A stretch of 41,603 nt of DNA from Deltaproteobacteria bacterium (lineage in GTDB: Bacteria > Desulfobacterota > GWC2-55-46), in contig JACRCH010000117.1 in assembly GCA_016219115.1 (NCBI GenBank), positions 1-41,603 of the forward strand, in the 5' to 3' direction. The translations under genes and the position numbers were made by a program. Every line of letters begins with the position of its first letter. Position 1 is the stretch's first letter. Positions 1 through 41,603 of this stretch are shown piece after piece. A model generated the notes under the pieces. It saw nothing but the letters and a program-made list of their open reading frames with translations, did not search any database and was not told where the DNA came from.

Positions 1-62
1 CACCCCTACCCTCCCCCATCGATGGGGAGGGTTTCAAGCTACAGGGAATTTTGTTATTAAAA
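1..62 (-). repeat. V-type repeat terminus (truncated by the window start)
   Basis: This is one end of the dispersed V repeat seen more fully at 23076-23260 and 34119-34308. It holds the H1 hairpin (arms 8-16 and 24-32) followed by the conserved end, roughly CAAGCTACAGGGAATTTTG then TTATTAAAAA. Compared with the H1 stems at 23122-23146 and 34239-34263, the second base pair is C-G instead of T-A, so pairing is kept. In the window orientation it matches the 34 kb copy. It ends about 140 bases before the start chosen for the first gene. Confidence 0.75.
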
Positions 63-201
63 ACTCAATGATTCCAAAGAGATATTTTTGTACGGGGGAT
101 TTTATCCATAGATGAATTCCGTGTTTTTTGTTATAATAAAAAGGTTTAAAAAATCTTCGGGACCGGCGCCAGAGGCCTTTCCAGCGGACAAGGATGGCTG
201 G

Positions 202-1758
202 ATGAATCCTACAAAGCGGTTTGCGAAAAAACCGTTCCCGCGGTCCCGTACGCTCTTTAAGTCGGTTTTACTGGCCGTTTTCTGCCTTTTTTCCGTTATG
301 GGCAAAGAGGCGGCCTCTCAGGTCGATAAACCCTATTTCACGGACATCGGCCAGTTCAACTACGCCAGGTTCCTTATGGACGAGCGCGAATACCGGGTGG
401 CGGCCCGTGAGTTCTCAAGGCTCATAGAGAACTTCCCGGCAAGCCCCCTTATCCCGGAGGCGCAGTTCAACCTCTCCGAGGCTTACCTGCACGCCGGCCG
501 GTACAATGAGGCGGTCGTTGAGTTCAAGCTCTTTTTGAATAACTTCAAGGACAGCCCGTTCGCTCTCGTCGCCGAGGTCAGGATAAGGGAGGCGGAGGAG
601 AAGTTAAGGGACAGCAGGACCGAGAGGTCCCGGCTCCCGGTCTTGCGTGATATACGCCCGGCGATGCGGGCGGTACAGGTGATGTTCTTCGAGGGGAGAA
701 ACCGGGGCGAGGTAGACGCCGAACTAAAGCGTCTCAAGAGAGCCGGTATTGATACCGTAATAGTGAGGGCGTTCCACAACTACAACGACAGGTACTACCC
801 GCTGGCAAGGCACGGCTCGCAGCGCGGCGTGTACTTCCGCACCGCCCTGGCCCCGGTGGTGGACGACATACTGCCGGCGCTCGCCGACCTCGCGCACGGG
901 AACGGACTTAAGATATTCGCGTGGATGACCACCAGGTACGCCGATTACGGCGTGGAGGGGGATAACGGACTGGCCTGCAGGGGCTACGACATGTCGACAC
1001 GGAGGTTCTACAGGTGCAAGGGGCTGGACCTTTTTAACGGGGAGGCCGTGAAAAGGCTCGAGGCGATATACTCGGACCTGGCGGACAACGACATAGACGG
1101 AGTCCTTTTTCAGGACGACCTGGTCTTGAGGCACAACGAAGGCTTCGGGCCTGCCGCGGAGGCGCTCTACGGAAAAGACGCCGTGGGCCGACTGGACCCC
1201 GAGTCCCTCTACTTGAGGTCGGAGACCGACCCCGGCAAGGTGCACTACACAAGGCTTTTCTGGCGGTGGTCGTCGGTGAAGAACAGGCAGCTTCTAAGCG
1301 TGGCCGAGAGGCTCAGGACCGTTGTGAAACGGAAAAGGCCTCAAGCCAGGTTTGCCATAAACCTCATGTATGAGTCGCTGACGAACCCTCCGTATGCCCT
1401 TGCGTGGCTCTCCCAGGACCTTTCAGAGGCGCTCAAGAAAGATTTTGACTATTATTCCGTAATGGCGTATCACAGGCAGATGGGTGAAGAGCTCAACAAG
1501 GAGCCCGGCGACATACGCGCCATGATTGCCCGGATGGTAAAAGACGCAACAGATGCCGTGGGAGACGCCCACAGGGTCCTTATAAAGCTTCAGACCGTGG
1601 ACTGGAGGACAGGCGACTCCCTTTCAAACGGCGAGGTCGTGGGCCTGATAAGAGACATCGAGGGGTTAAGGGACGTAAGCCTCGCGGTGGTCCCTTACCG
1701 CGGTGACTTCCCGTTTAAAGAACTCGGCGTGAAAAAGGACCTCGCGGCGCTCAACTGA
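202..1758 (+). CDS. Secreted TPR protein with PgaB C-terminal-like glycoside hydrolase domain
   Basis: The reading frame is open from 112, but ATG 202 is preferred. It has AAGGA at a good distance upstream and begins a basic stretch followed by a hydrophobic segment (SVLLAVFCLFSVMG), that is, a signal peptide. The N-terminal third resembles TPR/YbgF-type repeats (YARFLMDEREYRVAAREFSR, then a second helical pair ending near NNFKDSPFA). The rest resembles the hypothetical glycosidase domain at the C-terminus of the exopolysaccharide deacetylase PgaB (GHL13), with IVRAFHN, LKIFAWMTTRY and DGVLFQDD. The PgaB deacetylase domain is absent. Known family members cut partly deacetylated poly-N-acetylglucosamine in the periplasm; a similar polysaccharide role here is inferred. 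The next gene starts 35 bases downstream. Domain assignment is by eye. Confidence 0.8.
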   Translation: MNPTKRFAKKPFPRSRTLFKSVLLAVFCLFSVMGKEAASQVDKPYFTDIGQFNYARFLMDEREYRVAAREFSRLIENFPASPLIPEAQFNLSEAYLHAGRYNEAVVEFKLFLNNFKDSPFALVAEVRIREAEEKLRDSRTERSRLPVLRDIRPAMRAVQVMFFEGRNRGEVDAELKRLKRAGIDTVIVRAFHNYNDRYYPLARHGSQRGVYFRTALAPVVDDILPALADLAHGNGLKIFAWMTTRYADYGVEGDNGLACRGYDMSTRRFYRCKGLDLFNGEAVKRLEAIYSDLADNDIDGVLFQDDLVLRHNEGFGPAAEALYGKDAVGRLDPESLYLRSETDPGKVHYTRLFWRWSSVKNRQLLSVAERLRTVVKRKRPQARFAINLMYESLTNPPYALAWLSQDLSEALKKDFDYYSVMAYHRQMGEELNKEPGDIRAMIARMVKDATDAVGDAHRVLIKLQTVDWRTGDSLSNGEVVGLIRDIEGLRDVSLAVVPYRGDFPFKELGVKKDLAALN

Positions 1759-1793
1759 GTTTCACTTAACGGAACCCTGGCGTAGAGAGTGTT

Positions 1794-2504
1794 ATGACAG
1801 TAGTGATTGACAAATCCATTTGCTCGCTTTGCAGATGCCATATCAAGGAGAACACGCTATTTACCGGCCTTAACGCCAGCCAGCTCGACGCCTTCAAGGA
1901 CGTCGTCGTCATATCCTCCCACCGCAAAAGGGAGGTGGTCTTCATGGAGGGCGATGAGTGCACGGGGCTCTACATCATACGCACCGGCAGGGTCAAGGTC
2001 GTAAGGTCTTCAAGCACCGGCAAGGAGCAGATAATAAAGATACTTAACCCCGGGGACCTCCTGGGTTTCGAGGTCTTCTACGACGGGAAGATATACACCA
2101 ACACGGCCGTGGCGATGGAGGACTGCGAGCTCTGCTACATCGGCAAAGACGTCTTCTTCAAGATACTTGAGAGGGAGCCGTCGGTGTCTAAAAAGCTCAT
2201 CATAGCGATGGGTCACGAGCTGAACCATGCGTACGAGAGGATCGGGAACCTCGGTCTTCTGAACGCCAGGGAGAAGCTGGCGCACCTATTGTTCACGCTC
2301 GCGAGCGAGTACGGCGTCAAGTGCGACGGCGGGACGAAACTCAACCTTCAGCTCTCGCGCCTTGAGATAGCCGAGCTTTTAGGGATAACGCAGGAGACCT
2401 CCATAAGGCTTCTCAAGGGCTTCAAGGAGGAAGGGATCCTGGAGATAAAAAGGAAAGAGATCATAATAAAGTCGCTCGCCGAACTCAAGAAGATCGGCGA
2501 GTAA
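1794..2504 (+). CDS. Crp/Fnr-family regulator with FNR-like cysteines
   Basis: This 236-residue protein has a cyclic-nucleotide-binding-type beta barrel (about 25-125), a dimer helix (about 130-160) and a winged helix (about 165-230). Cysteines at 10, 13 and 15 sit at the N-terminus. In 'EDCELCYIG', Cys114 falls where E. coli FNR has Cys122 (MVCEIP). Together these suggest an oxygen- or redox-sensing Fe-S site, although the CX2CXC spacing is tighter than in FNR. The recognition helix reads TQETSIRLLKGF. Glu201 and Arg205 match FNR Glu209 and Arg213, but the FNR Ser212 position is Ile, so the half-site preference may differ. The usual CRP motif for binding cAMP (GE...RS) is not kept. The sensor kinase follows after 105 bases. 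The family call is firm; the Fe-S cluster is inferred. Confidence 0.85.
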   Translation: MTVVIDKSICSLCRCHIKENTLFTGLNASQLDAFKDVVVISSHRKREVVFMEGDECTGLYIIRTGRVKVVRSSSTGKEQIIKILNPGDLLGFEVFYDGKIYTNTAVAMEDCELCYIGKDVFFKILEREPSVSKKLIIAMGHELNHAYERIGNLGLLNAREKLAHLLFTLASEYGVKCDGGTKLNLQLSRLEIAELLGITQETSIRLLKGFKEEGILEIKRKEIIIKSLAELKKIGE

Positions 2505-2510
2505 GTCTTC

Positions 2511-2532
2511 GGGGGCGCTGAAAAACGCCCCC
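2511..2532 (+). terminator. GC-rich hairpin after the FNR-like gene
   Basis: A perfect 7-bp stem (GGGGGCG with CGCCCCC) closes an 8-base loop ten bases after the regulator's stop codon. No T run follows, so it may only stabilise the 3' end or act as a weak or partial terminator before the histidine kinase gene. Confidence 0.4.
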
Positions 2533-2609
2533 GACACCATCAACGGCCGCCTGCGCCCCTTGTACGAAAGGGCGCTTGAAAAACGGCGAACCCCGGTTTT
2601 GTACCCTCA

Positions 2610-4034
2610 ATGGCATTTTCCATCCGCACAAGACTCACCTTCTGGTACGTGACGCTTCTGACCGTAAGCCTCATAGGCTTCGGCGTGGCGTTCTCGTACT
2701 CGCTCTTCAAGATATTCATGTACCGGGTCGACAACCAGATAACGTCCGTCGCCAACATGATGGTGCATACCGTCCTTAAACCGACCGGACAGATATTCCT
2801 CCCGAACGATTTCGACATAATACTTGAGAGGTTCTTCGGCATACGCACCAGCGGGAACTATATACAGGTGCTCGACGCGCACGGCACGGTTTTGGCGAAG
2901 TCGTCGAACCTCGAGAACACGACGCTGCCTATCTCCCAGGACACGTATCACGCCGCCCTCAAGGGGCTGACCTCATACGAGGTGGTGAGCATCGCCGGGA
3001 AATACCCGATGAGGGTCATTACGCTGCCGGTCATATTGAACCAGAAGGGGATGGTAGCGATAATCCAGGTCGGAGACTCGCTGGAGGGAGTGCAGGAGGT
3101 CTTCCAGTCGCTCTTTTCCATATACATACCGGCGATAATACTCGCCGTCATAACGGCCTCGGCCGTCGGCTGGTTTTTAGCGCGAAAGGCCTTGAAACCC
3201 GTTGCCGAGATAACCGACATGGCAAGGCGCATCGGGGCCGAGAACCTGAACGAGCGTCTTAATATAGCCGTGCCCCTGGACGAGATCGGCAGGCTCGCCT
3301 CGACGATAAACGAGATGATAGAGAGGCTTGAGAAGTCCTTCAAGCAGATAAAGCAGTTCACGGCTGACGCCTCCCACGAGCTTAAGACCCCGCTTACCAT
3401 ACTCAAAGGCGAGATGGAGATAGCGCTCCGTGGCAAGGGCGAACCGGTACACCTCAAGGAGGCCCTCAGAAGCAGCCTCGAGGAGATAGACCGGATGAAC
3501 TACATAGTAAGAAACCTCCTCGATCTCGCCAAGATGGACGTGGAGAGGGAGGCTCTTCCCAGGGAGAAGGTCAGCCTCGACAGGGCGTTGACCGAGCGGT
3601 TCGAGCATTTCAGGCGCCTCGCGCTTGACAGCGGCGTACATCTGGCTATCCTGAGAAACAGGCACCTCGTCGTGTACGGGGACCAGGTAAGGATCGGCCA
3701 GCTTCTCTTTAACCTCATAGACAACGCCGTAAAATACACCCCTAACGGCGGTCATGTCGAGCTTTCGCTCGATGAAGAGGACGGCAAGGCCGTAGTAAGG
3801 GTAAAGGACACGGGGGTGGGGATCTCAGCGGAGGACCTCCCGTACATATTCGACAGGTTCTACCGCGTGGACAAGGCCCGTACCAGGGACGTCGGCGGCG
3901 CCGGCCTTGGCTTGAGCATCTGCAAAGAGATAGCCGAGTCCCACGGCGGCACCCTTGAGGCGGCAAGCGAGGCCGGCAAGGGTTCTACCTTCACCGTCAG
4001 GCTCCCGCTTGCCGACGCCGCGGGTCCGGCTTAA
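2610..4034 (+). CDS. Membrane sensor histidine kinase (CusS/heavy-metal-sensor architecture)
   Basis: This 474-residue protein has a membrane helix at about 10-35, a periplasmic sensor at about 36-165, a second helix at about 168-191 and HAMP at about 192-243. The dimerisation helix follows with phospho-acceptor His256 in ASHELKTP. The catalytic domain shows the N box (LIDNAVKYTPNGG, Asn372), G1 (DTGVG, 400-404), the F box (YIFDRFYR) and G2 (GAGLGL, about 430-435). It autophosphorylates at the inner membrane and passes phosphate to a response regulator. No response regulator is next to it: the neighbours are an FNR-like regulator and a phosphofructokinase. It is therefore an orphan here and its ligand is unknown. 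The ATG lacks a clear ribosome-binding site, so the start is less certain than the family. Confidence 0.9.
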   Translation: MAFSIRTRLTFWYVTLLTVSLIGFGVAFSYSLFKIFMYRVDNQITSVANMMVHTVLKPTGQIFLPNDFDIILERFFGIRTSGNYIQVLDAHGTVLAKSSNLENTTLPISQDTYHAALKGLTSYEVVSIAGKYPMRVITLPVILNQKGMVAIIQVGDSLEGVQEVFQSLFSIYIPAIILAVITASAVGWFLARKALKPVAEITDMARRIGAENLNERLNIAVPLDEIGRLASTINEMIERLEKSFKQIKQFTADASHELKTPLTILKGEMEIALRGKGEPVHLKEALRSSLEEIDRMNYIVRNLLDLAKMDVEREALPREKVSLDRALTERFEHFRRLALDSGVHLAILRNRHLVVYGDQVRIGQLLFNLIDNAVKYTPNGGHVELSLDEEDGKAVVRVKDTGVGISAEDLPYIFDRFYRVDKARTRDVGGAGLGLSICKEIAESHGGTLEAASEAGKGSTFTVRLPLADAAGPA

Positions 4035-4091
4035 CCGCGTATGAACCGATATCGACCTTAACGGGACACAATTCAGAACGGAGGGTAATTT

Positions 4092-5120
4092 ATGAACGTA
4101 GGTATTCTTACCGGAGGCGGAGACTGCCCGGGACTCAACGCCGTCATAAGGGCCGTTGTCAAGAAGGGTTTTCAGTACGGTTACGAGTTTACGGGGATTA
4201 AAAACGGCTGGAAGGGACTTGTCGAACCATCCACGGTGAAGCTTACGAAAGACGCCGTCTCGGGGATACTTCCGCTCGGGGGGACAATACTTGGCACCTC
4301 GCGCACCAACCCCATGAAGTCCGCCAGGGACGCCGAGGCCGTGATAAGGAACATCAACGAACTTAAGCTTGACGCCGTAATATGCATAGGAGGGGATGAC
4401 ACCCTCGGCGTGGCGGCGAAACTTTACAGCAAGGGCATAAAGACCATAGGCGTGCCAAAGACGATAGACAATGACCTGTCGGGAACGGACTTCACCTTCG
4501 GGTTCGATACCGCCGTAAGCATCGTCACATGGGCCCTTGACAGGCTCCACTCGACGACCGAGGCGCACCAGAGGGTAATGGTCGTGGAGGTCATGGGCAG
4601 GCACGCCGGCTGGATCGCCGTATACGGAGGGATCGCCGGAGGGGCCGACGTGATACTCATCCCCGAGAAACCCTTCGACATCGACGAGGTCTGCGGCCAC
4701 GTAAAGAAGAGAAAGGCTGCCGGAAAGAACTTCAGCCTCGTAGTGGCCGCCGAAGGCGCCGTTCCCAGGGAGACCGGGGGCATGATAACGAAGGACAGGG
4801 AGACCGACGCCTTCGGCCACGTAAAGCTCGGGGGCATCGGGGAGTTTCTCGCCAGGGAGATAGAGAAGAAGACCGGTTTTGAGTCCAGGCACGTGGTCCT
4901 CGGACACCTGCAGCGCGGAGGCACGCCCACGGCCTACGACAGGGTTCTGGCCACAAGGTACGGACTGAGGGCGATAGAGCTTGTGCACGAGGGCAAGTTC
5001 GGCAGGATGGTGGCGCTTCAGGGCAACAAGATCGTCGATATCACGCTTGAGGAGGCCACCAGCAAACTAAAGACCGTCGACATGGAGATGTTCAAGGCCG
5101 CGCAGGTCTTTTTCGGCTGA
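4092..5120 (+). CDS. pfp: Pyrophosphate-dependent 6-phosphofructokinase
   Basis: This 342-residue PfkA-family enzyme phosphorylates fructose 6-phosphate to the 1,6-bisphosphate in the cytoplasm. GGGDCPGLNAVIR is at the N-terminus, the catalytic loop is PKTIDND and the substrate loop is MGRHAGW (168-174). Two donor-specificity positions point to pyrophosphate rather than ATP. GGDD has Asp at 103, where ATP enzymes have Gly (GGDG), and the loop reads PKTIDND with Lys123, where ATP enzymes have PGTIDND. Length and sequence style fit the short (about 340-residue) PPi enzymes. The donor is inferred from these motifs, not tested. A strong GGAGGG precedes the ATG. Intergenic repeats begin 22 bases after the stop. 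Confidence 0.9.
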   Translation: MNVGILTGGGDCPGLNAVIRAVVKKGFQYGYEFTGIKNGWKGLVEPSTVKLTKDAVSGILPLGGTILGTSRTNPMKSARDAEAVIRNINELKLDAVICIGGDDTLGVAAKLYSKGIKTIGVPKTIDNDLSGTDFTFGFDTAVSIVTWALDRLHSTTEAHQRVMVVEVMGRHAGWIAVYGGIAGGADVILIPEKPFDIDEVCGHVKKRKAAGKNFSLVVAAEGAVPRETGGMITKDRETDAFGHVKLGGIGEFLAREIEKKTGFESRHVVLGHLQRGGTPTAYDRVLATRYGLRAIELVHEGKFGRMVALQGNKIVDITLEEATSKLKTVDMEMFKAAQVFFG

Positions 5121-5141
5121 GGTTTTTTCCGGCCGCCTGCC

Positions 5142-5538
5142 CATGAACCACCCCGCAAGCCTTGCCAGCGGGGTACCCGTTGGGAGGTCTGTTTTTATAT
5201 ACGCGGCAAGCCGCGCTTAATGTCTCACAATGGGATCTAAAATCCCTCGCCTTACAGGCGAAAACTTCCAGTGCGTCTATGTGGTCATCAACTTTCCGGT
5301 TGTCCACGCAGAGCCGGAAAATTGCGTCTTCTAATGTAAAAGGCAGGGATATTCGGGTTCCCCTCTTTACTAAAGAGGGGTTAGGGGAGATTATCTTAAA
5401 ACAGCCGACTTATAATCCCCCTTTGTCCCCCTTTAGGAAAGGGGGAAATTCAGTCGGGCTTTCAGCCGACAAGAACTTTTGAACCTACCGCCTTCCAGGC
5501 GGTAGTGGTTCAGTTCAACCCGAAGGAAATATTAAAAA
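5142..5538 (-). repeat. U-type modular repeat with a 293-bp internal block
   Basis: 5142-5220 matches 25127-25204 and the reverse complement of about 34888-34966. It carries the AACCACCCCGC...GCGGGG hairpin and the GCGGCAAGCCGC palindrome, ending GCGCTTAA. 5514-5538 (TTCAACCCGAAGGAAATATT) is the other edge of U. Between them lies a 293-bp block (5221-5513) not found elsewhere in the window. The block contains hairpins CCCCTCTTT/AAAGAGGGG near 5360, CCCCCTTT/AAAGGGGG near 5430 and CTACCGCC/GGCGGTAG near 5490. The stretch also opens a 106-codon reading frame (5162-5482), rejected because it lies entirely in repeat sequence. No convincing gene lies between 5121 and 5714. Confidence 0.8.
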
Positions 5539-5548
5539 AATCGATCTC

Positions 5549-5585
5549 ACCCTGAGCGCAACCGCTCCGCGGTTGCGCTCAGGGT
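5549..5585. terminator. Perfect 16-bp hairpin between pfp and the Mut7-C gene
   Basis: ACCCTGAGCGCAACCG (5549-5564) pairs perfectly with 5570-5585 around a five-base loop, CTCCG. It follows the U repeat closely. An A run at 5534-5540 means the minus strand would show hairpin plus T run, while on the plus strand only TCCCTATTT follows. It may be a terminator or another structured repeat module. Confidence 0.5.
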
Positions 5586-5714
5586 TCCCTATTTGACGTA
5601 AGAACTCTTCTTCCATTTCCATTGGTCCCGTTTTGCTGCAATGACGCCGCTCTTAAGGCTCAAGATCCCTATTATACCGATACCGTCGGGGTATTCTGGC
5701 ATGGCGGGTTTTTT

Positions 5715-6203
5715 ATGAGAGAGAAGGCCGGTTCAGGAGCTGATACGGTCAGGTTCTTCGCTGACTCGATGCTCGGAAGTCTCGCCAGGTGGATGCGCAC
5801 GCTCGGCTATGATGTCGAGTACTCAAGCTCCATTGACGATAAAGAGCTTGTGGAGAGGGCGCTCGAAGAGCACAGGATAATACTCACCAGGGACACGCTC
5901 CTGGTAAAGCGCAGAAGGGCCCGTGGACGCTGCCTCTTTATCACCGGGGACGAGGTGGGGGCGCAGCTGAGACAAGTCGCAGGAATCTACGGAGTAAGCG
6001 CGGGGCTTGCCCTGACCAGGTGTTTAAGGTGCAATACTCTACTTGAGGATATCGGGAAGGAAGCGGTCGAGGATAAGGTCCCCCCGTATGTCTACAGTAC
6101 ACAGGAGAGGTTTTCGGCCTGCCTCAGGTGCGGACGCGTCTACTGGGCGGGGACGCACAGGGATAAGATGCTCGACGAGATAGACAGGCTCCTTAAAGGG
6201 TGA
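5715..6203 (+). CDS. Mut7-C RNase-domain protein with zinc ribbon
   Basis: The frame is open from 5622, but ATG 5715 (MREKAGSG) gives a 162-residue protein of usual family length; the upstream part has no family resemblance. The N-terminal half is PIN-like, with acidic residues in FFADSMLGSLARWMR, SIDDKELVE and ILTRDTLLVKR. The C-terminal half has a treble-clef or ribbon pair, CLRC near residue 102 and CLRCG near 141. Mut7-C (DUF82) proteins are predicted ribonucleases related to the C-terminus of animal Mut-7; substrates in bacteria are not established. It stands alone between a repeat-filled gap and cutA. Confidence 0.85.
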   Translation: MREKAGSGADTVRFFADSMLGSLARWMRTLGYDVEYSSSIDDKELVERALEEHRIILTRDTLLVKRRRARGRCLFITGDEVGAQLRQVAGIYGVSAGLALTRCLRCNTLLEDIGKEAVEDKVPPYVYSTQERFSACLRCGRVYWAGTHRDKMLDEIDRLLKG

Positions 6204-6354
6204 GAAGGAGATGGTCCAGGCCTGCGCCCTGATGCGTAAGGACTCTGCCCTCCCGTCCATGAGCGGATCAGCCGTTTGCCCAACCGGTTTACTGATTGAT
6301 TTGTCCCCTCAAAGGTGGTAGTTTTCAGGCAATATCCTTATCCGGGGGTGAGGC

Positions 6355-6684
6355 ATGAAAACAGGCCATATCATAGTCTTTATGACGGCTCCGAACGCGG
6401 ACGAGGCCGCTTCCATCGGCAAAAAGGTCGTCGAGGAGGGGATTGCGGCCTGCTGTAACATCATCTCCGGCCTGAGGTCTATCTACAGATGGAAGGGTAA
6501 AATCTCGGACGAGGGTGAGGTACTGTGCCTCTTTAAGACCCGCTCCGAGCTCTTCGACAGGCTTAAAAAGAGGCTCAAGGAACTCCACAGCTACGAGACC
6601 CCGGAGGTCATCTCCGTGGATATCGACGGGGGTCTCCCGGAGTACCTCGCCTGGATAGACGACTCCACCGTAAAACCCCTTTAA
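6355..6684 (+). CDS. cutA: Divalent-cation tolerance protein CutA
   Basis: This 109-residue protein has typical CutA1 length and pattern: VFMTAPNADEAASIGKKVVEEG, IAACCNI, SIYRWKGKI, EVLCLFKT and SYETPEVI. CutA1 forms PII-like trimers in the cytoplasm. It has been linked to copper tolerance in E. coli, but its molecular role is uncertain. A GGGGGTGAGG stretch lies just before the ATG. The 151 bases upstream hold no recognised feature. The lepA promoter follows downstream, so cutA is probably the end of its own transcription unit. Confidence 0.93.
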   Translation: MKTGHIIVFMTAPNADEAASIGKKVVEEGIAACCNIISGLRSIYRWKGKISDEGEVLCLFKTRSELFDRLKKRLKELHSYETPEVISVDIDGGLPEYLAWIDDSTVKPL

Positions 6685-6724
6685 AACCATAAGTTTTTTT
6701 GTACCGGTTCCACTGGCTTTTCTT

Positions 6725-6753
6725 TTGACAAAGCCCCCGTGATTATTTACAAT
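6725..6753 (+). promoter_or_regulatory. Sigma-70 promoter for lepA-lepB
   Basis: TTGACA at 6725-6730 (consensus -35), a 17-base spacer, then TACAAT at 6748-6753 (five of six). A second TATAAT overlaps at 6753-6758 but would need a 22-base spacer. The start point would lie near 6760, giving a leader of about 50 bases before the lepA GTG. Confidence 0.75.
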
Positions 6754-6812
6754 ATAATATTACGATTTTTTTATAAACCGCGGCTGACGGACAACCGACA
6801 AAAAGGAAAAAA

Positions 6813-8612
6813 GTGGTAGACAGAGACAGGATAAGGAATTTCTCGATAATAGCGCACATAGACCACGGCAAATCCACTCTCTCGGACAGGCTCCTTGAGT
6901 ATACCGGGACGATAACAAAGAGGGATATGGTTGACCAGTTCCTCGACAAGATGGAGCTTGAGAGGGAGAGGGGCATCACCATAAAGGCTCAGACGGCGCG
7001 TTTGAGCTACAAGGCCGACGACGGCAAGGTCTACATACTTAACCTCATAGACACCCCAGGCCATGTGGATTTCAGCTACGAGGTAAGCAGGTCTCTTTCC
7101 GCGTGCGAAGGCGCGGTCCTGATAGTAGACGCCTCGCAGGGGGTCGAGGCCCAAACGCTCGCGCACCTGTACACGGCCGTGGACGTCGGGCTTGAGATAT
7201 TCCCGGTCTTGAACAAGATAGACCTCCCGGCCGCCGATCCGGAAAGGATCAGGGAAGAGATAGAAGAGGTCCTCGGAATAGACGCCTCCGAGGCTGTCCT
7301 TACAAGCGCCAAGGCCGGTATCGGCATAAAGGATGTCCTCGAGGCGATAGTCAAGAGGATACCCCCTCCGAAGGGAGACCCTGTAGCGCCCCTCAAGGCG
7401 CTTGTCTTTGACAGCTGGTACGACGCCTACCAGGGCGTAGTCGTCCAGGTAAGGGTCATGGACGGCGCCGTAAGGAAGGGGATGAAGATAAGGTTCATGG
7501 CCACGGGCAAGGAGTTCGAGGTCGACAATGTCGGAGTCTTCGCCCCCGGCCCCAAGGAGATAGACGAGCTCGGGGTCGGAGAGGTCGGTTTCGTCATAGC
7601 CGGCATAAAAGAGGTGAGGGACACGAATGTCGGCGATACCATAACCGACGCCTCAAACCCCGCCAGAGAGCCGCTTTCCGGATACAAGGCCGCCAAATCG
7701 ATGGTCTTCTCCGGGCTCTACCCGGTCGATTCATCGCAGTACGAAAACCTCAAGGAAGCGGTCGTAAAGCTCAGGCTCAACGACTCGTCCTTTACTTTCG
7801 AGCCCGAGACCTCTCTTGCGCTCGGGTTCGGCTTCAGGTGCGGATTCCTGGGCCTCTTTCACATGGAGATAATCCAGGAGAGGCTTGAGAGGGAGTATAA
7901 CCTCGAGCTCATCACCACGGCCCCTACCGTCATATACAGGGTCACGAAGACCGATGGGACCGTGTTGATGGTGGATAACCCCTCGAACCTGCCTCCTGCG
8001 CAGCACATACAGCTTATAGAGGAGCCTTTCATAATGGCTACGCTCCATATGCCTTCGGAGTTCCTCGGCGCCGTGCTTGGCCTCTGCGAGAGCAAAAGAG
8101 GGGTGCAGAAGGAGATAAAGTACCTGTCCACCTCCAGGGTCATGGTCGAGTACGAGATACCTTTGAACGAGATAGTGCTGGATTTCTACGACAAGCTGAA
8201 GACCCTTACGAAGGGGTACGCCTCGATGGACTATGAGTACCTTGATTTCAGGAAGTCGGACCTCATAAAGCTTGATATCCTCATAAACGGCGAGGGAGTC
8301 GACGCGCTTTCCCTGATAGTCCCGCGGGAGAGGGCTTACACCAGGGGCAGGGACCTTGCCGAGAAGATGCGCGAGATCATCCCCAGGCAGATGTTCGAGG
8401 TCATCATACAGGCCGCCATCGGCAGCAAGGTCATAGCGAGAGAGACGATAAAGGCGCTCCGCAAAAACGTCACTGCCAAGTGCTATGGCGGCGACATAAC
8501 AAGGAAGAGAAAGCTCCTTGAGAAGCAGAAAGAAGGCAAGAAGAGGATGAAGTCGGTAGGAAAGGTGGACCTGCCGCAGGAGGCGTTCCTCGCCGTCCTC
8601 AAGGTAAGCTGA
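6813..8612 (+). CDS. lepA: Elongation factor 4 (LepA), ribosome back-translocase GTPase
   Basis: This 599-residue protein matches the usual LepA length. GTPase motifs are AHIDHGKST (14-22), the switch region EREGRIT-like [17 protein letters not shown] and NKIDLP. The C-terminal LepA-specific domain (about 490-599) includes RKKL-type basic stretches such as [20 protein letters not shown]. LepA binds ribosomes and is thought to act in back-translocation or in translation initiation and ribosome assembly. The start is GTG, with AAAGGAAA six to ten bases upstream. lepA-lepB is a common bacterial pairing; lepB begins 33 bases later. Confidence 0.97.
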
Positions 8613-8645
8613 GCCCCGGCGTTTTTTCGTTAAAAAATAATAGAG

Positions 8646-9329
8646 ATGGAGACAACGGTTTTGAATAAGACCAAAGAGAAGAAGGGCGTGAAGAAAAATT
8701 TCAGGGAGATAGCGGAGGCGGTCGTAATAGCCCTGGTACTGGCTGTCCTCATAAGGACTTTCGTCATACAGGCCTTCAAGATCCCGTCAGGCTCGATGGA
8801 AGACACGCTTTTGATCGGCGACCACATAATAGTAAGCAAGTTCGCCTACGGGCTTCAGGTCCCAAAGCCCGCCATGATAGACCTCTTCGGCGCCAGGGTC
8901 CCTTTCTTCGAGACCAGGCTCGTTACCTCGTGGGGGCACATTGAAAGGGGCGATGTCATAGTCTTCAGGTTCCCGAGCGACCGCGAAAAGGACTTCATAA
9001 AAAGGGTCGTAGGGCTTCCGGGCGACAAGGTGGAGCTTAAGAACAAGGTCATATACATAAACGACAAAAAGTGGGAAGAGCGCTTCGGGGTCAACAAGGG
9101 CGGGCTCTACGGCGAGTCCACCGAGAAGAACATCGACTTCGGCCCGTATACCGTCCCCGAGGGCTCGGTATTCGTCATGGGCGACAACCGGGACAGGAGC
9201 TACGATTCGAGGTACTGGGGCACCGTGCCCATCTATGATATCAAGGGCAAGGCGTTTATCATATACTGGTCGTGGAACAAGGACGACCACTGGGTGCGTT
9301 TCGGCAGGATCGGCAATATCATACATTGA
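8646..9329 (+). CDS. lepB: Signal peptidase I
   Basis: This 227-residue S26 peptidase has one N-terminal membrane helix (about 23-43). It removes Sec and Tat signal peptides at the periplasmic face of the inner membrane. Nucleophile Ser50 is in IPSGSM and the general base Lys119 is in DFIKRVVGLPGD. Boxes D and E are seen as VMGDNRDRSYDSRYWG. It lies directly downstream of lepA and probably shares its promoter. Its exported substrates in this window would include the secreted glycosidase-like protein at 202. The ribosome-binding site is weak, but the start agrees with family length. Confidence 0.96.
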   Translation: METTVLNKTKEKKGVKKNFREIAEAVVIALVLAVLIRTFVIQAFKIPSGSMEDTLLIGDHIIVSKFAYGLQVPKPAMIDLFGARVPFFETRLVTSWGHIERGDVIVFRFPSDREKDFIKRVVGLPGDKVELKNKVIYINDKKWEERFGVNKGGLYGESTEKNIDFGPYTVPEGSVFVMGDNRDRSYDSRYWGTVPIYDIKGKAFIIYWSWNKDDHWVRFGRIGNIIH

Positions 9330-9364
9330 AAAAAAGCGGCTTAAAGTCCGTCTTCCGCTCACTT

Positions 9365-9394
9365 TTGACAAGTTTTTTTCATTGAAGCTTTTAT
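9365..9394 (+). promoter_or_regulatory. Probable sigma-70 promoter for xerC-hslVU
   Basis: TTGACA at 9365-9370 is followed after 18 bases by TTTTAT at 9389-9394 (four of six). It lies in the 160-base gap after lepB and would serve the xerC-hslV-hslU-argB run. The -10 is imperfect. Confidence 0.45.
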
Positions 9395-9489
9395 CTTTTG
9401 ATGTTATAAGGGGACTCAATCCGGAAATCTTTCAGGCGGCGTGCGCCCCCCGGTGTCCGGTGCGGGGAAACACCTTTAAAATCAAATAG

Positions 9490-10380
9490 ATGCCTGGTCT
9501 CATAGACGAGTTCATAACATACCTTGCGGTGGAGAAGAACTCCTCGGCGCACACGAGGCTCGGCTACAAAAGAGACCTGGAGCAGTTCCGTCTATTTCTG
9601 AAGGAAGAGGGAGCGGAGTACGGCATAGACCGTGTTACAGCGGCGGATGTTATTGCCTTCGTCTACAGCCTCCACGGGGACCATAAAAAGAGTTCGGTGG
9701 CGCGGAAGATCTCGTCGATCAGGTCTTTTTTCAGGTTCCTTGTAAAAAAAGGATACCTGTCGGGGAGCCCGGCGGAGCTTGTTCCCACACCCAGGGTCGA
9801 CAAGTACCTCCCCGCGGTCCTTACCGTCGATGAGGCCAGGTGTCTGGTGGAGGCGCCCGGAAGTACCGATGGCCCCGAACCTTTAAGAGACCTGGCGATA
9901 CTTGAGACGCTCTATTCATCGGGGATAAGGGTAAGCGAGCTTACCGGCCTTACGATGAGGGATGTGGACCTCGGGGCCGGCACCATAAGGGTAGCAGGCA
10001 AGGGCGGCAAGGAGAGGATAGCTTACCTCGGAAAATTCGCCATCGGGTCCATCGGCGCTTATATAAAGAAGAGGGGCGGCGAGTCCCCCGGCGACGCTCC
10101 CCTTTTTACCGGTAAGGGGGGCAAGGGGGTCTCCCAGAGGACGGTCCAGAGGCTTGTTAAAAGGTATGTGCGGAAAAGCGGGATAAACAAGAATCCCACC
10201 CCGCACGCCCTCCGGCACTCCTTCGCCACGCACCTCATGGACGCGGGAGTGGACTTGAGGTCCATCCAGGAGATGCTCGGGCACAGTAAGCTCTCCACGA
10301 CCCAGAGGTACACGTTGGTCAGCGTCGCAAGCCTCATGGAGACTTACGACAGGGCGCACCCTAAGGCGAAGCTCAAATAG
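9490..10380 (+). CDS. xerC: Tyrosine recombinase XerC
   Basis: This 296-residue Xer recombinase has an N-terminal SAM-like DNA-binding domain (about 1-90) and a catalytic domain. Visible catalytic residues are Arg147 (SSGIRVSEL), Lys171 (GKGGKER), His239 and Arg242 (HALRHSF), His265 (LGHSKLS) and nucleophile Tyr274 (TTQRYT). It resolves chromosome dimers at dif during division. Naming it XerC rather than XerD rests on its position directly upstream of hslVU, a common arrangement; sequence alone does not decide. It is not accompanied by att-like repeats or phage genes. hslV starts 20 bases after the stop. Confidence 0.9.
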
Positions 10381-10400
10381 TTTTTTTGGAGGCGGTTGTT

Positions 10401-10937
10401 TTGGGTATCGAATTCCACGGCACCACGGTCATAGCGATAAGGAAGAACGGCAAGGTGGCCATAGCTGGAGACGGCCAGGTAACTCTGGGGTCCACCGTCA
10501 TGAAGAAGGGCGCCGTCAAGGTCAGAAGGATGCGCGAGGGGAAGGTCCTGGCCGGGTTCGCCGGCTCCACGGCCGACGCCATGACGCTCTTTGACAAGTT
10601 CGAAAGCAAGCTCGAGGCCTCCAGGGGCAATATCACCAAGGCCGTCATAGAGCTTGCCAAGGACTGGAGGACCGACAGGGTTTTAAGGAGGCTTGAGGCC
10701 CTCTTGATCGTGGCTGACGCCGACCATACCTTCATCATATCCGGCAACGGCGATGTGATCGAGCCCGAGGAAGGGATAGCCTCCATCGGCTCCGGCGGGC
10801 CCTACGCCCTGGCGGCCGCGAAGATGCTGGTGCGCCATACTGACATGGACGCGAAGAGAGTGGCGGAGGAGGCTCTGAAGGCCGCCTCCGAGATATGCAT
10901 ATACACCAACGAAAATATAACCGTTGAGGAACTTTAG
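10401..10937 (+). CDS. hslV: ATP-dependent protease subunit HslV
   Basis: This is the proteolytic subunit of HslUV (ClpQY), an N-terminal-threonine hydrolase. The start chosen is TTG 10401, eight bases after a clear GGAGG (10388-10392). The next in-frame TTG upstream (10386) overlaps that ribosome-binding site. This gives MGIEFHG followed by [11 protein letters not shown]. The catalytic threonine would be residue 8, exposed after removal of a seven-residue propeptide as in related HslV proteins. GDGQVTLG and GFAGSTADA are family signatures. It is followed by hslU after four bases and forms dodecamers capped by HslU hexamers. Confidence 0.95.
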
Positions 10938-10941
10938 CGGC

Positions 10942-12306
10942 ATGAAGAGCTTTACCCCAAGAGAGATAGTCTCGGAACTAGATAAATACATCATAGGGCA
11001 GAGGCAGGCCAAGAGGGCGGTCGCCATCGCGTTGAGGAACAGGTGGAGGCGCCAGCAGGTAAGACCCGAGTTGAGAGACGAGATCTCCCCCAAGAACATC
11101 ATAATGATCGGGCCCACGGGCGTGGGGAAGACCGAGATCTCCAGGAGGCTGGCGAAACTCGCTCAGGCCCCGTTCATAAAGGTCGAGGCGAGCAAGTTCA
11201 CCGAAGTCGGCTATGTCGGGCGCGACGTGGAGTCGATAATACGCGACCTTGCCGAGCTTTCCGTAAAGATGGTCAAGGACGAAGAACGGGTCCATGTGAG
11301 GGTAAAGGCCAGGGAGACGGCGGAAGAGAGGCTCCTGGATTATCTCCTGCCTCCGCCCGTTGCGGCCGCCACGCACTTTCAGATGCCGGACAACGAGAAG
11401 CTCGCAAGGGAGCGCGAGCTTCAGAAGACTACGCGCGACAAACTGAGGGCGCTCTTCCATGAAGGCAAGCTCGATGACAGGACCATCGACATAGAGACCT
11501 CCGAGCAGCAGAAAATGCCTTCGATAGAGATACTCTCGTCGGCGGGTGTCGAGGAGATGGACATGAACCTGAAGGACATGTTCTCAAACCTCTTCCCCAA
11601 GAAGACCCGGAAGAGAAAGGTGAAGGTCCCGGAGGCCTACGAGCTTCTCATCCAGGAGGAGACCCAGAGGCTCATCGACATGGACAGGGTCGTCAAAGAG
11701 GCCGTCGAGAGGGTAGAGCAGTCGGGCATAGTTTTTATCGACGAGATAGACAAGATAGCCGGCCGGCAGTCCGGGACTTCCCCCGATGTGTCGAGGGAAG
11801 GGGTCCAGAGGGACCTTCTCCCGATAGTCGAGGGCTCCACCGTAAGCACCAAGTACGGGATGGTCAAGACGGACCACATACTCTTTATCGCCTCCGGGGC
11901 GTTCCATGTGGCCAAACCTTCGGACCTTATACCCGAGTTCCAGGGCAGGTTCCCGATAAGGGTGGAGCTTGAGCCTTTAGGCGAAGACGATTTCATAAGG
12001 ATATTGACGGAGCCCGAAAACGCGCTCCTGAAGCAGTACAAGGCCCTGCTTGAGACGGAGAGGATAGAGGTGGAGTACACGGAAGACGGCGTGAGCGAGA
12101 TAGCGTCGATTGCGACGATCGTCAACGACCGGATGGAGAATATAGGCGCCAGAAGGCTCCATACGGTGATGGAGAGGGTCTTCGATGACATCTCCTTCGA
12201 CGCCCCTGATCTGCCCGAGAAAAAGATAGTCATCGACAGGGAGTACGTAAGGCAGAGGCTCGCCGACATTGTCAAGGACGAGGACCTCTCAAGATACATT
12301 TTATAA
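10942..12306 (+). CDS. hslU: ATPase subunit HslU of the HslUV protease
   Basis: This 454-residue AAA+ unfoldase has Walker A GPTGVGKT (57-64), Walker [10 protein letters not shown], the intervening I domain (about 105-240) and the C-terminal tail ending RYIL, which in known HslU docks into HslV. ATG 10942 is preferred over TTG 10924. It starts the family-typical [10 protein letters not shown] and GAGGAAC lies upstream, within the end of hslV. The genes are four bases apart and almost certainly co-translated. argB follows after 81 bases that contain a short GGGCC/GGCCC hairpin but no T run. Confidence 0.96.
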
Positions 12307-12387
12307 GACTAAAAAGCCGTGGTGCCAGCCGGTGGGCCCTGGGCCCGCAGAGAAGGGCGTCACGGTATTTCAATTTATGGAGCCGCC

Positions 12388-13245
12388 GTGCAGAAAAACA
12401 TAGAGAAGATAAAGACCCTCTTCGAGTCGCTTCCTTACATCAGGAAGTTCTACAACAAGACGATAGTGATAAAGTTCGGCGGCCACGCGATGGTCGAAGA
12501 GGAGCTTAAAAAGAGCTTCGCCCGGGACATGGTGCTGATGAAGTACGTCGGCATAAACCCGGTCATAGTCCACGGCGGAGGGCCGCAGATAGGCGGGCTT
12601 TTAGCGAAGCTCGGGAAGGAATCGAGGTTCGTAAAAGGCATACGCGTCACCGACAACGAGACGATGGATGTCGTGGAGATGGTCCTTGTAGGCAAGATCA
12701 ATAAAGAGATAGTCGGCCTCATCAACCACTTCGGCGGCAGGGCCGTCGGGATCGGGGGCAAGGACGGGGGGCTTATAAAGGCCAGGAAGATGAAGATAAA
12801 GGGCGAGGAGATGGGGTTTGTCGGCGAAGTCGAGGAAGTGAACCCCGCCGTCATAAAAACCCTCGAGATGAATAACTTCATCCCGGTTATCGCCCCGGTC
12901 GGAGGCGGCGACGAGGGCGTGAGCTACAACATAAACGCCGATACGGTGGCCGGCAAGATCGCCGCGGCCCTCAAGGCCGAAAAGCTCATACTCCTCACCG
13001 ATGTGCCGGGGGTCCTCGGCAAGGACAAGAACATCATATCGTCTCTGAGCCTCGCCGAGGCCAGGTCGCTTATCACCAAAAAGGTGGCCGTGGGAGGGAT
13101 GATACCCAAGCTTCAGTGCTGCATGGAGGCCGTGGCCGGAGGCGTAACGGCGGCCCACATCATAGACGGAAGGGTGGAGCACGCGGTCCTTCTTGAGGTC
13201 TTCACGGACAAGGGCATAGGTACCGCGATAGGGCTCAAGAAGTAA
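12388..13245 (+). CDS. argB: Acetylglutamate kinase
   Basis: This enzyme phosphorylates N-acetylglutamate in the second arginine step. GTG 12388 is chosen because GGAG lies five bases upstream and because it gives the typical N-terminal helix ([17 protein letters not shown]), 285 residues in all. The open frame begins earlier, at 12319. Motifs are KFGGHAM, HGGGPQI, RVTD and the C-terminal [10 protein letters not shown]. The N-terminal helix is the type found in arginine-inhibited hexameric kinases, so feedback inhibition by arginine is likely (inferred). It begins the argB-D-F-G run, although a 97-base gap with a repeat hairpin separates it from argD. Confidence 0.95.
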
Positions 13246-13276
13246 AATAGCCCCGCGGACCAGGACATTTAAAAAA

Positions 13277-13311
13277 ATGAACCACCCGGAGCAAGCTCCG
13301 GGGTGGTTCAT
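13277..13311. repeat. Solo hairpin of the U/V repeat family
   Basis: ATGAACCACCC (13277-13287) pairs with GGGTGGTTCAT (13301-13311) and GGAGC with GCTCC inside it, with one bulged G. The same AACCACCC/GGGGTGGTT arms occur at 5147, 23258-23288, 25132 and 34945-34966. A-rich runs on both sides could let it work as a terminator on the minus strand. It sits between argB and argD. Confidence 0.65.
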
Positions 13312-13342
13312 AAAATAAAAACGCTGACCGGGGGATGCCGAG

Positions 13343-14542
13343 TTGAACAATAAAGAGATCATAGGGCTTACCGCGAACCATGTGGCGAACACCTACGGGA
13401 GGTTCCCGGTGGCCATGGTAAAGGGCAAGGGGACAAGGGTATGGGACGCCGACGGCAGGGAGTACCTTGATTTCACCTCAGGGCTCGCGGTCTGCAACCT
13501 CGGCCACTGCCACCCCAAGGTAGTTGCCGCGATAAAGGCGCAGGCAGAGACCCTCATACACATATCGAACCTGTACCATATCGGGCCGCAGTCGGAGCTG
13601 GCGAAACTTCTTACGGAGAACTCTTTCGCCAACAAGGTCTTTTTCTGCAACTCAGGGGCCGAGGCGAACGAGGCCTCCATAAAGCTTGCCAGAAAGTACT
13701 TCAGCGTCAAAGGCGAATCGCGGTTCCAGATAATATCGATGGAGAAGTCTTTCCACGGCCGCACCATGGCCACTCTGGCCGCCACCGGGCAGAAAAAGTT
13801 CCAGGCCGGCTTCGAGCCGTTACTTGAAAAGTTCCACTACGTCCCGTTTAACGACGTTGAGGCCGTAAGGAAGGCCGTAACAGGCTCCACGGCAGCCGTC
13901 ATGGTGGAGCCGATCCAGGGTGAAGGCGGGGTAAATGTCCCCTCCGACTCCTTCCTCGGGGAGTTAAAGGCGCTCTGTAAAGAGGCGGGGATACTCCTCA
14001 TCTTCGACGAGGTGCAGGTCGGGATGGGCAGGACCGGCACGCTCTTCGCTTACGAGAACTACGGCGTGGTCCCGGACATAATGTCATTGGCCAAGGGGCT
14101 TGCCGGAGGGGTCGCCATAGGCGCCATGCTCGCTACCGACGAGGTCGCTTCCGCCTTCACCCCTGGAACCCACGCCTCGACCTTCGGGGGCAACCCCCTG
14201 GCCACGGCCGCCGGCTTAGCGGCCCTCAAGGCCATCAAAGAGGAAGGCGTCCTCGAGAACTGCAGAAAGTCCGGGGAGTACCTGGTCAAAAAACTCAATG
14301 AGCTTAAAGGGGTCTTCCCGTTCATAAAAGAGATCAGGGGCAAGGGCCTTATTATCGGGGCAGAGCTTGATGAAGGGATAAAGGGGGGAGATATCGTAAA
14401 GGAATGTCTCTCAAGGGGCCTCCTCATAAACTGCGTAGGAGACAAGACGCTCCGGTTCATCCCCGCGCTCATCGTCACGAAAGAGGATATCGACATGATG
14501 ACAGTGACGCTCAAGGAAGTGCTGGAAGGGATAAGAAAATAA
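13343..14542 (+). CDS. argD: Acetylornithine aminotransferase
   Basis: This 399-residue class-III PLP aminotransferase converts N-acetylglutamate semialdehyde to N-acetylornithine. PLP-binding Lys251 is in SLAKGLAGG, Asp222 is in IFDEVQVGMGRTG, and NSGAEANEAS lies at about 103-112. The start is TTG 13343, seven bases after GGGGGA. The stop TAA overlaps the argF ATG by one base (TAATG), so the two are translationally coupled. The family can also act on succinyl-diaminopimelate, but the dapL gene downstream suggests lysine is made another way. Confidence 0.94.
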   Translation: MNNKEIIGLTANHVANTYGRFPVAMVKGKGTRVWDADGREYLDFTSGLAVCNLGHCHPKVVAAIKAQAETLIHISNLYHIGPQSELAKLLTENSFANKVFFCNSGAEANEASIKLARKYFSVKGESRFQIISMEKSFHGRTMATLAATGQKKFQAGFEPLLEKFHYVPFNDVEAVRKAVTGSTAAVMVEPIQGEGGVNVPSDSFLGELKALCKEAGILLIFDEVQVGMGRTGTLFAYENYGVVPDIMSLAKGLAGGVAIGAMLATDEVASAFTPGTHASTFGGNPLATAAGLAALKAIKEEGVLENCRKSGEYLVKKLNELKGVFPFIKEIRGKGLIIGAELDEGIKGGDIVKECLSRGLLINCVGDKTLRFIPALIVTKEDIDMMTVTLKEVLEGIRK

Positions 14543-15462
14543 TGAACCTTCTTACGATATCAGACCTCACGAAGGAAGAGATAGACGATCTTCTAAAGAG
14601 GGCCGCTTCACTGAAAGAGAGGCACAAGAAGGGCATCCCTCATAACCCGCTCCGCGGCAAGACCCTCGGACTCATATTCGAGAAGTCCTCGACAAGGACG
14701 CGCGTTTCTTTCGAGACCGCCATGCAGCACCTCGGGGGCGCCTCCATATTCATAAGCCAGAGGGACTCGCAGATAGGCAGAGGCGAACCCATTAAGGACA
14801 CGGCCAGAGTCATGTCCAGGTATGTCGACGCCGTGGTGATACGCACCTTCGGCCACGATATCATAGAGGAGTACGCCAGGTACTCCTCCATTCCGGTCAT
14901 AAACGGTCTGACGGACCAGCATCATCCGTGCCAGATACTGGCCGATATATTGACGATCGTCGAGAAGAAGGGCTCGTACGACGGTCTCAAGGTTGCCTGG
15001 ATAGGCGACGGCAACAACATGGCCAACTCGTGGATAGAGGCCGCTTCAAGTCTCGGGTTTGATCTTACGCTTGCGTGCCCGAAGGGCTATCAGCCCGACT
15101 CAGGGTTTTTGAAGAGGGCGCGCTCCGGATCGAAGACCGGGATAAAGGTCACCGAAAGCGTAGAGGAGGCCGCCAGTGGCGCCGACGTGCTCAATACCGA
15201 CGTGTGGGCGTCTATGGGCCAGGAGGAAGAGTCGGCCAGGAGGATGAAGGCCTTTGCCGGATACCAGATAAACTCGAAAGTGCTGGGGCTGGCCAAAAAA
15301 GACGCCATCGTCATGCACTGTCTGCCGGCGCACAGGGGCGAAGAGATAACCGAGGAAGTCCTTGAGGGGCCGCACTCCGTGGTCTGGGACGAGGCCGAAA
15401 ACAGGCTCCACATACAGAAGGCGATACTCGAGCGGCTGATGAGCGTGAACTCAGGCGATTGA
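14542..15462 (+). CDS. argF: Ornithine carbamoyltransferase
   Basis: This 306-residue enzyme makes citrulline from ornithine and carbamoyl phosphate. The carbamoyl-phosphate loop is KSSTRTRVSFE (from about residue 48). DQHHPCQ is at 125-131, and the ornithine-site motif is seen as MHCLPAHRG near the C-terminus. The ATG overlaps the argD stop and there is no separate promoter. An in-frame upstream frame inside argD is not used. argG follows after 45 bases, with its own AAGGAGAG site. Confidence 0.96.
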   Translation: MNLLTISDLTKEEIDDLLKRAASLKERHKKGIPHNPLRGKTLGLIFEKSSTRTRVSFETAMQHLGGASIFISQRDSQIGRGEPIKDTARVMSRYVDAVVIRTFGHDIIEEYARYSSIPVINGLTDQHHPCQILADILTIVEKKGSYDGLKVAWIGDGNNMANSWIEAASSLGFDLTLACPKGYQPDSGFLKRARSGSKTGIKVTESVEEAASGADVLNTDVWASMGQEEESARRMKAFAGYQINSKVLGLAKKDAIVMHCLPAHRGEEITEEVLEGPHSVVWDEAENRLHIQKAILERLMSVNSGD

Positions 15463-15507
15463 GCCGCTCCATAAAATCATAAAAGACAGGCAAGGAGAGA
15501 TTGAGGG

Positions 15508-16725
15508 ATGGGTAAAGCGGTCAAAAGAGTGGTACTGGCGTACTCCGGGGGTCTTGACACCTCCGTAATAATGAAGTGGCTCATCGAGAACTACAACTGC
15601 GAGGTCGTGGCCTTCTCGGCCGACATCGGGCAGGGTTCCGTCGAGATAAACGATATAAAGAAGAAGGCCTTGAAGACCGGGGCCAAAAAGGTCTTCATAA
15701 AGGACTTAAGAGAAGAGTTCGTCTCGGACTTCGTATTCCCGATGCTCCGTGCCGCATCCGTATACGAGGGGACATACCTCCTGGGGACTTCTATCGCCAG
15801 GCCCTTGATAGCCAAGGCGCAGATGGATATCGCGGCGGCCGTAGGGGCCGACGCCGTCTCCCACGGCGCAACCGGCAAGGGCAACGACCAGGTAAGGTTC
15901 GAGCTTACCTATTACTCGATAAACCCGCACATAAAGGTGATAGCCCCGTGGAGGGAGTGGGATATGAAAGGCAGGGCGGACCTTGTACGCTACGCCGGGA
16001 AGCACGGGATACCCGTGCCTGTGACCAAGAGCAAGCCCTACAGCTCTGACCGTAATCTCTTCCACATCAGTTTTGAGGGCGGGATACTTGAGGACCCGTG
16101 GGCTGAGGCCCCGGATGACATGTATGTCCTTACGAAGTCCCCTGAGAAGGCGCCGAACAGGCCGGCCTATGTGGAGATAGGCTTCAAGAACGGCAACCCG
16201 GTATCCGTTGACGGCAGGAAGATGTCGCCGGCGAGGCTTCTGGCGGCGTTGAACGAGATAGGCGGAGAGCACGGGATCGGAAGGGTCGACATGGTGGAGA
16301 GCCGCTATGTCGGCATAAAATCAAGGGGCGTCTACGAGACACCCGGCGGCACTATCCTGCACTCTGCAAGGCGCGCCGTCGAGTCGATAACGATGGACAG
16401 GGAGCTATTGCATCTGAGGGACAGCCTCACGCAGCGCTACTCGGTCCTCGTATATAACGGCTACTGGTACTCGCCGGAAAGGCTCGCTCTCCAGACGCTC
16501 ATTGATTCGGCGACCTCGGGGGTGACGGGTACGGCCCGCATGAAGCTCTACAAGGGGAGCGCAACGGTAGCCGGAAGGAAGGCCCCGGTTTCGCTCTATC
16601 ACCCGGACTTCGCCACCTTCGAGGAAGACACAGTTTACGACCAGAAGGACGCGGAAGGGTTCATAAAGATAAACGCGCTGCGCTTGAAGATAAAGGCGAT
16701 GGCCGACAAGACCCGGAAAGACTGA
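15508..16725 (+). CDS. argG: Argininosuccinate synthase
   Basis: This 405-residue ATP-dependent ligase joins citrulline and aspartate. The N-terminal P-loop is [13 protein letters not shown], with [15 protein letters not shown] and the citrulline/aspartate segment [14 protein letters not shown] downstream. Length and motifs fit the standard family. It is the fourth arginine gene in a row; argininosuccinate lyase (argH), often next, is replaced here by a fumarylacetoacetate-hydrolase-family gene 18 bases on. Confidence 0.97.
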
Positions 16726-16743
16726 GGACGGGGGGATCTACGA

Positions 16744-17550
16744 TTGAAGTTCTGCAGGTTCTCAACGGACGATAGAACATCCTACGGGGTCATCGAGGGC
16801 GGGGTGATCCACGAGATCGACAAAAACCCCTTCTGCGGAAACCCTACGGATGATATTAAAAAGGCGGGGAAGTGGACTCTTGAGGATGTAAGGCTCCTGG
16901 CCCCTGTAGTCCCGTCGAAGATAGTGGCCATAGGGCTTAACTACAAGGCGCACGCCGCCGAGTTCAAAAAGGCCCTGCCCGAAGAGCCTATGCTCTTCAT
17001 GAAGCCCTCTACCGCCGTCATCGGGCCGAATGACGAGATAATATACCCGACCCACATGTCGCACAGGGTGGACTACGAGGGGGAGCTTGCCGTCGTCATC
17101 GGCACGACCGCCAAGGATGTGCCTGTAATAAACGCCCCGGAGCATATCCTCGGCTACACCTGCTTTAACGACGTGACGGCAAGGGACCTCCAGGGCAAAG
17201 ACATACAGTACACGAGGGCCAAGGGGTTCGATACCTTCGCCTGCGTGGGGCCGTGCATAGAGACCGATATCGACCCGAGGAATGTAAGGATAGAGACGTT
17301 CTTAAACAGCGAGAAGAAGCAGGACTCATCCACCGCCGACATGATATTCGACGTCTTTGAGCTTGTAAGCTTCGTCTCGCACGTGATGACTTTGTTGCCG
17401 GGGGACATCATAGCCACCGGTACCCCTTCCGGGGTCGGCAAGATGAGGCCCGGAGACAGGGTAGAGGTGAGGATAGAGGGGATAGGAAGCCTCGTCAATA
17501 CGGTAACGGAGGCGAAGGTCTTCAAGAAGATATGGACGAAGGGCGGGTAA
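16744..17550 (+). CDS. Fumarylacetoacetate hydrolase family protein
   Basis: This 268-residue protein has the FAH fold, usually a Mg2+-dependent hydrolase, decarboxylase or isomerase of 2-keto acids. Metal ligands can be seen in [10 protein letters not shown] (E-x-E) and [11 protein letters not shown] (Asp), with [10 protein letters not shown] and TGTPSGVG further on. The start is TTG 16744 behind GGGGGA. Close spacing suggests co-transcription with argG and with dapL downstream. The true substrate is unknown; acylpyruvate hydrolase or oxaloacetate decarboxylase activity is common in such proteins. A role in arginine synthesis is not implied by the sequence. Confidence 0.88.
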
Positions 17551-17647
17551 AATACCCGTAAGATCAGCATCCACGGGGTCAAAAAGTCCCGGGTTGAAGA
17601 CCGTGAAAAAGAAAGACGCAAAAGATACCGCAAGGGAGGTAGTAAAG

Positions 17648-18886
17648 ATGTCCGAGGATTACATTCAGGGCCTGTTTGCCGAGCGTATTGGCGGCAGCGG
17701 CTTTGGAAAAGGGACGAAGATATACAAGTTCGAGAAGATAAAGAGGGCCAAGGCCGAGGCAAAGAGGCTAAGCCCCGCCACGGAACTGCTGGACTTCGGC
17801 GTGGGCGAGCCCGACGAGATGGCTTCCCCGATAGTTGTAGAGGCATTGAAGCACGAGTGCGCCAAGCCCGAGAACAGGGGGTACTCCGACAACGGCATCG
17901 TTGAGCTTAAAGAGGCGGCCGCCAGATACATGGAAAAGATCTACGGCGTTACCGGGATCGACCCCGCAAAGGAGGTCATACACTCCATAGGCTCAAAGCC
18001 CGCGCTAGCGATGATGCCCGACGCCTTCATAAACAAGGGCGACGGCGTGCTAATGACCGTTCCGGGCTACCCGATACTCGCCACGCACACGGAGTGGCAC
18101 GGGGGAAGGGTGGTGAAGCTACCGCTCCGAGAGGAGAACGATTTTTTACCGGACCTCGACGCGCTGACGGCGAAAGACTTGTCGGGCGTGAAGCTCCTTT
18201 ACCTGAACTATCCGAACAACCCCACCGGGGCCACCGCCACCCCGGAGTTCTTCACTAAGGTCGTGGCGTTCGCCAAAAGGCACAGGATAGTAGTCGTGCA
18301 TGACGCCGCCTACGCCGCGCTGTCATTTGACGGTAAACCCTTAAGCTTCCTTTCAGTCGAGGGGGCCAAGGACGTAGGAATAGAGATACACTCGTTCTCA
18401 AAGGCCTTCAACATGACGGGCTGGAGGCTCGCTTTCGTAGCGGGAAACGAAAAGGTAGTCTCCGCCTACGGCCATGTAAAGGACAACTACGACTCGGGCC
18501 AGTTCATAGCCATTCAGAAGGCCGGCATATACGCCCTTGACCACCCTGAGATAACCGAAAAGATAGCCGCCAAGTACAAGCGGAGACTTAAGCTCATGGT
18601 AGACGCCTTGAACGCCTGCGGCTTTTCGGCCACCGTGCCCAAGGGGTCTTTTTACCTCTACACGGGCGCTCCGAAGAAGGCTAAGAAGACCGCCGCTGTC
18701 TTCAACAGCGCAGAGGATGTCTCCGAGTACTTCATAAAGGAGGCGCACATCTCGACCGTTCCGTGGGACGATGTGGGTAGCTACTTGAGGTTTTCGGCCA
18801 CCTTCGCGGCCAGGGACAAGGAAGACGAGTACAGGGTAGCCGAGGAGATGAAAAAGAGGCTCAAGGCCCTGGAGCTCGAGTTCTAA
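17648..18886 (+). CDS. dapL: LL-diaminopimelate aminotransferase
   Basis: This fold-type-I PLP aminotransferase converts tetrahydrodipicolinate directly to LL-diaminopimelate for lysine and peptidoglycan. ATG 17648 is preferred over TTG 17594. GGGAGGT lies seven bases upstream and the product then opens with the DapL-typical MSEDYIQGLFAERIGG, giving 412 residues. Motifs are GVGEPD (51-56), NPTG (191-194) and PLP Lys252 in SFSKAFNMTGWR. The DapL route bypasses acylated intermediates and is common in deltaproteobacteria, Nitrospirota, Chlamydiae and plants. Two terminator-like hairpins follow, so it likely ends the transcription unit. Confidence 0.92.
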   Translation: MSEDYIQGLFAERIGGSGFGKGTKIYKFEKIKRAKAEAKRLSPATELLDFGVGEPDEMASPIVVEALKHECAKPENRGYSDNGIVELKEAAARYMEKIYGVTGIDPAKEVIHSIGSKPALAMMPDAFINKGDGVLMTVPGYPILATHTEWHGGRVVKLPLREENDFLPDLDALTAKDLSGVKLLYLNYPNNPTGATATPEFFTKVVAFAKRHRIVVVHDAAYAALSFDGKPLSFLSVEGAKDVGIEIHSFSKAFNMTGWRLAFVAGNEKVVSAYGHVKDNYDSGQFIAIQKAGIYALDHPEITEKIAAKYKRRLKLMVDALNACGFSATVPKGSFYLYTGAPKKAKKTAAVFNSAEDVSEYFIKEAHISTVPWDDVGSYLRFSATFAARDKEDEYRVAEEMKKRLKALELEF

Positions 18887-18887
18887 C

Positions 18888-18904
18888 AGGCCCCTCAAGG
18901 GCCT
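18888..18904 (+). terminator. First hairpin after dapL
   Basis: AGGCCC (18888-18893) pairs with GGGCCT (18899-18904) around CTCAA. It begins six bases after the last sense codon, with CTTTGCGGCTTCGTTTT downstream. The T run is interrupted, so it is weaker than the one at 18924. Confidence 0.5.
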
Positions 18905-18923
18905 CTTTGCGGCTTCGTTTTAA

Positions 18924-18961
18924 ATGGGCCTGGGGTGCGCACCCCAAGCCCATAGTTTTTT
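18924..18961 (+). terminator. Intrinsic terminator closing the arg-dapL run
   Basis: A near-perfect 30-base palindrome (arms 18924-18938 and 18939-18953, one C-A mismatch) is followed by six T residues at 18956-18961. It is well placed after dapL and before the folK promoter. Confidence 0.75.
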
Positions 18962-19022
18962 ACTGAAACCTCCAGGGAGTGGCAGGGGGCCGTAAAAATA
19001 AAACCGTCATCTTAAAATTTGC

Positions 19023-19051
19023 TTCAATATTCCACGAAACTCCAATATAAT
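19023..19051 (+). promoter_or_regulatory. Probable promoter for folK
   Basis: TATAAT at 19046-19051 is a perfect -10; TTCAAT at 19023-19028 is a weak -35 with a 17-base spacer. The expected start point falls at about 19058, one base before the ATG at 19059. The transcript may be leaderless or nearly so. Confidence 0.5.
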
Positions 19052-19058
19052 CGGTGGC

Positions 19059-19550
19059 ATGAGGGTATTTATTTCCATCGGCTCAAACCTCGGAGACAGG
19101 GTAAGGAACTGCAGGGAGGCCGTCAGAAGGGTTGCCGCAAACGGCGGAATAAGACTTGTAAAGGAAAGCTCGCTTTACGAGACGGAGCCCTGGGGCGTCG
19201 TGGACCAGGGGCCTTTCATAAACTCCGTCATCGAGATAGAGACGCAAACCGGGCCCAGGGAACTCTTCGAATTCCTTAAAAAGGTCGAGTCCGCCATGGG
19301 CAGGACTCAAAACGAGCGATGGGGCCCTCGGGCCATAGACCTTGATATAATCTTCTACGGGGACCTGTCGATAGACGAAGAGGGGCTTACGGTCCCGCAC
19401 CAGTCGATGCGTGAGAGGGCCTTTGTCCTTGTCCCGTTAAACGAGATAGCCCCCGATCTCATCCATCCGGTACTTGGTAAAACGGTATCGGAGCTTTTAA
19501 GGGATCTTCCCGGAAAGGGCGGCGTTCAAAGGCTGACGGAGAAGATATGA
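19059..19550 (+). CDS. folK: 2-amino-4-hydroxy-6-hydroxymethyldihydropteridine diphosphokinase
   Basis: This 163-residue pyrophosphokinase of folate synthesis transfers pyrophosphate from ATP to hydroxymethyldihydropterin. FISIGSNLGDR opens the protein. YETEPWG, FINSVIEIET, RWGPRAIDLDIIFY (the HPPK signature) and VPHQSMRERAFVLVPL follow in family order. Other folate genes are absent nearby. Its stop overlaps the next start (ATGA), so the small membrane protein downstream is translated with it. Confidence 0.96.
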   Translation: MRVFISIGSNLGDRVRNCREAVRRVAANGGIRLVKESSLYETEPWGVVDQGPFINSVIEIETQTGPRELFEFLKKVESAMGRTQNERWGPRAIDLDIIFYGDLSIDEEGLTVPHQSMRERAFVLVPLNEIAPDLIHPVLGKTVSELLRDLPGKGGVQRLTEKI

Positions 19551-19807
19551 AACCCGTACTGATACTTTTGGCCGTCTTCTTCGCGGTGCGTTTCCTCAGG
19601 AAATCCCTTCTGGCCAGGACCGGGACCGTCTCCGCCCCGGAGACGCAAAGCGCTCCGGTCAAGGGAAAAGAGGGTGAGGAGATGGTGCTGGACCCGGTCT
19701 GCAAAAGCTACATCCCTCTTTCATCCGCCCTGACGGTAAAAGACGGAGGCAGGACCGAGCACTTCTGCACGGAAGCGTGCAGGGACAAGTTTCTCGCGTC
19801 AAGATAA
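19547..19807 (+). CDS. Small membrane-anchored protein with YHS/TRASH-like cysteines (PP0621-like)
   Basis: This 86-residue protein has one N-terminal hydrophobic helix (about 3-16) and a cytoplasmic or periplasmic tail. The tail has cysteines in the pattern DPVC...HFCTEACRDKF (Cys52, Cys74, Cys78). The pattern resembles YHS/TRASH-type metal-binding knuckles and the small uncharacterised proteins often called PP0621 family. It overlaps folK by four bases. A metal-binding role is inferred from the cysteines only; no function is known to me. Confidence 0.8.
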   Translation: MKPVLILLAVFFAVRFLRKSLLARTGTVSAPETQSAPVKGKEGEEMVLDPVCKSYIPLSSALTVKDGGRTEHFCTEACRDKFLASR

Positions 19808-19960
19808 CAGCGGTCAGCCCGACTCCGTCCGTCAAGCCTTTTCCCACAGCAGATTATTTTTTAAAAGGATTAAAACCATGGCGTTTTAAGCCCGGGATTT
19901 TTTGGACCGCCGTGACGGGGCCATCCAGTCCGCTCAGTATCGCTTCTAAATAGTCGCAGA

Positions 19961-19993
19961 TATTCCCGGCATTCAGCGCCGGGATGGTCCATA
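19961..19993. repeat. Possible decayed copy of the repeat-family hairpin end
   Basis: The segment GCCGGGATGGTCCATAAA resembles GCCGGGTGGTTCATCGG at the end of the U repeat (34950-34968) with several changes. The similarity is short, so chance is possible. Confidence 0.3.
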
Positions 19994-20000
19994 AATTCAG

Positions 20001-20029
20001 TTGACGCGGAAAGCGTAGCTTGTTATCCT
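20001..20029 (+). promoter_or_regulatory. Sigma-70 promoter for the LsrF-like gene
   Basis: TTGACG at 20001-20006 (five of six), a 17-base spacer and TATCCT at 20024-20029 (four of six). The leader would be about 97 bases, ending in the strongest ribosome-binding site of the window (AAGGAGG). Confidence 0.6.
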
Positions 20030-20132
20030 ACAAAAATGTCTCTTTTTCCGGTAGGCTTATTCTGTCTATCCGTTTGATTTTTTTAGATATTTTCTGTTAA
20101 AAAATTTTCGACCGTCAAAAAGGAGGGTTTGT

Positions 20133-20933
20133 ATGGACTGGGGGATGAAAAACCGTTTATCCAGGATAATAAGGCCTGAGACCGGCCGTACCGTTATGCT
20201 CGCCGTAGACCACGGGTACTTCCTTGGGCCCACAACCGGGCTTCAGGAGCCGGGCAAAACGATAGAGCCGCTTATACCTTACGCCGACACGCTGATGCTC
20301 ACAAGGGGCGTTTTACGGTCCTGCGTGAGCCCGAAAACCGACATCCCGATAGTCTTGAGGGTCTCCGGCGGCACGAGCATCCTGGGCAACCTGGCCGACG
20401 AGGGCTTGACGGTATCGATGAAGGACGCTCTGAAGCTCAATGTCTCGGGCGTGGCGCTCTCGATATTCGTCGGCTCGGAGCTTGAGAAGCAGACCCTCCT
20501 GTCGCTCGCAAATGTCATAAACGAGGCCGAGGAGTACGGCGTGCCGGTGCTCGCGGTAACGGCCGTCGGAAAAGACATGGTAAGAGACGCAAGGTACCTG
20601 GGCCTCGCCTGCAGGATCGCGGCCGAGCTCGGGAGCCACTATGTCAAGACCTACTACTGCGATGACTTCGAGAAGGTGGTGAAGAACTGCCCGGTGCCGG
20701 TCGTAATCGCCGGCGGAAAGAAGATACCCGAAAAAGAGGCCCTGGAGCTTTCCTGCAACGCCGTTCAGAGGGGCGCGGTGGGGGTGGACATGGGCCGCAA
20801 CATCTTCCAGTCCGAGCACCCGGTGGCTATGATAAGGACCGTCAGGGAGATAGTCCACAACAACCTGAAACTCAGGGACGCCTACGACATGTACGAGACC
20901 CTTTCAAGGGAAAAAGAGGTAGTCTTCGCCTGA
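20133..20933 (+). CDS. lsrF: LsrF-like class I aldolase/thiolase (3-hydroxy-5-phosphonooxypentane-2,4-dione thiolase family)
   Basis: This 266-residue TIM-barrel protein of the DeoC/FbaB/LsrF group closely follows E. coli LsrF: MDWGMKNRLSRI, TVMLAVDHGYFLGPTTGL, AVTAVGKDMVRDARY, KTYYCDDF, PVVIAGGKK and GVDMGRNIFQSEHPVAM. The Schiff-base or active lysine would be Lys172 in KTYY. It lacks the roughly 25-residue N-terminal extension of E. coli LsrF. LsrF acts on phosphorylated autoinducer-2 breakdown products. No other lsr gene (transporter, LsrK, LsrG) is in the window, so a different substrate is quite possible. Related proteins also include archaeal fructose-bisphosphate aldolase and the aromatic-pathway ADH synthase. 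It may form a unit with the zinc dehydrogenase 170 bases downstream. Confidence 0.85.
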   Translation: MDWGMKNRLSRIIRPETGRTVMLAVDHGYFLGPTTGLQEPGKTIEPLIPYADTLMLTRGVLRSCVSPKTDIPIVLRVSGGTSILGNLADEGLTVSMKDALKLNVSGVALSIFVGSELEKQTLLSLANVINEAEEYGVPVLAVTAVGKDMVRDARYLGLACRIAAELGSHYVKTYYCDDFEKVVKNCPVPVVIAGGKKIPEKEALELSCNAVQRGAVGVDMGRNIFQSEHPVAMIRTVREIVHNNLKLRDAYDMYETLSREKEVVFA

Positions 20934-21103
20934 CGCTGGTGCTGGAAAAGTCTCTTGAGAGGACCGTGCGGTCGGCAGATTTTAAGCATTACCTTTGTCG
21001 ACTATATCGGTCTGGATAGATGGCTCGCTATTCATATTTGCCGTCCGCCAGGACCTTTCTGTAGAAAGTTTCCCCCAGAAATAATTTTTCGCGGAGGTCG
21101 TGA

Positions 21104-22126
21104 TTGAAGGCGGCGGTATACTACAGGAATTCGGATGTGCGTATCGAGGAGGTCCCGGTCCCGGAGATAGGGGACGGGGAAGTCCTCGTAAGGATAGAGA
21201 GCAGCGGCATCTGCGGCAGCGATGTGATGGAGTGGTACAGGGTGAAAAAGGCCCCGATCGTACTTGGTCACGAGATAGCCGGGGTGATAACCGAGACCGG
21301 CGCCGGCGTGACCAGGTTCAGGAAGGGCGACAGGGTGACGGTTGCGCACCATGTGCCGTGCAACACCTGCACATACTGCCTGTCCGGCGCTCACTCGGTC
21401 TGCGACACGCTGAGGACTACCAACTTTGACCCCGGCGGCTTCGCCGAGTTCGTGCGGGTCCCCGCGATAAATGTGGACAGGGGGGTCTTCAAGCTCCCCG
21501 ATTCGATGAGTTTTGACGAAGGGACGTTTTCCGAGCCCCTGGGCTGTATAGTCAGAAGCTTCAGGATGTCGCGCTTCGAGCCCGGCAAAACCGTGCTGGT
21601 GATCGGCAGCGGCATGTCAGGGCTACTGCATATACGCCTGGCCAGAGCGCTCGGGGCCAGTAAGATCATAGCTACCGACATAAGCGATTTCAGGCTCAAG
21701 GCCGCGGCAGCCTCCGGCGCCGACCTTACGCTCAAGGCGACCGACGATGTCCCGGGCAGGGTAAGGGACTTTCTCGGCAGGCTCGCGGACTTCGTAATAC
21801 TCTGCGCCCCCCGCGACTCTGCCATAGAGCAGGCCTTGAAGAGTGTCGACAGAGGCGGCGTGGCGCTCTTTTTCGCCCCCAAGGAGCCGGGCGCCACTTA
21901 CCCGATGCCGCTTTTTGACCTCTGGAGGGACAACATCACGATCGTGAACTCCTACGCCTCGCCCCCTCTGGACACCAGGATCGCCCTCGACCTTATAGAG
22001 AGCAAAAGGGTCCCGGTGGCGGACATGGTAACGCACAGGCTTTCACTTTCCGAGGCGCAGAGAGGGTTTGACCTCGTAAGTTCGGCGAAGGAGTCGATAA
22101 AGGTCGTCCTCGAACCGCAAAGATAG
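21104..22126 (+). CDS. Zinc-dependent medium-chain dehydrogenase
   Basis: This 340-residue MDR-family enzyme resembles sorbitol, threonine and other polyol dehydrogenases. Catalytic zinc ligands are Cys37 (GICGSD) and His56-Glu57 (GHEIAG). The structural zinc is held by Cys86, 89, 92 and 100 (CNTCTYCLSGAHSVC). The NAD(P) fold shows VIGSGMSGLLHI followed by ATDISDFRLK; the acidic Asp after the second strand suggests NAD+. The start is TTG 21104, six bases after GGAGG. The substrate is unknown. Its neighbour is an LsrF-like aldolase, so the pair may handle a phosphorylated or free keto-sugar (inference). Confidence 0.88.
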   Translation: MKAAVYYRNSDVRIEEVPVPEIGDGEVLVRIESSGICGSDVMEWYRVKKAPIVLGHEIAGVITETGAGVTRFRKGDRVTVAHHVPCNTCTYCLSGAHSVCDTLRTTNFDPGGFAEFVRVPAINVDRGVFKLPDSMSFDEGTFSEPLGCIVRSFRMSRFEPGKTVLVIGSGMSGLLHIRLARALGASKIIATDISDFRLKAAAASGADLTLKATDDVPGRVRDFLGRLADFVILCAPRDSAIEQALKSVDRGGVALFFAPKEPGATYPMPLFDLWRDNITIVNSYASPPLDTRIALDLIESKRVPVADMVTHRLSLSEAQRGFDLVSSAKESIKVVLEPQR

Positions 22127-22180
22127 CGTAACGGTTCGACTGCCAGTCTATTATCATGTATCATGCTTCGCGGAGGCGCA

Positions 22181-23059
22181 TTGAAAAAGATAGGGTTGGT
22201 CATAAAGTTAAGTAACCCTGAGGCGATAAAGCTCGGCTGCGATATCTGCGAGTGGGTCAGCGAAAAGGGGGGGGCGGTATATACCAGCCAGAACCTGCTG
22301 GAGGTCATACGGCCAGCCACCTCCGTGCCTGCCGGGGACCTCTCCGCCTCCATAGACGTCATGGTCGTCCTCGGCGGCGACGGCACGATGCTCTCGGCCG
22401 CCAGGATGCTCGATGGCCGGAAGGTCCCTATTCTGGGGATCAACATGGGCGGGCTCGGGTTCTTGACCGCGAGCACCCTTAAAGAGGTCTATCCTCTCCT
22501 TGAGAGGATCATGAGGGATGACTATGTAATCGAAGAGCGGATGATGCTCTCGGTGAGCCTGAACAGGAAAAACGAGACGGTCGCGAAGCACAAGGTCTTA
22601 AACGACGTCGTCATAAGGGGCGCGCTGGGGCGTCTGGTCCGTCTCGAGACGAAGATAAACAACGAGTACGTCAACACCTACAGGGCCGACGGCCTCATAA
22701 TAGCCACCCCTACCGGCTCAACGGCGTATTCGCTCTCGGCCAACGGCCCGATACTCTACCCGACGATACACTCGATAATCGTGGCGCCAATATGCCCCTT
22801 CAACCTCACGAACAGGCCCGTGGTGATACCCGACTGGATGAGCGTGGACGTGACGGTGATACCGGACCAGATGAGCGTGGGGCTGATGCTCGACGGCCAG
22901 GTGGACGTGTCGCTGGAGGCCGGTGACCTGGTAAAGGTCAAGAGGGCCGAGGCCAGCGTCTATTTAATTAAATATGAAGGCAAAAGCTATTTTGATATAC
23001 TCAGGGAGAGGCTCATGTGGGAGATCAAGCCGCCTTGCGTCGAGCCAGACCGCAAGTAA
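22181..23059 (+). CDS. nadK: NAD kinase
   Basis: This enzyme phosphorylates NAD to NADP. The ATP-site motif GGDGT is at about 65-69, followed by GINMGGLGFLT, the NE/D motif as LNDVVI and the signature DGLIIATPTGSTAYSLSANGP. TTG 22181 is chosen because CGGAGG lies just upstream; the ATG at 22163 lacks a ribosome-binding site. The length, 292 residues, is normal. nadK next to recN is a widely conserved pair. Here a repeat element of about 213 bases separates them, so they may no longer share one transcript. Confidence 0.93.
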   Translation: MKKIGLVIKLSNPEAIKLGCDICEWVSEKGGAVYTSQNLLEVIRPATSVPAGDLSASIDVMVVLGGDGTMLSAARMLDGRKVPILGINMGGLGFLTASTLKEVYPLLERIMRDDYVIEERMMLSVSLNRKNETVAKHKVLNDVVIRGALGRLVRLETKINNEYVNTYRADGLIIATPTGSTAYSLSANGPILYPTIHSIIVAPICPFNLTNRPVVIPDWMSVDVTVIPDQMSVGLMLDGQVDVSLEAGDLVKVKRAEASVYLIKYEGKSYFDILRERLMWEIKPPCVEPDRK

Positions 23060-23075
23060 CGGAGGCTGTCTTTTT

Positions 23076-23288
23076 TAATCACCAAATTCCCTGTAGCTTG
23101 CCAGCAGGGTTTCCTTATAAAATCCTCCCCCTCGACGGGGGAGGATAGGGTGGTGGTGAAAACAGGTTTTCACCACCACCCGCTTCCCGTTGCATCGGAA
23201 GAGCGCAACGGGAGCCCAGCCCTCCCATCAAGGGAGGGCTGGGGTTAAGGAGATACCCGGCTGGCAAGGCTTGCGGGGTGGTTCATCG
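23076..23288 (-). repeat. V-type repeat: four consecutive hairpins, nadK-recN gap
   Basis: It is the inverted counterpart of about 34119-34308. In order it has the terminus AATCACCAAATTCCCTGTAG and then four stem-loops. H1 is a 10-bp stem, 23122-23131 with 23137-23146. H2 is a 16-bp stem with a two-base loop, 23148-23163 with 23166-23181. H3 is CCCGTTGC with GCAACGGG. H4 is a 12-bp stem, 23215-23226 with 23232-23243. The last 30 bases are the shared GGCTTGCGGGGTGGTTCATCGG-type end. It fills almost all of the 302 bases between nadK and recN; no gene or clear promoter is visible there. Confidence 0.85.
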
Positions 23289-23361
23289 GTTTGACGCCTT
23301 GCGGCATTTTTGTCCCTGGTGGGGTCATTTTTATCGAAACAACCGTCTTTCACCGAACACT

Positions 23362-25086
23362 ATGCTCGTAGAACTGAGTATCAAAGACTTCGCCATCATC
23401 GAAAGCCTGACGGTCTCTTTAGGCCGCGGCCTCAATATCTTTACCGGCGAGACCGGCGCGGGTAAAAGCATAATAATGGACGCCATCTCCCTCATACTCG
23501 GGGACAGGGCGAGTAACGAGATAATAAGGACATCGAAGGAAGAGGCTCTGGTGGAGGCGATGTTCGATGTCTCCGGGCACGCCGGCATCGAAGGGGTATT
23601 AAGCGAGGCCGGGATACCGTGCTCGCACGACCTGATCATAAAGAGGGTGGTACAGAGGGCCGGGAGGAACAGGGTCTACATAAACGGCAGCCTCGCCACG
23701 CTCGTTACCCTTACCGAGGTCGGAAGGTTCCTGATAGACATATACGGGCAGAGCGAGCACCAGTCGCTCACGCGCCCGGACGAGCACGTGGAGATACTCG
23801 ATTCCTTCGGCGGTTTCGGCAAACTCAGGGCCTACATGGCGGAGTCCTACAGGGAGTATGTCTCGGTAAAGAAGGAACTCGATGCGCTTTTGCACGACTC
23901 AAAGACGTCGTCTGAAAAGAAGGAGTTCCTTGAGTTCCAGTCGAAAGAGATAGCCGAAGCCTCCTTTACGGAGGGCGAGGACGAGGCGCTCAAAAGGTTG
24001 AAAGAGAAGCTCTCGAACGCCGAGAGGATAAAAAACATCACGGAGGAGGCCGAGAGGCTCCTGTACTCGGAGTCTGGGTCAGCGGTTGAAAGGCTCGGGA
24101 GCGTCGTAAAGGCCCTTAAGGAGCTCTCAACGCTCGATGACAGGCTTGCCTCGACGGCCAAAAGCCTTGAAGAGAGCCTCTTCGCGGTAGAGGACTCGGC
24201 GTCTTTTTTAAGGAGCTATTCGGAATCGATAGAAGCCGATCCTGACGGACTTGAGAGCGTATTGGCCCGGATAGACCTTATAAACAGGCTCAAGAAGAAG
24301 TACGGCGCTACTATACCGGAGATATTAAGGAAGAAAGAGGATATTGAAAGGGAGCTGACGGGTCTCTCTGACTTCGAAGAGAGGCTGGCTACCCTCGAGG
24401 TAAAGGCCAAAGAGGCTAAAAAGAAGGCCGAAGAGGCGGCCGCAAGCCTCACCGAAGCCAGGACGGCGTCCGCCGTGGAGATCGAGAAGAGGGTTGAAGA
24501 GGAGATAGGCGGCCTCGGGATGAAGGGCGCGGTATTCGAGGTCTCGATAGAGACCGAGAGAAACGCCGACGGCACTTTGCGTTTCGGGGAGAAGGGCGCT
24601 GAGAGGGTCAATTTTTTCATCGCCACCAACAAGGGTGAGGGACTTAAGCCTTTAGCGAGGGTAGCCTCCGGCGGCGAGCTTTCAAGGATAATGCTCGCCA
24701 TAAAGAGCGTTACCGCCGCCGGAAGGGTCCCGACCCTCATATTCGACGAGATAGACGCCGGGGTCGGCGGGGCTATGGCGCAGGTGGTGGGTTTGAAGCT
24801 CAAGGAAGTAGCTTTGGCCAACCAGGTCCTGTGCATAACCCATTCGCCGCAGATAGCGGCGTTCGCCGATAAACACTTCGGAGTCGAGAAGAGGACCTCC
24901 GGGGGAAGGACTACGACTTCCGTTGCGGAGCTCGGCGGCCCGGAGAGTCTCGAACAGATATCCCGGATGCTCGGCGGGATGAAGGTCACGGATATCACAA
25001 GGCAGCACGCCACCGAGCTTGTAGAGGCCGCCAGGAGCCTCTCCTCCAAAAAGATTAAGGGAGCGGAGAAGAAGAGGCAGGCCTGA
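23362..25086 (+). CDS. recN: DNA repair protein RecN
   Basis: This 574-residue SMC-like ATPase of double-strand-break repair has Walker A GETGAGKS (29-36), two coiled-coil regions around about 160-230 and 300-400 (rich in K, E and A), the ABC signature ASGGELSR and Walker B TLIFDEIDAGVGG. The open frame starts at 23278, but residues before ATG 23362 come from the repeat end and lack family resemblance. Family members begin at MLVELSIKDFAIIE. No good ribosome-binding site precedes the ATG and no LexA-like box was recognised. U-type repeats start 41 bases after the stop. Confidence 0.95.
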   Translation: MLVELSIKDFAIIESLTVSLGRGLNIFTGETGAGKSIIMDAISLILGDRASNEIIRTSKEEALVEAMFDVSGHAGIEGVLSEAGIPCSHDLIIKRVVQRAGRNRVYINGSLATLVTLTEVGRFLIDIYGQSEHQSLTRPDEHVEILDSFGGFGKLRAYMAESYREYVSVKKELDALLHDSKTSSEKKEFLEFQSKEIAEASFTEGEDEALKRLKEKLSNAERIKNITEEAERLLYSESGSAVERLGSVVKALKELSTLDDRLASTAKSLEESLFAVEDSASFLRSYSESIEADPDGLESVLARIDLINRLKKKYGATIPEILRKKEDIERELTGLSDFEERLATLEVKAKEAKKKAEEAAASLTEARTASAVEIEKRVEEEIGGLGMKGAVFEVSIETERNADGTLRFGEKGAERVNFFIATNKGEGLKPLARVASGGELSRIMLAIKSVTAAGRVPTLIFDEIDAGVGGAMAQVVGLKLKEVALANQVLCITHSPQIAAFADKHFGVEKRTSGGRTTTSVAELGGPESLEQISRMLGGMKVTDITRQHATELVEAARSLSSKKIKGAEKKRQA

Positions 25087-25126
25087 GGCTCCGCCGCCGA
25101 ATAACAGCGTGTTTTGACCGAAGCCG

Positions 25127-25228
25127 ATGAACCACCCCGCAAGCCTTGCTAGCGGGGTATCCGTTGGAAAATCTGTTTTTATATGCGCGGCAAGCCGCGC
25201 TTAATTCAACTCGAAGGAAATATTAAAA
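25127..25228 (-). repeat. U-type repeat without internal block
   Basis: 25127-25204 matches 5142-5220 closely. The next base, 25205, begins the other U edge (TTCAACTCGAAGGAAATATT). At this joint, copies at 33956-34067 and 34776-34887 carry 112 bases and the copy at 5221-5513 carries 293 bases; here there is none. It contains the GCGGCAAGCCGC palindrome and the CCCCGC/GCGGGG hairpin. Confidence 0.85.
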
Positions 25229-25248
25229 GGCCGGGAAAATTGGACTTG

Positions 25249-25405
25249 TAATCACAAAATTCCCTGTAGCTTGCTATCAGGGTGGTTCATTTACCCGTAG
25301 CTTTGCCGAAGTGCGGGGGTGAAAAAAATTTTCACCTCCCCTTAGTCCCCTCCCTTGACGGGAGGGGAGATTTTGCTTCCCCGCGGTAATCCGCGCTTAA
25401 TCTTC
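25249..25405. repeat. V-type repeat mosaic before the argA-like gene
   Basis: 25249-25275 is the V terminus (TAATCACAAAATTCCCTGTA), in the orientation of 23076. It is followed, in the opposite orientation, by H2-like (25318-25325 with 25329-25336) and H1-like (25347-25354 with 25360-25367) hairpins. A degraded GCGG...CCGCGCTTAATCTT lies at 25381-25404. The 335-base gap between recN and the next gene is almost wholly repeat; no gene is seen. Confidence 0.7.
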
Positions 25406-25421
25406 AAAGGATAGAGGATAG

Positions 25422-25874
25422 TTGGTAAGAAAAGCGGTATTAAGCGACGTGGAGGCGATACACTCCATCATCGAGGCCTTCTCGATGAAGGGCGTTATGC
25501 TGAAGCGCCCCGTCTCTGAGATACTCGATATGATAAGGGATTTTTTCGTTTACGAGGACAACGGCGTGATAGTGGGGATATGCGCCCTGCACATCTGCTC
25601 CGATGACATGGGCGAGATAAGGTCTCTGGCCGTCAGGGAGAAGTTCACGAGAAAGGGCATCGGCAGACAGCTTGTCGCCGCGTGCCTGGAAGAGGCCGCC
25701 ACACTGGGGCTTAAAAAAGTCTTCGCACTTACATACAGGACCGAGTTCTTCAAGAAGCTCGGTTTCAGGCTGATAAACAAGGATGTCCTCCCGCATAAGA
25801 TATGGGGCGATTGCATCAGGTGCATAAAGTTCCCCAACTGCGACGAGAACGCCGTGATAACGGAGGTCAAATGA
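25422..25874 (+). CDS. Short GNAT acetyltransferase, probable N-acetylglutamate synthase (Rv2747/ArgA type)
   Basis: This 150-residue single GNAT domain binds acetyl-CoA at RKGIGRQL (about 77-84). Its C-terminus, KKLGFRLINKDVLPHKIWGDC with further cysteines at 134 and 140, resembles the short class of N-acetylglutamate synthases known from Mycobacterium (Rv2747). That enzyme makes acetylglutamate, the substrate of ArgB. argB-D-F-G and argJ in the same window support the role. With ArgJ recycling acetyl groups it would be mainly anaplerotic. The start is TTG behind AGAGGA. The GNAT call is firm and the substrate is inferred. Confidence 0.85.
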   Translation: MVRKAVLSDVEAIHSIIEAFSMKGVMLKRPVSEILDMIRDFFVYEDNGVIVGICALHICSDDMGEIRSLAVREKFTRKGIGRQLVAACLEEAATLGLKKVFALTYRTEFFKKLGFRLINKDVLPHKIWGDCIRCIKFPNCDENAVITEVK

Positions 25875-25911
25875 AGGGTCACTCAAGGGAGCCTTACGGA
25901 AGGAGCCGTCC

Positions 25912-27294
25912 ATGAAGGCAGCCGTGAAAGACAGAGACCGGAGCGCGGGTTCGGCTTCTTTTGCGATAGAGACCCTCAAGAAGTTCCTTAAAGGCAAGGC
26001 CGATTCCTTCGAGATATTCTTCTCGCACGAAGAGGGTCTCGGCGTCGAGGCCAAAGACGCTGAGATAGATTCCATCAAGGTACGGTCGAGTACCGGGGTG
26101 GGTCTTAGGACCATCTCGAATAAAAAATTGGGGTTCGGCTTCTCAAGCGTCCTTACGGAAGAGGCCCTTGAGGGGCTCGTCGGAAGCGTTCTTTCGGGCA
26201 GCCTGGAGGCCAGCGCGGATGAGTATCTTGTCTTCCCGTCCCCCGCTAAAACTAAAACCCCGTCGGAAGAAAAGCTCGGCATCTTCGACGCTGCTTTTAA
26301 AGAGGTGACGGAGGAAGAGAAGCTTAAGACGGCCCTGGGCATTGAAAAGAGCGCCATGGGTTACGACGCAAGGATCAAGAGGGTAAGGAAGGCCTCTTAC
26401 TCGGAGACCCTGCACACCTCGCGCATAGTCAACTCCAACGGGGTGGATTTAAAACACAGGGCCACCTTCTACTCCGCTTCCGTCACGGCGGTGGCCGAGG
26501 AGAAGGGGGAGTCCCAGATGGGCTGGGAGATCGGCATGGGGCACGAGCGGGCTTCGATAGACCCGGAGGCGATAGGCGCCGGAGCCGGGAAAAACGCATG
26601 CGGGCGCCTCGGGGCCCGTAACATCAAGACAGTCAAGTGCCCGGCCGTGATAGAGAACATGGTCGCGTGCGAACTCCTTGAGGCGCTCGCCGGGTCATTT
26701 CTCGGCGACAACGTCCGGAAAGGCAAATCCATGCTCACAGGCAAGGTCGGCAAAGACGTCGCCAGCAGCCTCCTTAATGTCTGGGACGACGGCGTGTTGC
26801 CCGGCGGCTGGGCGACATCGTCTTTTGACGGCGAAGGGACGCTGAAAGAGAAGACCCCGTTACTGAGCAAGGGTGTTCTTACGGGGTATCTCTACGACAC
26901 ATACTGGGCCGCAAGAGCCGGCGGGAGGTCTACCGGGAACGCATCGAGGTCGAACTTCAAGGGACTGCCCGGAGTAGGGATCTCCAACCTTTACATAGAG
27001 AAGGGTGAAAAGCCCCTTGAAGGACTCCTCATGGAGATAGGCAAAGGGCTTTTTGTCACGGAACTGCTCGGCGTGCACACGATAAACACCGTGAACGGGG
27101 ATTTTTCCCTGGGGGCCGCCGGGTTCTGGGTAGAGGGAGGAAAGCCTGCCTATCCTGTAAGGGGCATGGCGGTATCGGGCAATCTTCTTGAACTTTTTTT
27201 AAAGGTCGGAAACCTCGGAGCCGATATCAGGTTTATAGGATCAATAGGCGCTCCGAGCCTCCTTATCAACGAAATAGAGGCGAGCGGAACATGA
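25912..27294 (+). CDS. pmbA: TldD/PmbA family protein, TldE (PmbA) subunit
   Basis: This 460-residue protein has the two-domain TldD/E fold. The N-terminal part (FEIFFSHEEGLGVEAKDAEID, VRSSTGVGLRTIS) and the C-terminal part (GSFLGDNV, STGNASRSNF, GDFSLGAAGFWVEGG) are typical. The HExxxH zinc motif that marks TldD is absent, so this is the non-catalytic TldE/PmbA type. TldD-TldE heterodimers degrade unfolded peptides and mature some ribosomal peptides and antitoxins. No tldD is in the window. The stop overlaps the start of the CRP-type gene (ATGA), linking their translation. Confidence 0.92.
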   Translation: MKAAVKDRDRSAGSASFAIETLKKFLKGKADSFEIFFSHEEGLGVEAKDAEIDSIKVRSSTGVGLRTISNKKLGFGFSSVLTEEALEGLVGSVLSGSLEASADEYLVFPSPAKTKTPSEEKLGIFDAAFKEVTEEEKLKTALGIEKSAMGYDARIKRVRKASYSETLHTSRIVNSNGVDLKHRATFYSASVTAVAEEKGESQMGWEIGMGHERASIDPEAIGAGAGKNACGRLGARNIKTVKCPAVIENMVACELLEALAGSFLGDNVRKGKSMLTGKVGKDVASSLLNVWDDGVLPGGWATSSFDGEGTLKEKTPLLSKGVLTGYLYDTYWAARAGGRSTGNASRSNFKGLPGVGISNLYIEKGEKPLEGLLMEIGKGLFVTELLGVHTINTVNGDFSLGAAGFWVEGGKPAYPVRGMAVSGNLLELFLKVGNLGADIRFIGSIGAPSLLINEIEASGT

Positions 27295-27974
27295 TGACAA
27301 AGAATCAGGACGAAAAAGAGGTAAGGACCGAGGCGGTCCTTACGCGCAACCCGCTTTTTAAAGGCCTTGAGACCTTCTACATCAACGATATCATCGCCAG
27401 GGGCGAGGTCAAGACATGGCCCCCCGGCTCTCAGGTGATAATAGAGGGCGAGAGCGGGGACGCCGTATATTTCATCATCTCCGGCAGGGTAAAGGTCACG
27501 CTCTACGGTGAGGAGGGCAGAGAGATTGTCCTCTCGATACTGAACGAGGGCGACATGTTCGGAGAGATGTCGATAATAGACGACAAGCCGAGGTCCGCCA
27601 ATGTTGAGGTGATAAAAGGACTTGAGTGCCTGGTCGTGAACAAGTCCTCCTTCATCGATTACATGTCGACGCACCACAAGGTTTATATGAGGTTTTTCGC
27701 GTACTTGACCGGGAGGCTCCGCGAGGCCACCCGTCAGATAGGCGGATTGGCGCTCCTGGATGTCTGCGGCCGGATAGCCCATACCCTCATAGGCATGGCG
27801 AAGGAAGGTTCCGCGACAAAGGAGAAGGTCGTGACCATAGAGAGGCCCACGCACGAGGAACTGGCGGCCATGATAGGTTCCTCGAGGGAGGTAGTAAGCA
27901 GGGCCCTCAAGAAGATGACGCAGGACGGCTATATTAAAATAGAGAAGGGCAGGATACTCCTTTATATGGAGTGA
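27291..27974 (+). CDS. Crp/Fnr-family transcription regulator (CRP-like)
   Basis: This 227-residue protein has a cNMP-binding barrel (about 20-140), a dimer helix and a winged helix. The ligand-pocket pattern GEMSIIDDKPRSANVEV keeps the Gly-Glu and Arg-Ser that CRP uses for the cyclic nucleotide, so binding of cAMP or a similar effector is plausible. The N-terminal cysteines of the FNR-like protein at 1794 are absent. The recognition helix is GSSREVVSRALKKM, a CRP/FNR-typical R-E-x-x-S-R. The start (ATG 27291 or 27294) overlaps the pmbA stop. Its targets are unknown. Confidence 0.9.
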   Translation: MMTKNQDEKEVRTEAVLTRNPLFKGLETFYINDIIARGEVKTWPPGSQVIIEGESGDAVYFIISGRVKVTLYGEEGREIVLSILNEGDMFGEMSIIDDKPRSANVEVIKGLECLVVNKSSFIDYMSTHHKVYMRFFAYLTGRLREATRQIGGLALLDVCGRIAHTLIGMAKEGSATKEKVVTIERPTHEELAAMIGSSREVVSRALKKMTQDGYIKIEKGRILLYME

Positions 27975-28409
27975 CGCGGGTCACAGTATTGCGTATACGG
28001 CTTGTTATAGACTGCTTGCAAGAGCGTACACAGGTCAAAAGCGCTAAAGAGCGGAACCGGGGACAACAGGCCGTAAACAAAACGAGACGGGCCGGGGCCC
28101 GGTAAAAGAATCTTAAAAAGCTTGACAACCCTATATTGCGTATGCTAACCAATTCTGACAATAGTAAGAGCCTGCCGGAAGGTTTTATCCCGGACACAAC
28201 CGGGTTTTTTCGCGCCTCGCACCGGGGCCTCCGGTGGCCGGGGCGTCTGCCAGGCAAGTTCCCGACATAAGGCATGGTGTTTGCGCTCGGTTGTCCAAGC
28301 TGTGTCCGTAACCGCTTATTTTATCGCACTCAAGTGATCTTGAAAGGTTTTTCAGCCTACAGTCCGGCGCTTCGGTTTTAAAATAATCTCAAGAAAAGGA
28401 GGCCTCAAG
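27975..28409. other. 435-base intergenic region with an internal terminator
   Basis: No gene is visible. TTGACA occurs at 28122-28127 but no good -10 lies at a normal distance (TATGCT at 28141 is only 13 bases on). The decamer TATTGCGTAT occurs twice (about 27987 and 28134). An intrinsic terminator lies at 28189-28210. The 200 bases after it are GC-rich and then AT-rich, leading to an AAGGAGG site before the M23 gene. No known riboswitch pattern was recognised. Confidence 0.6.
28189..28210 (+). terminator. Intrinsic terminator, 215 bases after the CRP-like gene
   Basis: CCCGG (28189-28193) pairs with CCGGG (28200-28204) around ACACAA, followed by TTTTTT (28205-28210). It may end the pmbA-crp transcript or attenuate a longer leader of the M23 gene. 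Confidence 0.6.
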
Positions 28410-29327
28410 TTGGATAAGCGATGTTTGACACTTTTCGTTCTGACGAACGACGCTTCCAGATCAAGGCAGCTTAAGATACCGTTCAGGCTCCTGAAGGCCG
28501 TCGGAACCGCGAGCGTTTTATTCATTTTAGTCCTGGCGTTCGTTGTCTTCGATTACGCGCGGCTTAAGACAAATTACTTCTCGCTCTCTACCCTTAAACA
28601 GGAGAACACCGCGCAGAGGATCGAGCTTCAGACCTTCGCCGGCAAGATAAAGGACCTTGAAGCCCAGCTCGCCAAGCTCAATATCTTCGACAGGAAGATA
28701 CGCATCATCGCCAACCTCTCCGAGCCCAGGAAGGCGGGAGGCTCCGAGCAGATCATGGGCATGGGCGGCGATTCCTCGGCTGAGGAGAACTACTTCAGCA
28801 CCCCGGCGGCCAAGAAGGACGAGCTAGTAAAAAAGATGCGCGACGAGATTACGCAGCTTGAGGAGATGGCGAAGTCGCAGGAGAGCAGCTTCACTGAGTT
28901 GCAGGAATATCTGATGAAGAAGTCCAGTTTTCTGGCCGCCACGCCTTCGATATGGCCTTCCCGCGGATGGGTCACCTCGGCCTTCGGCGAAAGGATATCT
29001 CCTTTCACCGGATTCCCGCAGATGCACAGGGGGCTTGACATAGCCAACCGCGTGGGCACTCCCGTCGTCGCTTCGGCCGAGGGCATAGTGGTGCACGTCG
29101 GGGCGGACACGGGGCTTGGAAAGATGGTCTCGATATCGCACGGCTACGGGATAAAGACCTCTTACGGGCATCTCTCGGAGATAAAGGTCCGGACCGGCCA
29201 GAAGGTCAAGAGGGGCATGGAGATCGGCACCATGGGCAACACCGGACGCTCAACGGGACCGCACCTCCACTACGAGGTCTCCCTCAACGGGGTATCCGTA
29301 AATCCGACCAAATACATACTGAACTGA
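28410..29327 (+). CDS. Membrane-anchored M23 metallopeptidase with coiled coil
   Basis: This 305-residue protein has a short cytoplasmic start, one membrane helix (about 28-48), a coiled coil (about 55-95 and 130-165) and a C-terminal M23/LytM domain (about 185-303). Zinc-site residues are seen as HRGLDIAN, and the HxH motif as GPHLHYEV; SYGHLSEI lies between. M23 enzymes cut peptidoglycan cross-links, or activate amidases when degenerate; here the zinc motifs look intact. The start is TTG with AAGGAGG upstream. Placement just before secA is shared with many deltaproteobacteria-like genomes (my recollection, not checked). Confidence 0.9.
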   Translation: MDKRCLTLFVLTNDASRSRQLKIPFRLLKAVGTASVLFILVLAFVVFDYARLKTNYFSLSTLKQENTAQRIELQTFAGKIKDLEAQLAKLNIFDRKIRIIANLSEPRKAGGSEQIMGMGGDSSAEENYFSTPAAKKDELVKKMRDEITQLEEMAKSQESSFTELQEYLMKKSSFLAATPSIWPSRGWVTSAFGERISPFTGFPQMHRGLDIANRVGTPVVASAEGIVVHVGADTGLGKMVSISHGYGIKTSYGHLSEIKVRTGQKVKRGMEIGTMGNTGRSTGPHLHYEVSLNGVSVNPTKYILN

Positions 29328-29363
29328 TCCATAACGCGCCCAACAGGCCGCGTATATCCTCAG

Positions 29364-29405
29364 AGAAAGCCCTGTCGGACAAAACCGAGGGGCTTTCTTG
29401 TTTTG
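29364..29405 (+). terminator. Intrinsic terminator after the M23 peptidase gene
   Basis: AGAAAGCCC (29364-29372) pairs with GGGCTTTCT (29390-29398), extended inward by TCGG/CCGA, and is followed by TGTTTTG. Confidence 0.7.
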
Positions 29406-29466
29406 TGGGCTCACAACCGGCGCCTGAGGCCATTTCGCGCATAAACGGCGGGCCTCAAAAAAAGGT

Positions 29467-29494
29467 TTGTCCGCTATGGAAAAATCTGTATAAT
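29467..29494 (+). promoter_or_regulatory. Probable sigma-70 promoter for secA
   Basis: TTGTCC at 29467-29472 (four of six), a 16-base spacer and TATAAT at 29489-29494 (perfect). The leader would be about 80 bases. Confidence 0.5.
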
Positions 29495-29582
29495 TATGTT
29501 ACTTTGACTGTTTGATTGCCCTTTCTTTTGAGATAAAACGGCCGCTGAGGGCGGTAAAAACATAAAGATGTGACGGAGAGAC

Positions 29583-32327
29583 ATGTTCAACAGCCTGCTT
29601 AAAAAAGTTTTTGGGAGTAAAAACGAAAGGGAGGTCAAAAGGATACTCCCTATAATCGACCGGATAAACTCCGTCGAGCCCAAGATGAAGGCGATACCCG
29701 ACGACGGGTTCAAGGAGCTTACAGCCAGGTTCAAAGAGGAGCTTGCCGGCGGAAAGACAACGGACGATCTCCTGCCGGAGGCCTTCGCGGCCGTCAGGGA
29801 GGTGGCGTGGAGGAAGCTTAAGATGCGCCACTTCGACGTCCAGCTTATCGGCGGAACGGTATTGCACGAGGGGAAGATCTCCGAGATGAAGACGGGAGAA
29901 GGCAAAACGCTTATGGCGACGCTGCCCCTTTACCTGAACGCCCTTACCGGAAGAGGCGCCCATCTCGTCACCGTAAACGACTACCTCGCCAGAAGGGACA
30001 GCCGCTGGATGGCCCCCGTATACCATGCGCTGGGCCTCTCGGTAGGGGTCATTCAGCACGAGGCGAGCTTCATATACGACCCTGAGTATCTCGGCGACGG
30101 CGCGAGCTATATACATCTGAGGCCGGTTACCAGGAAGGAAGCGTACCTCGCCGACATCACATACGGCACCAACAACGAGTACGGGTTCGACTACCTGAGG
30201 GACAACATGAAGTTCTCCCTCGAGGAATACGTGCAGAGAGACCTGCACTACGCCATCGTCGACGAGGTAGACTCCATTTTGATAGACGAGGCCAGGACCC
30301 CCTTGATCATATCCGGGCCTACCGAGGACTCCACCGACAAGTACTACACGATCGACAGGATCATGCCAGGGCTCGGGAAAGAGGCCCACTACACGGTGGA
30401 TGAGAAGGCCAAGCAGGTACTGCTTACCGACGAGGGGGTGGAGAAGGTACAGGAGCTCCTGAAGGTCGATAACCTCTACGACCCCGATAACATCGAAACG
30501 CTCCACCATGTCAACCAGGCCCTTTACGCCCATGTATTGAAGCACAGGGACATCGACTATGTCGTCAAGGACGGACAGGTCATAATAGTCGACGAGTTCA
30601 CCGGCAGGCTCATGCCCGGAAGGCGCTGGAGCGACGGGCTGCATCAGGCTGTGGAGGCCAAGGAGAAGGTCAAGATAGAAAACGAGAACCAGACGCTGGC
30701 GACCGTTACCTTCCAGAACTACTTCAGGATGTACGACAAGCTCGCCGGCATGACCGGCACCGCCGACACCGAGGCCTCGGAGTTTCACTCGATCTACAAC
30801 CTCGAGGTCTTGATCATTCCGACGAACAAGCCGCTGGCTAGGATAGACGGCTCGGACCTTGTCTACAAGACCAAGAAAGAGAAGTTCAGGGCCGTAATAA
30901 AAGAGATAGAGGAGTGGTACAAAAAGGGCAGGCCCGTCCTTGTCGGCACCATCTCCATCGACGACTCCGAGAAGCTCTCAAAGCTCCTCTCGAACCACGG
31001 GATACCGCACCATGTCCTGAACGCTAAGCAGCATGAGAGGGAGGCCGAGATAGTGGCGCAGGCCGGGCGCCTTAAGGCGGTTACGCTATCCACGAACATG
31101 GCAGGCAGGGGCACCGACATCCTTCTCGGTGGAAACCCGGAGTTTTTAGCCGCCTCCAACGCCGGCAAGGACGACCACACGGACGCCTACCAGAAGGCGC
31201 TTGAAGCCGCAAGGGTTCAGTGCGAGAAGGAGAAGGAGCAGGTAAAGGCGCTCGGAGGGCTCCATATCCTGGGCACCGAAAGGCACGAGTCCAGGCGAAT
31301 AGACAACCAGCTCCGCGGACGGGCCGGCAGGCAGGGAGACCCGGGTTCGTCGCGTTTCTATCTCTCTCTCGATGACGACCTTTTGAGGATATTCGGGTCC
31401 GACAGGATAGCTTCCATCATGAACAGGATAGGCATGGATGAGGACGTGCCCATCGAGCACGGCCTCGTGTCAAGGGCCATAGAGAACGCACAGAAGAAGG
31501 TCGAGGCGCACAACTTCGATATAAGAAAGCATCTCCTGGAGTACGACGACGTCATGAACCAGCAGAGAGAAGTCGTCTACGGCTACAGAAGGCAGATACT
31601 CTCTCAGACGGGGCTGCGCGATATGGTCAGGGAGTTCAGCGACGAGATGGCCGAAGCCATCGTCAGCTCCAATATCGAGGAGAAGGCGCATCCGGAGGAG
31701 TGGGATTTAAAACCCGTCTCTGACGGCGCCGTGAAGCAGTTCGGGCTGGCCCTCGAAGAGCCGGATGTGAAGAACGTCAACAAGCGCGACGAACTTGCCG
31801 AAATAATAGTCGGGAAGGCGTGGAAGGCCTATAACGACAAGATAGCCCTCGTAGGCGACGGGCCTTTCTCCGAGTTCGAGAAGGTCATCATGCTCCATAC
31901 GCTTGACACCCTCTGGAAGGACCATCTTCTCTCCATGGACCACTTGAAGGGCGGGATCGGATTGAGGGGCTACGGGCAGAAGAACCCCCTGCAGGAGTAC
32001 AAGAAAGAGGGCTTCGACATGTTCGTGGAGATGATATTCAGGCTTAAGTCCGATGTCTGCGAGAGGCTCTTCAAGGTCCAGATAAGAAGGGAAGAGGAGC
32101 AGCAACAGCAGGCGCAGCCGGAACCAAAGCCCGCGCAGAAGTCCGTTCCCGGACTCCGGCACAGGGAACACAGGGAAGAGAAGGTCACCTACAGCCGGGG
32201 CGAAGAGCCGGAGGAGGAAGAAAAAGAGGAGCCGGTGGTGCGGCTCGGTGACAAGATCGGCAGGAACGACCCGTGTCCGTGCGGAAGCGGCAAGAAGTAC
32301 AAGAAGTGCTGCGGCGCCGAGGCCTGA
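29583..32327 (+). CDS. secA: Protein translocase ATPase SecA
   Basis: This 914-residue motor of Sec export works at the SecYEG channel. Walker A is MKTGEGKTL (about 102-110), the DEAD-like Walker B is [19 protein letters not shown], motifs of the second RecA-like domain include [10 protein letters not shown] and RAGRQGDPG, and the helical wing and scaffold precede a charged linker. The C-terminal zinc finger [15 protein letters not shown] (Cys898, 900, 909, 910) is intact; in known SecA it binds SecB and phospholipid. The linker (about 840-885) is rich in Glu and Gln. The ATG follows GGAGAG. Confidence 0.98.
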
Positions 32328-32339
32328 TACTGACAGGAT

Positions 32340-32370
32340 GCTGAAAAAATCCTTCCCGGACTTTTTCAGC
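32340..32370 (+). terminator. Hairpin after secA
   Basis: GCTGAAAAAATCC pairs with GGACTTTTTCAGC (one mismatch) around TTCCC, starting 13 bases after the secA stop. The U tract is inside the stem's 3' arm, so termination strength is uncertain. Confidence 0.55.
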
Positions 32371-32617
32371 CGCGACTTGTCCGAAGCCGTATGAACCCTC
32401 TCTGGGCTTAAAACCCCAGGGTTTTCAGAACTTTAAAAATAAATGAAAACTTCCTGTTGGATATACGACACGCGGTTATTGCCTTGAGAGTCTCAGTCAG
32501 CCGTATTCCAAAACCGGACCACCATATTTTACTCGGCTTAAACCTGTTTGCCGCCGTCAGTGATGAATTTGCCGATGGATACCCTTCAGCCTGGCCGGCG
32601 GGGAGGTTTCATTTACG

Positions 32618-32646
32618 GGCGCGTATAAAGCGCGCCTTTTGTTTTT
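32618..32646 (+). terminator. Intrinsic terminator 36 bases upstream of argJ
   Basis: GGCGCG (32618-32623) pairs with CGCGCC (32631-32636) around TATAAAG, followed by TTTTGTTTTT. With so little room before the argJ ATG at 32683, it may be a leader attenuator rather than the end of the secA transcript. Confidence 0.65.
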
Positions 32647-32682
32647 GCGTCTCCAAAAAAACTCTTCTCATAAGGGAAAAAG

Positions 32683-33900
32683 ATGCCTGCTAAAAAAGTC
32701 AGCGCTAAAGCCCCCTCAACCGGGCTAATGGTCCGGGGCTTCAAGGCCGCCGGTATCGCGTGCGGCATAAAAAAGAACGGAAAGAAAGACCTCGCCCTCA
32801 TCTTGAGCGACACCATGGCCCGGGTCGCCGCCGTCTTCACCGAAAACAAGGTCAAGGCGGCCCCGGTCATCCTTGACATGAAGAGGGTGAAAAAAGGCGC
32901 CTCAAGGGGCGTAATAGTCAACAGCGGGAACGCCAACGCCTGCACCGGCAAGGACGGCTACAGGGTCTCAGAGAGCATGGCCGGATTCGTCGAGAAGGCC
33001 CTTAAGCTTAAAAAGGGAGATATAATGGTCTCATCGACCGGCGTGATCGGAGTGCCGCTGCCGGTCGTCAAAGTCAGTGCCGGGGTGGCCCCGCTGATAG
33101 ACTCGTTGAGCTATGATGGCCTTCACGACGCCACCGAGGCCATAATGACTACCGACGCCTTCCCCAAGAAGGCGGTCAGGAAAACGAGGATCGGCGGCAG
33201 GAGCGTGACCGTTGCCGGAATAGCCAAGGGAGCCGGCATGATATGCCCGAACATGGCCACCATGCTCGCCTTCTTCGTGACGGACGCCAATATCGGGAGT
33301 AATACTTTGAAAAGGGCCCTGAAGGAGTCGGTCGACGCCTCGTTCAACTCCATCATCGTAGATAACGACACCTCCACCAACGACACAGCCATGGTGTTCG
33401 CCAACGGCCTGTCGGGAGGAGACGAGATAAAGGCGGGCACACCGGGGTACGCCGCCTTCACAAGGCTTCTGACCGGGGTGGCAACGGAGCTGGCTCACAT
33501 GATAGTCAGGGACGGGGAAGGCGCCACGCGGTTCATCGAGATATGCGTCAGGGGCGCAAGGTCGGCAGCGGAAGCGAAGAAGGCCGCAAGGGCCATGGCC
33601 GAGAGCTTCCTTGTAAAGACCGCTTTTTTCGGCGGGGACCCGAACTGGGGCAGGCTCATGGCGGCCATGGGAAAATCAGGCATAAAGATGAGGGAGGATA
33701 AGGTCGATATATCCTTTAACGGGGTACCTGTGGTAAAAAACGGCCTTGATACCGGCAACGAATCGAAGGCCGCCAGGGCGATCAAGGTAAGGGAAGTCAC
33801 CGTTGTCGTGGACCTCAATGACGGAAAATCCTCCGGCAGGGTCTGGACAACCGACCTCTCATACGAGTATGTAAAGATAAACTCGGCTTACAGGACTTGA
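32683..33900 (+). CDS. argJ: Glutamate N-acetyltransferase/ornithine acetyltransferase ArgJ
   Basis: This 405-residue self-cleaving Ntn hydrolase transfers acetyl from acetylornithine to glutamate, closing the cyclic arginine pathway. The autocleavage site is between Ala192 and Thr193 in CPNMATMLAFF; Thr193 becomes the nucleophile of the beta chain. NSGNANACTG, STGVIG and DNDTSTNDT are family motifs, as is GGDPNWGRLMAAMG near the C-terminus. Whether it is bifunctional cannot be read directly; the short argA-like gene at 25422 suggests at least ornithine acetyltransferase activity. It lies away from argB-D-F-G. U-type repeats start 30 bases after the stop. Confidence 0.95.
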   Translation: MPAKKVSAKAPSTGLMVRGFKAAGIACGIKKNGKKDLALILSDTMARVAAVFTENKVKAAPVILDMKRVKKGASRGVIVNSGNANACTGKDGYRVSESMAGFVEKALKLKKGDIMVSSTGVIGVPLPVVKVSAGVAPLIDSLSYDGLHDATEAIMTTDAFPKKAVRKTRIGGRSVTVAGIAKGAGMICPNMATMLAFFVTDANIGSNTLKRALKESVDASFNSIIVDNDTSTNDTAMVFANGLSGGDEIKAGTPGYAAFTRLLTGVATELAHMIVRDGEGATRFIEICVRGARSAAEAKKAARAMAESFLVKTAFFGGDPNWGRLMAAMGKSGIKMREDKVDISFNGVPVVKNGLDTGNESKAARAIKVREVTVVVDLNDGKSSGRVWTTDLSYEYVKINSAYRT

Positions 33901-33930
33901 ACCCGGCAGAGACGAGTGGCGTTTCCCGGG

Positions 33931-34118
33931 GTTTTAATATTTCCTTCGGGTTGAATGGGTGTGCCACTCCGCAATCCCGTCGCTTTAGCGGCGGGTCAAG
34001 GCTGGCAAATATAGATGATTTTTCCCCACCATCAAAATTCTCTGTCATTCATGGCGGAGAATTTTAATTAAGCGCGGCTTGCCGCGCATATAAAAACAGA
34101 GCTCCCTTTGGGTACCAC
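33931..34118 (+). repeat. U-type repeat, first copy, with 112-bp internal block
   Basis: It is near-identical to 34751-34938: four differences in the first 170 bases and no gaps, offset exactly 820 bases. It starts TTTTAATATTTCCTTCGGG. The internal block 33956-34067 contains CCCGTCGC/GCGGCGGG and AAAATTCTC/GAGAATTTT hairpins. The end carries the GCGCGGC/GCCGCGC palindrome. A 77-codon minus-strand frame inside it is repeat-encoded and not accepted as a gene. Confidence 0.9.
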
Positions 34119-34308
34119 GCTGCTTGCGGCTGGGTATCTCCTTAAGCCCAGCCCTCCCTTGATTGCGAGGGCTGGGCTCCCGTTGCGCTCTTCCGATGCA
34201 ACGGGAAGCGGGGAGGGTGAAAACATTTTTTCACCCCCATCCTCCCCCGTCGAGGGGGAGGATTTTACAAGGAAACCCTATAGCAAGCTAGAGGGAATTT
34301 TGTGATTA
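34119..34308 (+). repeat. V-type repeat, directly upstream of the HEPN gene
   Basis: It is the inverted counterpart of 23076-23260, roughly 85% alike by eye. H4 (GCCCAGCCCTC with GAGGGCTGGGC), H3 (CCCGTTGC with GCAACGGG), H2 (GGGTGAAAA with TTTTCACCC) and H1 (34239-34248 with 34254-34263) appear in order. The conserved terminus GAGGGAATTTTGTGATTA ends at 34308, twenty bases before the HEPN start codon. Confidence 0.88.
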
Positions 34309-34327
34309 AAAAACAAGGAGGCCTTCT

Positions 34328-34750
34328 ATGGAGGTTCTTGCTAAAGAGGCGGACAGGTGGCTCAGGCAGGGCGAGTACGACCTTAAGGTTGCCGAATGGA
34401 ACCAGCAGGGCGGCTTTTTCGCCCCGGCGTGTTTCTGGGCGCAGCAGGCGGCCGCAAAATGCCTCAGGGGCTTTCTCTACATGAACAGGGAGGACGCCCG
34501 CGAGACCCGCTCCGTCGTGGACCTTCTGGACAGGGCCATAACCTACGAGGAGGAGTTCAGGAACTTCGTCGGGGTCTCAACGAGCCTGGACATATACTAC
34601 AAGACCTCGCGTTTTCCGGACGCCCTGCCCGGCGGGATCCCCGCCGAGGTCATCAGCGAGAAGGACTCAAGGGACGCGATAAAACAGGCCGGAGACATAC
34701 TGGCGGTCGTCGAGAAAAAAAGAAAGGCGTATCTGCCGGACACGCTGTAG
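34328..34750 (+). CDS. Orphan HEPN-domain protein lacking histidine
   Basis: This 140-residue protein has the HEPN four-helix pattern: WLRQGEYDLKVAEW, FFAPACFWAQQAAAKCLRGFL, and the C-terminal YYKTSRFPD and EVISEKDSRDAIKQAGDIL. HEPN proteins are often RNases of toxin-antitoxin or phage-defence pairs, using an R-x4-6-H motif. Where relatives have THSL, this one reads TRSVVDLL, and the whole protein has no histidine, so classical HEPN RNase activity is unlikely. No MNT nucleotidyltransferase partner lies beside it. AGGAGG precedes the ATG. The gene is flanked exactly by a V repeat (ending 34308) and a U repeat (starting 34751, the base after its stop). It could be a binding or scaffold subunit, or a decaying toxin. 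Confidence 0.85.
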   Translation: MEVLAKEADRWLRQGEYDLKVAEWNQQGGFFAPACFWAQQAAAKCLRGFLYMNREDARETRSVVDLLDRAITYEEEFRNFVGVSTSLDIYYKTSRFPDALPGGIPAEVISEKDSRDAIKQAGDILAVVEKKRKAYLPDTL

Positions 34751-34966
34751 GTTTTGATATTTCCTTCGGGTTGAGTGGGTGTGCCACTCCGCAATCCCGT
34801 CGCTTTAGCGGCGGGTCAAGGCTGGCAAATATAGATGATTTTTCCCCACCATCAAAATTCTCTGTCATTCATGGCGGAGAATTTTAATCAAGCGCGGCTT
34901 GCCGCGCATATAAATACAGATTTCCCCTGGGTACCCCGCCAGCCAAGCTGCCGGGTGGTTCATCGG
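34751..34966 (+). repeat. U-type repeat, second copy, directly after the HEPN gene
   Basis: This is a direct repeat of 33931-34118. It begins the base after the HEPN stop codon, includes the 112-base block at 34776-34887 and ends with the CCCGCCAGCC...GGGTGGTTCATCGG hairpin end. The prepilin peptidase gene follows. Confidence 0.9.
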
Positions 34967-35034
34967 GGTTTTTGCTCTTTAACGGTCTGAAAACCCCGGA
35001 GGCTTGGAGACCGGGGAGGGTGTGTCTTAAAATC

Positions 35035-35814
35035 ATGGAAGATCATCTTATCTTAATCCTGCCCTTTGTCTTCGGGGCCGTCGTGGGGAGTTTTCTGAAT
35101 GTCTGCATCTACAGGATCCCTCTCAAGGTCTCCCTGGTATCTCCGCCGTCGAGGTGCTCTTCATGCGGCAAGCTCATCCCTTTCTATCTCAATATACCGG
35201 TCCTGGGCTATATATTCCTCGGCGGGAAGTGCCACTACTGCAAAACGCCTTTTTCCATAAGGTACCCGGCGGTGGAGGCTATCACGGGGCTTTTTGCCGT
35301 ATTCCTCTTCCAGAGGTACGGTATCAGGCCGGAGCTTTTCGTATACTTCGCGCTGGTCTCATCCCTTATAGTCATCACGTTCATAGACCTCGACCACAGG
35401 ATAATACCGGATGTCATAAGCCTTCCGGGCATCGTCACGGGTTTTGCCGCTTCTTTTTTCCTTGAGGCCCCGGGGGTCCTGGCTTCAGCCATCGGGATAG
35501 TCCTCGGAGGAGGCATCCTCTTCGGTATCGCCGCCGCGTATCTTCTGCTGACCGGCAAGGACGGCATGGGGGGAGGGGATATCAAGCTTCTGGCTATGGT
35601 CGGGGCGTTTGTGGGGTGGAAGGGCGTCTTAGTCACTCTTCTGTTCAGCTCGTTCATAGGGGCCGTCTCCGGCATAGCCTTTATCATCGCCTTGGGGAAA
35701 GGCCGCAAATACGCCATCCCGTTCGGGCCGTTTCTGGCCGCCGGAGCGCTGGTATATCTTTTCTACGGCGATTTTCTGGTCAACTGGTATATCATGAAGG
35801 CCGTTGGCGAGTAA
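35035..35814 (+). CDS. pilD: Type IV prepilin peptidase/N-methyltransferase
   Basis: This inner-membrane aspartic protease of 259 residues cleaves and N-methylates prepilins. The cytoplasmic N-terminal domain has paired CxxC zinc motifs (CSSC and CHYC). The two catalytic aspartates lie in FIDLDHRIIPD and GMGGGDIKL (GxGD). About seven to eight membrane helices follow the usual pattern. ATG 35035 is preferred over the open-frame start at 34972, whose first 21 residues do not fit the family. The pilins downstream (38862-41603) all have matching Gly|Phe sites. A kinase/regulator pair follows after 76 bases. Confidence 0.94.
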   Translation: MEDHLILILPFVFGAVVGSFLNVCIYRIPLKVSLVSPPSRCSSCGKLIPFYLNIPVLGYIFLGGKCHYCKTPFSIRYPAVEAITGLFAVFLFQRYGIRPELFVYFALVSSLIVITFIDLDHRIIPDVISLPGIVTGFAASFFLEAPGVLASAIGIVLGGGILFGIAAAYLLLTGKDGMGGGDIKLLAMVGAFVGWKGVLVTLLFSSFIGAVSGIAFIIALGKGRKYAIPFGPFLAAGALVYLFYGDFLVNWYIMKAVGE

Positions 35815-35890
35815 CCGCCGGCATCTCCCGTTATCCGCACACTCGCAAGGTTAGGCCCTGATAGAGCGGCTTTGGGCCTGAAGGAGCTCG

Positions 35891-37402
35891 ATGAGGTTTA
35901 ATCTCGGCATACGCGCTCAGCTTACGGCCGGCATAGTCCTTACTACGCTTGCCGGGATCGGGCTTATCGGCTTATTGAGCATCAAGATAGTCGAGAACAG
36001 CGCCGTATACTGGAAGATAGGCGAGGCCGGCAAGGTCATAAAGACAATCCGCTCCGTGCTCGAAAAGCCATCCTCAGCCGGTTATTCCAGAGAGGCCTTG
36101 AGGTTTGCGGGGGTCGTCTTCCATGGCGCGGGGGTCGCCGACTACAGGTTGACTGCCCCTTCCGGTGGCGTGCTTCTTAAGGAAGGCTCTCTGCCGCAGG
36201 ACCCCGGCGAAGAGGTCCCGTACCCGGATTTATCGGTCAGGCGCATCGGCGCGGGCTGGTTCCAGGGGCCGGGCAGGCTCCTTCTGGTAAGCTCGGCGTT
36301 TGACGGGACCGGGTCGATAGAGTTTACCGTATCGCTCGCTGACATAAGGGCGGACATGGCCAGGGTAAGGAAGTTCCTTCTCTTCTACGCCCTCCTTGAT
36401 TCCGCCATAATAATAATCTTCGGCGTATACTTCCTCTCGCGCTCGATAATCGGGCCTCTTAAGAAGCTTGAGGTCGCGGCCACCCGCATCGCCGGCGGCA
36501 AACTCGGCGAGAGGGCCGATGTGGCGGTCGATAACGAGGTCGGAAGCCTCGCCTCATCGTTCAACGTGATGGCCGAGCGTCTTGAGGAGGAGATAAAGAG
36601 CCTGGAGAGGGTGAACCTGGAGCTTGTGAACGCGCAGGAGGAGCTTTTGCGGTCCTCAACGCTTGCGGCCGTCGGAAGGCTTGCCGCGGGGATCGCGCAT
36701 GAGATAGGCAACCCCCTGGGAGCCGTCCACGGGTATCTCGACATCCTTTCAAAAGGCCTTCAGGATAAAGGAGATGAGCAGGAGATAATCGAGAGGGCCT
36801 CGAAGGAGGTCTCAAGGATAGACCTTATCGTGCGCGAGTTCCTGGAGATAGCGAGGCCCTCGAAAAGGCCTTCCGAGCCGGTGGACGCAAACCGCATTCT
36901 GGAGGATACCGTCTCCACGGTGGGTCTTCACAGGGACTTTACAGGCGTAGAAACGAAGCTGGAGCTTGCGGAAGGCCTCCCGAAAGTGGCGATAGACGAG
37001 GGCAAATTGAGACAGGTCTTCATGAACCTCCTTATAAACGCCGCCCAGTCCATGGCCGACAATAACGCTGTCAAGACCGTGCTCATAAGCACATCCGTTG
37101 AGAAGAGGGCCGGGGGGCCGAGGTTGAGAAGACGTAAGGACGACCCTCCCGTCAATGGGCGTCACTCCGTTGACAGGGAGTTCGTCGTCATAAGGTTTAC
37201 GGATAACGGGAGCGGCGTGGCCGAACGCGACGCCGCGAAGATCTTCGACCCGTTCTTTACGACGAAGGACGTGGGCAAAGGCTCTGGACTCGGGCTTTTC
37301 ATCTCGCAGTCCATCATAAAGACGTACGGCGGCGGTATCAGCATCGAGAGTGGAGAGGGGATAGGGTCCACCTTTACGGTGATATTGCCTTCAGGGAGAT
37401 AG
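35891..37402 (+). CDS. Sensor histidine kinase, PilS/NtrB type
   Basis: This 503-residue kinase has membrane helices at about 11-33 and 161-183 with a periplasmic sensor between. HAMP follows (about 184-238). The NtrB-like phospho-acceptor is His270 in AAGIAHEIGNPLG, and the catalytic domain has Asn383, DNGSGV (438-443) and GSGLGL. An Arg/Lys-rich insert (about 404-428) interrupts the ATPase domain. Classical PilS has six membrane helices, so PilS is a role name by context rather than by architecture. The regulator gene starts one base after the stop codon, so the two form a pair. Confidence 0.92.
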   Translation: MRFNLGIRAQLTAGIVLTTLAGIGLIGLLSIKIVENSAVYWKIGEAGKVIKTIRSVLEKPSSAGYSREALRFAGVVFHGAGVADYRLTAPSGGVLLKEGSLPQDPGEEVPYPDLSVRRIGAGWFQGPGRLLLVSSAFDGTGSIEFTVSLADIRADMARVRKFLLFYALLDSAIIIIFGVYFLSRSIIGPLKKLEVAATRIAGGKLGERADVAVDNEVGSLASSFNVMAERLEEEIKSLERVNLELVNAQEELLRSSTLAAVGRLAAGIAHEIGNPLGAVHGYLDILSKGLQDKGDEQEIIERASKEVSRIDLIVREFLEIARPSKRPSEPVDANRILEDTVSTVGLHRDFTGVETKLELAEGLPKVAIDEGKLRQVFMNLLINAAQSMADNNAVKTVLISTSVEKRAGGPRLRRRKDDPPVNGRHSVDREFVVIRFTDNGSGVAERDAAKIFDPFFTTKDVGKGSGLGLFISQSIIKTYGGGISIESGEGIGSTFTVILPSGR

Positions 37403-37403
37403 A

Positions 37404-38750
37404 ATGAGAATAATGGTAATTGACGACGAAGACTCGATGCGCCACATGCTCTCCGTCATCTTGAAGCGGGAGGGGTATGATCCCGTTGCGTTCGCCGACG
37501 CCGGGAAAGCCCTTTCGGCCCTCGACGGTAACGATTTCGATTTCATACTCTGCGACATAAAGATGCCAGGCATGAACGGCCTTGAGTTTTTGAAAGCCCT
37601 CAATGAGAGCGGCCTGCGGCAGACCGTCATAATGATGAGCGCCTACGGGACCATAGACACGGCCATAGAGTGCATGAAGCTCGGGGCCTACGACTACATC
37701 TCAAAGCCGTTCAAGGCCGATGAGATAATACTCACGGTCAAAAAAGCCGAGGAGAGGGAAAGCCTCAAGAGGGAGAACAGCCGCCTTAAAAGCGAGGCCC
37801 GGAAGGACTACGACTCGAGCGACATCTTCACCCGTGACAAAAAGATGATCGAGATATTAAGCCTCGTGGAGAAGGTCTCGAATTATTCGACCTCGGTCCT
37901 TCTAACCGGGGAGAGCGGCACCGGCAAAGAACTCGTGGCCAGGGCCATACACTACGGCGGCAACAGGGCGGACAAACCCTTTGTCGTCGTCAACTGCGGG
38001 GCCATACCAGGAACGCTCCTTGAAAGCGAGCTTTTCGGCCATGTAAAAGGGGCCTTTACCGACGCCCACAGGAACAAGACCGGGCTCTTCCAGGAATCGG
38101 ACTCGGGGACGATCTTCCTCGATGAGGTCGGGGAGCTTCCGATGGAACTGCAGGTAAAGCTGCTGCGTACCCTTCAGGAGGGAGAGGTAAGGCGGGTCGG
38201 AGATACCAGGTCGGTAAGGATAGACACCAGGGTAGTGGCCGCCACTCACAAGGACCTGAAAGAGGAGATAAAGAAGGGCGACTTCAGGGAGGACCTCTAC
38301 TACAGGCTCAATGTCATAGAGATAAAGCTGCCGCCGCTGCGTGAAAGGCCCTCCGATATCCTTGGCCTCGCGGGCCATTTCGTCGATAAGTACGCCAGGA
38401 AGTTCGGCAAACCCGTCAAGGGTATCTCTAAGGAAGCCGCTGTGGTCTTGAGCGCTTACTCATGGCCCGGAAATGTCAGGGAGCTTGAGAACGCCATAGA
38501 GCGGGCGATGATCCTTGAGGAGACCTCCACGATAAGGCAGGAGTCGCTTCCGATAGGCCCGAAGACCGCTACCCCGGCTTCCATTCCATCCCCGGACGAA
38601 CTCTCGATCAAAAAGGCACAGGAATCGCTTGAGAAAGACCTTATAAAAAAGGCGCTCGCGAAGACCAATAACAATAAGACAAGGGCCGCCGAGATCCTTG
38701 AGATAAGTCACAGGGCGCTCCTCTATAAGATAAAAAGTTACGGACTATGA
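37404..38750 (+). CDS. pilR: Sigma-54-dependent response regulator, PilR/NtrC type
   Basis: This 448-residue regulator has a receiver domain with phospho-acceptor Asp51 (acidic Asp7-Asp8-Glu9, Lys101). The AAA+ domain has Walker A GESGTGKE (169-176), the sigma-54 loop as GAFTDA (216-221, where GAFTGA is classical) and Walker B GTIFLDEVG. The Fis-type helix-turn-helix ends the protein (NNNKTRAAEILEISHRALLYKI). It is paired with the kinase upstream. A near-perfect sigma-54 promoter lies 67 bases downstream of its stop, before the pilin genes, so control of pilins by this protein is very likely, though inferred. Confidence 0.93.
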   Translation: MRIMVIDDEDSMRHMLSVILKREGYDPVAFADAGKALSALDGNDFDFILCDIKMPGMNGLEFLKALNESGLRQTVIMMSAYGTIDTAIECMKLGAYDYISKPFKADEIILTVKKAEERESLKRENSRLKSEARKDYDSSDIFTRDKKMIEILSLVEKVSNYSTSVLLTGESGTGKELVARAIHYGGNRADKPFVVVNCGAIPGTLLESELFGHVKGAFTDAHRNKTGLFQESDSGTIFLDEVGELPMELQVKLLRTLQEGEVRRVGDTRSVRIDTRVVAATHKDLKEEIKKGDFREDLYYRLNVIEIKLPPLRERPSDILGLAGHFVDKYARKFGKPVKGISKEAAVVLSAYSWPGNVRELENAIERAMILEETSTIRQESLPIGPKTATPASIPSPDELSIKKAQESLEKDLIKKALAKTNNNKTRAAEILEISHRALLYKIKSYGL

Positions 38751-38767
38751 AAAAAGTTCATAGTCCG
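38741..38767 (+). terminator. Hairpin overlapping the pilR stop codon
   Basis: CGGACTATGAA (38741-38751) pairs with TTCATAGTCCG (38757-38767) around AAAAG. The stop codon TGA lies within the left arm. There is no T run, so it may be a weak terminator or block read-through into the pilin unit. Confidence 0.5.
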
Positions 38768-38816
38768 GCTCCCTCCCTGAAAATCTAAAACCCTTAAAAA
38801 TCAAATAGTTGTCTTT

Positions 38817-38832
38817 TGGCACGCCTGTTGCA
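38817..38832 (+). promoter_or_regulatory. Sigma-54 promoter for the minor pilin operon
   Basis: TGGCACG (38817-38823), four bases, then TTGCA (38828-38832) matches the -24/-12 consensus completely. The start point would be near 38843, about 19 bases before the first pilin ATG, with AGGAG between. Confidence 0.88.
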
Positions 38833-38861
38833 ATCTTTTCTACCCAGGAGAAGATACTGAT

Positions 38862-39362
38862 ATGCTTATGAGACTGAATGACATTGCAAGAGGCAACAGG
38901 GGCTTTCAGCTGGTGGAGTTGTTGGTAGTGATAGCGCTGATATCCATACTTGTTGCCATAGGCGTCCCGACGATAGTGGACCAGATACGGCACTTGAGGC
39001 TTAGTAGATCAGTGAGGGATTTGGCTACTGAACTCAACGCCGCAAGACTTAAGGCCATAGCCCAGAACACCAAGTACAGGGTATCCGTGACCCTTCCGAA
39101 CACCTACCTCCTGCAGAAGTGGGATACCACGACAAGCTCATGGGTGAACGACCCGAGCCACGGAATAAAGACCATTGAGCCGGGGATCAATATTTCCAAC
39201 CCTGCCGTCAACTTTATACCCGTGTTCTATCCGAACGGGACCGCTACTGTCGTTGACATACCCAACGGCATATGCATGGACAATCCGTCATGGACCAATG
39301 ACAAGATGAAGATAACGGTTCAGGGACCGACAGGAATGATAACGATAACGACAGGGTGCTAA
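38862..39362 (+). CDS. Minor pseudopilin, GspH/FimT family
   Basis: This 166-residue type IV pilin-like protein has a leader of about 14 residues ending NRG, then the mature start FQLVELLVVIALISILVAIGVP with Glu at +5, as required for methylation and assembly. The C-terminal beta domain has two cysteines (in GICMDN and the last residue, TTGC) that could form a disulfide. FimT/FimU proteins prime pilus assembly, and some bind DNA for uptake. It is first behind the sigma-54 promoter. A second ATG at 38868 is possible. Confidence 0.9.
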   Translation: MLMRLNDIARGNRGFQLVELLVVIALISILVAIGVPTIVDQIRHLRLSRSVRDLATELNAARLKAIAQNTKYRVSVTLPNTYLLQKWDTTTSSWVNDPSHGIKTIEPGINISNPAVNFIPVFYPNGTATVVDIPNGICMDNPSWTNDKMKITVQGPTGMITITTGC

Positions 39363-39364
39363 AC

Positions 39365-39853
39365 ATGAAAAAGACGACAGATAAAGGCTTCACCCTCGTA
39401 GAGGTACTGATAGCGCTGACTATCCTTTCCATAGGGATCCTCGGCATAGCCGGGCTCGCGGGCACGGCCATAAAGAGCTCGAGCTATGCACGGTCCCTGA
39501 CCCAGGCCACAAACTTCGGGCAGGAGAGGCTCGAGGCGCTTATGGGCGTGGAATACAACAACATCCAGTCTTCCGAAACAACGGGGCCGTCTGACCTTAT
39601 GAGGACCTGCGTGGGGCCGACGGGCGTCAATAACAACATCTATACCTGCACCCCGACTACCCCCACCAAAACCATCGGCAACACCGTCTACACCTGGTCG
39701 TATATCGTCACATATATCGACCTTGACGGCAACGGGATCATAAGCCCTTATGTTGACGGGATCAAGAGGGTAGACCTTACGGTATCCTGGACAGATATGC
39801 TTTGGTATACGCAGAAGAGCGTAAAATTCGTGACCTTAAGGACCAGAGGGTAA
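39365..39853 (+). CDS. pilV: Minor pilin, PilV family
   Basis: This 162-residue protein has a short basic leader (MKKTTDKG) and then FTLVEVLIALTILSIGILGIAGL with Glu at +5. GQERLEALMG in the following helix region is typical of PilV/GspI-type proteins. ATG 39365 is chosen over GTG 39356, which overlaps the previous stop. AGGGTG lies upstream. It sits three bases after the FimT-like gene and probably forms part of the tip complex with it and the PilW-like protein. Confidence 0.88.
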   Translation: MKKTTDKGFTLVEVLIALTILSIGILGIAGLAGTAIKSSSYARSLTQATNFGQERLEALMGVEYNNIQSSETTGPSDLMRTCVGPTGVNNNIYTCTPTTPTKTIGNTVYTWSYIVTYIDLDGNGIISPYVDGIKRVDLTVSWTDMLWYTQKSVKFVTLRTRG

Positions 39854-39857
39854 AAAC

Positions 39858-41603
39858 ATGACGAACAAGATCAATACCCGCGCGACCGCGGCCTGCAAGC
39901 CTATGAGAAAGACAAAACGGCTTTCTAACGGAGTTGGAGGCTTCACGCTGATAGAGCTTCTAATAGCGATACTCTTAGCCGGGCTGGCAGCCACCGCCGT
40001 ATACTCGCTGTACAACAACTTCTTCAGGCAGACCTCGACCCAGGACATGATGCTCGAAGCCCAGCAGAACGCGAGGGTCGCCATAAACGCCATGGAAAGG
40101 GAGTTGATGAACGCCGGGTACGCCGCCGGCACCCCTGACATAATAACCGTGGCTACCGCCAACTCCGTGGAGTTTATATACACGGACCCCGAAACCGACC
40201 CCACCATGAGCGCTACGGCCGGCAGAAGGCTCAAGGTCCGCTATTCCCTCCAGACTGACGCGAACGGGGTTCAGTACCTTGTGAGGAAGGCTGACGACAT
40301 AACAGCCGGGACCATTGTCGGTAATACCTATCAGGTGATCCCTTATGTCAATAACCTCGCCATCGCCTACTATGGCATAGACGGCAGCACGATAGCCGAC
40401 ACTACGACCCAGGCCAGCCGTAATACCGTCAGGTTCGTTTCCATAAACCTCGTGACCCGGACAAAGGCCAATGCCCCGGGCACGGCCGCCCCCAAGACCT
40501 TCATGGTGGAGACTCACATAAGGCTTAGAAACATCGGCGTCGGCTCTACCGCCACGGACACCACTGCCCCGGCCGCCCCGGCCGGCCTGCAGGTCAGGGA
40601 CCCGGGTTTATGCGGCCGCCTGAAGGTCAAATGGACCAAGAACACCGAAGGAGACCTCGCCGGGTATAAGATATACTACGGCACGGCGTCCGGCAATTAC
40701 ACCGGCGTCATCAATGTGCCTCTTACCGTGATGTCAGGCTCCACATACAGCTGTGCGAATGTCGGCAGCTCCGTAGAGTGCACGATATTCCCCAACAGCC
40801 CGGCGCTTGACTATACGCCTTCAAACGCCGTCACCGCTACGACATACTACCTGGCGGTAAAGGCCTTCGACAACTCCTTGAACCACAGCGGGTTTTCCGC
40901 GGAAGCAAGCGGCAACCCCGCCGTAAGCAACCCGACCTTCGACGCGGGCGTCAATGATTCGACCTTGAACCCGGTCAAGCCCGTTGCCGTGACCGGCCTT
41001 ACGGGCGCCAACGGCGCTGTCGACAGACAGGTGGCCTTGAGCTGGACCGGCTATAACACGGCAACCAACCCGGATGTGACAGGCTTCAGGATATACAGGT
41101 CCACCGCGCCGTTCACGAGTTACCCGATAGACCCTACACAGCCCAACATAGACTGGATAGCGGGCGAGCCCGGAAGCGGCAAACCGACCGTCGCGGTCGG
41201 CGCCACGAGCTATACCGACGTCGGCCCCGGGCTTTTAGGCTGCAAGACCTATTACTACGCGATAGCGCCTGTCAACTGCGACGCAACCCTTATAACCGAC
41301 GAGGGCGGAGACCCGGCCTCCAAGAAGTATGTCCAGACCGACTACGGCGCCACATGCGGCGACGGCACTGCGGCGTGCTCCGCGGGCACCGGGTTCCCGT
41401 CGGTCGCCGGCTCGGACACGGCCCCCGGCAAGACTACCCCTCCGGCCTCTCCGGTCCTGAGCGTCAGGGCCGGCTGGAAGAGGGTCGCCCTATCGCTCAC
41501 GCAGCCCGCTGACCCGGATCTTAGCCAGACCTGCGTCTACTCGAACCTGGGCATCACCTATCCCTCGCTCCAGACCAATACGGGTATGTTCCCGAAGACG
41601 CTC
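39858..41603 (+). CDS. pilW: PilW-like minor pilin with fibronectin-III-like modules (runs off the window)
   Basis: The reading frame is open for 582 codons to the window end with no stop. The leader MTNKINTRAT... ends GVGG and is followed by FTLIELLIAILLAGLAATAVY with Glu at +5. Residues about 60-230 are PilW-like (QQNARVAINAMERELMNAGY). After a TATDTTAPAAPAG linker come fibronectin-III-like domains at about 237-355 (YKIYYGTASGNY, TYYLAVKAFD), about 374-490 (FRIYRSTAPF, TYYYAIAPV) and a third starting near 528. PilW alone is usually much shorter, so this is a pilin-adhesin fusion by architecture. Cysteine pairs suggest disulfides. AGAGGG precedes the ATG. Confidence 0.9.
   Translation, partial: MTNKINTRATAACKPMRKTKRLSNGVGGFTLIELLIAILLAGLAATAVYSLYNNFFRQTSTQDMMLEAQQNARVAINAMERELMNAGYAAGTPDIITVATANSVEFIYTDPETDPTMSATAGRRLKVRYSLQTDANGVQYLVRKADDITAGTIVGNTYQVIPYVNNLAIAYYGIDGSTIADTTTQASRNTVRFVSINLVTRTKANAPGTAAPKTFMVETHIRLRNIGVGSTATDTTAPAAPAGLQVRDPGLCGRLKVKWTKNTEGDLAGYKIYYGTASGNYTGVINVPLTVMSGSTYSCANVGSSVECTIFPNSPALDYTPSNAVTATTYYLAVKAFDNSLNHSGFSAEASGNPAVSNPTFDAGVNDSTLNPVKPVAVTGLTGANGAVDRQVALSWTGYNTATNPDVTGFRIYRSTAPFTSYPIDPTQPNIDWIAGEPGSGKPTVAVGATSYTDVGPGLLGCKTYYYAIAPVNCDATLITDEGGDPASKKYVQTDYGATCGDGTAACSAGTGFPSVAGSDTAPGKTTPPASPVLSVRAGWKRVALSLTQPADPDLSQTCVYSNLGITYPSLQTNTGMFPKTL

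Follow-up and report, generated by a model that had tools for sequence, protein, structure and literature searches.

Element V, a new non-coding PATE-like element with insertion 3' of TTAA and co-varying terminal hairpins in a deltaproteobacterial genome

Element V and its copies

The window, i.e. the whole stretch of 41,603 nt analyzed here, belongs to contig JACRCH010000117.1 of assembly GCA_016219115.1 (Deltaproteobacteria bacterium) and carries a full copy of a non-coding, dispersed element of 208 nt, here called V (Table 1). The interior of V is formed by four consecutive hairpins, H1 to H4, and one further hairpin lies outside these at each end (H0 and H5). An earlier note on this DNA had described the four hairpins, which lie at 23122-23243, and all of them are present; the inverted repeats of H1 (10 bp), H2 (16 bp with a two-base loop) and H4 (12 bp) are exact, while H3, given there as 8 bp, reads as 9 bp. 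The span proposed in the note, 23076-23260, was too short: it ends inside H5, and the end hairpins had not been seen.

The window's own genome (G000) is a 2.3-Mb assembly of 89% completeness; the sole congeneric genome compared (G001) is 92% complete. Including these two, 59 genomes were used for the distribution of V. Copies of the V core were counted with a pattern for the H3 core, the reversed pattern serving as control. G000 holds 97 sites (77 of them exact; control 0) and G001 holds 48, and none were found in the 57 other relatives. All named contigs with the V core are from Deltaproteobacteria bacterium isolate NC_groundwater_1643, which appears from matching positions to be G001.

A 231-base query against G000 gave 290 candidates at first look, of which 40 were scored as copies, with identities of 82-100%. 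In the alignment of these 40 copies the common left end reads TCACAAAATTCCCTGTAGC and includes H0, and the common right end reads ...ATACCCCGG..CCGGGGTGGTTCAT and includes H5. On the left, conservation breaks off at TTAA or just ahead of it, on the right it does so after TTCAT, and the similarity among 217 right ends stops after ...GGTTCAT. The ends outnumber the cores, with 116 left ends (up to 3 mismatches; control 0) and 228 right ends (up to 1 mismatch; control 2). Regarding 36 left-end-like sites in 377 kb, the distances from left to right end, with the same ends throughout, were 41-42, 99-107, 136, 173 and 202-239 nt; at 11 more left-end-like sites in the same 377 kb the right end is absent or more than 800 nt away. 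The forms of 41-42 nt are V ends with the interior deleted. In one of them (L137, 41 nt) the left arm of H0 and the right arm of H5 are joined through a GCTTGCT common to both, a junction such as repeat-mediated deletion of the core would be expected to leave.

Table 1. Coordinates and properties of element V, its parts and its other copies in the window
Feature	Position	Strand	Basis or remark
TTAA retained in left flank, putative target in the host and cleavage site on the left (CL)	23075..23078	+	empty-site junctions L253 and L162
Element V, full copy	23079..23286	+	ends from empty sites and limit of similarity
AATT, candidate left guide (GL), 5' of H0	23085..23088	+	82/100 anchored left ends
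H0, left terminal hairpin, CCCTGTAGC..GC.CAGGG	23089..23109	+	sequence; arms co-vary
H1, internal hairpin	23122..23146	+	perfect inverted repeat, arms 23122-23131/23137-23146, 5-nt loop; no co-variation
H2, internal hairpin	23148..23181	+	perfect, arms 23148-23163/23166-23181; these matched arms only in window copy and L017; no co-variation
H3, internal hairpin, best conserved V block	23185..23213	+	98.5% match to consensus (40 copies); arms 23185-23193/23205-23213, read by eye
H4, internal hairpin, full length only in derived class	23215..23243	+	perfect, arms 23215-23226/23232-23243; 29/99 G000 and 0/27 G001 copies
GATA, candidate right guide (GR)	23252..23255	+	62/80 anchored right ends
H5, right terminal hairpin	23256..23278	+	arms co-vary
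TCAT, putative right cleavage site (CR), last V bases	23283..23286	+	similarity limit; empty site L253
Second V copy	34112..34305	-	intact left end preceded by TTAA; broken right end joined to repeat U
V copy, left end to H1	1..55	-	cut off by contig start
Terminal-only form, 42 nt	25249..25290	+	the two ends directly fused, interior absent

V is mostly intergenic: as judged with a crude gene caller, 75 of the 84 G000 copies used for gene context are clear of called ORFs and nine overlap them. Other repeats were noted as well. Two repeats of 182 nt at 33930-34111 and 34750-34931 of the window are 96% identical and consist of repeat W followed by repeat U. Repeat W begins with TATTTCCTTCGGGTTGA after TTTTAA and ends with GGCGGAGAATTTTAAT; repeat U has a GCGCGGCTTGCCGCG hairpin, and U-type repeats end in several places in the same GTGGTTCAT as V. 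U repeats at 5143-5220 and 25127-25205 of the window (both -) have the right end of V and a different left hairpin. A recurrent module, CCTGGCGTACGG / TGCCGACCGCACGG, adjoins V in G001 (L051, L063 and others). The short ORF at 34328-34750 of the window presumably resembles a HEPN-domain protein.

Internal hairpins

The V region of the window folds far better than shuffled sequences (z -11.4; 0 of 200 shuffles as good), and so does the 34-kb copy (z -8.5). Co-variation was assessed by comparing 5' and 3' arms as real partners with arms re-dealt at random (2000 permutations); this was chosen over a covariance model because the alignment of the GC-rich V repeats is poor. Distinct hairpins were tested as well, since kinship among copies can inflate permutation tests. 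The arm tests drew on 126 copies, 99 from G000 and 27 from G001 (in which 48 core sites had been counted); copies were left out if they departed from the arm patterns or were located too close to a contig end, which gave 99 copies for H1, 89 for H2 and 105 for H4. As H4 copies with a GCAATC loop are ambiguous in register, H4 was also classed by motif.

None of these three stems showed co-variation. Real partners formed 8.131 pairs in H1 (8.113 when permuted; 595 of 2000 permutations as good), 8.517 in H2 (8.509; 881 of 2000) and 7.210 in H4 (7.203; 937 of 2000), the power of the H4 test being low because there is scarcely any variation in its 5' arm. The result was the same for all three when distinct combinations were used. 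The compensatory change claimed in the earlier note, which should have appeared as significant co-variation in a large set of copies, is thus not evidence of selection on H1, H2 or H4. Its observation on H1 was correct as far as it went, with T-A at 23123/23145 and 34240/34262 and C-G at 9/31. T-A is nevertheless the rare state: the pair is C-G in 47 of the 99 copies, T.G in 43, T-A in 3, C.A in 2 and something else in 4, so that both sides vary independently. The H4 of the 34-kb copy, said to differ in sequence and still pair, has the same arms as the window copy and differs only at the inner end and in the loop.

Among V copies, that of the window is exceptionally perfect. The usual H2 carries a G.T mismatch (80/89 copies) and a T.C mismatch (67/89). 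The arms of H2 in the window (GGTGGTGGTG/CACCACCACC) are found matched in only two of the 99 G000 copies, and in a further copy (L040) the 5' arm is of the new type and the 3' arm of the old. H4 in its full form has CTGGG in the 3' arm, and four of the 27 G001 copies lacking this form end before H4; the usual 3' arm has GAGG, and the 5' arm is identical in both classes. The loop of H1 reads TCGAT in 32 copies; nine others, with unchanged arms, have ATCGA, which is exactly its reverse complement. H3 is the best conserved block, the other blocks scored in the 40 copies matching the consensus at 89-96%; its loop occurs in the variants GGAAGA and GGCTTC. From a MAFFT alignment of 119 copies, itself poor, RNAalifold predicted H3 as the sole stem.

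The matching of internal arms and the inversion of loops look like the products of template switching. Homogenization of arms in one step and inversion of the spacer are described as signatures of this process in PMC8604942 and PMC8794818. The cases described there and those in V alike match one arm to the other and invert the loop with unchanged arms; the published cases concern yeast genes and rRNA, whereas in V the changes are seen across paralogous copies. Independent events cannot be counted in V, since its copies are related by transposition. Paralogous hairpins can look compensated in the absence of selection on their fold, and comparing just two or three copies would be misleading.

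Terminal hairpins, insertion sites and strand preference

The arms of both terminal hairpins co-vary. Regarding H5, real partners formed 4.131 of 6 pairs as compared to 3.746 when permuted (107 copies; 0 of 2000 permutations as good), and with the 72 distinct hairpins one permutation in 2000 was as good. Regarding H0, none of 2000 permutations was as good with 112 copies and 79 were with the 35 distinct hairpins. An additional A-T pair could belong to the foot of H5, in which case the right guide would move by one base. The suggestion of the earlier note that the folded form matters in single-stranded DNA is supported for H0 and H5, whose arms co-vary and whose flanking tetranucleotides follow the guide rule set out below; most likely, the fold of V matters as single-stranded DNA, at the two ends.

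Empty sites were sought by comparing the flanks of 63 G000 and 6 G001 elements with the other genome, and the search was repeated with more G001 sequence. Two clean V empty sites were found, most orthologous gaps between the two genomes being scrambled by other repeats. At the first, the filled site (L021) reads GTATTTTAA/T...GGTTCAT/ACGAAAGAGG, the right flank starting with ACGAAAG, and the empty site (L253) reads TTATCTTAA/ACGAAAGAGG; the flanks are about 87% identical on both sides, and no base is duplicated. At the second, L118 (filled) and L162 (empty, GGTTAA/CCCACTATTCGC) have, as read by eye, the same TTAA junction. No target duplication was found at either site. A composite of repeats S and U (96 nt) had likewise entered after TTTTAA without duplication (L141 compared with L061). 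Among 100 anchored left ends, which include some non-elements, 64 have TTAA directly before TCAC, the background being 0.0034 per position.

The pairing of guides with cleavage sites was scored as guide position 1 with site position 2, guide 2 with site 1 and guide 4 with site 4, the last of these being the third pair of the IS608 rule. The V consensus agrees with this rule at three of three positions on the left (AATT with TTAA) and three of three on the right (GATA with TCAT). Taken singly, 66 of 100 left ends and 53 of 80 right ends agree with it when every anchored end is counted, with the misses and the noise; other ends carry TAAA, TTTA, TTAT or TCAA. For IS608 itself, PMC5934647 describes insertion 3' of TTAC and guides AAAG and GAAT, located 5' of the hairpins, that pair with TTAC and TCAA, left-guide A+16 pairing with target T-3 and A+17 with T-4.

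The top strand of V lies on the G-rich strand in 58 of the 83 G000 copies used for strand skew. The preference persisted once gene strand, as judged with the crude gene caller, had been corrected for (intercept 0.0159, se 0.0043), and the local concordance was weak (24 to 13, p 0.049). With the strand judged by G-richness and not by replication direction, this preference would be as expected of insertion into the lagging-strand template, the mode named in PMC6006769 for IS608 and ISDra2.

Relationship of V to known mobile elements

V is a new PATE-like element, with insertion 3' of TTAA, no duplication, co-varying end hairpins, guide-like tetranucleotides and terminal-only forms. We consider it probable that V is mobile but non-autonomous and belongs to the IS200/IS605 type, as a palindrome-associated transposable element (PATE). 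An IS200-type transposase (TnpA; HUH, Y1) supplied in trans would bind both end hairpins in the top strand while this is single-stranded, as part of the lagging-strand template. Through base pairing, AATT would select TTAA and GATA would select TCAT for cleavage, and a circle of single-stranded DNA would then be inserted 3' of another TTAA. H1 to H4 would be passenger DNA built of GC-rich palindromes, whose arms are matched and whose loops are flipped now and then by template switching during replication; the impression of compensatory change would then stem from such mutations and not from selection for an RNA fold.

Four of the five PATE features tested are found in V; for the fifth, ends related to an IS605-type transposon, the right-end hairpins next to the tnpA of G020 (below) are a candidate. 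Like the PATEs of Haloquadratum walsbyi described in PMC3119063, V has palindromes near both ends, no terminal inverted repeats and no target duplication, is too short to encode a transposase (202-239 nt in its full forms), has its 5' palindrome farther from the end than its 3' palindrome, and includes nested elements. Terminal-only versions measure 52 bp in those PATEs and 41-42 in V. Insertions occurred in both, although nearly all tnpA copies of the host are broken in the case described in PMC3119063 and none was seen in the case of V. Unlike these PATEs, V has a bacterial host, four extra internal hairpins and the target TTAA, and a full-length parent element was not found in the same genome. 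With IS608 and the IS200/IS605 elements, as described in PMC5934647, V shares insertion 3' of a tetranucleotide that remains in the left flank (TTAC in IS608), a right end that closes in the cleavage tetranucleotide (TCAA in IS608, TCAT in V), and guides 5' of subterminal hairpins with the same pairing. V differs in having no internal tnpA or tnpB, no enzyme seen in the genome, and hairpin sequences that vary widely among copies.

Y1_Tnp was found in neither G000 nor G001, although it is present in 32 of the 59 genomes, and relatives of the TnpA of another genome of the same family (G020) were likewise found in neither. Both assemblies are incomplete, and repeats are easily lost from bins; the partner transposase of V was probably lost or escaped assembly. 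Genes enclosed by left and right V ends 826-3759 nt apart, considered as an autonomous partner, were ordinary-looking. In G020 an IS200-type tnpA is followed by two hairpins ending in GAGAGGTTCAT; these resemble the right ends of V and end in GGTTCAT, the comparison covering the right side. Ends of the type CCGGGG..GGTTCAT number 23 in G009, 21 in G016, 12 in G005 and 8 in G020 (reversed-pattern control 0 in each), and such family-wide ends allow a hunt for the enzyme in better assemblies. Since no IS200-type transposase was found in G000 or G001, and no REP transposase linked to V, the enzyme is inferred, and V, with no visible tnpA, is filed as working like IS200/IS605 and not as a full member. 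V is a high-copy case in a bacterium, lacking a transposase and directed to TTAA, in which the guide rule of IS608 is readable from the sequence at both ends. Literature searches found no description of V, which may still have been reported.

A shorter element, T (CTGAAAACCCCGGGG..CCGGGGAGGGTTCAT), is the one most similar to the right end of the IS200-type element in G020. T is frequent in G001 (e.g., L048, L060 and L062), occurs also in G000 (L129), and has left a remnant at about 34986-35022 of the window; at one site (L129 and L150), one species has T where the other has a V-type element.

Regarding the alternatives, it is conceivable, if unlikely, that the family-wide end set (CCGGGG..GGTTCAT) is mobilized in trans by a non-chromosomal enzyme (e.g., of a plasmid or phage) and that H3, as conserved cargo or as a site of recognition, gives the host or the element a function. 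V would then be a dispersed array of single-strand hairpins and more than a parasite.

A REP/BIME identity of V, with spread by a REP-associated tyrosine transposase (RAYT), is doubtful to a greater degree; the earlier note had likened V to these elements. V shares with the REP/BIME elements described in PMC8266576 and PMC3733652 dispersed intergenic hairpins in mosaic combinations, and is palindromic and present in many copies; moreover, REP_Tyr_transpos has matches in 40 of the 59 genomes, RAYT genes of members of the same family sit between GTAG-tagged hairpins, and one V copy (L087) holds a REP of this kind. However, V has no GTAG or CGTC tag, the feet of H0 and H5 showing AATT and GATA where GTAG would stand, and its ends differ from each other and are not inverted REP pairs. 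The RAYT expected elsewhere in the genome was not found in G000, and the one RAYT-like gene of G001 is truncated at the contig end, with a hairpin unrelated to the V ends in front of it. V is assigned to the IS200/IS605-like type of PATEs.

Multiplication of V by recombination or gene conversion between repeats, and not by transposition, would account for the strong mosaicism, in which W, U, S and a 54-nt block have recombined with V. It is nonetheless very improbable, considering the fixed ends and the clean TTAA insertions into otherwise collinear unique DNA.

A role of V as a structured RNA, or as a strand-specific element in transcripts of the host, with its four hairpins under selection for an RNA fold, is in our judgment highly improbable. 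The strong fold, the conservation of H3 and the intergenic position speak for it. Against it, the arms of H1, H2 and (at low power) H4 do not co-vary, G.T pair types are not commoner than A.C types over these stems (13 distinct types compared with 20), loops are found inverted, and V has no fixed strand relative to genes. Among the 79 copies with genes on both sides, V has the direction of both genes in 29 and the opposite direction in 23, the genes being convergent in 17 and divergent in 10 (background gaps: 142 tandem, 26 convergent and 29 divergent; crude gene caller), and a strand-specific RNA role does not fit these counts. Rfam gave no match on the window at the gathering score, and the 17 matches of a relaxed search on five loci were all far below the gathering scores.

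Finally, V is short, non-coding and dispersed as a MITE of a DDE transposon would be, an origin that has almost no probability left given that its ends form no terminal inverted repeat (5/19 positions match) and that the two clean sites lack a target duplication.

Two further hairpin types were noted in the course of the comparison. The GTAG-tagged REP inside the V copy L087 (GTAGGTTGGGTTAGCGAAGCGTAACCCAACA) is of RAYT type, although it lies in G000, where no RAYT was found. The RAYT-like gene start of G001, at L232 5086-5412, follows a hairpin of the type GGGTTCAGG..CCTGAACCC, and similar hairpins occur also in G000 (L090 and L091).
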